This document shows, in pieces, positions 1 through 64,000 of a stretch of DNA of 64,000 nucleotides (the first letter of the stretch is position 1; each line of letters opens with the position of its first letter). The position numbers and the translations under genes were made by a program. The notes beneath the pieces were generated by a model. The model made no database searches. It was not told the DNA's origin and worked only from the letters and a program-made list of their open reading frames with translations. The stretch is from Cyclobacteriaceae bacterium (GTDB lineage Bacteria > Bacteroidota > Bacteroidia > Cytophagales > Cyclobacteriaceae). Location of the stretch: the NCBI GenBank assembly GCA_016787725.1, contig JAEUTZ010000021.1:310001-374000 (forward strand), given 5' to 3'.

Positions 1-653
1 CGGTCGCCAAAAGGTTGAGATAAGCTTTTGCCCCGCACAATGATGGCTCCGGTGGGGCACAGCTTCATGGCATTCTCAGCTTCCTGTTCCGAAAGTTTTG
101 CTTCCTGCCCGTAATCGATGCCCACTTGGGTTTCATTACCCCGGTTGATGTACATGAAAACACGCTTACCGTCCTTCGTAAATACTTCTTCCACACACCT
201 GCGGCATTTGATGCAGCGATTGTGTTCCATAATCATTCGTTTGGGTTGGTAGTCAATCAGGCGATCTTTGAAGAGGTGTGGGAAACGTGAGGTTGAAATT
301 CCCAATTCATAACCCATGTGTTGCAGGTCGCAGTTGCCGCTTTTTTCACAAGCGGGACAAAAGTGGTTGCCTTCAGCAAACATCATTTCGATCAGCGCCT
401 TTCGCATGTCTAAAAGTTCGGGGGTATTTACCTCTACTTTTAATCCTTCTTTTACAAACGCGGTACAGGCAGGGTCGTGCCGGCCGTTGATTTTGCAGGT
501 ACATGTGCGACAAGTGCCGAGCGGAGGGTCAATGTGTTTAAAATAACAGAGGGAAGGAATGAAGACTCCGTTTTCTTTGGCTGCATCCACAAGATTCATT
601 CCTTCCTCAGCCTGATACTGTTTTCCGTCAATCCAGAATGTGCAGGTTGCCAT
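1..653 (-). CDS. hoxU: NAD-reducing hydrogenase diaphorase small subunit HoxU (3' end beyond window)
   Basis: The gene reads leftwards off the window edge, with ATG at 651-653; about 217 residues are visible. The start resembles the N-terminus of NuoG. It has a plant-type [2Fe-2S] pattern (CYFKHIDPPLGTCRTC, then a Cys 12 residues on), the HFCPACEKSGNCDLQ stretch of the His/Cys [4Fe-4S] site, and a CIKCRRC ferredoxin motif with a later CP. HoxU proteins are about 235-240 residues, so only the tail should be missing. In group 3d hydrogenases HoxU carries electrons between the NiFe module (HoxYH) and HoxF. Only 5 bases separate it from hoxF, so the two are co-transcribed, and hoxY/hoxH are expected beyond base 1. 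A NuoG-like subunit of a formate dehydrogenase is a less likely alternative. Confidence 0.85.
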   Translation of the reverse strand, partial: MATCTFWIDGKQYQAEEGMNLVDAAKENGVFIPSLCYFKHIDPPLGTCRTCTCKINGRHDPACTAFVKEGLKVEVNTPELLDMRKALIEMMFAEGNHFCPACEKSGNCDLQHMGYELGISTSRFPHLFKDRLIDYQPKRMIMEHNRCIKCRRCVEEVFTKDGKRVFMYINRGNETQVGIDYGQEAKLSEQEAENAMKLCPTGAIIVRGKSLSQPFGD

Positions 654-658
654 GGTGC

Positions 659-2425
659 TCAGGGTTTATAACGTTCATATTCTTCTACGGCCGCATGATG
701 ATCAAACTTGCGATACGTACTGTTGTCGGTTCCGGCAAAGCGCGCTGTAAAGTAATCCTGAAATTTTTCGAGCGACTGAAGAATGCTATTGCTGGCGGTT
801 TTGCCCAATCCGCACCGGCTGGTTGTTTTCATAATGGTGCCCCAGTTTCGCAATTCTTTCAAATCATTCATATCCGCGAGTTCATTTTGCAGTCGTTCCA
901 GCTTGCGCTGAATTATGAAATTACCTGCCCGGCAGGGAGTGCATACTCCACATGATTCATGCTTGAAGAACTCAGAGAAATTCATCAGGATGTGTACCAG
1001 ATCACGTTTGCTGCTGAAGATCATAAATGATCCTCCGCACCGGATATCCTTTTGGGCCATCAGGTCGAGCATGGAAATGCGTCTGTATTTTTCCCGGACT
1101 GAGATGCATTCACCGGAGGGACCACTCACCTGTATGAAGTACGGATCTTCCGCACCGCATAAGTCTAATAACTCAGCCACGGTCATTCCCCATTCTATCT
1201 CGTAGATACCAGGTCGTTGGCAATCACCCGAAATGCTGATCAATTTGGTTCCGGCTGAACCCGGGATGCCCCGTTTCAGATAATCAAAGGATCCCATTTG
1301 AATCAGGCGGGCTACGGCAGCAAAAGTTTCCACATTATTAACAACCGTAGGGAGTTGCAAATATCCCTTCTCAACGGGGTAAAACCACTTGGTGCGAGGT
1401 TCGCCTCGCTTTCCTTCCAGGGATTCGAGTAAGGCAGTCTCCTCACCACACACATAGGCTCCGGCTCCGATTTCAACTCGAATGTCAAAATTGAAGCCGG
1501 TGATGCCACCAATGTTTTTACCCAGCAATCCCAGCGTATGAAACAGTTCAATTTCCGTTTCGAGTTTGGATAAGAGCCACCGGTACTCGCCCCGCAAATA
1601 GACAATGCCATATGCAGCCCCCACCGTATACCCGGCCAGTATCATCCCTTCAAGCACCGAACCGGGTTGGTTGTTTAGCAGAACCCGATCTTTAAAAGTG
1701 CCTGGCTCACCCTCATCGGCATTGCAAACAATGAACTTGGCCGGACTTTCATATTGGCGACACGTGTCCCACTTTTTCCAAGTTGGGAAAAAAGCACCCC
1801 CGCGGCCTGCTAATCCGGAGATCCGGAGTTGTTCTATTACTGCTTCCGAAGATAAGTTGTTTAGTTTTTTAATGGCTTCTCCGGCTGAGTAGGGAGCAAA
1901 GAAAATCGAATGATCATTGGCTGGCGTAAACCGGATATTGTCCAACGGGGTGTCATAAATTTCAGCTGCTGTTTTCCCTTGCTTTAGTTTTTGAATGATT
2001 TCTTTAACCTTTAAGGCATTGAGATTCGTAAAAGGTAAAAAATCTATGAGCGCGGCCGGCTCCTGATCACTGAGGCCGATGCAGGGTGTTTGAAAGAGAC
2101 CAAAAGAGCCGGTGGGGTCAACACTGTTCATGTGGGCTCCGGTTTCGCGTTCAAATGTTTCACGAATTCGCTCATACCCCCGAAGTTCACTGATGATACT
2201 ATTATTCAAATAGATCGTATGCTTACCGGCAGGTTGTTGATGAAAGAAATGATAAAAGGAAGCAACACCTTCCGTTTCAATATCCGACAGCTGATGTTTA
2301 TCAGCTAGCTTTTTAAGAGCTTGTTTTGAGATGTGATTGTTTCGGAGTTGTTCCTGCCACAATTCAGCGAGTAATCCGGAACGGGGAGGCTCAACCGGAA
2401 AGAGCTTTTTGGAATGGGTGCTCAT
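659..2425 (-). CDS. hoxF: NAD-reducing hydrogenase diaphorase large subunit HoxF (NuoE-NuoF fusion)
   Basis: This 588-residue protein has a NuoE-like N-terminal domain (about 1-150) fused to a NuoF-like domain (about 170-560). The NuoF part has the glycine-rich FMN/NADH sites (GRGGAFFPTWKKWD; GAYVCGEETALLESLEGKRG) and the [4Fe-4S] pattern SCGVCTPCRAG with a later Cys in SRCGLGKT. The N-terminal TPCIGLSDQEPAALID stretch closely resembles the soluble hydrogenase HoxF of Ralstonia eutropha as I recall it, and this is the main reason for choosing HoxF over complex I. HoxF oxidises or reduces NAD(H) in the cytoplasm. The NuoE-like domain keeps only one recognisable cluster cysteine (see findings). 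It is the first visible gene of the operon, followed by hoxU. Confidence 0.88.
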   Translation of the reverse strand: MSTHSKKLFPVEPPRSGLLAELWQEQLRNNHISKQALKKLADKHQLSDIETEGVASFYHFFHQQPAGKHTIYLNNSIISELRGYERIRETFERETGAHMNSVDPTGSFGLFQTPCIGLSDQEPAALIDFLPFTNLNALKVKEIIQKLKQGKTAAEIYDTPLDNIRFTPANDHSIFFAPYSAGEAIKKLNNLSSEAVIEQLRISGLAGRGGAFFPTWKKWDTCRQYESPAKFIVCNADEGEPGTFKDRVLLNNQPGSVLEGMILAGYTVGAAYGIVYLRGEYRWLLSKLETEIELFHTLGLLGKNIGGITGFNFDIRVEIGAGAYVCGEETALLESLEGKRGEPRTKWFYPVEKGYLQLPTVVNNVETFAAVARLIQMGSFDYLKRGIPGSAGTKLISISGDCQRPGIYEIEWGMTVAELLDLCGAEDPYFIQVSGPSGECISVREKYRRISMLDLMAQKDIRCGGSFMIFSSKRDLVHILMNFSEFFKHESCGVCTPCRAGNFIIQRKLERLQNELADMNDLKELRNWGTIMKTTSRCGLGKTASNSILQSLEKFQDYFTARFAGTDNSTYRKFDHHAAVEEYERYKP

Positions 2426-2730
2426 GATGGCCGTATTAAGTAGCCATCAAGTTGGTGCTAAGTTTCCGGAATAAGAATGATAAAAGTCATGCAACCGATT
2501 GCCTTAAAGTAATATTATTCGAGTGAATAATTTGGATGCTAATAGGCTTGTGAAATAAGCGGAATGGAACGCGGCTGGAGAGTATTGAAACCGATTCCGA
2601 TAGCTAGTATCTAAGATTTTAATTCCACACTGAATCATCTCTGAACGGCTTGATTATCAACGGCTTTTATTTCAATAAAAAAATCAGTTATAGCAGGTCA
2701 TCGCAGAAGCCACCCGGAGACCTGATCTAA
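2426..2730. other. 305-base intergenic region between hoxF and galK
   Basis: No convincing reading frame, RNA gene or strong hairpin was seen. It must hold the hoxF promoter on the minus strand and the region following galK. No perfect TAnnTTTG element faces hoxF. Confidence 0.5.
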
Positions 2731-3891
2731 TCACTGAATTATTTCTGTTCCGTTTTCAATGGATGCGATGTAATAGGTGAGTGGCAAGTTCATCTGTTTT
2801 TCATAAGCAGGCTTTAGTGATGCTACCAACTCATCGATTGCTTTTTCTTTCACCAGGTTAATCGTGCAGCCGCCAAATCCGCCACCCATCATTCTGGCGC
2901 CAATCACCGATCTATTATTGCGCATACGATCAACGAGCCAATCCAGCTCTTTGCAACTCACGCCATACATTTTACTCAAGCCATCATGTGTGGCAAACAT
3001 CTTTCGGCCCAACGCCTGTAAATTTCCAAGCTTTAGATCTTCACAACCAGCCAACAAACGCTCAACTTCCCGCACCACATACCGACTGCGCCTATCGATC
3101 AATTTATCTTTTGGCATTACATATTGGTCCAGCATATTTTCCGTGACGTCACGAAGTGACTTCACCGTAGGAACAGAGGTGTTAACCCATTTCACCGCGG
3201 TTTCGCACTCTCTTCTTCGGGTGTTATATTCCGATGTGGCCAGTGAGTGCTTGACGTTTGTATTCAGCAGCAACACCTTTATGCCCTCCAACCTGAAGGG
3301 GATATATTCAAACTCCAACGATCGGCAATCCAGTTTTATAACATGATCTTTCTTGCCCATCATGGAAGCAAACTGATCCATGATGCCGCACATCACTCCG
3401 GCAAATTCATGTTCGGCTTTCTGTGCCATTTGCACCATCGTAAGTCGATCGAGTTGCGTATGCAATAATTCATTTAATGCAAATACGGTGGCGCATTCTA
3501 CCGCTGCAGAAGAAGACAAGCCCGCGCCTATTGGCACATCGCTGGTGAGGATGGCATTAAAGCCGGGCACCTTTACGCCCCTTTTAACAAACTGAGCGGC
3601 AGAGCCTAGTATATAATTAGGCCAGCGGATAGCTTCCACCGGTTTTAAATCAGCAAGCTTCAAGAAGAATGACTCATTAAGATCGAGTGCACGCAGATGT
3701 ATTTCGTCATCCTCGCGGAGTGACATAGCCATGTAGGCAGCCTTGTCAATGGCAGCGGGTAACACAAAACCCTCATTATAATCGGTGTGCTCACCAATAA
3801 TATTTACCCGGCCGGGTGAACGAACAATGACTGGGGCTTGCTGGAATAAATCAGCAAAATCCTTTCGTAAATTATCCACCAAGGTATTCAC
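2731..3891 (-). CDS. galK: Galactokinase
   Basis: GalK phosphorylates alpha-D-galactose at C1 with ATP in the Leloir pathway. The 386-residue protein has the usual length and all three GHMP-kinase motifs: RSPGRVNIIGEHTDYN (substrate signature, about residues 24-39), GAGLSSSAAVE (phosphate-binding loop) and GGGFGGC near the C-terminus. The other Leloir genes (galT, galE) are not in this window, so galK stands alone here. The next upstream gene on the same strand is cinA, which ends 122 bases before this start. Confidence 0.95.
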   Translation of the reverse strand: MNTLVDNLRKDFADLFQQAPVIVRSPGRVNIIGEHTDYNEGFVLPAAIDKAAYMAMSLREDDEIHLRALDLNESFFLKLADLKPVEAIRWPNYILGSAAQFVKRGVKVPGFNAILTSDVPIGAGLSSSAAVECATVFALNELLHTQLDRLTMVQMAQKAEHEFAGVMCGIMDQFASMMGKKDHVIKLDCRSLEFEYIPFRLEGIKVLLLNTNVKHSLATSEYNTRRRECETAVKWVNTSVPTVKSLRDVTENMLDQYVMPKDKLIDRRSRYVVREVERLLAGCEDLKLGNLQALGRKMFATHDGLSKMYGVSCKELDWLVDRMRNNRSVIGARMMGGGFGGCTINLVKEKAIDELVASLKPAYEKQMNLPLTYYIASIENGTEIIQ

Positions 3892-4013
3892 AGGGTATCT
3901 ATAAATTCAAGCTTTTAAAATAACCGGAATCGGAACACGTATTTGGGATCGGTATGAAATGAATCCCTAACAATGTGCCTCGCGTCATCTCAAAACTAGT
4001 TAATACCAGACAA

Positions 4014-5267
4014 TCACTTCACCTCCGGTAGGCTCTGCCGGATCAAGTTGAGTACCGCCACACTTGCCAAGCGAATGTTGATCATCCGGTCTTTTGAGAG
4101 TTGCAGCTTTCGGGTTACCGTATGGTGCTTATCGGAGTAAGCGATCCATACCGTACCCACCGGTTTATCGGGGGTTGCTCCACCGGGTCCTGCAATTCCG
4201 CTGGTGGCTACACCAATGTCGGTGCTGAACTTGGCCCGCACGATGTTGGCCATTTCAATAATAGTAGGTTCGCTAACGGCACCATATTTCTCCAACGTCT
4301 CTGGCTTTACCCCCAATTGGCGCATTTTTATTTCATACGCGTAGGGAATCATCGTGCCCAGAAAATATTCGGAGCTGCCGGGCACGCTCGTAATCAAGTG
4401 CGAGAGATATCCTCCGGTGCAGCTTTCGGCAATGGAGAGGGTGAGTTTCTTCTCGCGCAAGGTTTTTCCGATCACGACTTCGATGGGATCCTCACCATAT
4501 CCGTAAATGAACGGATTAATTAGTGGCTTTAGAGATTCAATCTGTTCATTCGTATCACGCTCAAGTTCGGGCAGGGAAGTTCCAAAACCAGTGAGACGTA
4601 ATTTTACCTCACCCAAACTTGGCAAGTATGCCAACTTAATATGGGAGGGCAACGCTTTTTCCCATTCGGCAATCTTTTCGGCCAGGAATGACTCACCGAT
4701 TCCAATGGTGCGAATCAATTTATGATGGATGACCGGGAGTTGGTATTTTTTCCTTATTCGTGGCAACACGTGTTCCGTCATCATCATTTTCATCTCGTGC
4801 GGTACGCCCGGCATCGACATAAAAATTTTGTCACCCTTATCGAACCACATGCCCGGTGCGGTACCTACCGGATTGGTTATTTTTATACAAGCCGTTGGCA
4901 GCGCAGCTTGCTGCCGGTTAAGTTCGGTTAATTCCCGGCCCCGGCTTTTGAAGAACTCGGTTACCTCTGCCAATGCCTCTTCATTAATTTTTAATTCGCA
5001 ATTGAAATAGTTGGCCAACACCGGCTTCGTCAGGTCATCGCTGGTTGGGCCAAGGCCACCAGTAATTAAAATCACATCAGCCCGTTGTTCTGCTTCTGCG
5101 AAAGCAGTCATGATTTCAGATTCAACATCGCCCACCGTGGTTTTGCGAATTACCTTAATGCCCATTTTGTCTAGCTCCACCGACATCCATTGTGAGTTTG
5201 TATCAACAATTTGCCCATAAAGGATTTCGTCACCGATGGTAAGCAGTTCAGCAAGAATCTTTTTCAA
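4014..5267 (-). CDS. cinA: CinA-like protein, nicotinamide-nucleotide amidase / MoCF-biosynthesis-like
   Basis: A 417-residue two-domain protein. The N-terminal MoaB/MogA-like domain (COG1058, about 1-170) begins with the typical LLTIGDEILYGQIVDTNSQW and contains ITGGLGPTSDDLT. The C-terminal domain (about 255-415) is the PncC-type nicotinamide mononucleotide deamidase, with the LSIAESCTGGYLSHLIT and ATSGIAGPGG motifs. The family recycles pyridine nucleotides (NMN to nicotinic acid mononucleotide); the N-terminal domain of some members has ADP-ribose pyrophosphatase activity. The historical name refers to competence, but nothing nearby suggests a competence operon. Confidence 0.93.
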   Translation of the reverse strand: MKKILAELLTIGDEILYGQIVDTNSQWMSVELDKMGIKVIRKTTVGDVESEIMTAFAEAEQRADVILITGGLGPTSDDLTKPVLANYFNCELKINEEALAEVTEFFKSRGRELTELNRQQAALPTACIKITNPVGTAPGMWFDKGDKIFMSMPGVPHEMKMMMTEHVLPRIRKKYQLPVIHHKLIRTIGIGESFLAEKIAEWEKALPSHIKLAYLPSLGEVKLRLTGFGTSLPELERDTNEQIESLKPLINPFIYGYGEDPIEVVIGKTLREKKLTLSIAESCTGGYLSHLITSVPGSSEYFLGTMIPYAYEIKMRQLGVKPETLEKYGAVSEPTIIEMANIVRAKFSTDIGVATSGIAGPGGATPDKPVGTVWIAYSDKHHTVTRKLQLSKDRMINIRLASVAVLNLIRQSLPEVK

Positions 5268-5407
5268 GAGGTAGTAGTTTGGAGTTTCTCAGGCGCAAAT
5301 CAATGCCTGACTAGGTGCATACAGGTTCAGTAAAAATAGTCATGCAAAATAGCCTCATCCTTTCAGATTCCAAATTATTAAGTACGTAGTCAACACATAC
5401 TTTTTCC

Positions 5408-5415
5408 TACCTTAG
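5408..5415 (+). promoter_or_regulatory. Candidate -7 promoter element (TACCTTAG)
   Basis: The motif matches the Bacteroidota -7 consensus TAnnTTTG at five of its six fixed bases and lies 17 bases before the ATG of the DUF4197 gene. No TTG was found at the usual upstream spacing, so support is weak. Confidence 0.3.
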
Positions 5416-5432
5416 CCCCGAATTTCAATCGT

Positions 5433-6152
5433 ATGAAGCAAGCAATTTTGGGGCTTTCTTTGATTTTGGGGGCCTGCACCTCTGCGCAGATCAACCAGGC
5501 CTTGTCGGATGCCTCAAAAGCCGTGAATGGGGAGAAGCCCTTGACCACCGCAGAAGTAAGTGAAGGGTTGAAGGAGGCCCTAATCAATGGAATTTCAAAA
5601 GGGTCAGATCAGGTTTCTCAGCTTGATGGGTATTTTAAGAATCCAGATATTAAAATCCCCTTTCCCCCCGATGTAAAGAAAGTTGAGGACCGGTTGCGTC
5701 AGATAGGATTGGGGGGTGAAGTGGATAAATTTATTGTCACCTTAAACCGGGGTGCCGAAGACGCAGCGCGAGAAGCGAAACCAATTTTTATTTCCGCCAT
5801 TAGGCAAATGACTATTGCGGATGCCTGGGGTATCTTGAAAGGAGACCCCGATGCCGCTACCCAATATCTGCAGCGCACCACGACACCACAATTGAAGGAG
5901 AAGTTCAAACCGGTAATCCAGGCATCACTGGATAAAGTGAATGCAACCAAATATTATGGTGAAATCATTACACGGTACAACAGCATTCCTATGGTTCAAA
6001 AGGTAAATCCGGACTTAAATGAATATGCAACCGACATGGCCATCCAGGGTTTGTTTACCATGATTGCAAAAGAGGAAAGAAACATTCGGGAAAATCCCGT
6101 GGCACGCACGACAGAATTATTGAAAAGAGTATTTGGATCACAAGCAAAGTAA
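5433..6152 (+). CDS. DUF4197 family lipoprotein
   Basis: A 239-residue protein with a short lipoprotein signal (LSLILGAC, lipid-accepting Cys at residue 15), so probably anchored in a membrane facing the periplasm. The body is a predominantly helical DUF4197 domain, recognisable from VDKFIVTLNRGAEDAAREAKPIF and ATDMAIQGLFTMIAKEE. The family has no established biochemical function. The stop codon TAA overlaps the next gene's ATG by one base, so this gene and the PaaN-like gene are probably translated from one mRNA, although no functional link between the two is known. Confidence 0.85.
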   Translation: MKQAILGLSLILGACTSAQINQALSDASKAVNGEKPLTTAEVSEGLKEALINGISKGSDQVSQLDGYFKNPDIKIPFPPDVKKVEDRLRQIGLGGEVDKFIVTLNRGAEDAAREAKPIFISAIRQMTIADAWGILKGDPDAATQYLQRTTTPQLKEKFKPVIQASLDKVNATKYYGEIITRYNSIPMVQKVNPDLNEYATDMAIQGLFTMIAKEERNIRENPVARTTELLKRVFGSQAK

Positions 6153-7825
6153 TGAGAATGAGCTTATTTGAGAAACATCAACCTACGTTAACCAAGGCCA
6201 TAGAGGTCTTGCATGCGCGAACTTTTTATGCTGCCTTTCCCGAACATCCGGCACCCGCTGTTTATGGTGAAACAGCTGATGCGGACGGTCAGGCAAAGTT
6301 TAAAAACACACTGGGAAAAGAATTTGGAGAATTAATGCAAGCAGGTGAGTCGGGATGGGCAGGGCAAGAGGAGTCGCCTTACCTGCAGGAGCCTTTGAAC
6401 GTACGCTATCCGATTTTTTCAACGGATGATTTGATCACCAAATCAAAATCTGCATTTCACGTTTGGAGGAAAGTAAGCAAAGAGGAACGGGCAGGGATAT
6501 TATTGGAGTCATTGGATAGGTTGAAGAGGCGATTTTTTGAAATCGCATATGCCACTATGCACACTACGGGTCAGGGATACATGATGGCCTTTCAGGCTTC
6601 CGGCCCGCATGCAGCCGATCGGGCTCTGGAAGCAATCGCTGCCGGATATGAGGAGTTATCACGGTTTCCAAAAGCGGCCTTGTGGGATAAGCCCATGGGT
6701 AAATTTAACCTCCAGATCAACAAAGAGTGGCGGGCCGTGCCCAAAGGGATTTCGTTGGTGATTGGGTGTTCTACCTTCCCTACCTGGAATTCAGTAACCG
6801 GTATTTATGGAAGCCTGATGACAGGCAACACGGTATTAGTTAAACCCCATCCGGGAGCGATTTTACCGATTGCGATTTTTGTAGCCGAGATTCAGAATGT
6901 GTTGGCGGAGAACAACTTCGATCCTCATATTTGCCAATTGGCGGTGGACACGTTCGAGAAGATGATTTCGAAAGAACTGGCCGAACATTCGGAGGTAAAG
7001 CTGATCGACTTTACCGGAAACTCGCTTTTTGGGAGTTACCTGGAAGCGCTTCCGGGCAAAACCGTGTTTACCGAAAAGACGGGCGTCAATTCTGTCATTC
7101 TGGATTCTGCGGACGATCTTGATAAAGTGGCTGCTAACCTGGCATTCTCAGTCAACTTGTATAGCGGGCAAATGTGTACAGCTCCGCAGAACTTTTTCAT
7201 TCCTGAAACCGGAATTAAAACCTCTTCTGGTGCAGCAACCTTTGATCAGTTTGCCGAAAAATTTGTGGCCAATCTGAACAGTCTGATCGATAATCCTAAA
7301 GCAGGCCCATTTGTATTGGGGGCTGTTCAGAATAAGAAGACATGCGATCGGGTAGTGGAGGCTGAAAAATTGCCAGGTAAAGTATGGTTGAAGTCACGTT
7401 CTTTTGAAAACCCAATGTTTAAAAAAGCACGGGTTGCCACACCGGTGGTGGTGGAGGTAGATGCCTCAAAGAAAGAAATCTTCAGCAAGGAATTGTTTGG
7501 TCCGATTGCGCTCCTGATTAAAACAAAGAATACTGACCAGTCAATAGCGCTGGCACAGGAAATGGCAATTCAACATGGGGCAATTTCGTGTGGTGCCTAC
7601 ACAACAGATCCGGAGGTTAAGGATAAAATTGCAGACGCCATGTCCTTAGCTGCTACACCTGTCTCTTTCAATTTAACAGGCGGTATCTACATGAATCAAA
7701 ATGCAGCGTTCTCAGATTTTCATGTAACGGGCGGTAATCCTTCCGGCAATGCCTCCTTTACCAATCCGGAATATGTAACCAGACGATTTACCTGGGTTGG
7801 TCATCGGGAACCCGTGAAAGCATAA
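6152..7825 (+). CDS. paaN: PaaN-type aldehyde dehydrogenase (phenylacetate degradation)
   Basis: A 557-residue NAD(P)-dependent aldehyde dehydrogenase superfamily protein. It resembles the free-standing PaaN branch rather than the PaaZ fusion, because no MaoC hydratase domain follows. Visible elements are the cofactor-binding run VPKGISLVIGCSTFPTWNSV, the TGNTVLVKPHP motif, and a Cys-containing catalytic region (YSGQMCTAPQNFF). In the phenylacetate pathway this type is assigned to oxidation of the ring-opened semialdehyde. No other paa gene lies in the window, so the substrate is inferred only from family. A second ATG (6158) is an equally good start. Confidence 0.8.
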   Translation: MRMSLFEKHQPTLTKAIEVLHARTFYAAFPEHPAPAVYGETADADGQAKFKNTLGKEFGELMQAGESGWAGQEESPYLQEPLNVRYPIFSTDDLITKSKSAFHVWRKVSKEERAGILLESLDRLKRRFFEIAYATMHTTGQGYMMAFQASGPHAADRALEAIAAGYEELSRFPKAALWDKPMGKFNLQINKEWRAVPKGISLVIGCSTFPTWNSVTGIYGSLMTGNTVLVKPHPGAILPIAIFVAEIQNVLAENNFDPHICQLAVDTFEKMISKELAEHSEVKLIDFTGNSLFGSYLEALPGKTVFTEKTGVNSVILDSADDLDKVAANLAFSVNLYSGQMCTAPQNFFIPETGIKTSSGAATFDQFAEKFVANLNSLIDNPKAGPFVLGAVQNKKTCDRVVEAEKLPGKVWLKSRSFENPMFKKARVATPVVVEVDASKKEIFSKELFGPIALLIKTKNTDQSIALAQEMAIQHGAISCGAYTTDPEVKDKIADAMSLAATPVSFNLTGGIYMNQNAAFSDFHVTGGNPSGNASFTNPEYVTRRFTWVGHREPVKA

Positions 7826-7919
7826 CGAAAGAAATCGGAATTCTTTAAGAGGGTGCGATATATAACGCAACCTTTTTTGTTGTTTGTGAGTCTTAGGGTG
7901 GTCATTCGCTTTCGTTATT

Positions 7920-8106
7920 ATGTGTAAACTTTTCCTGCTTTCAATCCTTCTTGCTTGTTACCGGTAATTCATTTTCACAGGGGATAGGGAATTCCTTCTA
8001 AAGAGTGGGGTTTGGGATTATCGTGAAAGATAACCCCAAAGGACTGTGGGTATTGCCGATATTCAACGCCTGGTTTGGTAAGAAGAAAACGGAACCTACC
8101 GAATAA
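7920..8106 (+). pseudogene. Possible remnant of a small lipoprotein gene
   Basis: From ATG 7920 a lipoprotein-like leader reads MCKLFLLSILLAC and then stops. Another frame downstream (about 8005-8106) reads VGFGIIVKDNPKGLWVLPIF and ends at TAA 8104-8106. At least one frameshift and one stop codon (7999-8001) would be needed to join them. This may be a decayed gene or chance; no family was recognised. Its 3' end overlaps the end of the opposite-strand GH32 gene. Confidence 0.2.
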
Positions 8107-9565
8107 TCGGGTTCAACCTCCAGGCGTTTCGCACTTTCACGGTTCCGAAAATTTCAGCACTTGAATTCTCCTGAATTGGAAATACCTGATCGGTAATGGA
8201 ATATAGTCCATCCATTGAGATTAATTCAATAATGGATTGATCAACAATCACGCGTACCGCGATGGATGGTGTCCGCGGTTTAATCTCAACCGACTCTCTG
8301 CTCGCAAAATCTTTTTGAAAATCAACGCGGCCCGATTTTGTCCGATCGAGGTAAAGTTCTCCATCCTGGTATCCGATCGTAGTTTGTTCCCTTGCGGATT
8401 TGAAAAGTTGAATGCCGCTGCCCTCGCTGATCTCAAGTTCCAGCTCAAAAGACTTGGTGTTGGGTGAATTCAATTCTGAGATTTTATCGCCACGAAGTGC
8501 GGTGTATTCTGCAACCGGCTGTTGACTTAGCCGCCATCCATCTAGTGTTTCCAATAAAGCAAGTTCGCGTGGTAAGCTAAATGCCCCCCGCCAGGATTCA
8601 GTCGGAATCTGGTTGGCATACGTCCAGTTGTTAATCCAACCCATCATAACGGCACGGTCTTTTACATTATTGAAGATAATGCCGGCATAGAAATCTTTTC
8701 CATAATCAAGATAAAGCGGGGTTGTTTGGTCGGAGATGAAATTCTTTCCGTCAAAATCGCCAATAAAATATTGCATCCCTACAAAGGTGGGCCCGGCAGG
8801 GTGACCTCCTGAAAGCGACAGCACCCATTTTGATTTTCCGGGTTGACCCTGAATGGGTAACTCGAACAAGTCCGGGCACTCCCAGATGCGCAGCGTATCG
8901 CCAACTTTGCCAAACTCGCTCATCAACTCCCACTTCAACAGATTTTTTGATTCATACAGCTGAACGGTGAACTGATCGGGAACCACCAAGGCAAGCACCC
9001 ATTTTTCCTGTGGCTCATACCAAAAGACTTTTGGATCACGAAAGTCTTTCCTTTGAATATCCAGAATCGGATTCTTCTCATACCGTTTCCAGGTTCTTCC
9101 TTTGTCATTACTATAGGCAAGGCTTTGATTTTGGCGTAATCCTTCGTTGTCGCGATGAAGGTTGGACGTATAGATGGCGATCAAACAATCGTTGCTTTGG
9201 CACAATCCACTGGTATTGTTAACATCCACAACAGCCGTCCCTGAAAAGATCATCGTACTGTCGCGGGTCATTGGGTCCAGGTATTCCTCCAACGCTATCG
9301 GAAGATGTTCCCAATGAATCAAATCGGTACTCACCGCATGACCCCAACTCATATGCCCCCAGGTTGTTCCATAAGGATTGTATTGATAGAAGAGATGATA
9401 TTCACCTTCATAATAAACTAATCCGTTGGGATCGTTGATCCAGTTTTTTTGGGGAGTAAAGTGCGCGAGGGGTCGATATCGTTCAATGGGTGGCGCTTCG
9501 GATGCCGGAGGGGAGCACTGAATTAGCAATACAATTAGGATGAGAAGGGGTATGTGAGTTTTCAT
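8096..9565 (-). CDS. Glycoside hydrolase family 32 lipoprotein (levanase/fructanase/invertase type)
   Basis: GH32 enzymes hydrolyse beta-fructosyl bonds in sucrose, inulin or levan. With the start at ATG 9563-9565 the protein has 489 residues and a lipoprotein signal (LLIQC, Cys17); a longer frame to 9619 would bury this signal. The three active-site blocks are present: WINDPNG (nucleophile Asp45), FRDPKVFW (transition-state stabiliser) and WECPDLFEL (acid/base Glu). A beta-sandwich C-terminal domain follows. As a surface or periplasmic lipoprotein it probably acts on external fructan. No SusC/SusD pair or fructokinase lies next to it, so this is not a complete fructan utilisation locus. Confidence 0.88.
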   Translation of the reverse strand: MKTHIPLLILIVLLIQCSPPASEAPPIERYRPLAHFTPQKNWINDPNGLVYYEGEYHLFYQYNPYGTTWGHMSWGHAVSTDLIHWEHLPIALEEYLDPMTRDSTMIFSGTAVVDVNNTSGLCQSNDCLIAIYTSNLHRDNEGLRQNQSLAYSNDKGRTWKRYEKNPILDIQRKDFRDPKVFWYEPQEKWVLALVVPDQFTVQLYESKNLLKWELMSEFGKVGDTLRIWECPDLFELPIQGQPGKSKWVLSLSGGHPAGPTFVGMQYFIGDFDGKNFISDQTTPLYLDYGKDFYAGIIFNNVKDRAVMMGWINNWTYANQIPTESWRGAFSLPRELALLETLDGWRLSQQPVAEYTALRGDKISELNSPNTKSFELELEISEGSGIQLFKSAREQTTIGYQDGELYLDRTKSGRVDFQKDFASRESVEIKPRTPSIAVRVIVDQSIIELISMDGLYSITDQVFPIQENSSAEIFGTVKVRNAWRLNPIIR

Positions 9566-9587
9566 CTTTGAAAAGTTAAGCGTCTTA

Positions 9588-10334
9588 CTACGAATACCAA
9601 AGCGCGATGGCCATCGCAATTACGGAAACTACCATCACCCGCTTTATCCAGACTTCACCGGCTTTTACCGACCATCGGCTTGCATACCATCCCCCCAAGG
9701 CGTGGCCAATGGCCAAAATAAGGCCTGTAAACCAATCGATCTTATCCTGCCAGGCAAAAACCATAACCGAAACCCCGGTGTATACGATCGCTGCAAAAAC
9801 TTTTACATAGTTGCTTTTTACCAGGCTCAGATTATTGACCAGGCTTAATACGGCTATTACCAAAAAACCAATACCGGCCTGCACAAAACCTCCGTACACA
9901 CCAATGAATAGAAATAAAAAAGTTCCTATCATCTGGTGTTTACCCGATAGTTTCTCATCGCCTTTGGATTTGAATGGATCAAAGAGAACCAGGCCCACGG
10001 AAAAAATCATGACTACCACAAAAATTTTCTTAAAGACGGCATCGGACATGGTGGAGGCCAGGAAAGAGCCCAGCACTCCGCCTCCCAGGGAGGCAAGCCC
10101 CAGGTATATCGCATATGGCCAGGGAAGTTCAATACCTTTGCTTCTGAAACCACCTACTGCAAAAATATTTTGAAACAGGATTGCCACACGGCTCGTAGCA
10201 TTTGCCATGGTAATAGGCAGGCCAATGAAGGTAAGAATGGGTACAGAAAACAAGGACCCACCACCCCCTACTGTGTTTAGAAAGGCGGCAATAAAACCCA
10301 CCAGAATGATTAAAGGATATTCGTACCAGCTCAC
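9588..10334 (-). CDS. TSUP family transporter (TauE/SafE, sulfite/sulfonate exporter type)
   Basis: A 248-residue integral membrane protein with about eight hydrophobic segments and the TauE/SafE signature near the N-terminus (GFIAAFLNTVGGGGSLFSVPIL), repeated in weaker form in the second half (GFVQAGIGFLVIAVLSL). Members move sulfite, sulfoacetate or related organic anions across the inner membrane; the substrate cannot be told from sequence. Its ATG overlaps the stop of the upstream short-chain dehydrogenase gene by four bases, so it belongs to a three-gene minus-strand operon with that gene and the small membrane protein. Confidence 0.85.
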   Translation of the reverse strand: MSWYEYPLIILVGFIAAFLNTVGGGGSLFSVPILTFIGLPITMANATSRVAILFQNIFAVGGFRSKGIELPWPYAIYLGLASLGGGVLGSFLASTMSDAVFKKIFVVVMIFSVGLVLFDPFKSKGDEKLSGKHQMIGTFLFLFIGVYGGFVQAGIGFLVIAVLSLVNNLSLVKSNYVKVFAAIVYTGVSVMVFAWQDKIDWFTGLILAIGHALGGWYASRWSVKAGEVWIKRVMVVSVIAMAIALWYS

Positions 10335-11140
10335 TTCACCTTGGCGTTGCGCACAATCTTTGAAAATAAATCCGGTACAAATCGCTTCAGATAGATGGCC
10401 AGCACTTCTTTAGTCCCTCCGATATACACCTCTTCTTTTCGTTTAATAATCACACGTACCATTTTTCTTGCGAAGACTGCAGGGGTCATCCCTTTTTTGT
10501 GCGTATCGTCCTTTTTGTTTTGCGGACTGCCATCTCCGGTGAGTGCCGTTATACTTAAGTTGGTATTGATCCATCCCGGGCAAACCAGAGTAACAAAGAT
10601 ATTTCTACTGTCTTTCCAAAGTTCAGCCCGTAGCGAATCATAGAAACCATGTAGCGCATGTTTGGCGGCAGCATACCCTGAACGGTAAGGCGTACCAATC
10701 ATTCCCATAACACTGGTAATCGTTACAAAATGACCTGCATTCCTCTTCAGGAAATGAGGCAGCAGATATTTGGTTAGCGAAATGGAGCCAAAGTAATCCA
10801 CTTCCATAATTCTGCGATCAACTTCCAGGGCAGTATCTTTTGCCAGGCTGCGCTGGCTGATTCCTCCGTTGTTGACCAGGATATCGATGTGCCCAAACAA
10901 CTGGACCGCAGCTTCGGTGCAGAGCTTTAAAGTGGCGGGCTGACTTAAGTCAAGCGGAAGAATTTTAATAAAATTTTGAGCTACTGCCGGACAATTTCCC
11001 TTCACTCTTTCCAGTTCTTCTTTTCTACGGGCGGATAAAATGAGTTTTGCGCCATGACGGGTCAATTCATAAGCGAGTGCTTCGCCTATGCCCGATGATG
11101 CTCCTGTAATCCAAATTACTTTTCCGGCAAGTTTGCTCAT
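10331..11140 (-). CDS. Short-chain dehydrogenase/reductase (SDR)
   Basis: A 269-residue classical SDR with the cofactor motif TGASSGIGEA near residue 13, NNGG after the fourth strand, and the catalytic Ser (ITSVMG) and YAAAK (Tyr and Lys). The C-terminal extension with a hydrophobic patch is like the membrane-associated SDR7/DltE-like subgroup that reduces lipid or steroid ketones, but the substrate is unknown. It overlaps both neighbours by four bases (ATGA), which indicates translational coupling in the operon 11508 to 9588. Confidence 0.87.
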   Translation of the reverse strand: MSKLAGKVIWITGASSGIGEALAYELTRHGAKLILSARRKEELERVKGNCPAVAQNFIKILPLDLSQPATLKLCTEAAVQLFGHIDILVNNGGISQRSLAKDTALEVDRRIMEVDYFGSISLTKYLLPHFLKRNAGHFVTITSVMGMIGTPYRSGYAAAKHALHGFYDSLRAELWKDSRNIFVTLVCPGWINTNLSITALTGDGSPQNKKDDTHKKGMTPAVFARKMVRVIIKRKEEVYIGGTKEVLAIYLKRFVPDLFSKIVRNAKVK

Positions 11141-11508
11141 TCGGTTCGCAGTTTATGTTGTTCGGCATACACCCAGATGGTGTAAATTCCAATGGCGGTA
11201 CCAATGGGAAATGAAAATAGTTTAAAGCATCCGAGAATCAGCAGCAGTGTAAGCGCCCATTTTTTTTCATTTAGCAACGCAACTCCGCCAACAATGGAGG
11301 GAACAGCAAAAAATAAAATGATAAAAGCTGCAATGATTCTGATAAATGGAACAATCCAGATAAATACCCATTGTCCTTCCGGTCCAGCTTCGTCCATGAT
11401 GAACGGGATAATCAGTGTAATGATGGAACTCAAAATGATCATGGCAAGGATCTGCACAGCTCCGGAAATGATATAGACAATGGCAAGAATTCGTTTGTGG
11501 ATGTCCAT
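11137..11508 (-). CDS. Small four-helix membrane protein of unknown function
   Basis: A 123-residue protein with about four hydrophobic segments (around residues 10-35, 47-70, 72-85 and 90-115). It was not assigned to a family. The start ATG at 11506-11508 lies 11 bases after the stop of folA, and the end overlaps the SDR gene by four bases. It may be the first gene of the operon with the SDR and the TSUP transporter, or a continuation of the folate/tRNA gene run upstream. Confidence 0.7.
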   Translation of the reverse strand: MDIHKRILAIVYIISGAVQILAMIILSSIITLIIPFIMDEAGPEGQWVFIWIVPFIRIIAAFIILFFAVPSIVGGVALLNEKKWALTLLLILGCFKLFSFPIGTAIGIYTIWVYAEQHKLRTE

Positions 11509-11519
11509 ATTAATTGGGT

Positions 11520-12020
11520 TTATAGTCTTTCATAGATGACAAAATCAAAAGCGTATTGATGCCGCGCATCCGGATCGTGATGCTTGCGTGAAATTTCCTG
11601 CCATTCGTTTTTATCAAACTCCGGAAAGAAGGTATCTCCTTCAATAACCGCATCAATTTCGGTCAGGTACAAACGGTTTGCCAGGGTCAGTCCAAGCGCG
11701 TAAATTTCAGCGCCCCCGATAATGAAGACCTCGTTTTGCTTTTTTTCTTCTCCAATCGCAAAGGCTGCTTCAAGTGAATTCACGACAATGCAATTTTGAG
11801 CGCGAAAGTCTGGACTGCGGGTGACCACCACATTCGTGCGATTTGGCAAGGGTCTGAACTTTTCAGGAATGGATTGATAATTTTTTCGCCCCATTATTAC
11901 CACGTGCTCTTTGGTGGTTTGCATAAAATATTTCATGTCATCCGGCAAGTGCCAGGGCAAATCGTTGTTCTTTCCTATTGTGCGATTTTTTGCCAGCGCT
12001 GCAATCAGTGAAATGATCAT
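11520..12020 (-). CDS. folA: Dihydrofolate reductase
   Basis: Reduces dihydrofolate to tetrahydrofolate with NADPH. With ATG 12018-12020 the protein starts [20 protein letters not shown], exactly as family members do; the frame extends ten codons further upstream but without homology. At 166 residues it has normal length. Conserved features are [12 protein letters not shown] (substrate-binding acidic residue), [20 protein letters not shown] and [15 protein letters not shown] (NADPH site). It lies downstream of fmt, whose formyl donor, 10-formyl-THF, depends on this enzyme, a sensible functional grouping. Confidence 0.95.
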
Positions 12021-12085
12021 GAAGGGTCTTTCAAAATGCAAATTAGACAATTTGACGGCTATTTACCGTCTGTAAATTGTTCTCG

Positions 12086-13006
12086 TTAAAGTTTATTACC
12101 CCGAAAGAATTCGGCAAGGGTCATGCGTTTTTTGCCTTCGGGTTGAAATTCATCAATGGAAACCCAGCCGTTAGCGGCTCGTACATGCAGGTAAGTCTTG
12201 TGGTCCGTTTTCCAATGACTGCCTGGTGTGGATTGACTCGCATCAGGAACCGGACTCACCTTGTAAATTTTATAGATTTTATCCTGAAGCCGGGTCCAAG
12301 CACCCGGGTATGGACTTAAACCGCGAACAAAATTGATAATCTGAGAGACGGATAGAGTCCAGTTGATCTCGCAAGTTTCCTTGAAAATTTTCGGTGCGTG
12401 GTTGACTTCAGCGAAAGCCGGTTGAGGCTCGTTGGGATAACTTCCCGATTCAATGGCGCGAACTGTTTTAAGTACCAGGCTGGCACCTTTCTTCATCAGG
12501 CGATCATAGAGTGTTCCTGCATCATCCGAATCGAATATGGGTTCCCGCTGCTGAAAGATGATACTGCCGGTGTCAATCTCATGCTTTAGAAAAAAAGTAG
12601 TAACGCCAGTTTCCTTTTCACCGTTGATGATGGCCCAATTGATCGGAGCCGCACCACGGTATTGGGGCAGAAGGGACGCATGTAAATTAAAAGTTCCCAG
12701 GGCCGGCATCGACCAAACCGCTTCCGGTAACATCCGAAATGCCACTACGATTTGAAGGTTAGCTTGATAACTTTTCAGCTCCTCCAAAAATTGGGATGAT
12801 TTGAGGTTGGTGGGTTGCAATACCGGGAGTTGATGGTGGAGCGCACATAGCTTTACAGGGGAGGGCACCAGTTTTTGGCCACGCCCCTGGGGCTTATCGG
12901 GGGCCGTGATGACGGCAACTACATTCAGTTGATTCTGAATCAGAATTTCCAGGCTTGGCACAGCAAATTCAGGTGTGCCCATGAATATAATTCGTAACCG
13001 ATTCAT
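12086..13006 (-). CDS. fmt: Methionyl-tRNA formyltransferase
   Basis: Transfers a formyl group from 10-formyl-THF to initiator Met-tRNA. The 306-residue protein has the start IIFMGTPEFAVPSL, the formyl-folate site with the catalytic Asn and His (FNLHASLLPQYRGAAPINWAI), HEIDTGSII, and a C-terminal OB-like domain with GLSPYPGAWT. It lies one base after the stop of nth and 65 bases before folA, so nth-fmt are probably on one transcript. Confidence 0.96.
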   Translation of the reverse strand: MNRLRIIFMGTPEFAVPSLEILIQNQLNVVAVITAPDKPQGRGQKLVPSPVKLCALHHQLPVLQPTNLKSSQFLEELKSYQANLQIVVAFRMLPEAVWSMPALGTFNLHASLLPQYRGAAPINWAIINGEKETGVTTFFLKHEIDTGSIIFQQREPIFDSDDAGTLYDRLMKKGASLVLKTVRAIESGSYPNEPQPAFAEVNHAPKIFKETCEINWTLSVSQIINFVRGLSPYPGAWTRLQDKIYKIYKVSPVPDASQSTPGSHWKTDHKTYLHVRAANGWVSIDEFQPEGKKRMTLAEFFRGNKL

Positions 13007-13007
13007 T

Positions 13008-13643
13008 TCAATCTTTTAAGGCTTTCCGCAGGTACTTTTTACAAATGGGACATTCGGCCCACACGTGACCCCGAGCCGGACAATACGCACGGCCAAAATA
13101 AATCATTTGCAGATGAACTTTATTCCATTCCGATTCAGGAATCAGGCGCTTTAAATCGCGTTCGGTTTGCTCCACACTTTTTCCATTGGTAAGCCCCCAG
13201 CGGTACGCCAAGCGATGGATGTGGGTATCTACCGGAAATGCTGCCTTGTCAAACCATTGCGTCATTACCACCGAAGCCGTTTTATGACCCACTGCAGGAA
13301 GTTCTTCCAGTTCTTCAAAGGTATCGGGCACATTGCCCTGATGCTTTTCAATCAGAATTTTTGACAGACCATGGATCCCTTTGGATTTCATGGGTGAAAG
13401 TCCGCAAGGCTTGATAATCTCGCGGATTTCATCGACCGAAAGTTTTACCATGTCATAGGGATTGTCCGCCAGTTTGAAAAGTGAAGGTGTCGTTTTATTG
13501 ACTCGCTCATCCGTGCATTGAGCGGAAAGCAAGACCGAAATTAAAAGTGTATAAGCATCTTTATGATGCAAGGGTACGGATGGATTCGGATAATAGGTAT
13601 GCAGGATTTTTAAGATGTCCTTTACTTTCTCTTGCTTGGTCAT
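13008..13643 (-). CDS. nth: Endonuclease III (DNA glycosylase/AP lyase)
   Basis: A HhH-GPD base-excision repair glycosylase that removes oxidised pyrimidines and cuts at the AP site. ATG at 13641-13643 gives 211 residues beginning MTKQEKVKDIL; a longer frame to 13676 adds residues unlike the family. Seen are LLSAQCTDERVN, the helix-hairpin-helix ELPAVGHKTASVV with the catalytic Lys, and PVDTHIHRLAYRWG with the catalytic Asp. The C-terminal cysteine pattern is abnormal: only three cysteines (CPARGHVWAECPIC) instead of the canonical C-x6-C-x2-C-x5-C, so the usual [4Fe-4S] cluster is probably absent. Confidence 0.93.
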   Translation of the reverse strand: MTKQEKVKDILKILHTYYPNPSVPLHHKDAYTLLISVLLSAQCTDERVNKTTPSLFKLADNPYDMVKLSVDEIREIIKPCGLSPMKSKGIHGLSKILIEKHQGNVPDTFEELEELPAVGHKTASVVMTQWFDKAAFPVDTHIHRLAYRWGLTNGKSVEQTERDLKRLIPESEWNKVHLQMIYFGRAYCPARGHVWAECPICKKYLRKALKD

Positions 13644-13697
13644 GTACTTGAATGCGGAGTTCTCGATTCGTAGCAAATCAGGTTCTGCCGTTTTGGC

Positions 13698-14852
13698 CTA
13701 CGGGTATAACAAATAGTTTTTTCGCTTAGCCTTAAACGCATCTAAACCGGGTTGCCAACTGGCCCGAATCTGTTCTTCTGTAAGCCCCTCTTTTATTTGC
13801 TGTTTTAACAAGGAGGTACCCGCCAGTTTATCGAAGTAGGAGGTGAAAAATTTCTCTTTCTCCGGAAAAAGTTGATAGAATTGTAAAAGATAAGATAAGT
13901 CAACTTTTCTGGCGGGGGTAACGGTACGCAAATCAAGACCATAGCAAAGTTTATCCTTATGGGGTGGCTCCAGCGAATAGCCCTTTAAAGGCACAGGGGT
14001 AAATGAATACGGCAGCGTTTTCAATTCCGGATTTCCCAATACTTGAAAAGGTGTAGGCGTACCTCGGCCAACACTTATTACGGTTCCCTCAAACAAACAA
14101 ATGGAAGGGTACAACCGCACGGCCTGATCATTGGGTAGATTGGGAGAAGGTCTGACCGGGAGTGAATATTCATCATCGTGCTTCCAGTTTTTGAGTTTAA
14201 TGACTTCTACATCACAGGTTACACCACCGCTAAGCCAACCCTCACCATTCAGCATCAGGGCCAGTTCACCAACGGTCATGCCGTGGGTAATGGGCATCGG
14301 GTGCATACCTACAAATGATTTTAGTTCCGGTTGCATAACCGGCCCATCAACATAGCTTCCGTTCGGGTTGGGCCTGTCCAGAATGATGAGTTTCTTTCCG
14401 TTTTCGGCACATGCTTCCATCAGGTAGGTCATCGTGCTGATGTAGGTATAAAACCGTGCCCCAACATCCTGAATATCGAAGATCAATACATCGAGATCCT
14501 GAAGTTGCTCGGCCGTTGGCTTGCTGTTTTTACCGTACAAAGAGATGACTGCCACACCCGTTTTTTTGTCAATGGTATCATCAATATGTTGACCATCGGC
14601 AGCATCGCCCCGAAAGCCATGTTCCGGTCCAAAGATTTTTTTTACTTGTACCCTACGGCTCAGAAGTGTGTCGGCCAAATGCGTTTTGCTAACAAGAGCT
14701 GTGTTGTTAACCACCAACCCAACTTTCTTGCCATGCACCTTGGGCAATAATACGTCCAATTGTTCGGCACCCAGAATAAGGCTGGATTTTGTTACCTGTG
14801 CCGAACACGAGGCGCTCAACAAAATCAAAGCGAAGAACCAAATCCTGATCAT
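13698..14852 (-). CDS. DUF1343 / NamZ-like exo-beta-N-acetylmuramidase lipoprotein
   Basis: A 384-residue DUF1343 protein. NamZ of Bacillus, in this family, removes N-acetylmuramic acid from the non-reducing ends of peptidoglycan fragments, so a role in cell-wall turnover or recycling is inferred. The leader IRIWFFALILLSASC is lipoprotein-like. Conserved stretches are KVGLVVNNTALV, FGPEHGFRGDAADGQ (probable active-site acid region), LIFDIQDVGARFYTYISTM and ILDRPNPNG. Its ATG faces the permease gene across a 42-base divergent gap. Confidence 0.85.
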   Translation of the reverse strand: MIRIWFFALILLSASCSAQVTKSSLILGAEQLDVLLPKVHGKKVGLVVNNTALVSKTHLADTLLSRRVQVKKIFGPEHGFRGDAADGQHIDDTIDKKTGVAVISLYGKNSKPTAEQLQDLDVLIFDIQDVGARFYTYISTMTYLMEACAENGKKLIILDRPNPNGSYVDGPVMQPELKSFVGMHPMPITHGMTVGELALMLNGEGWLSGGVTCDVEVIKLKNWKHDDEYSLPVRPSPNLPNDQAVRLYPSICLFEGTVISVGRGTPTPFQVLGNPELKTLPYSFTPVPLKGYSLEPPHKDKLCYGLDLRTVTPARKVDLSYLLQFYQLFPEKEKFFTSYFDKLAGTSLLKQQIKEGLTEEQIRASWQPGLDAFKAKRKNYLLYP

Positions 14853-14894
14853 TTCTTTTTATTTTGGCAGAATATCTTCAAAAATAAGCAATCC

Positions 14895-16262
14895 TTGAAC
14901 CTTTCGTATTTCATATCAAAAAGAATCCGAAATGCAGAAAGCAACAGCTTTTCTTCTATCATCCACAAGATTGCCATTGCCAGCATTGCTATCGGCTTAG
15001 CCGCAGCCATCGTATCCTTTCTTATTATGCAAGGCTTTCAGTCGGCTGTAAAGAATAGAATATATGGGTTCAGCAATCACTTGCTCATCACCAAGTTTAC
15101 GATGAACAATGCGGTGGAAGAACAACCCTTCGATTTTCAAATCGATCTGTACAATAATCCGGATCAGTTCCCATTTGTAAAGCACGTGCAGGAATTCAGT
15201 CATAAAGCAGGGTTGATAAAGGCAGAAGAGGAGGTATTGGGGATTGTATTCAAGGGTGTAGGTGCCGGTTTTAACCTGGAAGGATTTAAAGAGAATTTAT
15301 TGGAAGGCCAGTTCCTTCAATTTCCGGATTCAAGCTATTCCAATCAGGTTGTGATCAGCAGGATTATAGCCGATAAGATCAATGCCAAGACCGGGGATGA
15401 ACTGATTGTACATTTTTTTCAAAACCCACCCCGGTTCAGAAGGTTACAGGTGAGTGGAATTTATGAAACGAATTTGTCGGACTATTTTGACAGCAAAGTC
15501 ATTATCGGGGACCTGCGTCTGGTGCAACGTCTCAATGATTGGTCTGACCATCAGGCAGGGGGATTAGAGGTTCAACTCGATTTGGATTCGTATTCGTATG
15601 TTCAACTCTTACGAGTTGATTTCGACCAACACCTGGCCAGCATACAGGAGCAGATCCTGGATAATCCAGAAGTCGAAAACAGATATTGGGTGGCTACCAC
15701 CACCTTATTGGGTTACACATTTGATTATGACAAGGCCGCACTCGAGGAATCGGCCCGCCAAATAGGCGAATCAATGGACTACGATCTATACCTTGAAACG
15801 GTGCGCGACAAATACATTCAGGTATTTGAATGGCTGGATCTGATTAAACGCCAGGTAAAAATTCTGTTGGTAGTTATTTTGGTGGTGGTTTGCGTAAACA
15901 TGATTTCCGTGATTTTGATTTTAGTCATGGAACGTACCCCCATGGTGGGCATATTAAAGGCGATGGGTGCTCAGGATCAATTTATACGCTCTGTGTTTTT
16001 ATACAACGGCATGAGCCTGATTGCAAAAGGGCTTTTGTTTGGGAATGGTGTGGGGTTGGGGTTGTGTTTCATTCAAGACCGGTTCAAGCTCATCACGTTA
16101 AATGCACACGATTACTATATGAATTATGTGCCCATTCAATGGGATTGGGGTACCGTTGTCTTTTTGAACGGTTTGGTATTTATCACCGTATTAGTGGTAT
16201 TATTACTCCCTACCCGATTTATAACGCGAATCAACCCCATTCACGCTATTCGTTTCGATTAA
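14895..16262 (+). CDS. FtsX/LolC-LolE-like ABC transporter permease
   Basis: MacB/FtsX-type permease with one transmembrane helix near the N-terminus (IAIASIAIGLAAAIVSFLIM), a large periplasmic domain (about residues 50-310) and three C-terminal helices. It resembles the lipoprotein-releasing permeases of Bacteroidota. No ATG lies at the conserved N-terminus; a TTG at 14895 gives a start of NLSYFISKRIRNAE after the initiator, giving 455 residues. An upstream start at 14760 would overlap the divergent DUF1343 gene by about 90 bases and add unrelated sequence. No ATPase gene is adjacent, so its LolD partner must be encoded elsewhere. Confidence 0.83.
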   Translation: MNLSYFISKRIRNAESNSFSSIIHKIAIASIAIGLAAAIVSFLIMQGFQSAVKNRIYGFSNHLLITKFTMNNAVEEQPFDFQIDLYNNPDQFPFVKHVQEFSHKAGLIKAEEEVLGIVFKGVGAGFNLEGFKENLLEGQFLQFPDSSYSNQVVISRIIADKINAKTGDELIVHFFQNPPRFRRLQVSGIYETNLSDYFDSKVIIGDLRLVQRLNDWSDHQAGGLEVQLDLDSYSYVQLLRVDFDQHLASIQEQILDNPEVENRYWVATTTLLGYTFDYDKAALEESARQIGESMDYDLYLETVRDKYIQVFEWLDLIKRQVKILLVVILVVVCVNMISVILILVMERTPMVGILKAMGAQDQFIRSVFLYNGMSLIAKGLLFGNGVGLGLCFIQDRFKLITLNAHDYYMNYVPIQWDWGTVVFLNGLVFITVLVVLLLPTRFITRINPIHAIRFD

Positions 16263-16266
16263 TACC

Positions 16267-16521
16267 CTACTGGGTGCTGGACATGCTTTCCATGCGTACA
16301 ATGTGCTTGCTGGCATTGTAGGGATCGGTATTGTAGAATCCGGAAAGGATTCGGTGGGCAATTTGTTCAACGATTAGTTCAGCATCCGATTTTCCTTCCT
16401 TACCTCTCCAGAAAACGCGCTGCGGATGTTTTTTCATATCGTCCACATAGGCTTTAGCATGGTTGAATTGGTCATCCGAAAACGTAATAGTAAAACAGGT
16501 TTTTACTTTTTGGGTATCCAT
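16267..16521 (-). CDS. Small conserved-looking protein of unknown function
   Basis: 84 residues starting MDTQKVKTCFTITFSDDQF, soluble, mixed helix/strand, no cysteine cluster or signal peptide. It sits in a plausible independent position, convergent with the permease gene (four bases between stops) and divergent from the M16 protease. The FSDDQFNHAKAYVDDMKKHP stretch looks like a folded domain, but no family was recognised. Confidence 0.6.
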   Translation of the reverse strand: MDTQKVKTCFTITFSDDQFNHAKAYVDDMKKHPQRVFWRGKEGKSDAELIVEQIAHRILSGFYNTDPYNASKHIVRMESMSSTQ

Positions 16522-16609
16522 AGGGTTGAACTTTAACAGGTTATTTCAAAATTTATGCCGTATCAATAGCACGATTTTACGAAAAATGAATAGTTCCTGG
16601 CAAGGCCTG

Positions 16610-16630
16610 TGCCCGCAGTCGGGCATTTTT
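16610..16630 (+). terminator. Rho-independent-type hairpin upstream of the M16 protease gene
   Basis: TGCCCG-CAGT-CGGGCA followed by TTTTT, a perfect 6-bp stem with a four-base loop. It reads on the plus strand and lies 48 bases before the M16 start codon. No plus-strand gene ends just before it, so it may stop read-through from the permease gene at 16262 or act as an attenuator. Confidence 0.55.
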
Positions 16631-16660
16631 GTTCGGGTGTGGAACATCGTGCTGAAAGGT

Positions 16661-16668
16661 TAATTTTG
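16661..16668 (+). promoter_or_regulatory. Candidate -7 promoter element (TAATTTTG)
   Basis: Perfect match to the Bacteroidota -7 consensus TAnnTTTG. It ends nine bases before the M16 protease ATG, which would give a very short or absent leader. No TTG at the usual upstream spacing. Confidence 0.4.
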
Positions 16669-16677
16669 TGGTCCGCT

Positions 16678-17913
16678 ATGAGAGACTTCGAACTATATAC
16701 GCTAAAGAATGGAATCCGGGTGATCCATAATCGTGTAACTACCACCAAAATCGTTCACTGCGGGATTATGCTGGATATTGGAAGCCGGGATGAGTCCATC
16801 GCCAATCAGGGAATCGCTCACTTCTGGGAACACATGGCCTTCAAAGGAACCCGGAAGCGCAAGGCATTCCATATTTTAAACCGGCTCGAATCGTTGGGGG
16901 GCGAGTTAAACGCTTACACGGATAAAGAGAAGATTCTTTTTTATGCCTCACTGCGCGATGAATATTTTGAACGGGCATTGGAGTTGCTCACCGACATCAC
17001 GTTTGATTCAATCTTTCCAGATCCTCAAATCGAAAAGGAACGACAGGTGATTTTAGAGGAAATGTCCATGTATCACGATGATCCTGAAGATTCTTTGCAG
17101 GATGAATTTGATGGGGTGGTTTTTGCCGGACATCCGCTGGGCATGAATATTCTGGGAACGGAGAAGACCGTACGTGGTTTTAAGCGGAGAGATTTTCGGG
17201 CTTTTGTGAAGGAGCACCTGGATACAAAAAGAATTGTATTCTCCAGTGTCGGAAATATTTCAATGGATCAGGTTGTGCGGTTGGCAGAGAAATACCTGGG
17301 CTCGATTCCGGCCTCTGTTTCGGTGAAGAAGCGTGCCCGATTTACGGGGTACCAACCAAAGAGTGTTGTTTTGAAGCGACCGGTAAAGCAAGCGCGGTGC
17401 GCAATTGGAAGAGCGGCCTATTCATTTACCAATGAAAAGCGGAGTCCGTTTTATATGTTGACCAGTATCCTGGGCGGTCCGGGGATGAACTCACGACTCA
17501 ATCTGGTATTGCGCGAGAAGCATGGGTTTGTCTATTCGATTGGTGCGCAATATGTTCCCTACACGGATACCGGATTATTTGTCATTACGTTTGGCACCGA
17601 GCCCTCCCAAATGAAAAAGGGAATTGCGCTTGTTAAACAGGAACTAAGAAAGTTATGTGATGAACCGCTTGGGATAAAACAGCTGGCATCTTCCAAAGAG
17701 CAAATCCTGGGGCAAATTGCGATGGCCGAAGAAAATAACCTGAGTTTCATGATGATGATGGGACGCAATTTGCTGGATCAGGGTCGGGTAACTTCACTGG
17801 AAGAAATATTTGATCGGGTAAAAGCAACATCCTCACAAAAGCTGCAAGAACTCGCCAACGAAATGTTTAATGAGAAACAGTTAAGTTATCTCATCATGGA
17901 ACCCACCCAATAA
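16678..17913 (+). CDS. M16 family zinc metallopeptidase
   Basis: A 411-residue pitrilysin/insulinase-type peptidase. The inverted zinc motif is HFWEH (His48, Glu51, His52), and the third ligand is a Glu in the VILEEMSMYHDDPED helix about 80 residues later. The C-terminal half is the inactive M16_C fold with GGPGMNSRLNLVLREKHGFVYS. No signal peptide, so probably cytoplasmic, or relying on a partner. ATG 16678 is chosen because the protein then begins RDFELYTLKNGIRVI, the normal first strand; the frame runs 23 codons further up through the terminator-like hairpin. Its last base is the first base of the following O-methyltransferase gene. Confidence 0.92.
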   Translation: MRDFELYTLKNGIRVIHNRVTTTKIVHCGIMLDIGSRDESIANQGIAHFWEHMAFKGTRKRKAFHILNRLESLGGELNAYTDKEKILFYASLRDEYFERALELLTDITFDSIFPDPQIEKERQVILEEMSMYHDDPEDSLQDEFDGVVFAGHPLGMNILGTEKTVRGFKRRDFRAFVKEHLDTKRIVFSSVGNISMDQVVRLAEKYLGSIPASVSVKKRARFTGYQPKSVVLKRPVKQARCAIGRAAYSFTNEKRSPFYMLTSILGGPGMNSRLNLVLREKHGFVYSIGAQYVPYTDTGLFVITFGTEPSQMKKGIALVKQELRKLCDEPLGIKQLASSKEQILGQIAMAEENNLSFMMMMGRNLLDQGRVTSLEEIFDRVKATSSQKLQELANEMFNEKQLSYLIMEPTQ

Positions 17914-18548
17914 TGGACTTTTTGCCAGACGACATTGCCCGGTATGCCGAAACGCATACCTCTCCGGAATCAGCGCTCTTGAAAAAAATCAATCGGGATA
18001 CCCATGCCCATGTATTAATGCCAAGGATGTTATCGGGTCAGCTACAAGGCCGTTTTTTATCGATGATAAGTCACTTGATGCAGCCGCGATACATTCTTGA
18101 AATTGGCACCTATACCGGGTACTCTGCGCTCTGTTTGGCAGAAGGGTTAGCTACGGATGGAAGGTTGATTACCGTGGATGTGAATGAAGAACTTGAATCA
18201 CGGGTTCGCGCATATTTTAGGCAATCGTGCTGGAATGACAAAATCGACTATCGAATTGGAGACGCAGCCCAACTGATTCCCACCTTACCTGGAAACATGG
18301 ATTTAGTATTTATTGATGCGGATAAAGAAAACTATTCGACCTACTACCAACTTGTGCTGGATAAGATGAATTCGGGAGGGATTATCCTGGCCGACAATGT
18401 ATTATGGAGTGGCAAAGTGACCCAGCCGAAGCCGGACAAAGACACCCGGGCCATTCAGGAGTTTAACACGATGGTAGTAAATGATCCGCGAGTAGATTGT
18501 CTGTTGTTGCCGATGCGGGATGGCATCATGATGGCCCGGAAAAAATAG
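17913..18548 (+). CDS. Class I SAM-dependent O-methyltransferase (COMT/CCoAMT type)
   Basis: A 211-residue methyltransferase_3 family protein. The SAM-binding motif I is ILEIGTYTGYSALCLAEGL, followed by the acidic VDVNEE strand; the metal-binding acidic residues lie in DLVFIDADKENY and ADNVLWSGKV. Such enzymes methylate catechol-like hydroxyls in a divalent-metal-dependent way; the bacterial substrate is unknown. It overlaps the M16 gene by one base (TAATG), indicating co-translation. Confidence 0.88.
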   Translation: MDFLPDDIARYAETHTSPESALLKKINRDTHAHVLMPRMLSGQLQGRFLSMISHLMQPRYILEIGTYTGYSALCLAEGLATDGRLITVDVNEELESRVRAYFRQSCWNDKIDYRIGDAAQLIPTLPGNMDLVFIDADKENYSTYYQLVLDKMNSGGIILADNVLWSGKVTQPKPDKDTRAIQEFNTMVVNDPRVDCLLLPMRDGIMMARKK

Positions 18549-18589
18549 TGTTCGACCGGGCCTTTACCCATAATTTTGTTTCTTTTCAT

Positions 18590-18597
18590 TACCTTTG
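18590..18597 (+). promoter_or_regulatory. Candidate -7 promoter element (TACCTTTG)
   Basis: Perfect TAnnTTTG match ending six bases before the ATG of the lytic transglycosylase gene. A second match, TAATTTTG, lies at 18571-18578. If used, transcription would begin at or next to the start codon. Confidence 0.4.
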
Positions 18598-18603
18598 CAA
18601 CCA

Positions 18604-20337
18604 ATGAGATTTTTTGCAGTTGCACTCACATTTTTTGGAGTTGCTGCCTCATACGCCCAAACTCCGGAAGTGCCTCACAAAATGCATTTCGCAGACCTGA
18701 CACTCACTATTCGTGATGATGCCAGGCGGGAGATTCAAAAGGATGTTGATGCACTGACTAAGCACCCCCGTTACTTTGGAGTGAAGGTTGAACGGGCCAA
18801 GACGTATTTCCCTATCATCGAAAAAATCTTTGAAGAAGAACGGTTACCACTCGATTTTAAATACCTGGTGTTACAGGAAAGCGCCTTAATTGCCGATGCC
18901 GTTTCGGTATCAAATGCCGTTGGATTCTGGCAGTTTAAAGATTTTACAGCCTTGGAAATGGGCTTGCGGGTAGATAAGGAGATCGATGAGCGCATGAATA
19001 TCTATTCTGCCACCCGGGGAGCGGCCCAATACCTGAAGAAGAATAATTATCTCTTTAACAATTGGTTACTGGCGCTGCAATCTTATCAGATGGGGGGTGG
19101 AGGTGTGCAACGCGCCATAGGCGATCGGTATAATGGTGCCCGTCATATGGAAATCAACAGCGATACCTATTGGTATGTGAAGAAATTTCTGGCATACAAA
19201 ATAGCTTTTGAAGATGCCGTGAAAGGGGAGCCGCAGGTTAAAGTAAACCCTTATCCGATTCTCTCTCCCAAATCACTGAGTGAACTTGCCAAAGAGTTGG
19301 CGATGGATGAAGCTACGCTTCGTGAATACAACAAATGGATCAGGGGCAACAAGATACCGGCCGATCGCACGTATGCCTTACTTGTCCCTGCCGGACATCT
19401 TAATGAAGATTTTAATTCATTGATGGTAGCGTCCAACAAGGATGAAAAACACCCGCTTCCTACCGTAAAACCTGAAGTTCAATCGATCAAAACTCATATT
19501 AATGGAGTTAAAGCAATACAAGCCGTGCCCGGTGAAACAATAACCAGCCTGGCCAGCCGTGCAGGGATTTCTTTATCTAATTTCCTACGCTTTAATGATA
19601 TGTCCATCGATGCAACGATTCAACCGGGGTCGTATTATTTTATAAAGAAGAAAAGAAACCGGGCGGAGGTTGCCCAGCATACGGTTCGTCATGGAGAAAC
19701 CCTATGGTCCATTAGTCAACACTATGGTATTCAACTGAAGCAGGTAAAAAAGTTAAATAAGACAATGCACAAAGAACCTTCTGAAGGAGACCTTGTTTGG
19801 TTGTCGGCAGAGCAGGCACACGCTACTTCGTTAACACCGGTGGCGATAGAGACCGAGGTTGTTGAAGTAGATGATGATCGATTTTTTAACTGGGAGGTGA
19901 AGCCGGCCACCAAAAATGTAATTTCCACTCCGGAACCTGTTTTGCCGGTAACCAAAACAGAGGTACGCGAGGAGGTGCTGGCATTACCGACCCGGGATAG
20001 CATCCATCAGGTTAAACCAAAGGAGAATTTATACACCATCTCGAAGATGTATGGGGTGGCGGTCACCGATTTGTTAGCCTGGAACAACCTGACCATTACG
20101 GAAGGTTTAAAGATCGACCAAAGGCTGCTGGTTAAAATTCCGGTAAAGGCCTTGGCGGCAGTTGCCCAAGATTCAGAACGAGAGCCTCAAGTAATCATCC
20201 ATGAGGTTAAGGGTTCCGATACATTGTATAGTGTTGCCCGGCAATATAATGTAACCATTAAGGATCTGATGGACTGGAATAAAAAGGAAGATTTCAGCCT
20301 GGCCCTGGGGGAAAAACTAACGATTTGGCCGAAGTGA
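18604..20337 (+). CDS. Secreted lytic transglycosylase with LysM repeats (MltD-like)
   Basis: A 577-residue periplasmic murein hydrolase. It has a signal peptide (MRFFAVALTFFGVAASYAQ) and an SLT domain (about residues 55-200) with the catalytic Glu in LVLQESAL, then GFWQFKDFTALEMGL and AAQYLKKN. The C-terminal half carries at least three LysM peptidoglycan-binding repeats, each starting HxV (HTVRHGETLWSISQHYG, HQVKPKENLYTISKMYG, HEVKGSDTLYSVARQYN), and a weaker one before them (VPGETITSLASRAG). It cleaves glycan strands to 1,6-anhydro-muropeptides. ATG 18604 is preferred over a TTG at 18595 because it opens the signal peptide and the TTG lies inside the -7-like motif. Confidence 0.92.
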   Translation: MRFFAVALTFFGVAASYAQTPEVPHKMHFADLTLTIRDDARREIQKDVDALTKHPRYFGVKVERAKTYFPIIEKIFEEERLPLDFKYLVLQESALIADAVSVSNAVGFWQFKDFTALEMGLRVDKEIDERMNIYSATRGAAQYLKKNNYLFNNWLLALQSYQMGGGGVQRAIGDRYNGARHMEINSDTYWYVKKFLAYKIAFEDAVKGEPQVKVNPYPILSPKSLSELAKELAMDEATLREYNKWIRGNKIPADRTYALLVPAGHLNEDFNSLMVASNKDEKHPLPTVKPEVQSIKTHINGVKAIQAVPGETITSLASRAGISLSNFLRFNDMSIDATIQPGSYYFIKKKRNRAEVAQHTVRHGETLWSISQHYGIQLKQVKKLNKTMHKEPSEGDLVWLSAEQAHATSLTPVAIETEVVEVDDDRFFNWEVKPATKNVISTPEPVLPVTKTEVREEVLALPTRDSIHQVKPKENLYTISKMYGVAVTDLLAWNNLTITEGLKIDQRLLVKIPVKALAAVAQDSEREPQVIIHEVKGSDTLYSVARQYNVTIKDLMDWNKKEDFSLALGEKLTIWPK

Positions 20338-20460
20338 TTTCCAATATTTTACTTTTTTTATCAAATACTTACTTCCAACCTGTCCGGGAATACCAAAAGT
20401 TTAGTTTTTGCCGAAAAAGGATAATATTGCGCTTACTACAACAGGCGGAGAGTTAAGTGA

Positions 20461-20880
20461 ATGGAAATGCAAGCCACTACAAAGACCATTGATCTTGTAT
20501 TATTGGTAGATGACAACGACACCGATAATTTTATTAGCAAAAGGATTATCGAAATTACCAGGTTCGCCAGGCGTGTTGAAGTGAAGAGTTCGGGGAAAGG
20601 CGCCTTGGACTACCTTAAAGAGCATCAAAGCAATCCTGACAACATTCCGAATCTTATTTTTCTGGACATCAACATGCCCATCGTTGATGGATTTGTCTTT
20701 TTATACGAATTTGAAAAATTCAATGAACTTGTGCGAAGCAAGTGTAAGGTTATTATTCTATCCAGTTCGGATAACAAGCGTGATATTGATAAAATTGTAA
20801 ATAACAATCACGTTATTAAGTTTATCACCAAACCTTTGACCGAGGTGGCCCTGGACGAAATCCGGGTTAATAACATCTGA
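20461..20880 (+). CDS. Stand-alone receiver-domain response regulator
   Basis: A 139-residue CheY-like protein with a receiver domain and no output domain. Acidic pocket residues are in LLVDDNDTD, the phosphoacceptor Asp in LIFLDINMP, the conserved Ser in VIILSSSD and the Lys in FITKPL. The DNDTDNF signature is common in Bacteroidota receivers that interact with hybrid kinases. No kinase gene is adjacent, so its partner is unknown. It has its own 123-base upstream gap. Confidence 0.9.
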   Translation: MEMQATTKTIDLVLLVDDNDTDNFISKRIIEITRFARRVEVKSSGKGALDYLKEHQSNPDNIPNLIFLDINMPIVDGFVFLYEFEKFNELVRSKCKVIILSSSDNKRDIDKIVNNNHVIKFITKPLTEVALDEIRVNNI

Positions 20881-20927
20881 CAGGATATTAGATATTTCTT
20901 ATTTTAGGGGCGTTAAAAAAACACCCT

Positions 20928-21854
20928 ATGAAATTCGTTTATGCAATAAGAGGTACTCTTTTCCTGATAGGTTTACTGATTTATTCTGCTTCGTCCGCCC
21001 AGGTAATCCGGGTTGATTCGACCACTCATTGGAAAAAAGCATTCCGTACCGGACTCAATGTAAATCAGGCCTCTTTCAGCTCCAATTGGAAAGCGGGTGG
21101 TGTCAATTCCATTGGATTCACGGCCTTGATGAACTATAAAGCCAATTTCAAAAAGGATCGAACCAGCTGGGACAATGAATTTGATTTTTTATACGGAATG
21201 GTAAACAATGCGGGTCAGGGCTATCGGAAAACATTGGACCGGATTTATATGGAGACCAAGTATGGCTATGATATTAATGCCAAATGGAGTTTTACCTCGT
21301 CCCTGAATTTCTTTTCTCAGTTTGCCAAGGGATATGATTATGTAAAGGATGTTAATGGAGTGGAAGAGGGTAAGCTTATTTCCGATTTCTTCGCACCCGC
21401 CTTTATTACCTCAGCGTGGGGCGTTGAATATCACCCGGTAGATTACTTCAAACTTCGGTTATCCCCATTTTCACCTCGGGTTACCATCGTTGCGGATAAT
21501 AATGGACGCTTTGATCATATTGATGCTGTAAAACCCTATGGTGTACCGGTGGGAGAGGCTACCCGGTTTGAGTGGCTGGCTTTTCAATTGCAAGCTGACT
21601 TCAATAAGGACATTGCAAAGAACCTGAATCTAAAATGGCGCTATGTGATGTTTGCCAACTATGAAACCTTAAACCTGGAAACAATTGATCATCGGTTGGA
21701 CATTGGCATTAATGCAAAAGTGAATAGTTTCATTTCCGTTACACTGGGAGGTATCCTGATCTACGATAATGATCAGGATGCGGATGTACAGTTCGGACAG
21801 GCTTTTGCGTTGGGAATAGCGTACTCCTTCCAGAATTTTGAAGAAAAGAAGTAA
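20928..21854 (+). CDS. DUF3078 family outer-membrane beta-barrel-like protein
   Basis: A 308-residue exported protein with a signal peptide ending SASSAQ. The mature part is rich in alternating aromatic/hydrophobic strands (WKKAFRTGLNVNQASFSSNW, TSWDNEFDFLYGMV, FFSQFAKGYDYV) and ends with a terminal aromatic strand (LGIAYSFQNF), as expected for an outer-membrane barrel. The family is widespread in Bacteroidota without known function. A hairpin at 21874-21896 may end the transcript. Confidence 0.85.
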   Translation: MKFVYAIRGTLFLIGLLIYSASSAQVIRVDSTTHWKKAFRTGLNVNQASFSSNWKAGGVNSIGFTALMNYKANFKKDRTSWDNEFDFLYGMVNNAGQGYRKTLDRIYMETKYGYDINAKWSFTSSLNFFSQFAKGYDYVKDVNGVEEGKLISDFFAPAFITSAWGVEYHPVDYFKLRLSPFSPRVTIVADNNGRFDHIDAVKPYGVPVGEATRFEWLAFQLQADFNKDIAKNLNLKWRYVMFANYETLNLETIDHRLDIGINAKVNSFISVTLGGILIYDNDQDADVQFGQAFALGIAYSFQNFEEKK

Positions 21855-21873
21855 TTATTAGCAGGAATGTAAT

Positions 21874-21896
21874 AGCCCTGCTCACTGCGGGGTTTT
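21874..21896 (+). terminator. Probable Rho-independent terminator after the DUF3078 gene
   Basis: AGCCCTGC-TCACT-GCGGGGTTTT: a GC-rich stem of six to eight pairs (including G-T wobbles) followed by a run of four T, 20 bases after the stop codon. Confidence 0.5.
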
Positions 21897-21906
21897 GTAT
21901 TGTGAA

Positions 21907-22425
21907 ATGGTGGAAATTAAAACGGCCCGTATTGAAGATATACCTGCCATGCGCCATGTGGCGATTTCCTCCTATCGGGATACATTTTCTGACTCCAACA
22001 GTCCTGAAAATATGGAAGCATTTTTGAAGGATGCCTACGCACTTGAGAAACTGGTTGAAGAATTCAACGTGCCAACATCAAAAATTCTGCTTGCCTGGGA
22101 AGGATTACAGCAGGTAGGTTTTGTTCGGCTTCGGGAAAATAATGAGGTTGAAGCACAGTTGGGAAACAATACTTTGGAATTGCAACGGTTGTATGTACTG
22201 ACTACGGCACAAGGTAAATCCGTAGGTCGTAAGTTGATGGAAGCGGCCATTACGTATGCCACCAATAAAAAATATGATTGGCTTTGGCTGGGCGTATGGG
22301 AGGGCAATTTCAAGGCTCAGAAGTTTTACCAACAGTGGGGGTTTGAAAAGTTTTCAGAACATACCTTCCTGATGGGAGATGATCCGCAAATCGACTGGTT
22401 GCTGCGAAAAAAACTTACTCATTAA
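21907..22425 (+). CDS. GNAT family N-acetyltransferase
   Basis: A 172-residue acetyl-CoA-dependent acyltransferase. The fold's marker is the acetyl-CoA-binding segment LQRLYVLTTAQGKSVGRKLM (Q/R-x-x-G-x-G/A-like), followed by LWLGVWEGNFKAQKFYQQWGF. The substrate cannot be predicted; the closest type is the general spermidine or diamine/ribosomal-protein group. ATG 21907 is used; a TTG at 21895 would lie at the foot of the preceding terminator. Confidence 0.88.
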   Translation: MVEIKTARIEDIPAMRHVAISSYRDTFSDSNSPENMEAFLKDAYALEKLVEEFNVPTSKILLAWEGLQQVGFVRLRENNEVEAQLGNNTLELQRLYVLTTAQGKSVGRKLMEAAITYATNKKYDWLWLGVWEGNFKAQKFYQQWGFEKFSEHTFLMGDDPQIDWLLRKKLTH

Positions 22426-22480
22426 CTTCTTTTCCTTTCTCTCTTAATTTTCCAATCTTTCCTGGCTAAAGCTGCACCTT

Positions 22481-24034
22481 ATGTCAAAGGAAAAGTTCAT
22501 AGAATCCATTCAGAAATCTTATTCCAACGCAGGCGCATTTATCCAGTTGGGAGCCGGTGTATATCAAGGTGAAATTTTGGGTGAAGCAAAAGTGAATTTG
22601 CCCTTGAGAATGATGAACCGGCATGGATTGGTAACCGGGGCTACGGGATCGGGCAAGACGCGAACCTTGCAAGTATTGGCAGAGCAACTTTCAGCTGCGG
22701 GTGTTCCCGTGTTTATGCCCGACATGAAAGGAGATATTTCCGGAATGGCGAAAGAGGGAGTTGTTAATGATAAAATCAATGAACGGGCATCGGCCCTTGG
22801 CATTTCTTATCAACCATCTGGATATCCGGTCGAGTTGTATTCATTAAGTGGTAAACTTGGAGCGCAGATGCGCGCCACCGTAACGGAATTTGGGCCAGTA
22901 CTCCTGGGCAAAGTGCTTGAGTTAAATGAGGTGCAAGGGGGCGTGCTCATGATCCTGTTCAAGTATGCGGATGACAAGGATCTTCCCATTGTTGACCTCA
23001 ACGATCTGAAAAAAGTGTTGAACTATCTTTCTGAAGGTGCCGGTGCAGCGGAGATTAAAAATGACTATGGTAAAATCTCCCCGGCCACGGCCAGTACCAT
23101 TTTGCGAAAGATCGTAGCCCTTGAGCAACAAGGTGTTAACCATTTGTTTGGGGAACGATCTTTTGACATTGATGACCTGTTTGAAAAAGTAGACGGCAGA
23201 GGGGTTATCAGCTTGCTGAACGTATCTGATATTCAGAATCAACCGGCCATTTTCTCTACGTTTATGCTGGCTTTGCTTGCAGAATTATATCAGAACTTAC
23301 CTGAGGCAGGTGATCTTGACAAACCTAAACTGGTTTTCTTCCTGGATGAGGCACATCTCCTATTCAAGGATGCACCCAAAGCTTTTATGGATCAGATTGA
23401 TCAGGTTATTCGCTTGATTCGGTCGAAAGGAGTGGGTGTGTTTTTTTGCACTCAGGTTACACAAGATGTGCCTCCTTCGGTATTGGCACAATTGGGAAAC
23501 CGGGTGCAGCACGTGATTCGCGCTTTTACCCCCAATGATGTAAAGGCGCTGAAAGAGACCATCAAAACTTTTCCTCGCTCGGAGTTCTACGACATGGAGC
23601 AACAATTCACGCAGCTTGGTACCGGTCAGGCATTCATCACGGTGTTGAATGAGAAGGGGATTCCGACAGAAACCGTTGTAACCCACCTGGTCCCGCCAAC
23701 CTCGTTGATGGGTCCGCTTTCATCACAAGAATACCAGTCGTTGCTTGACCATTCTGAGTTGAATAAGAAATACAAAGAAGCCATCGATCCCATGAGTGCT
23801 TTCGAAATCTTGGGCGAGAAAATGAAGGCAGCACACCAGGAGCAGGAAGACATAAAGTCGCAGAAAGAGCAGGAACATGAGGCACCCAAAGCTTCAAACA
23901 GAAAAGAGAAAAGCACGTTCGATGAAGTTATATCATCACCGGTAACGAAGCAAATCGGGCGAGAGTTGGTGCGGGGTGTATTTGGAATGTTGTTTGGAAC
24001 AACGCCTCGAAGAACTTCCCGGAGAAGGTACTAA
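22481..24034 (+). CDS. DUF853 / HerA-like ATPase (YjgR family)
   Basis: A 517-residue P-loop ATPase of the HerA/FtsK superfamily. Walker A is GATGSGKTRTLQVL (near residue 52), followed by FMPDMKGDISGMA. Walker B is LVFFLDEAHLLF, with an arginine-rich segment later (VIRLIRSKGVGVFFCTQ). The C-terminus is a charged linker (about 440-490) and a basic tail (TTPRRTSRRRY). E. coli YjgR is the named relative; the function is unproven, with roles in DNA processing suggested by fold. It ends four bases into the converging AraC-type gene. Confidence 0.88.
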   Translation: MSKEKFIESIQKSYSNAGAFIQLGAGVYQGEILGEAKVNLPLRMMNRHGLVTGATGSGKTRTLQVLAEQLSAAGVPVFMPDMKGDISGMAKEGVVNDKINERASALGISYQPSGYPVELYSLSGKLGAQMRATVTEFGPVLLGKVLELNEVQGGVLMILFKYADDKDLPIVDLNDLKKVLNYLSEGAGAAEIKNDYGKISPATASTILRKIVALEQQGVNHLFGERSFDIDDLFEKVDGRGVISLLNVSDIQNQPAIFSTFMLALLAELYQNLPEAGDLDKPKLVFFLDEAHLLFKDAPKAFMDQIDQVIRLIRSKGVGVFFCTQVTQDVPPSVLAQLGNRVQHVIRAFTPNDVKALKETIKTFPRSEFYDMEQQFTQLGTGQAFITVLNEKGIPTETVVTHLVPPTSLMGPLSSQEYQSLLDHSELNKKYKEAIDPMSAFEILGEKMKAAHQEQEDIKSQKEQEHEAPKASNRKEKSTFDEVISSPVTKQIGRELVRGVFGMLFGTTPRRTSRRRY

Positions 24035-24942
24035 TGCTTATTCATCAAATACTTTTTCGGAGTAATTCCAAACTTCTTTTTGAACGCAGCGATAAAATGA
24101 CTGGGGTTGGTGTAGCCAACCTGGTAGGCCACTTCACTTACCTGGTAATTGGCGGTGTCCAGCATAACACGAGCGTGATCCAGTTTATGGTCCAATAAAA
24201 ATCCAAATACCGTATTGCCGTAAATTTCCTTGAACCCAACTTTCAATTGATACTCATTTAACCCGGCAATTTTTGCCAATTCCTTCAGGCTGGGCGGAGC
24301 GTCCATGTGTTTAAGCACGTACTCTTTAGCATGTTTGATTTTTCTAACGGTTTCCTGATCATTCAGGAAGGGGCAACTTTCAGTATTCGCCTTGCGTTCC
24401 GAAAAATAAAGGCCCAGGATCTCCAACACCTTGCCTTGATAGTAAAGTTTTTCGGCTTGCTCACTTAACGTGACAGTAAAGAGCTGATTTAACACCACAT
24501 ACAATTGCGATGGAATTTCCTTTTCATCATAAAATTTAGTCTTTACGTTTTCAGGTTTTAGAAAGGGCAATGCATCGTGCGTAAATAGTTTGTGCAAACT
24601 GTCGAGCATGATATTCAAGGAAACGAGCTTCGATCCGGGCGTCAATCGCAACTCAAATGGAAGGTCCGTATCGGGATTATAAAAGAAATAATTCCGTTGC
24701 CGTTCAATCTGCCGACTGTAATGAGGTCCAAAAGAAAAGGTGGCTGACCCCTCCAGGCAGAAGTAAAAGTGAATGATATTCCGGGTTACCTGGGTTCCGA
24801 AAACGATCGTTTCTATACCGCTGTTTTCAACCGTTTGCAACGTTAGGTCCTCTTTCTCCAGCAGCACCCGGTATCCACTTTTAGCGATACTTTTACCAAT
24901 CACAACTTCTTCAGGTATTGCTGACTCCATAAAAATTAACAT
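24031..24942 (-). CDS. AraC family transcriptional regulator (PchR-like)
   Basis: A 303-residue regulator with an N-terminal sensing domain and a C-terminal double helix-turn-helix (about residues 205-300; SLKELAKIAGLNEYQLKVGF and VSEVAYQVGYTNPSHFIAAF, ending FGITPKKYL). The LKVGFKEIYGNTVFGFLLDHKL stretch resembles PchR, the siderophore-binding activator of pyochelin uptake in Pseudomonas. It is transcribed away from a TonB receptor gene, the usual arrangement of an activator and its target. The signal could be haem or a ferric chelate. A second ATG at 24930 is possible. Confidence 0.85.
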   Translation of the reverse strand: MLIFMESAIPEEVVIGKSIAKSGYRVLLEKEDLTLQTVENSGIETIVFGTQVTRNIIHFYFCLEGSATFSFGPHYSRQIERQRNYFFYNPDTDLPFELRLTPGSKLVSLNIMLDSLHKLFTHDALPFLKPENVKTKFYDEKEIPSQLYVVLNQLFTVTLSEQAEKLYYQGKVLEILGLYFSERKANTESCPFLNDQETVRKIKHAKEYVLKHMDAPPSLKELAKIAGLNEYQLKVGFKEIYGNTVFGFLLDHKLDHARVMLDTANYQVSEVAYQVGYTNPSHFIAAFKKKFGITPKKYLMNKH

Positions 24943-24968
24943 TAAGTGATTGCTTTATTAAACGGGTT

Positions 24969-25011
24969 TAGGCCTAAGATGTTCAAAAATACCATTTTTT
25001 TGCTAGGCCTA
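24969..25011. promoter_or_regulatory. Pair of TAGGCCTA palindromes in the divergent promoter region
   Basis: TAGGCCTA occurs at 24969-24976 (within the 10-bp palindrome TTAGGCCTAA) and again at 25004-25011, 35 bp apart start to start, between the AraC-type gene and the TonB receptor gene. The shared octamer and position suggest a regulator binding site; the protein is unknown. Confidence 0.45.
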
Positions 25012-25061
25012 TTTTTTATTTCAAAGAGGGCGGAAATTATACTTTCAAGGGCATTTTTAAA

Positions 25062-25076
25062 TTAGAATGATTCTAA
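25062..25076. promoter_or_regulatory. Fur-like 7-1-7 operator upstream of the TonB receptor
   Basis: TTAGAAT-G-ATTCTAA is a perfect 7-1-7 inverted repeat 11 bases before the chosen ATG. Near-copies precede the haem monooxygenase gene (30389-30403, 30447-30461), and a related dyad precedes the second TonB receptor (45251-45266). Confidence 0.6.
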
Positions 25077-25087
25077 CATTTGTGCCC

Positions 25088-27112
25088 ATGAAAAAAATGG
25101 CCTGCCTGGCTTTCCTTTTGGTATCGATTCTGGCACCTGCACAGGACACTTTACATACGGCCTACCTTGATGCGGTTGTTGTTACCGGACAATATGAACC
25201 TCAGTCGGCTAAGAAATCGCTCTATCAGGTAAAGACCATTTCTTTTGAAAAGATAGCCGCCAAAGGAGCCGTTCGGTTGCAGGATGTACTTAACACTGAA
25301 CTGAATATTCGGTTCTCCCAGGATCTGGCGTTGGGTGGCTCTAACCTGACCATGCAAGGGTTGGCAGGTCAGAATGTGAAGGTATTGATTGATGGTGTAC
25401 CCATGGTTGGCCGCCAGGGTACTTCCAATGAGATTAACATTAATCAGATCAATGTCAATTCGATTGAGCGGATTGAAATTATTGAAGGGCCGATGTCGGT
25501 AGTTTATGGTGCAGATGCCCTGGCGGGGGTGATCAACATTATTACCAAAAAATCGGTGCTTGATAAACTTGATCTGTCGGTCCGGATCCATGAGGAAAGT
25601 GCCGGATCAGAATATGGCGTTCAAAAAGGGATTCATAATGAGACTCTGGGGCTCGGCTATTCAAAAAGCAGGATTCGTACACGCATTGATTTAAGCAGAA
25701 ATTTCTTTGGCGGTTGGCAGGGAAATGCAGAGGACCGCGATAAGCAATGGCACCCGAAAACTCAGTACCTCGCCAGTGGCCTGGTAGGCTATGAATCCGA
25801 TTCCTCCGATGTTTATTATCGGTTGGATTATCTCTATGAGGATATTTATAACCCTGGGTTATTTCAGGGGGGCGAAGCGCTGGACCAACACTACTTCACC
25901 AACCGCTTCATGCATCAGGTTCAGGGTGCCCATGCATTTACGGGCAAACTTCAATTTAACGGGGCACTTGCCTTCACAGACTATCAACGCGAAACTCAAA
26001 CAACCACAGTGAATGAAAACAATGGAGAGATCAGGCTGGCCCTGGGAACGGGGTTGCAGGATCTTACCGATTTTTACGGGCTTACTGTACGCGGAACAAT
26101 TCAGTATAAGTGGAACAATCAAATCTCGATTCAGCCTGGTTTCGATTTAAATCATGAACGTGGGAGAGGCGGACGCATCAAGGAAGGAACACAAACACTG
26201 GGTGATTATGCGGCATTTGTTTCAGCAGAATGGAAACCAATGAACTGGCTTCAAATTCGGCCGGGAATTCGAATGGTTTACAATACGATATACGCGGCAC
26301 CACCCGTAATTCCTTCTATCAATACGAAGCTGGTAATAAACGATAATCATGATGTTCGTCTATCCTACGGTCGGGGTTTTCGCGCCCCTTCCTTGCGGGA
26401 ATTGTACTTTGATTTCTTTGATGCAAGTCATGCCATTGAAGGGAATACTAACCTGGAGGCTGAACTGTCGCACAGCATAAATGGCTCCTGGAATTGGCGT
26501 TTGTTTGATCATGATCGCAAGACTCTAACAACCGTGATCGGAACCTTTTACAACACGGTGGATAATATGATCGGATATGGTCAAAAGCCCGGAAACATAC
26601 TCATTACCACCTATCTCAATATCGATAGCTATAAAACAAAAGGGATTACCTGGAACACCACCTGGAAAAGCCCACGATGGGATGTCGGTGCTGGCCTGGC
26701 CTACACGGGTCGATACAACCAGCTTGATGAAAGTTTCACAGAACTGGATGAATTTGTCTGGTCTCCAGAAGTTACAACTTCCGCAACCTACCGTATCCCA
26801 AAGGCAGATTTATCATTTTCGTTCTACTACAAGTACACTGGCAAAACTCCGTTCTATGAACTCGTTACAGAAAATGGAAGCACGATACCACAACTTGCTG
26901 AAATCGGAGCTTTCCATTGGGCTGATGTAAGCATACAAAAATATTTTGGGGAGCATGTTTCGCTTTCCGGTGGTGTTCGAAATCTGTTTGATGTAATCAA
27001 CGTCAACAATACAGCCACCGCTTCAACCGGTGTGCATACCGGCAACGGCTCACGGCCAGTGGGATACGGCCGGTCTTTTTTCTTAAGTGTCACATATTCT
27101 TTAACTAAATAA
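25088..27112 (+). CDS. TonB-dependent outer-membrane receptor (HmuR-like, haem/iron uptake)
   Basis: ATG 25088 gives 674 residues with a signal peptide (MKKMACLAFLLVSILAPAQ). The plug domain (about 30-150) has VVVTGQYEPQSAKKSLYQVK, the LTMQGLAGQNVKVLIDGVPM motif and IEIIEGPMSVVYGADALAGVINI. A long barrel follows, with FRAPSLRELYF, and ends with an aromatic strand (FFLSVTYSLTK). An upstream ATG at 25067 lies inside the Fur-like box and is rejected. The HmuY-like gene begins two bases after the stop, which points to haem as the ligand. Transport is driven by TonB-ExbBD, not in this window. Confidence 0.88.
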   Translation: MKKMACLAFLLVSILAPAQDTLHTAYLDAVVVTGQYEPQSAKKSLYQVKTISFEKIAAKGAVRLQDVLNTELNIRFSQDLALGGSNLTMQGLAGQNVKVLIDGVPMVGRQGTSNEININQINVNSIERIEIIEGPMSVVYGADALAGVINIITKKSVLDKLDLSVRIHEESAGSEYGVQKGIHNETLGLGYSKSRIRTRIDLSRNFFGGWQGNAEDRDKQWHPKTQYLASGLVGYESDSSDVYYRLDYLYEDIYNPGLFQGGEALDQHYFTNRFMHQVQGAHAFTGKLQFNGALAFTDYQRETQTTTVNENNGEIRLALGTGLQDLTDFYGLTVRGTIQYKWNNQISIQPGFDLNHERGRGGRIKEGTQTLGDYAAFVSAEWKPMNWLQIRPGIRMVYNTIYAAPPVIPSINTKLVINDNHDVRLSYGRGFRAPSLRELYFDFFDASHAIEGNTNLEAELSHSINGSWNWRLFDHDRKTLTTVIGTFYNTVDNMIGYGQKPGNILITTYLNIDSYKTKGITWNTTWKSPRWDVGAGLAYTGRYNQLDESFTELDEFVWSPEVTTSATYRIPKADLSFSFYYKYTGKTPFYELVTENGSTIPQLAEIGAFHWADVSIQKYFGEHVSLSGGVRNLFDVINVNNTATASTGVHTGNGSRPVGYGRSFFLSVTYSLTK

Positions 27113-27114
27113 TC

Positions 27115-28548
27115 ATGAATAGAATTGTCTCTTACACCTTGTCTTTAGTTTTGCTGATTGGTTTCGTGATCTTATCTTCCTGTCAGGAGGATCCGGAATT
27201 ACCCGACAATTTAGTTGAGTTTGAGTCGGATGAGTTAGGCATCTCATCCAGCGAAACCGAGCTTACCATTACCATTAATCTATCGCGGGAGGCAAGTGCG
27301 GAAGCAAGTTTGATCGTAAACGTAGAGCCCGTTGGGCTTGCATATGATGTGGACTTTACTACCGAACCTGCAACCATTTCAAATTCAATTTCCATTCCGG
27401 TAGCTGTTTCAGCCACTACGGCATCCTTCGTTGTCAAGAAATCAGAAGGAGCGTTGTTTGATGGTGATGAAAAAATCACGTTCACGATTGCTTCTGCACC
27501 CGAATCGTTGGTGCTGGGAGAGAAAACCCAATTGACATTGAAATTTGCTGAAATCGTAGCGACCACAGGGGCGATGGAATTGAATGGAGGCGGGCCTACC
27601 TATCCGAACAAAGTATTCATTGATTTAAGTGCCAACCGGCAAACAGCCGTTGCGCGAACTACCTGGGACCTGGGTTTTAGTTCAGGCAGTGACTTTCGGA
27701 TTGTCCTCAACGCTTCCAATGGCATGCTGGCCAGGGCGCTGGATAAAACCGATCTTAATTCGGTGACTGCATCGGATACTGTGGGTTGGGGTACGCAACT
27801 TTCGCTTGGGGCCGTGTTTGCCGCCATCACGTCTACCCCCGTGCCGGATTGGGTACCGTCAGCCATTACCTGGATCGATGATCCTTCCGGTGATTTGAGC
27901 AAGACTTCCATCCCAGCCATTTCAGCCACTCCTTCTGAAAACAAAGTATACATTATTAATCGTGGTGATGGGCCCGGTACACCGGCCACCAAATTAGGGT
28001 GGAAGAAAATACGGATTGTTCGAAATGGAAATGGTTATACCCTTCAACATGCAGATATCAGTGCCACCACTTTTTCAGAAATTCAAATCACTAAAAACAC
28101 AGCCTACGCATTTCAATTTGTAAGTTTTGCCACAGGGGTAGTGGAGATTGAACCGACCGTGGATCGATGGGATTTAGCCTGGACAGGGTTTACCAATTCT
28201 ACCAATTTTGGTTCGGGACCCGTGCCGTATTATTTCCAGGACATCATCTTGCAAAATACTACAGGCATTCAAACGGCACAGATCCTGACAAGCATCAAAA
28301 CGTACGAGTCGTTTGGCGAAGCTGACTTGGCGTCATTGGACTTTGGAAACCAGTCGCAAGTGAAAATTGGATCGAGTTGGAGATCGGGTGGAGGGCCTGG
28401 AGTTTCACCTGCCGTGCGAACAGACCGGTTCTATATCATTAAAGACAGTGACAACAATTTCTATAAGTTAAGATTCACAGCGCTGACAACCAGCGGTGAG
28501 CGGGGAAAGCCAAAGTTGGAATATTCCCTTATCAAAAAGGGAACCTAA
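27115..28548 (+). CDS. HmuY family haem-binding lipoprotein with N-terminal Calx-beta-like domain
   Basis: A 477-residue surface lipoprotein (lipobox VILSSC, Cys23). Residues about 33-145 look like a beta-sandwich (SETELTITINLSREA, GDEKITFTIASAPE). The rest is HmuY-like: KVFIDLSANRQTAVARTTWDLGFSSG, later GWKKIRIV and RWDLAWTGFTN, with a C-terminal YKLRFTAL strand. HmuY of Porphyromonas takes haem from host proteins and passes it to HmuR. Here the order receptor-HmuY and the two-base gap support one operon. The haem-binding residues cannot be fixed by eye. A 12-bp hairpin follows the stop. Confidence 0.82.
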   Translation: MNRIVSYTLSLVLLIGFVILSSCQEDPELPDNLVEFESDELGISSSETELTITINLSREASAEASLIVNVEPVGLAYDVDFTTEPATISNSISIPVAVSATTASFVVKKSEGALFDGDEKITFTIASAPESLVLGEKTQLTLKFAEIVATTGAMELNGGGPTYPNKVFIDLSANRQTAVARTTWDLGFSSGSDFRIVLNASNGMLARALDKTDLNSVTASDTVGWGTQLSLGAVFAAITSTPVPDWVPSAITWIDDPSGDLSKTSIPAISATPSENKVYIINRGDGPGTPATKLGWKKIRIVRNGNGYTLQHADISATTFSEIQITKNTAYAFQFVSFATGVVEIEPTVDRWDLAWTGFTNSTNFGSGPVPYYFQDIILQNTTGIQTAQILTSIKTYESFGEADLASLDFGNQSQVKIGSSWRSGGGPGVSPAVRTDRFYIIKDSDNNFYKLRFTALTTSGERGKPKLEYSLIKKGT

Positions 28549-28559
28549 TCAATAGCATA

Positions 28560-28588
28560 ATGACTGCCTGAGATATTCAGGCAGTCAT
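28560..28588. terminator. Hairpin after the HmuY gene
   Basis: ATGACTGCCTGA-GATAT-TCAGGCAGTCAT, a perfect 12-bp stem 11 bases after the stop codon. No T-run follows directly, so it may act as a 3' stabiliser or a weak terminator. Confidence 0.55.
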
Positions 28589-28632
28589 GGGTTAATTGAA
28601 AATTAAATCGAGATGTTCAGCATTGAAAAGGT

Positions 28633-29340
28633 ATGATCGAGTTCATTCAAAAAATACCCATTTTAACTACTGCCCTATCGGGAATTTTCTTTTATATCCT
28701 CTATCAACATTGGGTTTATAAGCAAAAGCCATCGTACCTGTTTTGGTGGATGTCCGGTGTTTTGTGTTATGGGTTGGGAACATTGACGGAGGCTTTTGTT
28801 GGTATTTTTGGATGGAGCGAACCGGTATTCAAGTCCTGGTATATTTTGGGCGCCTTGTTGGGCGGTTTCCCATTGGCACAAGGCTCAGTTTATTTAATTT
28901 TTAAGAAGAAGACTGCAGATTGGATGATGTATTTGGTTGTTGTCATTATTCTCGGGGCTGGTTTGGTAGTTGCTTTTTCGCCAATCGATTATACGCTGGT
29001 GGAGCCAACCCGGCTTACCGGCAAGGTACTGGTGTGGAGCAAAGTGCGGTTGGTAACACCGATTGTTAACCTTTATGCTTTTGTTTTTTTGGTCGGGGGT
29101 GCTGCCTACTCTGCTTACCGATACAGTAAAGATAAAATCTATCGGGCTCGTTTTCTAGGCAATGTTTTTATTGCATTGGGGGGGCTATTACCCGGAATCG
29201 GTGGTTCCTTTACAAAATTTGGATATACCGAAGTCTTATACGTAACGGAACTTATCGGTATTATTTTGATTTACGTAGGGTATAGAATTATCCGATACGA
29301 CAAAACAATTTTAATTTACCAGATACAGGCAACAGGATGA
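28633..29340 (+). CDS. Seven-helix membrane protein of unknown function
   Basis: A 235-residue integral membrane protein with about seven hydrophobic spans and few polar loops (ALSGIFFYILYQHWVYKQKP, VLCYGLGTLTEAFVGIFGW, YLVVVIILGAGLVVAFSPI, ELIGIILIYVGYRIIRYD). No family was recognised. Its stop overlaps the ATG of the DUF3817 gene by four bases, so the two are translationally coupled. It sits just after the haem locus, but a hairpin separates them. Confidence 0.72.
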   Translation: MIEFIQKIPILTTALSGIFFYILYQHWVYKQKPSYLFWWMSGVLCYGLGTLTEAFVGIFGWSEPVFKSWYILGALLGGFPLAQGSVYLIFKKKTADWMMYLVVVIILGAGLVVAFSPIDYTLVEPTRLTGKVLVWSKVRLVTPIVNLYAFVFLVGGAAYSAYRYSKDKIYRARFLGNVFIALGGLLPGIGGSFTKFGYTEVLYVTELIGIILIYVGYRIIRYDKTILIYQIQATG

Positions 29341-29654
29341 AAGACCGGATTAATATATTGCGACTCCTTGGCTTTATCGAAGGGGTCTCCTTCCTGATTT
29401 TGCTGCTGATAGCCATGCCCATGAAATATGGGTTGGGAATTTCTGCTGCCGTGACGATCGTAGGTTGGGTTCACGGTGTACTATTCCTCCTTTACATTCT
29501 GGCGGTGTTGTTTGCCACGGATGCTATGAAATGGAATTGGTTTGGTGTTCTGGTTGCGTTAGGATCGTCTTTAATTCCTGCCGGTACGTTTGTATTGGAT
29601 CGTTCCCTGAAAAGCAGAATTCGGGACCTTGAAGCCGATCCGCAGAAATTCTAA
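29337..29654 (+). CDS. DUF3817 family membrane protein
   Basis: A 105-residue membrane protein with three predicted helices and the DUF3817 pattern LGFIEGVSFLILLLIAMPMKYG followed by VTIVGWVHGVLFLLYILAV and GSSLIPAGTFVLDRSLK. The family is common in bacteria and of unknown function. It is coupled by an ATGA overlap to the preceding seven-helix protein, and its stop overlaps the end of the converging small membrane protein. Confidence 0.85.
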   Translation: MKDRINILRLLGFIEGVSFLILLLIAMPMKYGLGISAAVTIVGWVHGVLFLLYILAVLFATDAMKWNWFGVLVALGSSLIPAGTFVLDRSLKSRIRDLEADPQKF

Positions 29655-29854
29655 ATCGATTTCATCAGTTTGAAGGGGAATAACAAGATGCCCTTGATCA
29701 GACTAAAGACAACTTCCACGGTAAATCCAACAATCCGAAAGGGTAGAAGGATCAACCAGACCAACGGAAAAATTAAAATCATGATCAGGGCCAGCGGCCA
29801 ACAGATGACGAAGAGGATGAACCAAAGCGCCAGGGCAATAAACGTTCTCATCAA
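29651..29854 (-). CDS. Small very hydrophobic membrane protein
   Basis: 67 residues with two hydrophobic stretches (TFIALALWFILFVICWPLAL and MILIFPLVWLILLPFRIV) and a basic C-terminus. Such short proteins occur in Bacteroidota without assigned function. Support comes from its composition, its ATG and its position convergent with the DUF3817 gene (four-base overlap). It could be spurious. Confidence 0.5.
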   Translation of the reverse strand: MMRTFIALALWFILFVICWPLALIMILIFPLVWLILLPFRIVGFTVEVVFSLIKGILLFPFKLMKSI

Positions 29855-30057
29855 TTTGAATATCGACTTTACCGAGTACCCGCTTTACAAAAATCTTACC
29901 ACATGTTGAATTGAGATTTGGAACGTTCTTTTGTGGATTGAGGACCGGCCAAGGTTTCAGTACCGTACAATGCATGCACGAAAGTGTACACTGGATGGTA
30001 TGTTGATTTGCTCCTGAGTCCTAATAATATCAATAAAGCAAAACTTACCTTGGATTT

Positions 30058-30384
30058 TTAATGAGCGATCACTTCATACGTTTTAAAAGTAGATTGCATA
30101 GGAGATTTCATTCCCTGTTCCCGCGCCTTCTTCACATCTTCAAAACCACGCTTGTGGCCTTCTAAAAATTCAGGCGAGGAGGTCCAGGTCTTAAAGGCTT
30201 CTTCTGACTTCCAGTGACTTACGATCAGGTATTCCCCTTCACCGTTTGGTTTAAGTACCTGCATATCAATGAAACCAGGCATCCGGTCAATAGCGTGAGC
30301 ACGGGTGGCAAAGAGTTGCTCGAACCGTTCGCGATAATGTGGTTCGCAATGAATGTAGTTGATGGCGACAAATTTCTTCTCCAT
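30058..30384 (-). CDS. Antibiotic biosynthesis monooxygenase-like protein, probable haem-degrading enzyme (HmoA/IsdG type)
   Basis: A 108-residue ferredoxin-like (ABM) fold protein. The order of conserved features, RERFEQLFATRA, MPGFIDMQVLKPNGEGEYLIVSHWKSEEAFKTWTSSPEF and HKRGF, fits the haem-degrading monooxygenases of the HmoA/HmoB group, in which Asn, Trp and His residues line the pocket. It would free iron from haem in the cytoplasm. A Fur-like dyad lies five bases before its start, and the haem receptor/HmuY operon is 1.5 kb away, so a role in haem iron use is a sound inference. Confidence 0.78.
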   Translation of the reverse strand: MEKKFVAINYIHCEPHYRERFEQLFATRAHAIDRMPGFIDMQVLKPNGEGEYLIVSHWKSEEAFKTWTSSPEFLEGHKRGFEDVKKAREQGMKSPMQSTFKTYEVIAH

Positions 30385-30388
30385 TTAT

Positions 30389-30403
30389 TTGGAATCATTC
30401 TAA
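30389..30403. promoter_or_regulatory. Fur-like operator before the haem monooxygenase gene
   Basis: TTGGAAT-C-ATTCTAA is a 7-1-7 inverted repeat with one mismatched pair, five bases upstream of the ATG at 30382-30384. It differs from the box at 25062-25076 in one half-site base. Confidence 0.55.
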
Positions 30404-30446
30404 AGAGAGACAAAAATGCAAGGCAGGCCGGAGGTATCCAAATTAT

Positions 30447-30461
30447 TTAGAATAATTATAA
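30447..30461. promoter_or_regulatory. Second Fur-like operator in the 30.4-kb divergent region
   Basis: TTAGAAT-A-ATTATAA is a 7-1-7 repeat with one mismatched pair, 58 bases (centre to centre) from the first box. It could serve the monooxygenase gene, the acyltransferase-like gene at 30519, or both. Confidence 0.5.
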
Positions 30462-30518
30462 ATAATTAAGAATACGCTTTTAAGGCTATATTTAGCCTGT
30501 TCTTAACCGCCTTTGCCC

Positions 30519-31631
30519 ATGAGCGACCTGAAAGATCGTTTCCTTTCCCTCGACACCTTTCGGGGGCTGGACGTTGCCTTGATGATTTTGGTGAATTCTT
30601 TGGGGAGTTCGAATACGTATTCTCCCTTGCTACACGCGCAATGGCATGGCTTTACCCTCACCGACCTTGTATTTCCCACCTTCCTGTTCGTGGTGGGTAA
30701 TGCGATGAGTTTTAGCCAACCCCGGTACGAGGCCCAGGGCACAAGCAGCTTCTTAAAGAAGGTGTTTAAACGAACCTTCATCATCTTCCTGCTGGGGTAT
30801 TTAATGTATTGGTTTCCGTTCGTTGGTATTAACGAAGCGGGAGAGTGGTTCTTAAAACCGATCAGCGAAACGAGGATCTTCGGTGTGTTACAACGAATCG
30901 CCTTGTGCTATTTGTTTGCCTCATTGGTGATCCACTATTTCAAAATTCAAGGGGCCCTTATTTTTAGTGTGATTGCTCTGGTACTTTATCGCGTATTATT
31001 ACAAATATTTGGTGATCTAACGCTTGAGGGTAATGCCGTCTTGAAACTGGATGCCTGGTTGATTGGTGAAAAACACATGTACACGGGAGACGGAATTCCT
31101 TTTGATCCTGAAGGGTTGCTAAGCACATTGCCGGCCATTGTCAACGTCATCGCTGGGTATGCTGCTGGCTTGTTTTTGCAACGCAGTGGTAAGAATTATG
31201 AGACCATTGCCAAATTGATGATGATTGGCGCGGCCATGCTGCTAATGGCTGCCTGGTGGGATTTAATGTTTCCGATTAATAAAAAATTGTGGACCAGCAG
31301 TTATGTGTTGCATACGGTTGGATTGGATTTAATGATTCTATCGGTGCTTGTTTTTATTATAGAAATTGCCCAACGCAACAAATGGACCTACTTCTTTGAG
31401 GTGTTTGGAAAGAATACATTGTTCATTTACCTGCTGTCGGAAGTTTTTGTCATCTTGATGTGGACTTTTTCGGTAGGGGATCAATCCTTGTACCGTTGGA
31501 TATACCAATATGTTTTCCAATCCTGGGCCGGGGAGTATAATGGTTCCGTGCTTTTTGCCCTATGGGTAATGCTTACATGTTGGGGCGTTGGCTATTGGAT
31601 GGATAAGAAGAAAATTTATGTAAAGGTCTGA
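30519..31631 (+). CDS. DUF5009 / HGSNAT-like membrane acyltransferase
   Basis: A 370-residue multi-span membrane protein of the heparan-alpha-glucosaminide N-acetyltransferase-like group. The N-terminal signature is RFLSLDTFRGLDVALMILVNS, then WHGFTLTDLVFPTFLFVVGNAMSFS with the conserved His. About ten hydrophobic spans follow. Human HGSNAT transfers acetyl groups across the lysosomal membrane; bacterial relatives are thought to acylate cell-surface glycans, but the substrate is unknown. ATG 30519 is preferred over a TTG at 30513. Confidence 0.82.
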   Translation: MSDLKDRFLSLDTFRGLDVALMILVNSLGSSNTYSPLLHAQWHGFTLTDLVFPTFLFVVGNAMSFSQPRYEAQGTSSFLKKVFKRTFIIFLLGYLMYWFPFVGINEAGEWFLKPISETRIFGVLQRIALCYLFASLVIHYFKIQGALIFSVIALVLYRVLLQIFGDLTLEGNAVLKLDAWLIGEKHMYTGDGIPFDPEGLLSTLPAIVNVIAGYAAGLFLQRSGKNYETIAKLMMIGAAMLLMAAWWDLMFPINKKLWTSSYVLHTVGLDLMILSVLVFIIEIAQRNKWTYFFEVFGKNTLFIYLLSEVFVILMWTFSVGDQSLYRWIYQYVFQSWAGEYNGSVLFALWVMLTCWGVGYWMDKKKIYVKV

Positions 31632-31632
31632 T

Positions 31633-33299
31633 TCAAAAATCCGGATCAAGCCCCAACCGGTCTCGGAGTTCTTTTATCAGTGGATTCTTTTCTGCGAGGT
31701 GTTCGAATTTTTCCTTGTTCGTATACACGATGCGTCTGGTTTGCACTTCTTGCAGAATGCCCTGAACCTGAAGGGAATTATTATTGAGTTTTTCGCGCAA
31801 ATACGTCATCAAGTCAGGCTTGATCGAGGCGAGCAGCGGTTCTTCAATGGGATTGGTTAGCATCAGGGAGAGGATGTTGTTTTCAAAGGAAAATTCCTGT
31901 TTTAATAAATGGTATTCGGCCATTTGACTCTTGCGCGACTCCGCAAATTCAGACCAAACCATGCGAAGTTTTTCTTCGCTGACAGGCACATCTTTTTTGG
32001 TTGTAATGCCGTTTTTATCTTCTTTTTTTTGCTCTTCTTTAGATGGACTCTTCAGAATGTTGCCCAGATTCAAGGTTGTTTTGGTCTTGCTTTTGGAACC
32101 TGCAACAACTTCAACAGATTTTGGAAGGGAAGGCTCGGCAGGTGCTTCAACGGTTACCGGTTCCGCAGGAGGAGGAAGTACTTCTGATTTTAATTCAATT
32201 TTTTTTTTAATCCCTCCGCGACAGGAGCGGCACCATTGCCGGAGATGACAGCATTGACGTGGGCCATCTTCATCAACGCCAACTCCACCAGGAGTCGCTG
32301 ATTTTTACTGCTTTTATAGTTGATATCGCATTGATTGGTAATGGTGAGCCAGGATAACAAAAGCGAAGGGGATACGGCCTGAGATTGTTCAAGATACTTT
32401 TTTCGGGTGCTTTCGGGCACCTCCATCAAGTCAATGGTCCGGGCATCCTGTGACACAAGCAAATTGCGAAGGTGTTCACTGAGCCCCACAATGAAGTTAT
32501 GGGCATCAAATCCTTTGCGCATGATTTCATCCAATAACAACAGCGTTTGGGTATGATTTTCGGCTAGCAATCCATCCACTACTTTAAAGTAGTAATCGTA
32601 GTCCAGGATGTGCAGGTTACTAAGAACATCTTTGAAGGTAACTTCTTTCCCGGATGAAAAGGTTACCATTAAATCAAAAATGGAAAGTCCATCGCGCAAG
32701 GCACCATCCGCTTTTTGAGCGATCAGGTGAAGGGCTTCTTCTTCCACCTTGATCTTTTCTCGGTCAGCCACACGCTTCAATTGCCGGGCAATATCCGAGA
32801 CTTGAATCCGGTTGAAATCGAAAATCTGGCACCGCGACAAAATGGTGGGAATCACTTTGTGTTTTTCGGTTGTCGCCAGAATAAAAATGGCATAGGATGG
32901 CGGCTCTTCCAGCGTCTTCAAAAAAGCATTGAAGGCCTGGTTCGAGAGCATATGCACCTCGTCAATGATATAGACTTTAAATTTGCCGAACTGCGGTGGG
33001 TAGCGCACCTGGTCAATCAGACTACGGATATCATCGACTGAGTTATTAGAGGCTGCATCCAGCTCGAAGATATTGAGCGAGTTAACTTCGGCCTTCTCCT
33101 CAAACCCGTTGATCATTCGGGCCACAATGCGGGCACAGGTGGTTTTACCAACGCCACGCGGTCCGCAAAACAAGAGTGCCTGTGCCAGTTTGTTATTATC
33201 GATGGCATTTTTCAGCGTGGTGGTGATGTGCTCCTGGCCCACCACTTCTTCAAACCCCAACGGTCTGTATTTCCGTGCCGAAACAACAAAATTATCCAT
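31633..33299 (-). CDS. dnaX: DNA polymerase III gamma/tau subunit, apparently with programmed frameshift
   Basis: Clamp-loader ATPase. From ATG 33297-33299, frame 0 gives a 369-residue gamma-like product ending GLKKKLN at 32190. It has Walker A (GPRGVGKTTCARI), Walker B (KVYIIDEVHML), LEEPPSYAIFILATTE and the arginine finger in LSRCQ. A -1 shift in the A10 run (plus-strand T at 32199-32208) joins a linker and a C-terminal domain ending at 31633, giving 555 residues (tau). The C-terminal frame has no gap or other stop, so it is under coding constraint. The zinc-binding cysteines usual between Walker A and ELDAAS are missing. A real assembly indel is the alternative explanation. Confidence 0.9.
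32199..32208 (-). promoter_or_regulatory. A10 slippery run in dnaX
   Basis: On the coding strand TTA AAA AAA AAA TTG AAT TAA: ten A followed within nine bases by an in-frame stop. GGAGGG lies three bases before the TTA codon, like the Shine-Dalgarno-type stimulator of E. coli dnaX, but nearer. Either ribosomal -1 slippage or transcriptional insertion of one A would open the tau frame. Confidence 0.65.
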
Positions 33300-33386
33300 C
33301 GGTTGCAAGATAGACCTTGCCCGGTAAAGTTGAAACTAACCCGAAGTAAAAATTAAGGTTGAAGACTTACGAAGCAATCCAGCGGA

Positions 33387-35432
33387 TTACTTCGTAAGTT
33401 CATCGCTTACTTCTTTGGCAGGCTCTTCTGTTTTGTTTTCCGTAGCGGTTCCATTTACCTCAGTTTTGGGTTCTTCTTTTGGCCCGTTGGTAAACTTCTC
33501 GTACGTTGTTTGATGTGCAAAGGGACGCTTGCCAATTAAGCGCTCCAGATCCGACTGGAATAAGATTTCTTTTTCCAGCAATTCTTTGGCGATTATTTCC
33601 AAATAATCACGATGCTGAATCAGCAATCGCTTCGTGCGGTCAAATGCATCGTCAATTATTTTCTTGACTTCCTTATCAATTTTTTCTGCAGTGGCTTCCG
33701 AATACGGCTTATTGAACGTATAGTCCGACTGTTTTGAATCGTAGTAGGACATGTTTCCGATTTCCTTGTTCATACCATACACGGTAACCATGCTATACGC
33801 CATTTTGGTAATCCGTTCAAGGTCACTAAGTGCTCCTGTAGAAATCTTATTAAATACAATTTCTTCTGCTGCACGGCCACCAAAGGTCATGCACATCTCG
33901 TCAATCAACTGTTCGGTCTGGTAGAGGAATTGTTCCTTTGGCAAATATTGTGCATAACCAAGGGCAGCTACGCCACGAGGTACAATGCTTACTTTAACCA
34001 ACGGATCGGCATGTTCCAAAAACCACCCGGCCACGGCATGACCAGCCTCGTGATAGGCAACAATTCTCTTTTCTTCGGGCGAAATTATTTTTGTTTTCTT
34101 TTCCAATCCACCAATCACGCGATCAATGGCATCCTGAAAGTCTTCCATGTCAACTTCCGTCTTGTCGCTGCGGGCTGCGATCAAAGCAGCTTCATTGCAG
34201 ACGTTCGCGATTTCAGCACCGGCAAAGCCAGGTGTTTGGGCGGCCAGTTTCTTGATGTCAATATCTTTGGAAAGCTTGATCGGCTTCAGGTGAACTTTGA
34301 AAATTTGTTCACGACCGGCAATGTCCGGTTTATCAATACTGATCTGCCGATCGAAGCGACCCGGACGCATCAGGGCGGAATCCAACACATCGGGACGGTT
34401 GGTGGCCGCAAGAATGATCACCCCGCTATCGGTGGCAAATCCATCCATCTCAACCAGCAACGAGTTCAGCGTGTTCTCACGTTCATCATTTGCACCCGGT
34501 AGTTGACCCCGGCCACGCGAGCGACCAATGGCGTCAATCTCATCAATAAAGACAATACAAGGTGCTTTTTCCTTTGCTTGCTTAAATAAATCACGTACTC
34601 GGGCTGCACCCACGCCCACAAACATTTCAACAAAATCAGATCCGGATAAGGAAAAGAAAGGAACACCGGCTTCACCAGCCACGGCTTTTGCCAATAAGGT
34701 TTTGCCGGTACCGGGAGGGCCTACAAGAAGGGCGCCTTTTGGAATTTTTCCACCCAGTTTGGTAAACTTTTGCGGAGTTTTCAAAAAGTCAACGATTTCT
34801 TTTACTTCTTCTTTGGCTTCTTCCAGGCCCGCTACATCGGCAAAGGTGATTCTTACTTTATTCTCGGCATCAAACAAGGCTGCCTTCGACTTTCCGATGT
34901 TGAAGATTTGACCACCGGGGCCACCTCCACCGGTCATTCTTCGCATTAACATCCAGAAACCAAATACGAGCAATACCAGGAAACCGATGTTAAAGAACAT
35001 ATTTGTATAGTCCTGACGTTCTTCCACCTGAAGATCCACCTGCTGCTCGCGCGGAATGTTCTTCGTCAGTTGATCATACTTATCTAAAAATTTATCAATG
35101 GAGCCAATCTTCAACTTGTAATGAGGGCCGTTGGCATTTACACCAAACGGGCTGCTGCGTTCAATTTCCTGCTTGTATTTGGCATTTTGAAGTGCTTCCG
35201 GCTTGAGGGTAATTTCAATCAACTCCTCGTTTTTAATCAGCACCAGGCGTTTAATGTCTCGCGCCTGCACCATGTCTTCAAACCGGTTGCTTTGAATTTC
35301 GACCAAATCCCCACTGCGATTAAAAAAACTGATCCCCAGGATTACCGCCACAAGGGCTAAAATGATCCACATCTGGTAATTAGGCCGAGGTACTTTGGGT
35401 GGCAATATTTTCTTTTCTCTTTCCTTATCCAT
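33387..35432 (-). CDS. ftsH: ATP-dependent zinc metalloprotease FtsH
   Basis: Membrane-bound AAA+ protease that degrades misfolded and regulatory proteins. Of 681 residues: N-terminal helix ([15 protein letters not shown]), periplasmic domain, second helix near 150-165, AAA domain with [17 protein letters not shown] and [18 protein letters not shown] region [19 protein letters not shown], and M41 protease domain with [10 protein letters not shown] and the third metal ligand in the later acidic helix. A Lys/Glu/Thr-rich tail closes the protein. It follows rsfS by 50 bases on the same strand, a conserved order in Bacteroidota. Confidence 0.97.
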
Positions 35433-35482
35433 CCTTACGATAAATTACAATTGAATAACGTCTTTATACTGAATTAGTTCGG

Positions 35483-35854
35483 TTAATCTTTTATCTCGGT
35501 GATTTCAGCATCACCCCACAGTTTCTCCAATGAATAAAATTCCCTGCGGTCTTTTCTGAAAACATGGGTCACTACACTGATATAGTCGAGAATCATCCAT
35601 TCTTTATTGTTTTTACCTTCCGTGTGCCAGGGCTTTTCTTTCATGATTTTGTATACCTCTTCATCAATGGAGTCGGCAATGGCCTCCAATTGCTTATCCG
35701 AATTTCCAGAACAAATCACAAAAAAGTCCGCCACTGCATTTTTTACCATTCTCAAGTCCATCACGACAATGTCGGAGGCTTTTTTTTCCTGCATTCCTTT
35801 TACGATGGTATCACTGAGTTTTTCAGAATTTATTCCCTTCTTTTTTTTAGGCAT
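35483..35854 (-). CDS. rsfS: Ribosomal silencing factor RsfS
   Basis: A 123-residue RsfS/Iojap protein that binds uL14 on the large ribosomal subunit and blocks subunit joining when nutrients are low. Family features are KASDIVVMDLRMVKNAVADFFVICSGNSDKQLEAIADSI and the KNNKEWMILDYISVVTHVFRKDRREFYSLEKLW segment with Trp. ATG 35852-35854 is well placed with a short basic N-terminus (PKKKKGINSEKL). It is divergent from birA and upstream of ftsH. Confidence 0.94.
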   Translation of the reverse strand: MPKKKKGINSEKLSDTIVKGMQEKKASDIVVMDLRMVKNAVADFFVICSGNSDKQLEAIADSIDEEVYKIMKEKPWHTEGKNNKEWMILDYISVVTHVFRKDRREFYSLEKLWGDAEITEIKD

Positions 35855-35887
35855 TAACTATCTTCGATTTTTAACTGGCACAATCTG

Positions 35888-35895
35888 CAAAGCTA
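35888..35895 (-). promoter_or_regulatory. Candidate -7 promoter element for rsfS-ftsH (TAGCTTTG on the minus strand)
   Basis: The minus strand reads TAGCTTTG, a perfect TAnnTTTG match, ending 33 bases before the rsfS start codon. No TTG at the expected distance upstream. Confidence 0.4.
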
Positions 35896-35906
35896 ACTAA
35901 AATACC

Positions 35907-36674
35907 TTGTATAAAATCCCTGCTAATACCCTTTTCGTAGGCAAAAACATAGTTTTTGTGCCAGAATGGCATTCGACAAATTCGCTTGCTATGGAGCTTG
36001 GGCAGCGGACTAACGGCACGGAGGGTACGGTTATTATTACGGATAATCAATTTAGTGGACGTGGGCAGCGTGGCAACCGATGGATTTCGGAGCCCGGCAA
36101 GAACTTTACACTTTCCATCATTCTCAAGCCGACCCTCCCACCCGAACAGCAATTTCTTTTAACCCAGGTTATCGCCCTGGGTGTGGCTGATTATGTGAAA
36201 ACACAGGTGCCGCCTGATCTCGTGAAGATTAAGTGGCCCAATGATATTCTTGTAGCAGGGCAAAAGGTTTGCGGCATTCTGATAGAAAGTTCGCTGTCCG
36301 GATCATCGGTTCAGTTTATCGTTGCAGGAATTGGATTGAATATGAATCAGCAATCCTTCGAAAATTCGCTCGCGACTTCGCTAGCGTGTGTATCGGGGAA
36401 TTCGTACGACTTGCAGAAAGAACTTCCTGGATTGCTGCAAGCGGTTGAAATCCGCTATCTGCAATTGCGCGAAGGCAAAGTCAACAAGCTTAAGTTGGAT
36501 TATAAGAGCAACCTGTATCGACTGGGTGAGTGGCATGATTTCAAAACTGTGCAAGGTACTTTCCAAGGAAGGATTGAAGGAGTTGATGAAGCTGGTAAGC
36601 TGGTGGTACAATCCAATGCCGGCACATTTTCCTTTGACCTGAAAGAAATCAACTTTGTGGATAGGTCGATTTGA
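35907..36674 (+). CDS. birA: Biotin-[acetyl-CoA-carboxylase] ligase, monofunctional
   Basis: Activates biotin with ATP and attaches it to the biotin carboxyl carrier protein. Seen are the biotin/ATP motif GRGQRGNRWISEPGKNFTLSI, KIKWPNDILVAGQKVCGILIE with the catalytic Lys, and VAGIGLNMNQ. The C-terminal SH3-like domain follows. The N-terminal winged-helix DNA-binding domain of E. coli BirA is absent, so it is a ligase and not a repressor. No ATG suits the conserved N-terminus (YKIPANTLFVGKNIVFVPEWHSTNS), so the TTG at 35907 is the likely start. Divergent from rsfS. Confidence 0.92.
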   Translation: MYKIPANTLFVGKNIVFVPEWHSTNSLAMELGQRTNGTEGTVIITDNQFSGRGQRGNRWISEPGKNFTLSIILKPTLPPEQQFLLTQVIALGVADYVKTQVPPDLVKIKWPNDILVAGQKVCGILIESSLSGSSVQFIVAGIGLNMNQQSFENSLATSLACVSGNSYDLQKELPGLLQAVEIRYLQLREGKVNKLKLDYKSNLYRLGEWHDFKTVQGTFQGRIEGVDEAGKLVVQSNAGTFSFDLKEINFVDRSI

Positions 36675-36781
36675 CCATTCAAATAAGACCCGTGCTTCCT
36701 ATCCTAAAATGATGGCAGCTATGGCCGTCACCCGGCTACCTAGCAAGTTGATATCCTAACTTTCGGTATTAAAATTTTTAA

Positions 36782-39700
36782 ATGTCTCTATCTATGAAGT
36801 ACTATGTAGTATTTGTATTGTTTGTGTTATTGTCCGGTTATAGTGCAGTTGGCCAAAAGCTTGACATGGACAAGTTAAAAGGTATGAAGCCGCGATCGAT
36901 TGGTCCGGCTGGAATGAGTGGCCGCATCACCGCCATCGATGCGGTGATCAGTAATCCTGATATTATTTATGCCGGGGCGGCTTCGGGCGGAATTTGGAAA
37001 ACTACCAGCGCTGGAATCAGTTGGGAGCCCATCTTTGATAAGGAAGCCACGTTAGGGATAGGCGCCATTGCCATTCAACAAGATAATCCATCGGTTGTGT
37101 GGGTAGGAACGGGAGAAGGAAATCCTCGCAACAGTTTAAATGGCGGCTATGGAATTTATAAAAGTCTGGATGCAGGAAAAACCTGGAAGTTGATGGGTTT
37201 GGAAAAGACCCGCCACATTCACCGGGTTGTAATTGACCCCAAGAATCCAAATACAGTTTATGTAGGGGCCATAGGTTCACCCTGGGGCGAGCATCCGGAG
37301 CGCGGAGTTTATAAGACCACGGATGGTGGCGCTACCTGGAAACGCATCTTGTTTGTAGACGAGAAGACAGGGTGTGCCGATCTGGTAATGGATCCTGCCA
37401 ATCCGAATAAATTATTTGCCTCTATGTGGCAGCATCGCAGACAGCCCTGGACATTCACCTCCGGTGGACCTGGTTCTGGCTTGCATGTAACGCTCGATGG
37501 TGGCGAAACCTGGACGAAGCTAACCAACAAGGACGGACTACCGGAAGGTGAACTCGGTCGTATCGGTTTAGCCATCGCCCGGAGTAAACCCGAAATAATA
37601 TATGCCTGGATAGAAAACAAAAAGAATGCATTGTATCGATCAACAGATGGTGGCGCTAAGTGGCAAATGGTAAATGACAAGATGAATGAAATTGGAGACC
37701 GCCCTTTCTATTATTGTGAGATTTATGTGGATACAAAAAACGAGAACCGACTCTACACTATTTTCTCGCGTGTAAATGTAAGTGAAGATGGAGGCAAGTC
37801 GTTTCGCGAACTGTTACCGTATTCCGGTGTACACCCCGATCACCACGCGTGGTGGATTCATCCGGAAGATCCTTCGTTAATCATTGAAGGAAATGATGGT
37901 GGGCTTAACATCTCGCGCGATATGGGCAAAAGCTGGCATTTCATCGATAACATTCCTGCCGGTCAGTTTTATCACATCAATGTAGACATGGCCCATCCGT
38001 ATAATGTGTATGGCGGATTGCAGGACAATGGATCGTGGGCAGGTCCGGGCTATGTGTGGAAAGATGACGGCATCCGGAACTATTATTGGCAGCCGGTGAT
38101 GTTTGGGGACGGTTTTGATGTGGCCGCTGATCCAGACAACAATCGCTATGGATATGCCATGTCGCAACAAGGTAATTTAGGAAGGTGGGATCGTGAGACC
38201 GGATTTGTTAAGACGATCCGGCCTACCCATCCGGATCCGAAAATGCGGTTGCGTTACAATTGGAACTCTGCACTTGCATTGGATCCCTTTGACCATGCGA
38301 CCCTTTATTATGGTAGTCAGTTTGTGCATAAGTCCACCAATAAAGGAGATACATGGGAAGTAATTTCCCCGGATTTGACTACCAACGATCCGGAAAAGCA
38401 AAAGCAGCATGAGAGTGGAGGGATTACCATGGATGCCACCGGGGCGGAGAATCATTGTACGATTCTTGCAATTGCTCCAAGTCCGGTCGAGAAAGGTGTG
38501 ATTTGGGTTGGAACCGATGACGGAAAAGTACAGCTAACGCGCGATGGTGGCAAAACGTGGGCTGATGTAACTACTAAAATCGCAGGCATGCCAAAGGGCG
38601 CTTGGATTCCACAAATCAAAGCCTCCACTTTTAAAGGGGGTGAGGTTTACGTGGTGGTGAATAACTACCGGCAATTTGATTATAAGCCTTACTTGTTCCG
38701 TTCCCGTGATTATGGTCAAACCTGGGAGAGCTTAGCCCTATCAACTCAGCTGGGCGAGAACAATTATTCACTGGCCGTGGTGCAGGATCCTGTGGAGCCA
38801 AAATTGATTTTTGTCGGGGCTGAGAATGGGTTGTTTGTTAGCCTGGATGAAGGCAAGACTTTTACGAAGTGGACTAATGAGTTTCCGGCCAGCGTTCCTA
38901 CGATGGATTTGGTGATCCATCCGCGGGAGCATGATCTGGTGATCGGAACGTTTGGGCGGGCCATTTATGTGTTGGATGATATCCGGCCTTTGCGCGAGAT
39001 GGCCAGAGAAGGAGCTCAAATTTTAACAAAGCCACTTCACGTTTTTGATGCCCCCGATGCGTATCAGGTAACTTATCAGGACCCTGCTGGAATCTTGTTT
39101 CCGGGTAATGCGATGTTTATCGGAGAGAATAAACCAGCCGGAGCCATGATTACGTATGTGGTTAATAAACCACAAGAGGAGAAACCTGCCGAAGTTCCTA
39201 AGACGGAAACGAAGAAGGGAACAACCAAGAAGGAGGTAAAACCGGTTGAGGTAAAGAAAGAGGAGAAGCCAGCCTCTAAAGTTAAATACGACTCCATCGT
39301 CATGGAAGTATTCAATGCACAGGGTGAAAAGATCCGGACTGTTAAGCAGAAGGCACCGGAGCACAATGGAATTAACCGGACTACGTGGGCCATGAATGAG
39401 AAGGGAGTACGCGGTCCATCGCGGGAGAAGCCCCGTGCCAATGCTCCCGAACCCTCAGGTACCCAGGTTTTACCGGGCACGTATAAAGTCAGAATAACAT
39501 TTGGTGATCAGAAAGATTCAACCACGGTCCAGGTAAAATCTGACCCTCGCTTCAGCACCCCTGAAAGCGTAATCACGGCCCGGTATACAATGACTAAAGA
39601 TTTGCAGAAGCTTACCAGCCTGGCAGCAACTGCCATGGATCAATTACGGGAATCGAAAGAGATTGCAGAGGAATATGAGAAGAAAATGAAGGATGCCAAA

Positions 39701-40048
39701 CGCGATGACCTGAAGGATCCGCTTGCCAAAACAAAAGAAGTGAAAGACAGCATCAACGCCATCATGGACTTCATTGTAGGAGTGGATGACAAGCGCCAGG
39801 GAATAATCCGCTCGCCAATACCTACTCCGGTATCCCATGTGTTTGTTGCCCAACGCTATATAGCTACCTCCAAGGATCCTATTTCAGATACCGACAGACG
39901 GGTATTCAAACAAGCCCAGGATGAGGTAGCAACCGTGGCGGACCGGGTGAACAGGTTTTATCAAACTACCTGGCCTGCATATAAAGCGGTGATGGAGAAA
40001 GTGAGCATCTCACCCTTCAAGAACTATGAACCACTAAAACTGAATTAA
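36782..40048 (+). CDS. Large secreted BNR/sortilin-like beta-propeller protein
   Basis: 1088 residues with a signal peptide (KYYVVFVLFVLLSGYSAVGQ). Residues about 30-760 carry many Asp-box/BNR repeats (SAGISWEP, SLDAGKTWKL, TTDGGATWKR, TLDGGETWTK, STDGGAKWQM, TRDGGKTWAD, SRDYGQTWES, SLDEGKTFTK), giving one or two beta-propellers of the VPS10/sortilin-N type. A Lys/Glu-rich low-complexity segment (about 800-845) links to a C-terminal helical domain. Catalytic sialidase residues are not evident, so it may bind or hold substrates. No type IX secretion tail was recognised. The second ATG at 36794 is an alternative start. Confidence 0.8.
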   Translation: MSLSMKYYVVFVLFVLLSGYSAVGQKLDMDKLKGMKPRSIGPAGMSGRITAIDAVISNPDIIYAGAASGGIWKTTSAGISWEPIFDKEATLGIGAIAIQQDNPSVVWVGTGEGNPRNSLNGGYGIYKSLDAGKTWKLMGLEKTRHIHRVVIDPKNPNTVYVGAIGSPWGEHPERGVYKTTDGGATWKRILFVDEKTGCADLVMDPANPNKLFASMWQHRRQPWTFTSGGPGSGLHVTLDGGETWTKLTNKDGLPEGELGRIGLAIARSKPEIIYAWIENKKNALYRSTDGGAKWQMVNDKMNEIGDRPFYYCEIYVDTKNENRLYTIFSRVNVSEDGGKSFRELLPYSGVHPDHHAWWIHPEDPSLIIEGNDGGLNISRDMGKSWHFIDNIPAGQFYHINVDMAHPYNVYGGLQDNGSWAGPGYVWKDDGIRNYYWQPVMFGDGFDVAADPDNNRYGYAMSQQGNLGRWDRETGFVKTIRPTHPDPKMRLRYNWNSALALDPFDHATLYYGSQFVHKSTNKGDTWEVISPDLTTNDPEKQKQHESGGITMDATGAENHCTILAIAPSPVEKGVIWVGTDDGKVQLTRDGGKTWADVTTKIAGMPKGAWIPQIKASTFKGGEVYVVVNNYRQFDYKPYLFRSRDYGQTWESLALSTQLGENNYSLAVVQDPVEPKLIFVGAENGLFVSLDEGKTFTKWTNEFPASVPTMDLVIHPREHDLVIGTFGRAIYVLDDIRPLREMAREGAQILTKPLHVFDAPDAYQVTYQDPAGILFPGNAMFIGENKPAGAMITYVVNKPQEEKPAEVPKTETKKGTTKKEVKPVEVKKEEKPASKVKYDSIVMEVFNAQGEKIRTVKQKAPEHNGINRTTWAMNEKGVRGPSREKPRANAPEPSGTQVLPGTYKVRITFGDQKDSTTVQVKSDPRFSTPESVITARYTMTKDLQKLTSLAATAMDQLRESKEIAEEYEKKMKDAKRDDLKDPLAKTKEVKDSINAIMDFIVGVDDKRQGIIRSPIPTPVSHVFVAQRYIATSKDPISDTDRRVFKQAQDEVATVADRVNRFYQTTWPAYKAVMEKVSISPFKNYEPLKLN

Positions 40049-40064
40049 TCAACAGTAGTCATTG

Positions 40065-40097
40065 AAAGTCGTCTCAAGCTAATTGGGGCGACTTTTT
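40065..40097 (+). terminator. Rho-independent terminator after the BNR-repeat gene
   Basis: AAAGTCGTCTC / GGGGCGACTTT stem (with G-T wobbles) around a nine-base loop, followed by TT, 17 bases after the stop codon. It also explains why the ABC ATPase should start at ATG 40131 and not at a TTG inside the hairpin (40083). Confidence 0.6.
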
Positions 40098-40130
40098 ATT
40101 TTTACCCATACCCTTTACTTTGCCAGTCAA

Positions 40131-40757
40131 ATGATCCGAACGCAGTCACTTACCTATGCTTACCCTGCTGAAAAGGAGATTTTCTTCAATGATTTGGATG
40201 TAGCTTCCGGAGAACAAATTTTATTATTGGGCGAATCGGGTAGCGGTAAAACTACATTGCTTCATTTATTGGGTGGGTTGTTAAAATCTCAACATGGAAG
40301 TATTGAAGTAAACGGTACAGACCTCACCAAATTAAGTGAATCCGAATTAGACCGATTTCGTGGTAAACATTATGGGTTTATTTTTCAGCGCAATCATTTG
40401 ATGACTGCATTAACGGTGGAACAGAATTTATTAATGGCACCCTTTCTGGCTGGATTGAGACAAAGCCAGGAACGGGTGGAGGAGGTGCTCGAGCACTTAG
40501 GGGTAATTGAAAAGCGAAAGAGCAGGATTCAAGACCTCAGCTTAGGTCAGGCTCAGCGGGTAGCCATCGCGCGCGCAGTACTCAACAAACCATCCGTACT
40601 TCTGGCAGATGAACCTACCTCTGCGTTGGACGATAAGAACTGCGACCGGGTTAGTGACCTCTTACTTTCGGCAGCCTTGCAAAATCAGGCCACCCTGATT
40701 ATTGCTACCCACGATCAACGGCTTAAAAGAAAGATTCATAACCTGATTCAACTCTGA
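40131..40757 (+). CDS. ABC transporter ATP-binding protein (LolD/MacB-like; Zrg-type system)
   Basis: 208 residues. Walker A is LGESGSGKTTLLHLL, the Q-loop is FIFQRNHLMTAL, the ABC signature is atypical (LSLGQAQRVAIARA instead of LSGGQ) and Walker B is VLLADEPTSALDD with the H-loop IIATHDQ. The partner permease overlaps by one base. In proteobacteria, such an ATPase, a His-rich FtsX-like permease and a DUF3299 protein form the Zrg/zinc-linked cluster, and the three are in the same order here, so metal export or uptake is inferred. Confidence 0.87.
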   Translation: MIRTQSLTYAYPAEKEIFFNDLDVASGEQILLLGESGSGKTTLLHLLGGLLKSQHGSIEVNGTDLTKLSESELDRFRGKHYGFIFQRNHLMTALTVEQNLLMAPFLAGLRQSQERVEEVLEHLGVIEKRKSRIQDLSLGQAQRVAIARAVLNKPSVLLADEPTSALDDKNCDRVSDLLLSAALQNQATLIIATHDQRLKRKIHNLIQL

Positions 40758-41995
40758 TGAACCTGATTAAACTCGTGTACGGCTATTTGCGATCGCGGCC
40801 GCTCAATACCCTGTTGAATATTCTTTTGCTGGCATTGGGAATCGCTATGATTACCATTCTGCTTCTTTTTAATAAGCAGCTTAAGCAAAAAATTTCAGAC
40901 AATACCAAAGGGATTGACCTGGTGGTGGGAGCAAAGGGGAGCCCCTTGCAACTGATTTTGTGTAACATTTTTCATATTGATTTTCCAACGGGTAACATCA
41001 AACTCACTGCGGCTGACCAATTGGCAAAGCACCGGTTAGTGAAGAACGCAATTCCAATGGCCTTGGGAGATAGTTATCAGAATTTTAGAATAGTAGGTAC
41101 AAACCATGCCTATGCGGAATTGTATAAAGCAGAACTCGCAGCGGGCGCATGGTGGTCAGCCGATTTTGAAGTGGTGATTGGTTCCAGCGTAGCGGAATCG
41201 CTTTCCCTTATTTTGGGTAGTACATTTGAAAGCGCCCATGGGTTGAGTACCGATGGGCATGCCCATGAAGAATCTCCTTTTATTGTAAAAGGTATTTTAA
41301 AACGCACCAACAGCGTATTGGATAACCTGATTTTAACCAACGTGTCCAGCATCTGGAAGGTACATGAAGAGCCGGGTGAAGGGCCGAGAGCAGGGGATTC
41401 TACTCATCATACTTCGGTATTAGTACCATCTGTTTCGCTTTCGGATTCCACCCGTGAAATCACCTCTTTGTTGATGAAGTATCGGAATCCAATTGCAGCC
41501 ATCCAGTTGCCCCGGTATATTAACACACAAACCAATATGCAGGCAGCATCGCCTTCGTTCGAGGCGGCCCGCTTGTTTTCCATTCTGGGAGTTGGTATGG
41601 ACGCCCTGACCGCGTTTGCCTATGTGTTAATCTTTATTTCGGCACTCAGTATTTTTCTTGCATTGTATAATTCGTTGAAAGAACGGAAGTATGACCTGGC
41701 TATTATGCGCTCGATGGGTGCCAGCCGGCTAAAACTGGTGATGGCCACACAACTGGAAGGTGTAACGTTGACTGTCATGGGCAGTCTGTTTGGAATTGGG
41801 TTGGGCCATGGAGTATTGTATTTATTTTCTGTGTGGGTGGAAGAAAGCCAAAAGGCAGGCATCAGCGCTGCAGTATTCTATCCGGAGGAAGGGTACTTAT
41901 TAGCCGGAAGTTTTGTGTTGGGCATCCTTTGCTCACTGATTCCTTCCTTTCAAGCCTATCGTACCGATATCCATAAGATTCTGGCCGGTAATTGA
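40757..41995 (+). CDS. FtsX-like ABC permease with histidine-rich periplasmic loop (Zrg-like)
   Basis: 412 residues: one N-terminal helix (TLLNILLLALGIAMITILLLF), a periplasmic domain (about 45-270), and three C-terminal helices typical of MacB/FtsX permeases (AFAYVLIFISALSIFLALYN, then GSLFGIGLGHGVLYLFSVWV). Residues about 158-170 (STDGHAHEESPF) and 215-222 (DSTHHTS) are histidine-rich, as in zinc-linked members. ATG overlaps the ATPase stop (TGATG). It probably moves or senses a metal-loaded or lipid substrate with the ATPase; the direction of transport is unknown. Confidence 0.85.
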   Translation: MNLIKLVYGYLRSRPLNTLLNILLLALGIAMITILLLFNKQLKQKISDNTKGIDLVVGAKGSPLQLILCNIFHIDFPTGNIKLTAADQLAKHRLVKNAIPMALGDSYQNFRIVGTNHAYAELYKAELAAGAWWSADFEVVIGSSVAESLSLILGSTFESAHGLSTDGHAHEESPFIVKGILKRTNSVLDNLILTNVSSIWKVHEEPGEGPRAGDSTHHTSVLVPSVSLSDSTREITSLLMKYRNPIAAIQLPRYINTQTNMQAASPSFEAARLFSILGVGMDALTAFAYVLIFISALSIFLALYNSLKERKYDLAIMRSMGASRLKLVMATQLEGVTLTVMGSLFGIGLGHGVLYLFSVWVEESQKAGISAAVFYPEEGYLLAGSFVLGILCSLIPSFQAYRTDIHKILAGN

Positions 41996-42040
41996 ATTTC
42001 CGTTGGCATAGTTTTGGATTTTTATGCGAGGTTAATTTCC

Positions 42041-42048
42041 TATTTTTG
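42041..42048 (+). promoter_or_regulatory. Candidate -7 promoter element (TATTTTTG)
   Basis: Perfect TAnnTTTG match ending three bases before ATG 42052 and 15 before ATG 42064. If used, it favours initiation at 42064 or a leaderless message. Confidence 0.35.
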
Positions 42049-42051
42049 AAT

Positions 42052-42498
42052 ATGAATTTGTGTATGAAAAGATCCGTCTTATCGCTTTTGACTTTATTGA
42101 TATCCGCTTCCGTGCTGGCCCAGTCCGATGGTTGGTCTGCTTTGGCGAAAACAAAGTTTGATGCGAAGTATAACGAGAAAGCCGGGGAATATTTTTTGTA
42201 CCCCACCTTTCCGGCTGACCTGAAGGCATTGGTAGGGAAGGAATTTGAATTGGAAGGGTATTACTTGCCCATTGATGTAGATGGAAATGCGTACATCATA
42301 CTTTCCAAGTTTCCTTACAGTCAGTGCTTTTTCTGTGGTGGAGCCGGACCCGAATCGATTGCTGAAGTGTATTTTAAAACCAAGGCGCCCCAATTTGAAC
42401 CCGATCAGTTTATCCGCATCAAAGGCAAATTAAAGTTGAACGACTCCGACCTGGAGCATGGCAATTTTATTGTAGAAGAGGCGGTGTTGATTAAATAA
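42052..42498 (+). CDS. DUF3299-like exported protein (metal-linked)
   Basis: 148 residues with a signal peptide (KRSVLSLLTLLISASVLAQ) and an OB-like core: LVGKEFELEGYYLPIDVDGN followed by the cysteine pair SQCFFCGGAGPESIAEVYF and FIRIKGKLKLND. The CFFCG motif after the hydrophobic strand is what connects it to DUF3299. It lies 56 bases after the Zrg-like permease gene, matching the ATPase-permease-DUF3299 order known from zinc-regulated clusters. Start ATG 42052 or 42064. Confidence 0.72.
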   Translation: MNLCMKRSVLSLLTLLISASVLAQSDGWSALAKTKFDAKYNEKAGEYFLYPTFPADLKALVGKEFELEGYYLPIDVDGNAYIILSKFPYSQCFFCGGAGPESIAEVYFKTKAPQFEPDQFIRIKGKLKLNDSDLEHGNFIVEEAVLIK

Positions 42499-42525
42499 AT
42501 CAGGAAACAACCAGATAACCTGCTT

Positions 42526-42924
42526 ATGAAACACGCGATCAGTTGGTTTGAGATTCCGGCAAAGGATATCGACCGGGCACAGAAATTTTATGAAAACATT
42601 TTTGAAATCCAGATGCAACCTATGGATTTCGGAGGCACCAAGATGAGGATGTTTCCGCTCGATGATCCGATGGAGGGTGTGGGCGGTACACTCATCGATT
42701 CGGGCGGGTTTCATAAGCCCTCCTTAACTGAAGGTCCGTTGATTTATTTAAATGGAAATCCGGATGTGAATATAGTCCTGAATCGCGTAGTAATGGCAGG
42801 AGGAAAAATAATGGTCCCAAAAACAGAAATTTCTCCGGAGCATGGATTCATGGCCATCTTTGAGGATACCGAAGGGAATCGAATCGCTCTCCATTCCGTT
42901 CCCGAAAAATACATCACGAAATAA
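42526..42924 (+). CDS. VOC superfamily (glyoxalase/bleomycin-resistance-like) protein
   Basis: A 132-residue VOC fold protein, two beta-alpha-beta-beta-beta units. Conserved first strand AISWFEIPAKDIDRAQKFYENIFE and a C-terminal FMAIFEDTEGNRIALHS typical of the PhnB/lactoylglutathione-lyase-like group. The metal-binding positions are only partly conserved, so catalysis is uncertain. It ends eight bases before the end of the converging TonB receptor gene. Confidence 0.85.
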   Translation: MKHAISWFEIPAKDIDRAQKFYENIFEIQMQPMDFGGTKMRMFPLDDPMEGVGGTLIDSGGFHKPSLTEGPLIYLNGNPDVNIVLNRVVMAGGKIMVPKTEISPEHGFMAIFEDTEGNRIALHSVPEKYITK

Positions 42925-42931
42925 GGAATTC

Positions 42932-45202
42932 TTACTGGATCGTCCAGCGTAAACCCAGTTGACCCCTTGCGCCCTGAATAGGCGCATAATTATAAGTGGT
43001 ATCAAACGTATAGCCATTCGGATTGGTATCCGGGCGTGCATTTCCGTTTTCATCAAAATATTTTCCGCCTGGGCGATCGAAAGGATCATCCGGATGCAGC
43101 AAGGGATTTTCGGGGATGAAGTTGAGCAGATTCTTGACCCCGGCATAAATTTCAAATTGAGAGTTAATTGTTTTCGTCAGCTGAAAATTCAACAACGCGA
43201 ACCAGGGCGACTGCGCAGGTCGAAAATCATTTTCTACCACAGGCAAATACATCGGTCCGGTTACGCGCCCCGATAAATCAAAAGTGAGATTTGATTTTTC
43301 AAGGGTGTAGCTGAGGGTGAATGTGCCGGAAAATCCGGGTGCTTGCACCTGTGGAACTTTTGTCATGCCCAGTTCGGAGTCCTGCATCTGATACACATCC
43401 ATCCAGGTAATACCGGAAATAATTTTCAAACTGTTGGCGAGCGATACATCGGCATTGACGGTCAGGCCACGGGAAATAGCGTGCCCCTCCAGATTGTTGT
43501 AAATGATTTTGTTTGGATCCGTCAGGAAATCCCCAACAATTTTATTGGTGAAGTACGTATAGAAGAGACTGGCATCGAGGTTAATGAACCCGTTATTCAA
43601 TAAGAAATTCCGGGCATAATTGATGTTCATATTCCAGGATTGCTCCGGAGCCAGATCACTTTCAATGACAACTTCCCGCGATCCGGTTAATGCAGCATGA
43701 TCTTCTGTAAAGAGATTGACCACCCGATATCCGCTTCCGCCCGTCAATCTTAATGTATTGTTCTTGTCGGGTGAAAATTTGAAACTCAAACGCGGGGTCC
43801 AAATGCTGCCATGTACATTGTGCCGATCGTAGCGAAGACCGGCCAGGGAAGTAAGCGTGGGGGATAGTTGCCACTCATCCTGAAGAAATATACCCGGGAG
43901 CAACGTAATATCCGGTTGGTTGGTGCCATCACCCTGCGCAGTACCGATTGTGTTGTCGTCATAGTGGATATAACGAACTGGAATTCCCGCCAGCAGATCG
44001 TGCTTGCCTAATTTTTTGTTGAACCGAACCTGAGCAAAAGCAACCTGCTGCGAAGCCAGGTATTTAATTGTTCCATAGTAGGAATCCTGCTGATGGAAGT
44101 TGTAAGAATAGTCCACAAATACCGGAGCATCGGTATTCAGTTGATAATTGCCAATTAATTCAGCCCGGTTGGTGTAAATCGATTCCCCATAAATTTGGTT
44201 GCTGCCGCGAAAAGACGGAGTCCACTGCAGCTCACCACCCCATCGGTTTTCATGCACATATCGTCCTGCCAGCGTGAAATTTTTACCGGAAGGCCGATGG
44301 AAACTCCACTTGTTGAAGAGTGAGATTCTGTTTTGCAAGGGAACATCGGTGAAATTATCATGATTGATATCCCGTCTCTGTTGGTAATTGAAGTAATTAA
44401 CACCAAACAGGGTGGAAGCTTTCCCTACTTTTACACCGGACGAAAGATCGACATTGTATTCGCCCACGGTGGTGGCAAAGGCATCGAGTTTTAAGACGGG
44501 TAAATACCCAGGCTCTTTAGTAATAATGTTAATGACCCCGCCTACGGCTTCGGAACCGTATAAGGTGGAGGCCGGTCCTTTAACAATTTCCATACGCTTT
44601 ACTAAACTGTTAGGAATGCCCGCCAACCCGTAGACTGTTGACAGACTGCTAACAATGGGCATACCGTCTATAAGGATCATCGTGTAGGGGCCTTCCAGTC
44701 CGTTAATGTGGATGTCGCCTGTGTTGCAAACATTGCAATTGATTTGTGGCTGAACTCCATTGACGAGCGAAAGTGCTTCGAATATATTGGGCGTTGGATT
44801 TTTTAAGAAGAAAGAAGGTGCGTACACCTCAATAGGAATCGGTGAATTCATTTTTGTCACTTCCTTCATGGTACCCGTTACCACTACTGCTTCCAACTGC
44901 GACACATCTTCGAACAATTCAACTTCGATGAATCCGGTCGTATTCTCCAGAATGGTAACCTCACGGCTCCAGGATAGATACCCAATACCAGACACAACCA
45001 CACGATGTTTTCCTGCCGGAATATTTTCGATGAAGAAGGCTCCTTGCTCATTCGTACTCGCCCCCAGGTGCGTGCCGGAAATAATTACGTTGACAAATTC
45101 AATAAACTCACCCTTACTTTTAACAGTGCCTGAAAGGGCTCCCTTTTGACCAAAGCCGAGGAGCGAGTAAAAGAGCAACAACAGGGTAAATTGTAGTCTC
45201 AT
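42932..45202 (-). CDS. TonB-dependent receptor with CarboxypepD_reg-like N-terminal domain
   Basis: 756 residues: signal peptide (to about 19), a carboxypeptidase-regulatory-like beta-sandwich (about 20-105), plug (about 110-235) with VVTGTMKEVTKMNSPIPIEVYAP, the INCNVCNTGDIHINGLEGPY segment with two cysteines, LIDGMPIVSSLSTVYGLAGI and VKGPASTLYGSEAVGGVINI, then a barrel ending LGLRWTIQ. The cysteine-containing plug loop is typical of one Bacteroidota receptor branch annotated for ferric-siderophore or copper uptake; the substrate is unknown. The dyad at 45251-45266 suggests iron control. Transcribed alone. Confidence 0.87.
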   Translation of the reverse strand: MRLQFTLLLLFYSLLGFGQKGALSGTVKSKGEFIEFVNVIISGTHLGASTNEQGAFFIENIPAGKHRVVVSGIGYLSWSREVTILENTTGFIEVELFEDVSQLEAVVVTGTMKEVTKMNSPIPIEVYAPSFFLKNPTPNIFEALSLVNGVQPQINCNVCNTGDIHINGLEGPYTMILIDGMPIVSSLSTVYGLAGIPNSLVKRMEIVKGPASTLYGSEAVGGVINIITKEPGYLPVLKLDAFATTVGEYNVDLSSGVKVGKASTLFGVNYFNYQQRRDINHDNFTDVPLQNRISLFNKWSFHRPSGKNFTLAGRYVHENRWGGELQWTPSFRGSNQIYGESIYTNRAELIGNYQLNTDAPVFVDYSYNFHQQDSYYGTIKYLASQQVAFAQVRFNKKLGKHDLLAGIPVRYIHYDDNTIGTAQGDGTNQPDITLLPGIFLQDEWQLSPTLTSLAGLRYDRHNVHGSIWTPRLSFKFSPDKNNTLRLTGGSGYRVVNLFTEDHAALTGSREVVIESDLAPEQSWNMNINYARNFLLNNGFINLDASLFYTYFTNKIVGDFLTDPNKIIYNNLEGHAISRGLTVNADVSLANSLKIISGITWMDVYQMQDSELGMTKVPQVQAPGFSGTFTLSYTLEKSNLTFDLSGRVTGPMYLPVVENDFRPAQSPWFALLNFQLTKTINSQFEIYAGVKNLLNFIPENPLLHPDDPFDRPGGKYFDENGNARPDTNPNGYTFDTTYNYAPIQGARGQLGLRWTIQ

Positions 45203-45250
45203 GATTTTTAGAGCTACAAATTTAAATAATTAGAATATTATAAAAAAATA

Positions 45251-45266
45251 TTTAGATTAATCTAAA
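45251..45266. promoter_or_regulatory. Fur-like dyad before the second TonB receptor
   Basis: TTTAGATTAATCTAAA is a perfect 16-bp palindrome 49 bases before the receptor ATG. A weaker TTAGAAT-ATTATAA lies at 45230-45243. Half-sites resemble those at 25062 and 30447, but the spacing is 0 instead of 1. Confidence 0.45.
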
Positions 45267-45333
45267 TTATTCTTTACAAAAAGCTTCAAATTGAACGATT
45301 TTTGATGATTTGAGAGAATGCGGGTTTACTTTA

Positions 45334-46032
45334 TCAACGAATTGTCTTACCGCGTACGGTTTTGTACCGGATCCAAAGGAAATCCTTGTACATTCTTTTC
45401 GCTGACAGCAGGTTGAAATGGGTAGCGAGCCGTTTACCGTAACCTTGGTCCACTTCAAAAACCGTGGGAGCGCCAATGGTGCCATCAGCAAGGGGTGCCA
45501 GTACAAGGCTGAATTCGTCAATCAATCCGGCTTTTAGAAAGGAACCATTCACATGACCACCACCATCGATGCGAACCCGCTTGATACCAAATAGCCGGTT
45601 AAGCTTATCCAATACCAAGTTGAGGTCCAGTACTTTTTTTCCGGCAAAAAGATAGGAGACATTTTTAGCCCGGAGGTGTTCGAGGTACGGTTTCGAAACT
45701 TGCTCGGTGAGCACTTCAATTACATGCTCGGAAGAAACCATATTGCTATCCCAAAAGCATTTGCCTTTTGGATCGATTACTACGGCAAATTTTTTTACTG
45801 GTTGGAGAGCCACAAAGTCCCTTTTTGAAAGCGTTGATTTTTTTCCTGACAACTTAAATTTCTTTTTACTGCAAAATTCCTGCATGGTTACCCGCCCTAC
45901 CAGCCATGCATCCGCTTTGATCTTAGCGGCCGGTTCTTCAAAATACTTATGGTGATCTTTCAAACCCCAGATCGTCTGTATGATCCGGCCATCCACCGAG
46001 CCGAACATATGGCAGATTACATAGGGCCTCAT
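45334..46032 (-). CDS. RibD C-terminal-like (dihydrofolate reductase family) protein
   Basis: With ATG 46030-46032 the protein has 232 residues starting RPYVICHMFGSVDGRI after the initiator. The RibD_C/DHFR-like fold has WLVGRVTMQEF near residue 45, VSYLFAGKKVLDLNLVLDKL and IRVDGGGHVNGSFLKAGLIDEFSLVLAPL near the end, matching NADPH-dependent pyrimidine/folate reductase relatives. A frame running to 46107 is not needed. Its ATG overlaps the stop of the M28 peptidase gene by one base. The exact substrate is unknown; it is not the folA of this genome. Confidence 0.82.
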   Translation of the reverse strand: MRPYVICHMFGSVDGRIIQTIWGLKDHHKYFEEPAAKIKADAWLVGRVTMQEFCSKKKFKLSGKKSTLSKRDFVALQPVKKFAVVIDPKGKCFWDSNMVSSEHVIEVLTEQVSKPYLEHLRAKNVSYLFAGKKVLDLNLVLDKLNRLFGIKRVRIDGGGHVNGSFLKAGLIDEFSLVLAPLADGTIGAPTVFEVDQGYGKRLATHFNLLSAKRMYKDFLWIRYKTVRGKTIR

Positions 46033-48110
46033 CACTTTGTTAATTTCGTAATGCCTTCCATTTTGAATTTCAACCTTGCCATAGCATCCAGGTATTTCTG
46101 CTCCCACATTTTTAGGTTCGCTGTGGACTTGTTGGCTACCTCATACTGAAAACCCGGTAAGATTGCAGAAGCATATCCGCTGTACGGATCGGGCGAAGCA
46201 TACAACGATTTATACCAATTACCATATGGCATTCCTTCTTTGTCAATCCACTGCCGCTCCACCAACAGCAGTTCTGCATTGATGGCATTTTTATTTGCTT
46301 CTTGCATGGTCTTCAATGCGGCCTCACAGGTTTCTCCCGTCTTTTTTAAGTCATCGGCTGCTTTCATCAGGGCATCAAATGAAAATTTGGTTTCGGATTT
46401 ATCATAGCTATGAACCAGCTTTTGCAAACTTTCGAAGTGGATTCTTAAATCGGTACCATAGCGACTTAATGAGTAGGGAATCACATCGGCATTGGCCAAC
46501 CGCAAGGCAGCTAAACCAAACACGCGTTCCACCATTGGACCCATCGTGAAAGTGGGGTCTACAAATCGTTCGTAATACGTGTAACTATCATGATTGGAGT
46601 GATACATGGTGGGGCCTCCGGTACCTCCGCTCCAGGATGGTATTCCAACGTGCGTATAAAAGGCGATGTGATCCGAACCTCCCCCTAAGTTACCGATGGG
46701 TGGTGCGGGTCGCTTCCCTTGCCAGTGTTCAAAAACCGACTTTGAAGAATCCGGATAGGGTACCGCTTTGGTAGCGTCAATGATCAATTCTTTTAATGAC
46801 GGGCTTGAAGCTCCGCCAAAACTTCTTCCGGAAACAGCTCCATCGGCATTGAAGTAGGCGATGCCCTTTGCATTCAACTCATCGCGAAATTGTTCTACCC
46901 ACTCCGTTGAACCAATAACACCCTGTTCCTCCGCATCCCAGTGGGCAATCTTTATGGTTCGTTTGGGTTTATAACCCGCCTGTGTAAGCTTTCCCAGCGA
47001 TTCACCGAGGGTTAACAACATGGCCGTGCCGCTGTTCGGATCGGTGGCACCAAAGCCCCAGGCATCGTAATGGGCACCAGCAATAATCCATTCATTGGGA
47101 AACTCCGATCCAGCCAGGGTACCCACCACATTATACACCCGTTGGATTTCTCTTTTCTGCTGCACATTCACCCGCACTTTCAATTCAGACCCACCATCCA
47201 GCCGGTAAGTAAAGGGCAATCCGCCCTGCCAGCCAGAGGGAACGGGTTTGCCATTCATCCGACCAATGATTTCCTTAGCGGCACCGTAAGGCAGTGGTAA
47301 TACCGGAATGGAATGCATACCACTAACTTCTTCCGGTTTTTTGCGCACAATTTTCTTTTTACCATCAACGGGTAATGCGGGTTCAAACGGGGTGAGTGGA
47401 TCGCCCGTCCAATCCAAGGTTAACAGCGAGCCGCGTTGAATGCTGCTTTCATTAAAATAGGGTCCTTCCGGATAAACCAATCCTTTCATATAGCCACTGT
47501 CACCCGGATCCGTGAAAATGATTAAGCCAACGGCCCCATAGGCTTGTGCGTATTTGGCTTTATAGCCGCGGAAGTTTCCGCCATAGCGCGCCAGTACTAT
47601 TTTTCCTTTAACCGAAATACCCAGGGATTGAAGTTTTTCAAAATCTTCTCTGCGGCCATAGTTAGCATAAACTACTTCCGCAGTTACATCGCCAGAACCC
47701 GTGTATGCGTTGTAGCCAAAAACCAGATTGGCATCAGAAGAAAAGGGATCTTCTTTGTGAATGTACTCTTTGTTGTTGAGGGGCACGCGAATGGGTTCTA
47801 CAATTTCAGCTGTGACCAACCCGGGCATAACCGGCAGGTAAATATCATAGGGAAAAATTTCTACTTGCAACCCGGCCTTACGCATAACATCGGCCATGTA
47901 ATCGCGTACGCGTTCATTGGCTTTTGTTCCGGCAACATGGGGTTCCTGCGTTAGTTTTTTTAAATGGTTTTTGTACGATTCGCTTTGCTGTTGCTGCAGG
48001 AAAATGGTTTCAACAGTTTTTTGGTTGGCTTCCTGTTGACTGGAGAATCCGGTAAGATTTTGGGAGTAGGTGGCAACTGGAATTACAAGTAACAAAAGCA
48101 AGTTCTTCAT
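46032..48110 (-). CDS. M28 family zinc peptidase (glutamate carboxypeptidase II / PSMA-like)
   Basis: 692 residues with signal peptide, a PA domain (about 130-270), the M28 catalytic domain (about 340-550) and a C-terminal transferrin-receptor-like dimerisation domain (about 580-690). Zinc ligands can be assigned to HYDAWGFGATDPNSG (His, Asp), WDAEEQGVIGSTEWV (catalytic Glu-Glu pair) and GGGSDHIAFYTHVGIPSW (Asp, His). Relatives remove C-terminal glutamate or other residues from peptides. It is probably periplasmic, and the RibD-like gene follows in the same transcript. Confidence 0.93.
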   Translation of the reverse strand: MKNLLLLLVIPVATYSQNLTGFSSQQEANQKTVETIFLQQQQSESYKNHLKKLTQEPHVAGTKANERVRDYMADVMRKAGLQVEIFPYDIYLPVMPGLVTAEIVEPIRVPLNNKEYIHKEDPFSSDANLVFGYNAYTGSGDVTAEVVYANYGRREDFEKLQSLGISVKGKIVLARYGGNFRGYKAKYAQAYGAVGLIIFTDPGDSGYMKGLVYPEGPYFNESSIQRGSLLTLDWTGDPLTPFEPALPVDGKKKIVRKKPEEVSGMHSIPVLPLPYGAAKEIIGRMNGKPVPSGWQGGLPFTYRLDGGSELKVRVNVQQKREIQRVYNVVGTLAGSEFPNEWIIAGAHYDAWGFGATDPNSGTAMLLTLGESLGKLTQAGYKPKRTIKIAHWDAEEQGVIGSTEWVEQFRDELNAKGIAYFNADGAVSGRSFGGASSPSLKELIIDATKAVPYPDSSKSVFEHWQGKRPAPPIGNLGGGSDHIAFYTHVGIPSWSGGTGGPTMYHSNHDSYTYYERFVDPTFTMGPMVERVFGLAALRLANADVIPYSLSRYGTDLRIHFESLQKLVHSYDKSETKFSFDALMKAADDLKKTGETCEAALKTMQEANKNAINAELLLVERQWIDKEGMPYGNWYKSLYASPDPYSGYASAILPGFQYEVANKSTANLKMWEQKYLDAMARLKFKMEGITKLTK

Positions 48111-48180
48111 GACACTGGATTTTTGCCTGAAGAAACCAAAACTTTTAGCGGAACCTATAACTATTTTTTGAGCGGTTAAT

Positions 48181-49383
48181 TTATCGGGTTTCCATCCTGG
48201 TTTTTCTCACCAGCATGTAATGTTGTTGCGCGGTACCCCAATGATACCCCAGCGAAAAGGGTAATGGCGTTCGATTGGCAGAAACTTTATAGGCTGAATC
48301 AAGATCGGGTTGATACCGGACTTCACCAAAGTCTTTGATAGGTTTTGTGTATGTTCCGAATAAATGAACGGTTCTGTTCAGCTGTTTCTTGAAATCTTTA
48401 AATGGGATTCCGGTATCATCCTGAAAAATGTTGTCAGAATGAGTAAGAATGATGTCCTTAATTTCGGTGAATTGAGAATTGTGCAAGAGGTACGAAGCCG
48501 ACTTAACAAATGTATTGAACGGGGCTTGCTCAGAAATAAACCTGACAAATTCAGGGCGGTCCCGCAACCCACCATTGGAAATACTGGCCGAAAAATAATA
48601 AAGGGTTTTCACTTTTTTTGATTCCAGATTCCGGAATATCAGCTTGACTCCCTGTGTCGTTTGCCAATGAAGTTTTTTATACTCAACAATGGATTCCTGT
48701 CCTGCCGAATCAAGCGTTATGTATTGTTGACGGAGTAACTCATGCCCTGTACGTTCAAGGAAAAAATAGAGAGGCGGAAGTACCCCGCTGATGGCCTTCA
48801 GGTCTTTCTGCATGTGATTGGTAATGAAATAGCTCTTTTGAAAGATGTCGCGCAATGACCTTCCCAGGCTATCTAAAAAATGGTCGCGTTTAGGAACCCG
48901 AACAGTATCCAGAGCCGGAACTTCAATAATGGGCTCAAGGGCAGCCAGAACATATACTGGAGCATCTGGATATAAATAGTATGCATGTAAAAAGTCCGGC
49001 CCTGAAAAAGGATAGAACAAAACCAGCGAATCATTTTGCAGTGGAGCAAAGACACTATCCTGCCAGTGTTCAATTTTCCCTAAGCGATTCTTGTACATTT
49101 TTTCCCAGTTGAAGTCCATCGAGATTTTGAACTGCTCCCAATAGGCATCGGTTTCGAGGGCGGTAAATGAGTTAGAATCCAACTGCGGAAGACCCGCAAT
49201 AAATCGAGCCAGATTGTCCAACAACGTGTCTTTTTGAACGGGTGGCTTTATGGGAATGACTTCTTCCGAGAATAAAGTATCCGCGGGTTTAACCGCGATT
49301 GTATCGGGGTCCTGATCGTGCTGTGGCGATGTACAGGCCAACAGGAGACCTGAAAAGAAAATGAGACTCAGAAAATATTTCAT
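48181..49383 (-). CDS. Lipoprotein of unknown function
   Basis: With ATG 49381-49383 the protein has 400 residues and a lipoprotein signal (MKYFLSLIFFSGLLLACTSP). The frame extends 45 codons upstream into the permease gene, which is spurious. The mature part is predicted mixed alpha/beta with the stretches DSLVLFYPFSGPDFLHAYYL, GLRDRPEFVRFI and LSLGYHWGTAQQH-like end; no family was recognised. Its ATG overlaps the stop of the APC permease gene by four bases, implying coupling to amino-acid transport or to a common regulation. Confidence 0.75.
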   Translation of the reverse strand: MKYFLSLIFFSGLLLACTSPQHDQDPDTIAVKPADTLFSEEVIPIKPPVQKDTLLDNLARFIAGLPQLDSNSFTALETDAYWEQFKISMDFNWEKMYKNRLGKIEHWQDSVFAPLQNDSLVLFYPFSGPDFLHAYYLYPDAPVYVLAALEPIIEVPALDTVRVPKRDHFLDSLGRSLRDIFQKSYFITNHMQKDLKAISGVLPPLYFFLERTGHELLRQQYITLDSAGQESIVEYKKLHWQTTQGVKLIFRNLESKKVKTLYYFSASISNGGLRDRPEFVRFISEQAPFNTFVKSASYLLHNSQFTEIKDIILTHSDNIFQDDTGIPFKDFKKQLNRTVHLFGTYTKPIKDFGEVRYQPDLDSAYKVSANRTPLPFSLGYHWGTAQQHYMLVRKTRMETR

Positions 49384-50693
49384 GAAGTGGGTGAATTGCC
49401 GTTTTGGGTTCGGGCTGCAACCAAGTACAGTATATAACCGGGAATCATGGTTCCAACAGAGTACAGAATGATCTTCATATCTTCGGCTGCAACATAATAA
49501 ATCATCCAAAGCGTACAAACAATAAAAATCAAGGGCGGCAGCGGATAGAGTGGTGTTCTAAAGGGGGGTTCACTTGCCTGTTGCTTTCGCAGAAAGAATA
49601 TTCCAAAAACAGTGATCATGGAGAAAAAGGAAAGGCTGACGGAAATGTATTGAATGATTTCCTTGAAGGAGCTTACTACTACCAGAAAGATAGACCACCC
49701 TGCCTGCGCCAGGATAGCGAGATACGGCATGTTAAATCGATTCTTGGTTGAAAAGGAACGCAGCAAACGGTAGTCTTCTCCCATGGCTTCGGTAACCCGC
49801 GGCCCGGCAATGGTCATGGCACTGAGGGTGGAAAGCAGCGCCACGCTGAAAATACCCGAGAAGATAAAACCGGCACGCTTGCCAAAAAGTTTTTGGGCCA
49901 CAATGTTACCAATGTCATTTTGACCGTGTAACTCCTGAAAGGTAGCCGTATAAAGAAACATGGAATTTAAACCGAGATAGACAGCCGTAACAATCAATGT
50001 TCCGGCAATCAAGGAGCGCGGCAGATTTCGTTTGGGATCATCAAGGTTACCTGCTATGTAAGCGGAGGCATTCCAGCCGGTGTAGGCATACACGACAAAA
50101 ACCAACGAGACGGCAAATCCCGGGCTCATCACTAAATCCCAGTCTCCGGGTTGTGGTAGAAAATGAATGTCGGACTTGTTGTTCGAGGTTACAAAGAAGG
50201 GTGCAATACAGAAGAAAACGATCAGGCTTAGTTTTATTGAGGTGAGAATGGTTTGCGCCCAACCGCCTGTTTTTACTCCAAACCAATGAATACCGGCAAC
50301 CCCTACGATCGCCACAATGGCAATTCCTTGAGTGGGCAACCCGGTGGCCTCCGTTGCATATTCACCGATGGCGATCGCTACAGCAGAGATGGCTCCCGCA
50401 AACCCTACCACCGCACTCATCCAGCCGCTAAGAAAGCCCAAGGCCGGATGGAAAATTTTTTGCAAGTACAAATATTCACCACCCGAACGATTTAAAACGG
50501 TGGCAATTTCCGCATAGGTAAAGGCACCCGATAGGGCCACAATTCCGCCTAAAAGCCAGAGCATCAGGATGACAAATCCAGAAGGGAGTGGCCCAACCTG
50601 GTACCCCAACGAAGTAAACACTCCGGTTCCAATCATGTTGGCGATTACCAGCATGATAGCAACAGAAAGTGTGTAGTTTTTTGGGGCGGCCAT
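49380..50693 (-). CDS. APC family amino-acid permease
   Basis: 437 residues with about twelve hydrophobic segments. The N-terminal VIANMIGTGVFTSLGYQVGPL is the substrate-binding GTGVF-type motif of the APC superfamily. AFTYAEIATVLNRSGGEYLYL and AYTGWNASAYIAGNLDDPKRNLPRS are also characteristic. It is most like the cationic/neutral amino-acid exchangers; the substrate is unknown. Its gene is followed by the lipoprotein of unknown function with an ATGA overlap. Confidence 0.92.
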   Translation of the reverse strand: MAAPKNYTLSVAIMLVIANMIGTGVFTSLGYQVGPLPSGFVILMLWLLGGIVALSGAFTYAEIATVLNRSGGEYLYLQKIFHPALGFLSGWMSAVVGFAGAISAVAIAIGEYATEATGLPTQGIAIVAIVGVAGIHWFGVKTGGWAQTILTSIKLSLIVFFCIAPFFVTSNNKSDIHFLPQPGDWDLVMSPGFAVSLVFVVYAYTGWNASAYIAGNLDDPKRNLPRSLIAGTLIVTAVYLGLNSMFLYTATFQELHGQNDIGNIVAQKLFGKRAGFIFSGIFSVALLSTLSAMTIAGPRVTEAMGEDYRLLRSFSTKNRFNMPYLAILAQAGWSIFLVVVSSFKEIIQYISVSLSFFSMITVFGIFFLRKQQASEPPFRTPLYPLPPLIFIVCTLWMIYYVAAEDMKIILYSVGTMIPGYILYLVAARTQNGNSPTS

Positions 50694-50873
50694 TTGAATA
50701 AACCGAGAAGATCAGCATTGAGATTGAAAAAGCAAAATTCATACAGGGCGTGGTTGGGGATAATATTTCGCAATGAAATTACACCGTTTCACAACCTGTA
50801 CGATCAGATTGCACTAAAGCGATTGGGTTTGCTTTGTTAACTTGTTATTTTACCACTACTAATCGACTTACCT

Positions 50874-52787
50874 ATGAAAAGAATTCTGTTGGTCATCGCG
50901 GTCATGATTTTGTGGGTGCCCGTCTGGGGCCAGGTTCCAGACTCTCTTTATATAAAGGAGCATTACGAAAAACTGGAGGTCCAGATACCGATGCGCGATG
51001 GCATCAAATTATTCACCTCCATCTATGTGCCAAAAGATAAAAGCAAAACGTACCCCATCTTAATGCAGCGCACCTGCTACAGCGTGGCACCTTATGGTCC
51101 CAACAAATTCAGACGTACCCTGAGGCCGTCCGGATTCCTGATGCGCGATGGATACATTTTTGTGTATCAGGATGTACGTGGCCGCTGGATGTCGGAAGGC
51201 ACGTTTGACAACATGCGGCCCAACATTCCTGGCAATGACCGAAAAAATAAGACAGCCATCGATGAAGCTTCGGATACCTGGGATACCATTGATTGGCTGA
51301 TAAAAAATGTGAAGGGGAATAATGGCCGGGTAGGACAATGGGGAATATCCTATCCGGGGTTCTATGCGGCCGCAGGTATACCCGATGCACATCCTGCTTT
51401 GAAGGCCTCTTCACCCCAGGCGCCTATTTCTGATTTTTGGTTTGATGACTTTCACCACAATGGAGTATTTCTGCAAAGCTACCTGGCTGCGTTTGCCACA
51501 TTCGGGTATCAGCATGATCAACCAACAGATAAGAGCTGGTACAGCGATAAAAATCAACGCTTCAGTTCCGGTGCTTCGCGGCCCCGCGATGGCTATGACT
51601 TTCATCTGGAATTGGGGCCACTAAAAAATGCTACTGAAAAATTCCATCACGACAATTTCTTTTGGCAGCAACTCATCGATCATCCCAATTATGATGAGTT
51701 CTGGCAAAAACGGAATTTACTACCGCACCTCACGGGTGTTAATCACTCGGTGATGACGGTAGGCGGATGGTATGATGCCGAAGATCTGTATGGACCACTC
51801 AATATTTACAAGCGCATTGAGTCTACCAGCCCAGCCACCCACAATACCATCGTGATGGGTCCGTGGAGCCATGGTGACTGGGCCCGCGAAAATGGATTTC
51901 AGGCTGTGAATCACATTTATTTTGGTGACAGCATTTCCACCTTTTACCAACGTGAAGTGGAACGGAAGTTTTTCAATTCGATCTTGAAGGAGAATGTGAA
52001 GCCCGATTTACCCGAAGCGATGATGTATGATTGTGGGTTAAAGGTATGGAAGCAATTTACCGAATGGCCACCCAAAGGAATCCCGGCAGTGAAGTTATAC
52101 TTTGCCGAAAACGGAAGACTGTTTGTAAATCAGCCAACCCGACCCGAGGCTGAGTTTGAGTACATCAGCGATCCGGCCAAACCCGTACCCTATACCTCGC
52201 AAACGGAGGGGCTTACCTTCACACCGCGCAGGTTTATGACCGATGATCAGCGACTGGCCTCCACCCGGCCGGATGTGATTACGTTTGAAACCGAACCGCT
52301 TACCAATGAGGTGACGCTGGCAGGGGAAATTATGGCCCGGTTAAAAGTGTCGATGTCATCGACTGATGCCGACTTCATTGTTAAGTTGATTGATGTGTAT
52401 CCCAATGATCACCCCAGTTATAAACACAACCCAAACAATATTATTATGGGTGGCTATCAGCAATTAGTTCGTCACGAAGTGTTTCGCGGCCGGTGGCGTA
52501 ACAGCTTTGAAAAGCCTGAGCCCTTTACGCCCGGAGCGATAACAGAGGTAAACATTACGCTACAGGATATCCTCCACACGTTCAAAAAAGGTCACAGGAT
52601 CATGGTTCAGATTCACAGCACCTGGTTTCCTTATATCGATCGAAACCCACAGAAATATGTAGACAATATTTATACGGCCAATGCCGAAGATTTTGTAAAG
52701 GCAACCATCAAGGTATATGGTTCTTCGGTAGTGGAGATTGGTGGTGGTGAAAAACTGAACACAAAAATCGATACCTTTAAGAAATGA
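50874..52787 (+). CDS. CocE/NonD family S15 hydrolase (X-Pro dipeptidyl-peptidase/acyl-esterase type)
   Basis: 637 residues with a signal peptide (ILLVIAVMILWVPVWGQ). The alpha/beta-hydrolase domain has the nucleophile in GQWGISYPGFYAAAG, VYQDVRGRWMSEGTFD earlier, the acid in VGGWYDAEDLYGPL and the His in VMGPWSHGDWA. A C-terminal jelly-roll domain (about 390-620) ends with HTFKKGHRIMVQIHSTWFP. It hydrolyses acyl-ester or X-Pro bonds in the periplasm; the substrate is unknown. The next gene's ATG overlaps its stop by four bases. Confidence 0.9.
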   Translation: MKRILLVIAVMILWVPVWGQVPDSLYIKEHYEKLEVQIPMRDGIKLFTSIYVPKDKSKTYPILMQRTCYSVAPYGPNKFRRTLRPSGFLMRDGYIFVYQDVRGRWMSEGTFDNMRPNIPGNDRKNKTAIDEASDTWDTIDWLIKNVKGNNGRVGQWGISYPGFYAAAGIPDAHPALKASSPQAPISDFWFDDFHHNGVFLQSYLAAFATFGYQHDQPTDKSWYSDKNQRFSSGASRPRDGYDFHLELGPLKNATEKFHHDNFFWQQLIDHPNYDEFWQKRNLLPHLTGVNHSVMTVGGWYDAEDLYGPLNIYKRIESTSPATHNTIVMGPWSHGDWARENGFQAVNHIYFGDSISTFYQREVERKFFNSILKENVKPDLPEAMMYDCGLKVWKQFTEWPPKGIPAVKLYFAENGRLFVNQPTRPEAEFEYISDPAKPVPYTSQTEGLTFTPRRFMTDDQRLASTRPDVITFETEPLTNEVTLAGEIMARLKVSMSSTDADFIVKLIDVYPNDHPSYKHNPNNIIMGGYQQLVRHEVFRGRWRNSFEKPEPFTPGAITEVNITLQDILHTFKKGHRIMVQIHSTWFPYIDRNPQKYVDNIYTANAEDFVKATIKVYGSSVVEIGGGEKLNTKIDTFKK

Positions 52788-53458
52788 GAAAATACCTGAT
52801 TGCACTGACTCTTTTGGTTTCGGTAACCGGATACGCCCAGAAGCGACCCTACGATACCGTACCCAACTTGCCGGAGCATTATTGGGTCCGCCTCGAAAAA
52901 TTTAAGAAAGAGACTGCCCTTCCTGGTAAAATTGTATTTCTTGGAAACAGCATCACCGAAGGGGGCAACTGGAAGCGGTTGCTCAAGGATTCAACGATAA
53001 TTAACCGCGGAATTTCAGGCGACAATACCTTTGGAATGCTGGCCCGCATCGATGAGGTCGTGGCATTGAAGCCAGCTTCTCTTTTCATCCTAATTGGAAC
53101 CAATGATTTGTCAAAGAAGATTCCGGTGGAAGCTATCATTGAAAATATTTTTGCCATTGTCTCCCAGGTAAAGGCAGGTTCACCGAAAACCAAGATTTTT
53201 GTTCAAAGTATATTTCCTGTAAATGAGACGGTAGAAAAATTTCCAGCCCAGTTCAACAATGGCAGCAATATTCTGATCATTAACGATCAGCTTTCACGCT
53301 ACGGGGAGCGGTTGCGCTATACCTATGTGGACGTGTACAGTAAGTTGTTGGATGATCAGGGTCGCTTACATAAGAACTACACCTGGGATGGCCTTCACCT
53401 CAATGCCGCAGGCTATCAGCGCTGGGTGGAGGTTTTGAAAAGTTTGAAGCACTTATAA
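52784..53458 (+). CDS. SGNH/GDSL-type secreted esterase
   Basis: 224 residues with signal peptide (to about residue 19). Four SGNH blocks: GNSITEGGNW (Ser), NRGISGDNTFGM (Gly), LIGTNDLSKK (Asn) and WDGLHLNAAGYQRW (Asp-x-x-His). The family includes rhamnogalacturonan acetylesterases, sialate O-acetylesterases and platelet-activating-factor-like acetylhydrolases. It shares an ATGA overlap with the S15 hydrolase gene and precedes the sialidase-like gene, so a role in deacylating a glycan is reasonable. Confidence 0.9.
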   Translation: MRKYLIALTLLVSVTGYAQKRPYDTVPNLPEHYWVRLEKFKKETALPGKIVFLGNSITEGGNWKRLLKDSTIINRGISGDNTFGMLARIDEVVALKPASLFILIGTNDLSKKIPVEAIIENIFAIVSQVKAGSPKTKIFVQSIFPVNETVEKFPAQFNNGSNILIINDQLSRYGERLRYTYVDVYSKLLDDQGRLHKNYTWDGLHLNAAGYQRWVEVLKSLKHL

Positions 53459-53482
53459 TTTTGTCCCCAAATAGTAGTTACC

Positions 53483-54778
53483 ATGATTCGTTTTCTGTTG
53501 GTATTGTGTGTACTTGGATTTAATGCCCAGGCACAATTTAAGAACATTGTTTTGGCAACCCAGGTGGAAGGTGTTTATCCTCCGGTAGAACCCAGCATCG
53601 CCATCAATAAAAAAAATCCGAACAACATTGTTGCCGGAGTGGTGTTGGACCGGGCCATCTATACGAAGGATGCGGGTGAGACCTGGCAAACCACCACATT
53701 AACATCACCGTATGGTGTATTTGGTGATCCTGCCGTGATCTCCGATGCGAAAGGTCATTTTTATTATTTCCATTTGGCCGATCCAAGCAAGCAAGGCAGA
53801 AGCAACGATCAGTGGCTGGACCGGATTGTTGTTCAGAAGTCTACCGATGGGGGTGTAACATGGAGTGCGGGGGCATCGATTGGGCACAATCCACCAAAAG
53901 ACCAGGACAAAGAATGGCCGGCAGTCCATCCGCGTAAGCAATACATTTACACAACCTGGACACAGTTTGACAAGTATGGACTGGATGACCCGAATTGTCA
54001 TTCCAACATCATGTTTAGCAAATCCACAAATGCTGGCAAGAAGTGGTCGGATGCGATTCAGATCAACCAGAATCCCGGGGATTGTATTGATGATGATAAT
54101 ACGACCGAAGGTGCTGTGCCGGCTGTGGATGAAGCAGGCCGGGTATTTGTAGCCTGGTCAAACCAGGGAAATATTTATTTCGACCGCTCATACGATGGCG
54201 GTAAAACCTGGCTCACAAATGATTTACTGATTGCCAAGCATCATGGCGGGTGGGCCATGGACATACCCGGGTTAAGTCGTAGTAATGGGATGCCGGTGCT
54301 GATGATTGACAACAGCAAAGGTCGCTTGCGCGGAAGTTTGTATTTGGTGTGGGCCGATCAGCAAAACGGACCCGAGGATACCGATATCTGGTTTTCCCGA
54401 TCTACCAACGGGGGCGACTTTTGGTCACCGCCCATGCGCATTAATCAGGATGCACCGGGCAAGCATCAGTTTCTGCCCTGGATGGCCATCGATCAGGCGA
54501 CCGGCTATATTTATATGGTGTATTATGACCGCAGGGCCTATGATGATTTGCAAACCGATGTATACCTGGCCTATTCCTTTGATGGTGGCTCCTCGTTCAA
54601 AGAAGTAAAAATCAGTGAGAAGCCTTTCATCCCAACGGATACCAAATTCTTTGGCGATTATACTAACATTGATGCTCACAAAGGAGTAATTACTCCAGTC
54701 TGGACACGCATGGACGATGGACGCACCAGTGTGTTAACAACGGTGATTAAGGATACGGATTTGATAAATAATCAATGA
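53483..54778 (+). CDS. Secreted sialidase-like protein with BNR/Asp-box repeats
   Basis: 431 residues with signal peptide (MIRFLLVLCVLGFNAQAQ). Asp-box repeats: STDGGVTWSA, STNAGKKWSD, SYDGGKTWLT, STNGGDFWSP and SFDGGSSFKE, giving a beta-propeller. The exact arginine triad and catalytic Asp/Glu of true exo-sialidases were not identified, so the activity is uncertain. The gene begins 24 bases after the SGNH esterase gene, so all three enzymes are likely in one operon. Its stop converges on the DsbA-like gene. Confidence 0.82.
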   Translation: MIRFLLVLCVLGFNAQAQFKNIVLATQVEGVYPPVEPSIAINKKNPNNIVAGVVLDRAIYTKDAGETWQTTTLTSPYGVFGDPAVISDAKGHFYYFHLADPSKQGRSNDQWLDRIVVQKSTDGGVTWSAGASIGHNPPKDQDKEWPAVHPRKQYIYTTWTQFDKYGLDDPNCHSNIMFSKSTNAGKKWSDAIQINQNPGDCIDDDNTTEGAVPAVDEAGRVFVAWSNQGNIYFDRSYDGGKTWLTNDLLIAKHHGGWAMDIPGLSRSNGMPVLMIDNSKGRLRGSLYLVWADQQNGPEDTDIWFSRSTNGGDFWSPPMRINQDAPGKHQFLPWMAIDQATGYIYMVYYDRRAYDDLQTDVYLAYSFDGGSSFKEVKISEKPFIPTDTKFFGDYTNIDAHKGVITPVWTRMDDGRTSVLTTVIKDTDLINNQ

Positions 54779-54791
54779 CGATTACCCAGGG

Positions 54792-55475
54792 TTAGCATAC
54801 TTGACTGTCAACCTCGCAAGCCTCACCTTCCAAGGCAGGTTTATTTCCAATTTCAGCGAAGGCTCGTATGAACACTTCTGTTGGCTGAGCACCGGAGATT
54901 CCGTATTGGTTGTTGACAATGTAAAAGGGAACTCCACTTACACCCCGCTGATAATTTTGTTGTTCAGCAGCAATCACTTCGTTTAATCCTTCGTCAGAAT
55001 TCAAGAGACTAAGTACGCGATTAACGGGCAACCCTACACCATCAGCAATAGAAGCAAGATTTTCGTTTTTAGATAGATCGACTCCCTCTTCAAAATAGGC
55101 TTTCAAAAAAGCCTCTTTCATTGAAGCTTGTTTTCCTTCTTGTTTGGCTAGCCAAATAATTCGATGTGCATCGCGGGTGTTGGGTGCAACTGACTGGTTC
55201 TGGAAGTTAAACCGCAACCCCTCTCCGGCAGCAATGGTGGTAACATGTTGCGTAATCTGTTCATACTTTTCAGCACTGCCGAATTTTTTAATCAAGTATT
55301 CTTGCTGGTTAAAACCAGATTTGGGTATGTGTGGATTTAACTCGAACGGCAGGTAGGTAATGTCAAATTCAAATTGATCCTTGAGTTGCTCCATGGCCTT
55401 TTCGATTCTCCGTTTGCCGATATAACACCACGGACAAACAACATCAGAGACGATATCAATTTTGATTTTTTTCAT
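54792..55475 (-). CDS. DsbA family oxidoreductase (FrnE-like)
   Basis: 227 residues with the thioredoxin-fold active site CPWC in DIVSDVVCPWCYIGKRRIEKA, and VSGVPFYIVNNQYGISGAQ including the cis-Pro. No signal peptide, so cytoplasmic. FrnE-like proteins were named from polyketide biosynthesis and include oxidative-stress isomerases; function here is not known. Start ATG 55473-55475. A cysteine near the C-terminus (VDSQVC) may be a resolving or reactive residue. Confidence 0.9.
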   Translation of the reverse strand: MKKIKIDIVSDVVCPWCYIGKRRIEKAMEQLKDQFEFDITYLPFELNPHIPKSGFNQQEYLIKKFGSAEKYEQITQHVTTIAAGEGLRFNFQNQSVAPNTRDAHRIIWLAKQEGKQASMKEAFLKAYFEEGVDLSKNENLASIADGVGLPVNRVLSLLNSDEGLNEVIAAEQQNYQRGVSGVPFYIVNNQYGISGAQPTEVFIRAFAEIGNKPALEGEACEVDSQVC

Positions 55476-55574
55476 CCTTTAAAGGTTTGATTTAAAACAG
55501 CTTCAATGAATAAAAGTTCCTGCTGTGTACCCTTACCGGTCTATTTTACAATAGCAATTCTAAGATGAATATTT

Positions 55575-55582
55575 TACCTTTG
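55575..55582 (+). promoter_or_regulatory. Candidate -7 promoter element for ahcY (TACCTTTG)
   Basis: Perfect TAnnTTTG match ending 40 bases before the ahcY ATG, a normal leader length. No TTG at the usual upstream distance. Confidence 0.45.
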
Positions 55583-55622
55583 CCGCTTCGTAGTATAAAA
55601 ACCAGCAAAAACAGCAAAATTT

Positions 55623-56936
55623 ATGTCAACTGCAGTATCTGAAAAAGCAACGTTTAAAGTAAAAGACCTGACCCTTGCCAATTGGGGCCGTAAGGAAATC
55701 AAACTGGCGGAGGCAGAAATGCCGGGGCTCATGGCCTTACGCGAAGAGTTTGGAAAGCAAAAGCCATTAAAAGACGCCCGCATCGCTGGCTGTCTTCATA
55801 TGACCATTCAAACCGCTGTTTTAATTGAGACCCTGATTGAGCTAGGTGCCGAGGTTACCTGGTCTTCCTGTAACATTTTTTCAACGCAGGACCATGCCGC
55901 AGCGGCCATTGCTAAAGCAGGCATCCCCGTGTTCGCCTGGAAGGGCATGAATGAGCAGGAATTTGATTGGTGCATTGAACAAACGTTGTTTGCTTTTAAG
56001 GATGGCAAGCCTTTGAACATGATTCTGGACGATGGCGGTGACCTAACCAATATGGTGTTGGATCGCTATCCGGAACTGGTAAAGGGTATTCGTGGAATTT
56101 CGGAAGAAACCACCACGGGTGTTCACCGGTTGATTGAGCGCCAGCACAACGGTAAACTTCCGTTGCCGGCTATCAACATCAATGATTCCGTTACCAAGTC
56201 AAAGTTTGATAACAAATATGGTTGCAAGGAGTCGTTGGTGGATGCGATTCGCAGAGCAACGGATGTGATGATGGCCGGTAAAGTGGCTGTGGTAGCAGGG
56301 TATGGTGATGTTGGTAAGGGTTCGGCTGCTTCATTACGAGGAGCCGGTGCCCGCGTTATTGTTACCGAGATCGACCCCATCTGTGCACTGCAGGCTGCCA
56401 TGGATGGATTTGCTGTTAAGAAAATGGATGATGCCGTGAAAGAAGCGGATATTGTGGTTACCGCTACCGGAAACTTCGGCATTGTACAGGCCCGTCATTT
56501 CGAAAGCATGAAGGACAAAGCCATTGTTTGTAACATCGGCCACTTCGACAATGAAATTGATGTTGCCTGGTTAAAAAAGAATGCAACCCGCGATGAAGTA
56601 AAACCGCAGGTTGATTTATACACGTTAAAGAATGGCCGTCAGGTAATTCTTTTAGCCGAAGGCCGGTTGGTGAATTTGGGTTGTGCCACAGGCCACCCTT
56701 CCTTTGTGATGTCCAATTCCTTTACCAATCAAACGCTTGCCCAGATTGAACTCTGGACAAATACGGACAAGTATGAAAATAAAGTATACATGTTGCCGAA
56801 GCATTTGGATGAGAAAGTGGCGCGTTTGCACTTAAAGAAGATTGGTGTGGAACTGGAATCGCTCTCACCAGAACAGGCAAAATATATTGGTGTAGAAACG
56901 AAAGGTCCGTTCAAGCCCGATTATTATCGCTATTGA
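55623..56936 (+). CDS. ahcY: Adenosylhomocysteinase
   Basis: Hydrolyses S-adenosylhomocysteine to adenosine and homocysteine, with tightly bound NAD. The 437-residue protein has the full-length pattern: [59 protein letters not shown], the NAD fold [30 protein letters not shown] and the C-terminal [20 protein letters not shown] ending KPDYYRY, with the conserved C-terminal Lys/Tyr. It is followed by a strong terminator. Confidence 0.97.
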
Positions 56937-57012
56937 AAATTTACCGAACTCATTTCCCGCTCATTTCGAGAAGGGTTATGAGGGAGGTACTCTCTGCTTG
57001 CAAATAGAGAGG

Positions 57013-57044
57013 AATCCCGCAGCACGGTGCTGCGGGATTTTTTT
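57013..57044 (+). terminator. Rho-independent terminator after ahcY
   Basis: AATCCCGCAGC-ACGGT-GCTGCGGGATT followed by TTTTT, an 11-bp perfect stem with five-base loop, 76 bases after the ahcY stop. This is the strongest terminator in the window. Confidence 0.9.
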
Positions 57045-57092
57045 ATGCTAAGTAGCCATTAACTGGATAGTGGAAATGCATATATTCGGATG

Positions 57093-57698
57093 TTAGCGGC
57101 AATTTTTATTCAATTATGGAGCTGATTCTTTACCATGGACAAGGAATTTTGTATACATCCCTACAATTCATCTTCGTTCTTCGAATGATAATAAACTTTG
57201 TAATCTACGTCAAGATTGACTCACCCGTGACACAATCAAACATCTCATTCTGGCAAACAGTTTCTCCAAAATCTTGGAAGGAGAAAGAGGACATAAAGGC
57301 AAGACGTCCTGACATAATAGATTTTGACAAAGAAAAAGGTAGTATCGGACGAACAGAAATGTTTCATATCGCATTGACATTCTGGTGGCCATCTCAAGTA
57401 TGGGACGATAAATCAACACGGAGATTAAAATTGATAGCAAATGTTTTAAATATACTATTTCTTGTTTTACTGTTTGGGACAATGATGTTCTATTTGTACA
57501 TGCAAGACATTAACGCAAAGTACCACCATGTGACAAGAGATTGGATGAAGATTTTTAAGTCGACATAAACTGCCGCTAACAACATGTTTGCGCTATGGCC
57601 GGGCGACAGGTTAAATTTTAGTATTTTTATAAAACCAGCGTTTGGTTTCGTGGGACAACGCGCGGCTTCGGAAGCCGGCCACATCGCAAACACAAACG
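57093..57698 (+). mobile_element. Putative integron-type single-gene cassette
   Basis: The 606-base segment begins at a G^TT site (TGTTAGCGGCA, 57091-57101) and ends at another (ACGTTATAG, G at 57698). The first 11 bases are repeated as an exact inverted copy (TGCCGCTAACA, 57571-57581) right after the single ORF, where the attC-like element starts. In integron cassettes the R'' site is complementary to the start of the same cassette, exactly as here. Start codon 23 bases from the boundary and stop two bases before the attC-like site are also typical. No integrase gene lies in the window. Confidence 0.55.
57116..57568 (+). CDS. Two-helix membrane protein carried by the cassette
   Basis: 150 residues with hydrophobic segments near residues 12-33 (LYTSLQFIFVLRMIINFVIYV) and 108-127 (LIANVLNILFLVLLFGTMMF), and a polar middle (about 40-105) rich in Lys/Asp. 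No family was recognised. The DNA is visibly more A/T-rich than ahcY upstream, which suggests a different origin. Cassette ORFs of this size with no known function are usual. Confidence 0.65.
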   Translation: MELILYHGQGILYTSLQFIFVLRMIINFVIYVKIDSPVTQSNISFWQTVSPKSWKEKEDIKARRPDIIDFDKEKGSIGRTEMFHIALTFWWPSQVWDDKSTRRLKLIANVLNILFLVLLFGTMMFYLYMQDINAKYHHVTRDWMKIFKST

Positions 57699-57704
57699 TT
57701 ATAG
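57571..57704 (+). repeat. attC-like imperfect palindrome (about 134 bases)
   Basis: Paired arms: TGTTTGCG (57585-57592) with CGCAAACA (57685-57692), TGGCCGG (57596-57602) with CCGGCCA (57675-57681), and an inner hairpin GGCTTC-G-GAAGCC (57664-57676). The outer boundaries are CGCTAAC and GTTATAG. The arms carry unequal spacers, which resembles the bulged attC structure. Length is close to the 120-130 base repeats of Vibrio superintegrons. The core differs from the RYYYAAC/GTTRRRY consensus at one or two bases. Confidence 0.55.
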
Positions 57705-57781
57705 ACTAATTGGGCTGTCTCCGTGTACAAAGTGATTTTAATGGAAACTATTAATTCCTAATAACCTGAGGCCATTTTCCG

Positions 57782-58097
57782 ATGATAAAAATGTTTTCGA
57801 CTTTCTTTCTCCTGGTTTCTATTCCCTTAACCGTGACCGCGCAACATGACAAAAAGTTGACACCTTTTGGGCTTAAAACCGGATTGAGATTTTGTTTTAA
57901 ATAATGATGATGAAATCTATGACTTCAACAATTTTGGTGTTTCAATTGAAATGGGAATGCAATACGAACTAACCAAGAGAATAATCTCTGAATTTCGATA
58001 TTCAGTTGGTTTATTGCCACAGATTAATGACTTCGCGTTGGATATATATGATGGAAAACGAAATACTTTACGACTTGGCTTAGGGTATCGGTTTTAA
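57782..58097 (+). pseudogene. Frameshifted small outer-membrane beta-barrel gene
   Basis: From ATG 57782 the frame reads a signal peptide (KMFSTFFLLVSIPLTVTAQ) and TPFGLKTGLRF, then stops at 57901 or so. One base away in phase, the continuation reads FVLNNDDEIYDFNNFGVSIE and ends LRLGLGYRF at TAA 58095-58097, with the alternating strand pattern and terminal Phe of an outer-membrane barrel. A single-base slip in the T-rich stretch (about 57889-57898) would restore about 105 codons, still short for a barrel, so an internal deletion is also likely. Confidence 0.65.
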
Positions 58098-58177
58098 ATA
58101 TACTATGGTTTACAAAAATAGGAATTGTAACATCATTGCGATTGAGACGTCTCATACTATTAGAACGACCAAACCAC

Positions 58178-58858
58178 ATGAAAGAAACATCACACATTAC
58201 TCAGGTGAGAACGGCCCGCCTGACTGGGATCTGGTATTTATGTTTAGCCATTACCGGAGTTTTAGGAGTCATGGTACTCCACCCGCAGGTATATAGTGCT
58301 GCTGATTCTGAAGCAACACTCGAGAATTTAGCAACGAAGGAGTTAATGGCACGCGCGCGAATTCTTGCCGAACTGGCAATTATTGTGTCGCAAGCGTTGG
58401 CTGCCGTTTGGTTTTACAAACTGTTTAAAGACATCAATACCTGGGGCGCCTGGACCCTGGGCATTTGGGGAATGATGAATTCTGCAGTGATTATGATAAG
58501 CGCAATTTCAATGGGCGCGGCCCTGGATGTGGCAAACTCTGCCCTGTCAATGGAGGAAAAAGTGGTTTTGGTTCAGCTTTTAAGTTTTCTCATGACCCAT
58601 GCCTGGGGTGTGGGCAGTTTATTCTTTGGCCTTTGGCTCATTCCTATGGGCTACATAATTGTAACATCAAACAGGATGCCCCGATGGTTGGGTCGTACTT
58701 TAATTATCGGAGGCATCGGCTATCTTATCAGCACGTTTCTCAAGTATGCTGGAGTTAGCAGCCCCCTGGTCGATGTTTTAGTAATACCTGCAACGATTGG
58801 CGAATTCTGGATCGTTGGTTATTTATTGATTTACGGCATTAGACCTTCAAACGAATAG
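58178..58858 (+). CDS. DUF4386 family membrane protein
   Basis: 226 residues with six hydrophobic segments. The N-terminus RTARLTGIWYLCLAITGVLGVMVL and the later MTHAWGVGSLFFGLWLIPMGYIIV and PRWLGRTLIIGGIGYL are typical of DUF4386, a family with no known function. ATG 58178 is preferred; the frame extends 14 codons upstream, with no similarity. It ends in a bidirectional terminator shared with the converging lipoprotein gene. Confidence 0.87.
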   Translation: MKETSHITQVRTARLTGIWYLCLAITGVLGVMVLHPQVYSAADSEATLENLATKELMARARILAELAIIVSQALAAVWFYKLFKDINTWGAWTLGIWGMMNSAVIMISAISMGAALDVANSALSMEEKVVLVQLLSFLMTHAWGVGSLFFGLWLIPMGYIIVTSNRMPRWLGRTLIIGGIGYLISTFLKYAGVSSPLVDVLVIPATIGEFWIVGYLLIYGIRPSNE

Positions 58859-58871
58859 AGGATGTAAAAAA

Positions 58872-58904
58872 AATAAGAGTTCACCATTTAGGTGGACTCT
58901 TATT
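58872..58904. terminator. Bidirectional terminator between converging genes
   Basis: AATAAGAGTTCACC-ATTTA-GGTGGACTCTTATT, a 14-bp stem with one wobble pair and A/T-rich flanks on both sides. It serves the DUF4386 gene on the plus strand and the lipoprotein gene on the minus strand. Confidence 0.8.
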
Positions 58905-58916
58905 TATTCAAATCCA

Positions 58917-59780
58917 TCAATTCGAATTTTTCACCTCATACATTACCGTGCGCCCGTTCTTATTGGTTAAGGTCACGAAATTATCACAAGTACCATCACC
59001 ATAATCTACCGTCAGTTCACGATCTCCGTGTTTGATCAGCTTAACACCACTCACCGGAATAATTACACCTTCTTGTACACAAGCTCTCCGGTAGATCAAC
59101 CGCTCGAGAATTTCGATGGAGTAACCACGACCATTTCGGAAGACACCCTGTGCAGTTCCATAGATGATCAAACGATCTAACAAATTGTTTTCGTTACGCT
59201 CATGCTCACGTCTGCGGTTTACTTCACGGGTGGCCACGCGACCATCCGGCCAGGTAATTCTGCCACCGGTTAGTACGATTTGATAAGCGCTTAAAGAATC
59301 GGTAACACTTTCAACCGTTACCTGTCGGGTTCCTTCAATTTGAGTCCCATTAACCGAGTAATCGTCAAATTCAATACTCCACTGCGAGCCGGCCACATTC
59401 CAACGTCCGGAATGGGTTACCACAATCGCACCGGTGCGTAGGTTGCCCCGTGGGTCCGTACAGCCACTGCCAAAATCAACCCGTAAGCTTCCGGCTTCTT
59501 TCGTGCCTTCACGAGTTAGTGTAGCGCAGGCCAGGCGTTCATCGGAGCTGGTGCGGCCACCAATTTCTGAATCGGTGCTGGCGAAGCCTTCCATTACCAA
59601 GTCATCGCCTTCATCAAAATAGGAGTCTTCAATGGCATCCACATTGGCATCCTCAATTTCTTCCGGAGAAAAATCCGGTGTGGCATCATCGTTGTTACAC
59701 GAGGTAACCAGGATCAGTGATGCACTGATGAACAAAAGAGCAAATCGGCTCTTCCATTCGTTAAGGTTGATTGTTTTCAT
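58917..59780 (-). CDS. Lipoprotein of unknown function
   Basis: 287 residues with a lipoprotein signal (LLFISASLILVTSC, Cys28) followed by an acidic linker (DDATPDFSPEEIEDANVDAI). The mature part is mostly beta: GAIVVTHSGRWNVAGSQWSI, EFDDYSVNGTQIEGTRQVTVES and a C-terminal DYGDGTCDNFVTLTNKNGR. No family was recognised. It has one pair of cysteines near the C-terminus and several single ones, so a disulfide is possible. Followed by the bidirectional terminator. Confidence 0.75.
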   Translation of the reverse strand: MKTINLNEWKSRFALLFISASLILVTSCNNDDATPDFSPEEIEDANVDAIEDSYFDEGDDLVMEGFASTDSEIGGRTSSDERLACATLTREGTKEAGSLRVDFGSGCTDPRGNLRTGAIVVTHSGRWNVAGSQWSIEFDDYSVNGTQIEGTRQVTVESVTDSLSAYQIVLTGGRITWPDGRVATREVNRRREHERNENNLLDRLIIYGTAQGVFRNGRGYSIEILERLIYRRACVQEGVIIPVSGVKLIKHGDRELTVDYGDGTCDNFVTLTNKNGRTVMYEVKNSN

Positions 59781-59953
59781 GGTCTCTTTGTTTTGTTGTG
59801 CTGCTTAGAGACTCATCAACCGAATAAGTTTAACGAGCGTCCTGGTTAAATCTTCAACATGGCACTTAATTCCGAGAACAGGACCCGTTTAGATCAACCC
59901 CAATGAAAAAGGTTTAACCTACGGAATAAATATTCTGTACATGTTTACGATTG
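59781..59953. other. 173-base intergenic region
   Basis: Nothing recognised. It lies between the lipoprotein gene and the 57-residue membrane protein gene, so it must carry the lipoprotein promoter on the minus strand. Confidence 0.4.
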
Positions 59954-60127
59954 TCAATCTTTTTCATCGGCTTCACGGTCATCAATCATTTCAATCGTTA
60001 CTTCCTTATCCGAGAATTCTTCGCGGTTGCGGGGCAGATAAGGTGCTCCCATCCCAATGCCGATGAGTGCCAGCAGCAGCAACAGAATTAGCCCTGCCAT
60101 GCGCAAGGCTTTTTTAAACTTGATCAT
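59954..60127 (-). CDS. Small single-span membrane protein (57 residues)
   Basis: ATG at 60125-60127. A short basic N-terminus (MIKFKKALRMA) is followed by one strongly hydrophobic segment (GLILLLLLALIGIGMG) and a charged tail (APYLPRNREEFSDKEVTIEM, then IDDREADEKD). This is a convincing small membrane protein in composition and it fills an otherwise empty interval. The function is unknown. The secreted protein gene lies 59 bases upstream on the same strand. Confidence 0.6.
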   Translation of the reverse strand: MIKFKKALRMAGLILLLLLALIGIGMGAPYLPRNREEFSDKEVTIEMIDDREADEKD

Positions 60128-60186
60128 ACATTAATTACTAGGTGAACGAGGAGGAACGCGGTAATTTCCGCACCACAATCTGGAGG

Positions 60187-60519
60187 TTAGAGAATGAAAC
60201 CGGAGAGAGCGGGCTCGTCAGCCTGTGGGATAATTCTGGAAAGCAAAATAGGACATCGGACAAAGGTGAACTCCTTTTGTAACCAGGTAGTAAATTGTAC
60301 TTGAACGGAACGATTTATTAAGGGGAGTGCATACTGCCAAGGATTAGTATGGGTAAGCTGCTTTTTTGGATAGGATCTGGTAAGAGAAAATTGTTGAATC
60401 TTCTTCTTTTTTCCACCGGCAACCCATTCGGTTTGAGATTTATATTCTACAGGAGCTGCTGCCATGCTTATGCCGGTTGTACCGAGTAGTAAGATCAATA
60501 TGATCCACCCTCGGAGCAT
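60187..60519 (-). CDS. Small exported protein of unknown function
   Basis: ATG 60517-60519 gives 110 residues with a signal peptide (MLRGWIILILLLGTTGISMAAA); an upstream ATG at 60546 is possible. The mature part is basic (GGKKKKIQQFSLTRSYPKKQ) and then hydrophobic/aromatic. No family was recognised. It may form an operon with the 57-residue protein downstream. Confidence 0.5.
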   Translation of the reverse strand: MLRGWIILILLLGTTGISMAAAPVEYKSQTEWVAGGKKKKIQQFSLTRSYPKKQLTHTNPWQYALPLINRSVQVQFTTWLQKEFTFVRCPILLSRIIPQADEPALSGFIL

Positions 60520-60564
60520 GTTTTTAGCTTGGTAACTCCAGTTCATGTTACAAATATAGGATAA

Positions 60565-61182
60565 TTACGCAGGAGTAAATTTGGTTAGCCTCATCTGGTT
60601 TATCAGGTGGGCTTGCTGCAGATGCCGCCTTTCGTGTGCTACCATGATATCGAAGGCAGTTTCCAGTGTGTAAACGATCATTCGATTGGCAGGAGATGAA
60701 ATCACTACCCCTTTTTCAATCAACCCATCACTTTCCTCTATTGTTTGCTTCAACTCATGTTGATGCCTTACAAAGTGAGACACAATATCTCCTCGTACAG
60801 TACTGAGATCAGGTTCCCAGATTGGAAAAGTTTTCGTTTTTCTTTTTTGAGTGGGTTTAACGGCATTTAATACAAGCCTTCCGAAAAACTGATTAATGAA
60901 CCCGATTTGTCCGTACCGGGGTGTATAGTAATTATTGTTTCGAATTTGATTTAGTATCGGGTAATAACTTTCGTTTACCACGATCAAATGATGAATTATT
61001 TGGGCCACACTCCAGGTTTGTGAGTTAGGCTTCCAGTTTAGTTCATCGGGGGTAAGCTTTCCAAAATCCTTTCTGAACGATTCGGTAATGGAATCAAGAT
61101 CGGTTGCCCACCGGTTGGCCCTCATTTTAATTACTTTGTATAAAAATAATGGAATCTGACTTAACTTGCTTATCGGATCCAT
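60565..61182 (-). CDS. DinB-like four-helix protein
   Basis: ATG 61180-61182 gives 205 residues. A DinB/YfiT-like fold is indicated by KLTPDELNWKPNSQTWSVAQIIHHLIVVNESYYPIL and the C-terminal AFDIMVAHERRHLQQAH. The three metal-binding histidines (HH of IIHHL, HERRH) are in place. Members are thiol-S-transferases or metal-dependent hydrolases of low-molecular-weight thiols; substrate unknown. Divergent from the sensor kinase gene with only eight bases between starts. Confidence 0.85.
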   Translation of the reverse strand: MDPISKLSQIPLFLYKVIKMRANRWATDLDSITESFRKDFGKLTPDELNWKPNSQTWSVAQIIHHLIVVNESYYPILNQIRNNNYYTPRYGQIGFINQFFGRLVLNAVKPTQKRKTKTFPIWEPDLSTVRGDIVSHFVRHQHELKQTIEESDGLIEKGVVISSPANRMIVYTLETAFDIMVAHERRHLQQAHLINQMRLTKFTPA

Positions 61183-61190
61183 TTTGAATT

Positions 61191-62225
61191 TTGAGTAACA
61201 AATCTCCCATTTCAATCAATCGTTTACCCTGGTTGGGCACTGGTATCGGCTGGACACTGCTGCATGCGTGGGGGTTGCATGCTTACTTTGATCTGAGTTG
61301 GGTGTTAGCAGGGTGGGATGCTTTCCTATTTAACTTGTGGATATTAAGTGCCGCGTTATTGGTGGGCGCTATTATCACTTATTTGCCAAAAGCCGGAGTA
61401 TTCCAAATGGTGATTGGCCTGGGTATGTTGCTGGCTTTTGCTGCGCAATGGATTTCTCATCAAGCATTGATTCGGATTTTACCCGAAGAGGTCGACTATC
61501 TGGCGTTTCTCACCAAGTCTGCACCCATTCGATGGATCATTGGTTTTGTAATTATCACTGCAACCGGGTTAACTCAGGTATTTTATTTGCGTTGGCGTGA
61601 GCTGGCCGAAGCTCAGGTCCGCCAGACGGATACACAGGTTTTGGTCCGCGAAGCAGAGCTTCAAAAACTTCAGCAGCAATTACAACCACACTTTTTATTC
61701 AACAGTCTGAATTCTATAAATGGGTTGATCCTGGTACAACCCGATCAAGCACAACATATGGTGCAGCAGTTGTCAGACTTTTTAAGACTCACTTTAAAGC
61801 GAGCCGATGAGCCTTGGGTAACCCTGGGCCAGGAACTTGAGTATCTGGAGAGTTATTTGGCGATTGAGAGAGTCCGGTTTGGTCACCGTTTGACAATATC
61901 ACTTCAGGTGTCCGACTCAGCAAGAGCATTTATAATTCCAACCTTGGTATTACAGCCCTTGTTGGAGAATGCCATTAAATTCGGGTTATATGGTACGACC
62001 GGTAAAATCACCATTGAAATGAATGCGATGGAATTGCATAATCAATTGCAAATCGAAATCACCAACCCCTTCGACTCCGATATGCAGCCACCTGCCGGTA
62101 GCGGATTTGGTATAACTGGCTTACAGCGCAGATTGTATTTACTCTATGCGCGAAATGACTTGATGACAACCATTAGTCATGAGAGTAAATTTACCGTCCA
62201 TCTGATAATTCCTCGGAAGCCATGA
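61191..62225 (+). CDS. LytS-type sensor histidine kinase
   Basis: 344 residues with an N-terminal membrane region of four segments (about 10-130; LPWLGTGIGWTLLHAWGLHA, LFNLWILSAALLVGAIITYL) followed by a coiled linker and the His_kinase domain: LQQQLQPHFLFNSLNSINGL with the phospho-acceptor His, and the ATPase domain with LVLQPLLENAIKFGL and GSGFGITGLQRRLYLLY. The start is TTG 61191, as no ATG lies near. Its last four bases overlap the LytTR regulator's ATG. The stimulus is unknown. Confidence 0.92.
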   Translation: MSNKSPISINRLPWLGTGIGWTLLHAWGLHAYFDLSWVLAGWDAFLFNLWILSAALLVGAIITYLPKAGVFQMVIGLGMLLAFAAQWISHQALIRILPEEVDYLAFLTKSAPIRWIIGFVIITATGLTQVFYLRWRELAEAQVRQTDTQVLVREAELQKLQQQLQPHFLFNSLNSINGLILVQPDQAQHMVQQLSDFLRLTLKRADEPWVTLGQELEYLESYLAIERVRFGHRLTISLQVSDSARAFIIPTLVLQPLLENAIKFGLYGTTGKITIEMNAMELHNQLQIEITNPFDSDMQPPAGSGFGITGLQRRLYLLYARNDLMTTISHESKFTVHLIIPRKP

Positions 62226-62959
62226 TAAAAGTTGTTTTAATCGATGATGAGCCACTGAGTCGTGAGATTTTGAAGAAATATCTGATGAAAATCACAGACG
62301 TGGAAGTGATGGAAGAATGCAACGATGGATTTGAAGGAGTAAAAGCAATTCAGCAACACCAACCCGACCTTATTTTTCTGGATATTCAAATGCCTAAGAT
62401 TTCCGGCTTTGAAATGTTGGAATTGGTCAATCCGATGCCCGCAGTGATTTTCATTACCGCTTTTGACGAATATGCATTGAAAGCATTTGAAACGAATGCA
62501 ATCGACTACCTGTTAAAACCAGTTTCGGAGGACCGGTTTGTTAAGGCCATGCAAAAATATTCAGAGCGGGTAGTTGCTTCGGCAACAAAAACACAAGCCT
62601 TGCTGGAAACCATGGGCCAATCGCCTTCTCAGAACAATCGCATTGTTGTTAAAACCGGAAACAAGGTTAAAATCATTCCTGTACATGAAATTCACTATTT
62701 GGAAGCAGATGATGATTTTGTAAAAATTGTGACCGCGGAAGGGTCGTTTTTGAAAAATAAGACCATGGCTTTTTACGAACAATCGTTGGATCCGAATTTA
62801 TTTGTGCGGGTGCATCGGTCTTATTTATTACACATCGGACAGATTACGAAGATTGAGCCGTATCAAAAGGAAACTCATCTGGCTGTACTTCGGGGAGGGC
62901 AACAGATACCGGTCAGTAAAACCGGTTACGGAAAGCTTAAATCAATTCTTGGAATTTAG
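62222..62959 (+). CDS. LytTR family response regulator
   Basis: 245 residues: receiver domain (about 1-118) with VLIDDEPLSREILKKYL, the phosphoacceptor Asp in LIFLDIQMPKISGFEM, ITAFDEYALKAF and LLKPVSEDR; LytTR DNA-binding domain (about 145-245) with VKTGNKVKIIPVHEIHYLEADDDFVKIVT and VRVHRSYLLHIGQI. It pairs with the LytS-like kinase (ATGA overlap). Targets are not visible by eye. Confidence 0.95.
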   Translation: MIKVVLIDDEPLSREILKKYLMKITDVEVMEECNDGFEGVKAIQQHQPDLIFLDIQMPKISGFEMLELVNPMPAVIFITAFDEYALKAFETNAIDYLLKPVSEDRFVKAMQKYSERVVASATKTQALLETMGQSPSQNNRIVVKTGNKVKIIPVHEIHYLEADDDFVKIVTAEGSFLKNKTMAFYEQSLDPNLFVRVHRSYLLHIGQITKIEPYQKETHLAVLRGGQQIPVSKTGYGKLKSILGI

Positions 62960-62961
62960 CG

Positions 62962-63414
62962 ATGTCTCACCTCCGCACAGCCTTGCTCAACTTGTGTTCA
63001 GCGTATGTAAATCAGCGCATCCAGGTGGCTCAAGAAGCTATTCATGCGGCACAGGAATCGGCACAGGCAGAAGAAAAGAGCAGTGCCGGGGATAAGTATG
63101 AAACAGGACGAGCGATGGCCCATCTTGAGAAGGAAAAAGCGATGCTGCAATGGCATGAAGCGAACCGGTTGAGAGCTGACCTGGAGAAAGTAGCGCGTCA
63201 GCCGGCTTCAGATTCCGTTGGGTTAGGGAGCGTTGTGGTGACAAGCAGTACTCGTTTTTACGTGTCGATTGGTGCCGGCAACCTGAGCGTGGATGGAGTT
63301 GATTACCTGGCTTTGTCACCAGCCTCCCCACTGGGCCAACGGCTGATGAAACGCAAAGTAGGCGATCGCTTGTTGTTTCAAAACAAATCGTATACAATCC
63401 TTGCAATACATTGA
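62962..63414 (+). CDS. GreA/GreB C-terminal-like protein
   Basis: 150 residues. The N-terminal half is a charged helical hairpin (SSAGDKYETGRAMAHLEKEK) and the C-terminal half has the FKBP-like Gre_C strand pattern (GLGSVVVTSSTRFYVSIG, LSPASPLGQRLMKRKVGDRL). The C-terminal hallmark of Gre/Rnk proteins is recognisable, but the N-terminal coiled coil with acidic tip is not clear, so elongation-factor activity is uncertain. In Bacteroidota relatives are often mislabelled as ACP synthases. It starts two bases after the LytTR gene. Confidence 0.75.
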   Translation: MSHLRTALLNLCSAYVNQRIQVAQEAIHAAQESAQAEEKSSAGDKYETGRAMAHLEKEKAMLQWHEANRLRADLEKVARQPASDSVGLGSVVVTSSTRFYVSIGAGNLSVDGVDYLALSPASPLGQRLMKRKVGDRLLFQNKSYTILAIH

Positions 63415-63436
63415 TTGAAATCGGATTTAACATAGT

Positions 63437-63444
63437 TACCTTTA
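63437..63444 (+). promoter_or_regulatory. Candidate promoter of menA (TTG-N19-TACCTTTA)
   Basis: TACCTTTA at 63437-63444 matches TAnnTTTG at five of its six fixed bases, and TTG at 63415-63417 lies 19 bases upstream, the expected -33/-7 spacing of the phylum. It ends 16 bases before the ATG. Confidence 0.5.
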
Positions 63445-63460
63445 CCGCGTTTATAATTGT

Positions 63461-64000
63461 ATGACGAGAGCCTGGATTCATGCGTTTCGATTGCGCACCT
63501 TACCGTTGGCCCTGGCTTGCATTGGTATGGGTGGATTTTTGGCGGCTGCTGCCGGCAAGTTTAATCCCGTCTTGTTTGGTCTCTGCTGCCTCACCACAAT
63601 TTTTTTGCAGGTGCTTTCAAACCTCGCCAACGATTATGGGGATTCGATGCATGGAGCGGATCACGAAGGTCGTAAAGGACCAACGCGAGCCGTTCAATCC
63701 GGAATTATTTCGGCATCTCAAATGCGCAATGCCGTGATTTTATTTGCTGTATTAAGTTTAGGATGCGGGTTGCTGTTACTTTGGGTTTCATTTGGCACTC
63801 ATTGGGATAAACTCATATTGTTTTTGGGGTTGGGCATGTTGAGTATCGTTGCTGCCATAGGCTATACCGTGGGCAAAAAGCCTTACGGGTACCTGGGGCT
63901 TGGCGATGTTTCGGTCTTGATATTCTTCGGGTTTGTAGGGGTTCTTGGATCGTACTACCTGTTTACACATACCCTTACACCCAAGGAAATTCTACCTGCC
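63461..64000 (+). CDS. menA: 1,4-dihydroxy-2-naphthoate polyprenyltransferase (3' end beyond window)
   Basis: 180 residues are visible, from ATG 63461. It attaches a polyprenyl chain to DHNA in menaquinone synthesis at the inner membrane. The UbiA motif is NLANDYGDSMHGADHEGRKGP (the Asp-rich NDxxD-like prenyl-diphosphate site), preceded by AFRLRTLPLALACIGMGGFL. The second Asp-rich motif should be near DVSVLIFFGFVGVLGSYY, where DVSVLIFFG fits. Full members have about 300 residues, so roughly 120 are missing. Menaquinone as sole quinone fits the phylum. Confidence 0.93.
   Translation, partial: MTRAWIHAFRLRTLPLALACIGMGGFLAAAAGKFNPVLFGLCCLTTIFLQVLSNLANDYGDSMHGADHEGRKGPTRAVQSGIISASQMRNAVILFAVLSLGCGLLLLWVSFGTHWDKLILFLGLGMLSIVAAIGYTVGKKPYGYLGLGDVSVLIFFGFVGVLGSYYLFTHTLTPKEILPA

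What the first reader, a model, noticed from the sequence alone, without database searches (positions are those of the whole stretch)
57091..57704. Single-gene integron-type cassette with attC-like site and no integrase in view
TGTTAGCGGCA at 57091-57101 is repeated exactly in inverted orientation at 57571-57581, flanking one small A/T-rich ORF. The second copy opens a 134-base imperfect palindrome with two paired arms, unequal spacers and an inner hairpin, closing at a G^TT-type boundary. Complementarity of the cassette start and the R'' core is the mark of an integron cassette. The core departs from RYYYAAC/GTTRRRY, so it may define an unusual attC class in Bacteroidota, or a CALIN (cassettes lacking an integrase).
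Basis: partly seen in the sequence, partly recalled or inferred. Interest (0 to 1): 0.85.

Follow-up and report, generated by a model that had tools for sequence, protein, structure and literature searches.

The report
Integron-like cassettes with an unusual integrase
The small gene is a mobile cassette of an integron-like gene-capture system that is widespread in Bacteroidota bacteria and seems to be run by a recombinase lacking the part thought essential for handling such cassettes.

Summary
A covariance model of the site (R1) matches 110 of 296 Bacteroidota-phylum genomes and 0 of 24 non-Bacteroidota genomes. Sites form same-strand arrays. Cassette starts complement their own R'' (at least 5 of 6 bases) in 76 of 85 genus cassettes and 69 of 81 others, against permutation means of 2.8 and 2.3, with a near-invariant mispair at position 11. 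The window cassette lies at an attI-like site beside a decayed second cassette. The genome has a candidate integrase on another contig with an attI-like site just downstream. That enzyme type lacks the ~42-residue IntI insertion (I2 helix region), has an extra N-terminal domain, tentatively HARP/XPB-DRD-like, and IntI branches among such enzymes in a midpoint-rooted tree. R1 sites occur downstream of this type and only as 3 weak hits beside 30 true IntI genes. No IntI passes the cut-off in 59 genus genomes. I read it as a separate integron lineage missed by IntI-based definitions. Recombination itself is inferred, not shown.

The parts
57072..57094 (+). attI-like docking site GGAAATGCATATATTCGGATGTT, crossover G57092^T57093 (inferred)
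   Evidence: Own genome has 4 exact matches to GGAAATRCMTATANNNNNNNGTT: C4 just after the integrase, C3, C22 and the window; the pattern was derived from these four. TGCATATATTCGGA next to GTT is shared with the attI-like site 111 bp after an integrase in another species (L054).
57093..57698 (+). gene cassette 1 (606 bp)
   Evidence: Own start GTTAGCGGCA is complementary to own R'' TGCCGCTAAC, with A against C at position 11.
57116..57568 (+). cassette ORF, 150 aa; no Pfam or NCBIfam match below E 0.03
57571..57580 (+). R'' arm TGCCGCTAAC of attC
57584..57592 (+). L'' arm ATGTTTGCG of attC
   Evidence: Consensus fold with covariation.
57685..57693 (+). L' arm CGCAAACAC of attC
   Evidence: Consensus fold with covariation.
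57577..57700 (-). attC core as matched by covariance model R1 (bottom strand)
   Evidence: 118 bits, E 2e-28.
57698..57704 (+). R' site GTTATAG; from T57699 on it belongs to the next, decayed cassette
57699..58127 (+). remnant of a second cassette; no + strand ORF of 60 aa or more, no attC found
   Evidence: Start TAATTGGGCTGTCTCCGTGTACA resembles cassette starts elsewhere; 245 bp at 87% identity to the first cassette after the integrase in G009 (L042), which keeps its attC; no ORF listed there, no R1 site. Right end approximate.
57013..57039 (+). terminator-like inverted repeat after ahcY, upstream chromosomal border
   Evidence: 13-bp perfect inverted repeat; similar in relatives L301, L302, L303.

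Best explanation
The window holds a cassette of an integron-like system. A tyrosine recombinase without the IntI-specific insertion, encoded on another contig of the same genome, recognises (i) attC sites that fold as a hairpin from the bottom strand of the cassette and (ii) double-stranded attI-like sites, one next to its own gene and others dispersed. It exchanges strands at G^TT, so a circular cassette is inserted with TT... at its start and its attC at its end. Shown by computation: cassette anatomy, arrays, own-start/own-R'' pairing, covariation, linkage and orientation relative to the integrase family, absence of the insertion. Inferred: that this enzyme is the recombinase, that it acts on the folded bottom strand, that it acts in trans on dispersed attI-like sites, and that its N-terminal domain helps read the hairpin. 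The confidence is for the core claim (integron-like system run by the insert-less integrase family); the inferred sub-steps are less sure.
For: Own-start vs own-R'' pairing: 76 of 85 genus cassettes match at >=5 of 6 positions (mean 5.47; permutations 2.79 +/- 0.12, maximum 3.19), while the attC's actual 3' flank does so in 3 of 52. Wider loci: 69 of 81 (mean 5.40; permutations 2.32 +/- 0.14), flank 7 of 58. Position 11 of the cassette start is A in 84 of 85 and, among the 69 well-paired wider cassettes, 69 of 69; it matches its partner in 0 of 85 and 1 of 69. 16 of 21 stem pairs show compensatory changes. The bottom strand folds more stably than the top in 50 of 71 and 64 of 69 composite sites. 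R1: 33 of 33 hits near 80 named integrase loci lie downstream of the integrase in the same orientation, in 19 loci. R1 sites at 9 of 30 sub-cut-off integrase loci from the genus (8 downstream, one upstream) and 0 of 4 control recombinase loci, two of which cover one gene, against 30 true IntI loci with 3 weak hits, best E 0.0027. 0 of 59 genus genomes have IntI over the cut-off although arrays exist there. Spacing KG..DR to HxxR, where the motif was found: 65-66 in 14 of 51 of this group, 69-73 in 9 of 10 Xer, 107 in 14 of 20 IntI. Specificity: R1 hits in 0 of 24 non-Bacteroidota genomes and 9 of 9 Bacteroidota genomes, the latter chosen because their loci had hits.
Against: No excision, circle or recombination data. 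9 of 85 and 12 of 81 cassettes fail the pairing cut. 53 of 110 R1-positive genomes do not fall in the 'sub-cut-off match only' group: 24 have IntI over the cut-off and 29 have no TIGR02249 match at E<=1e-25. Of 20 wider loci with arrays, a same-strand upstream integrase was seen by motif scan in 5 plus one at a locus edge (L136); one (L147) had only a 319-aa integrase on the opposite strand; the rest showed none in the stretch fetched. In the own genome no R1 site lies in L005, which reaches 1.2 kb past the integrase, and the profile scan of L086 listed none, so the array there is lost or changed. 61 of 80 named integrase loci showed no R1 site, 24 of them outside Bacteroidota and many with little downstream sequence. 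In the tree 5 of 51 rows of this group fall outside the clade with IntI, one of them (L150) with R1 sites downstream. HARP reaches the Pfam cut-off in 1 of 10 N-terminal stretches and is absent for the own integrase.
Confidence: 0.85

Rival explanations
1. Classical integron cassettes mobilised by ordinary IntI, with this attC merely a divergent taxon-specific version.
For: True IntI over the cut-off exists in 84 of 296 phylum genomes, and 24 R1-positive genomes carry one.
Against: 0 of 59 genus genomes have IntI over the cut-off. R1 sites lie beside insert-less integrases and, except for 3 weak hits, not beside 30 IntI genes.
Confidence: 0.08
2. Transposon with terminal inverted repeats or a MITE-like element carrying one gene.
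For: The cassette is flanked by an 11-bp exact inverted repeat.
Against: The terminal sequences differ from cassette to cassette but match within each (permutation tests), so there is no shared transposase end. Elements abut head to tail: 116 of 165 located starts abut another attC. Target-site duplications were not searched for.
Confidence: 0.02
3. The palindrome is a structured RNA or terminator, unrelated to mobility.
For: Strong hairpin with covariation.
Against: The pairing between cassette start and R'' spans the whole gene and forms an attC only in the circular form; cargo varies; sites lie downstream of a recombinase family. No RNA-family search was run.
Confidence: 0.02
4. The insert-less integrase works on double-stranded attC in the Xer manner, and the hairpin matters only as two inverted binding sites.
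Against: Covariation deep in variable stems, strand-asymmetric mispairs (A.C 98 vs G.T 23 of 254 top-strand R-arm mispairs) and greater bottom-strand stability point to a folded single strand.
Confidence: 0.2

Closest known systems
Integrons with IntI integrase (e.g. Vibrio cholerae IntIA/IntI4 with VCR attC)
   Same: Array of one-gene cassettes on one strand, R''-L''-L'-R' attC, G^TT junction, cassette start complementary to own R'', attI-like site after the integrase gene, diverse cargo.
   Different: Integrase lacks the ~42-residue stretch that in IntI holds the I2 helix and scores below the IntI cut-off; extra N-terminal domain; R core GTTRNNN not GTTRRRY; stem extends ~15 bp with a near-invariant mispair; integrase and cassettes point the same way in nearly all loci seen; attI-like sites also occur away from any integrase found.
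CALIN (attC clusters lacking an integrase)
   Same: No integrase near the window cassette.
   Different: Only one detectable attC, and the cassette lies at an attI-like site in a genome that has a candidate integrase.
Xer recombinases (XerA/XerC/XerD)
   Same: Short catalytic domain without the IntI insertion.
   Different: Control recombinase loci of the own genome have no R1 sites (0 of 4); the Xer rows are 300-336 aa and lack the C-terminal SPLD-type motif.
'Integron-like' tyrosine recombinase subgroup (PMC8138268)
   Different: The same passages call the insertion essential for integron function and do not link insert-less members to attC arrays.

Membership tests
Integron (IntI type) | IntI integrase with the I2-containing insertion | tested here: not met
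   Own integrase: spacing 65 vs 107 in IntI; 2a3v aligns in two pieces with 23 query residues between them against 66; TIGR02249 193.5 bits against cut-off 265; 0 of 59 genus genomes over the cut-off.
Integron (IntI type) | attC folding as R box, spacer, L box, variable tip | tested here: met
   Consensus fold, 16 of 21 pairs with compensatory change.
Integron (IntI type) | R boxes RYYYAAC / GTTRRRY | tested here: not met
   GTT plus R kept (R in 84 of 85 starts), remaining positions free: GTTRNNN.
Integron (IntI type) | Extrahelical bases in the L'' arm that set strand choice | tested here: inconclusive
   Mispairs rather than clear bulged bases: mostly A.C on top, G.T on bottom.
Integron (IntI type) | Cassette start complementary to its own R'' | tested here: met
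   76 of 85 and 69 of 81.
Integron (IntI type) | Head-to-tail one-gene cassettes on one strand | tested here: met
   122 sites in 20 loci, one strand per locus (6 of 128 hits dropped, one of them on the other strand over a site already counted); longest ORF on cassette strand in 150 of 166, 13 opposite, 3 without; median 743 bp and 195 aa.
Integron (IntI type) | attI beside the integrase | tested here: met
   By sequence only: own C4 has a cassette boundary ~20 bp after the integrase stop; related motifs at other first cassettes. Function not tested.
Integron (IntI type) | Integrase-driven insertion and excision | not testable with these tools
   No experiment or reads.
CALIN (IntegronFinder 2.0) | At least 2 attC sites and no integrase nearby | tested here: not met
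   R1 finds one full attC in the window; default threshold from PMC9024848 passages, which add that single-attC cases can be real.
HARP domain (Pfam PF07443) for the N-terminal domain | Match at or above the curated cut-off | tested here: inconclusive

The most novel reading that the evidence does not exclude
Bacteroidota carry a second, older lineage of integrons whose integrases never had the I2 helix. They read the folded attC strand with a HARP/XPB-DRD-like N-terminal domain and strand-asymmetric G.T wobbles, and serve several attI-like docking sites in trans. IntI, with its I2 helix, arose from within this group, so cassette capture predates I2.
Probability: 0.35. Interest if true: 0.95.

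Novelty: new variant of a known kind. Interest (0 to 1): 0.85.

Why it matters
The I2 helix is held to be the step by which integrases moved to single-stranded folded sites; its deletion abolishes IntI1 function, and a lack of intermediates is noted (PMC7790495, passages read). Insert-less integrases linked to folded attC arrays, and branching around IntI in a tree, are candidate intermediates and make that question testable. IntegronFinder 2.0 reports only In0 elements earlier and then one complete integron in Bacteroidetes itself (PMC9024848, passages read); here 110 of 296 phylum genomes carry sites of this class, so a large cassette pool, with matches to defence and toxin families among its cargo, has probably been overlooked.

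Tried and rejected
Chance palindrome: rejected. Classical IntI in the genome: none over the cut-off. Own cassette gene function: no Pfam, NCBIfam or PADLOC family at useful E-values. A first regex for sites found only the window. A first own-start test with a regex anchor gave 44 of 76 at 6 or more of 8 because the AAC was mis-anchored in many; repeated with alignment anchors. Base-precise empty site: not found; only G013 shows the syntenic locus without the insert, and it keeps an attI-like GGAAGCCTATATCCCTTGT. A regex for the N-terminal domain was too crude to count domains, so no such count is used. The 24 non-Bacteroidota relatives of the integrase among the 80 loci gave no R1 site; whether they have other attC types was not tested. 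Publication searches that listed no earlier account of this class: (open-licence PMC only; preprints and most subscription papers not covered).

Rows dropped before counts: 6 of 128 CM hits (cut, partial or on the other strand) and spacings outside 100-3000, duplicate cassette bodies and spacings outside 120-4000, composites pairing below 5 of 6, without a located end, or longer than 260 nt. One search counts 130 profile hits, some in overlapping loci.

Full report
WHAT IS IN THE WINDOW. The inverted copies TGTTAGCGGCA 57091-57101 and TGCCGCTAACA 57571-57581 are exact. They bracket a 150-aa ORF without a known family. The second copy begins a site that ends at GTT 57698-57700. The cassette runs T57093 to G57698.

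FURTHER COPIES. The site has 4 matches in the genome, itself included, and matches in 16 of 39 genomes searched, own included, with long arrays in some. A profile iterated on fetched loci gave 130 hits, some in overlapping loci. From 58 bottom-strand sites (A1) the consensus fold has 21 pairs, 16 with changes on both sides that keep the pair. The covariance model R1 (E-values rough) finds one full site in the window, sites in 110 of 296 Bacteroidota-phylum genomes and 70 of 139 genera (12 candidates scored per genome, so a lower bound), and none in 24 non-Bacteroidota genomes.

THE INTEGRON SIGNATURE. In an integron, a cassette's first bases complement its own R'', not the flank its attC happens to have. 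Over 85 genus cassettes the own match is 5.47 of 6 (76 at 5 or more); the next-cassette flank gives 2.67 (3 of 52 at 5 or more); 5000 permutations give 2.79 +/- 0.12 with maximum 3.19. Over 81 cassettes from wider loci (one same-family genome and others): 5.40 (69 at 5 or more), flank 2.64 (7 of 58), permutations 2.32 +/- 0.14. The tested bases lie outside the model apart from the first one. Pairing reaches about position 15. Position 11 hardly ever pairs: 0 of 85 and 1 of 69 match, with A in the cassette start in 84 of 85 and 69 of 69; among the 85 it is A.C in 70, A.G in 12. Of 254 top-strand R-arm mispairs at positions 4-16, A.C makes 98 and G.T 23, the rest other kinds, so the bottom strand gains G.T wobbles; it folds more stably in 50 of 71 and 64 of 69 composites. 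I read this as a strand-choice signal in the role of extrahelical bases; that role is inference.

LINKAGE. Near 80 named relatives of the integrase, 33 R1 hits fall in 19 loci; 33 of 33 are downstream and in the same orientation. Hosts with hits include Arundinibacter roseus, Aquiflexum, Winogradskyella ursingii, Flavobacterium, Cyclobacterium, Zunongwangia mangrovi and Lutibacter. R1 sites lie at 9 of 30 genus integrase loci with short flanks (8 downstream, one upstream) and 0 of 4 controls, and beside 30 true IntI loci only as 3 weak hits. Among 20 wider array loci, 5 show the integrase upstream on the same strand, one more at a locus edge, one only an opposite-strand integrase, the rest none in the stretch fetched. 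Across 296 genomes R1 is found in 57 of 82 with only sub-cut-off matches, 24 of 84 with true IntI and 29 of 130 with neither (Fisher p 3e-12 for the first group against the rest; sub-cut-off matches were not checked one by one).

ATTI-LIKE DOCKS. First cassettes share an upstream motif. In the own genome GGAAATRCMTATA + 7 + GTT occurs exactly 4 times without mismatch: after the integrase (C4), at C3, at C22 and in the window (the pattern was made from these, so it shows absence elsewhere rather than significance). Independent support: the window's TGCATATATTCGGA next to GTT equals the sequence 111 bp after an integrase in G008 (L054). TIGR02249 matches at E<=0.001 lie on C4, C10, C15, C19 and C20, none on C3, C22 or C27, so three docks seem to lack a neighbouring integrase. 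Other attI-like sites without an integrase found by motif scan in the fetched stretch: L088, L089, L151, L153. Trans action on dispersed docks is inference.

THE NEIGHBOUR. The region after attC begins like a cassette start and is 87% identical over 245 bp to the first cassette of the G009 integron, but has no attC and no ORF of 60 aa or more on the + strand. G013 has ahcY and the DUF4386 gene about 0.25 kb apart with neither cassette (the name DUF4386 is recalled, not from a call).

CARGO. 150 of 166 cassettes have their longest ORF on the cassette strand; median 743 bp and 195 aa. Of 84 cassette proteins scanned (genus and same-family loci, window included) the matches include hydrolases, a PemK-like toxin, Gp49-like proteins, a C5 methylase and a ZorA model.

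WHERE IT STANDS. It works like an integron; it fails the IntI membership test on a tested defining feature. Papers were seen as passages only or as search listings. The gene name ahcY is recalled from the protein's look, not from a search. The host family, Cyclobacteriaceae, is inferred: contig G020:C21 of the same genus (93,133 bp) has the same length as the named record of L209.

CHANGES ON CHECKING.

Noticed in passing
L156-L185 and table: True IntI integrases pass the TIGR02249 cut-off in 84 of 296 Bacteroidota-phylum genomes, more than the published survey passages read suggest; their own attC sites were not studied.
   Followed up: no
L045 and L046, upstream of the attI-like sites on C22 and C3: Both docking sites lie near arrays of short tandem repeats (seen translations as repeats like ERIGRELTCTGPLQ).
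   Followed up: no
L040 124-307, L041 2229-2414, L043 9568-9755: A longer attC subtype (~184 nt) carries an extra ~40-nt insert.
   Followed up: no
L230, L232, L237: Integrases matching the query over its N-terminal part too occur in an archaeal MAG, Paenibacillus and Saccharibacillus; no R1 sites there, other attC types untested.
   Followed up: partly
L086 4700-13142: Downstream of the own integrase no cassette array is recognised; by eye (no search run) a short regulator-like gene and a large helicase-like gene follow.
   Followed up: no
L139 7143: An attI-like site lies inside the large array region of G256, as if two arrays were fused.
   Followed up: no
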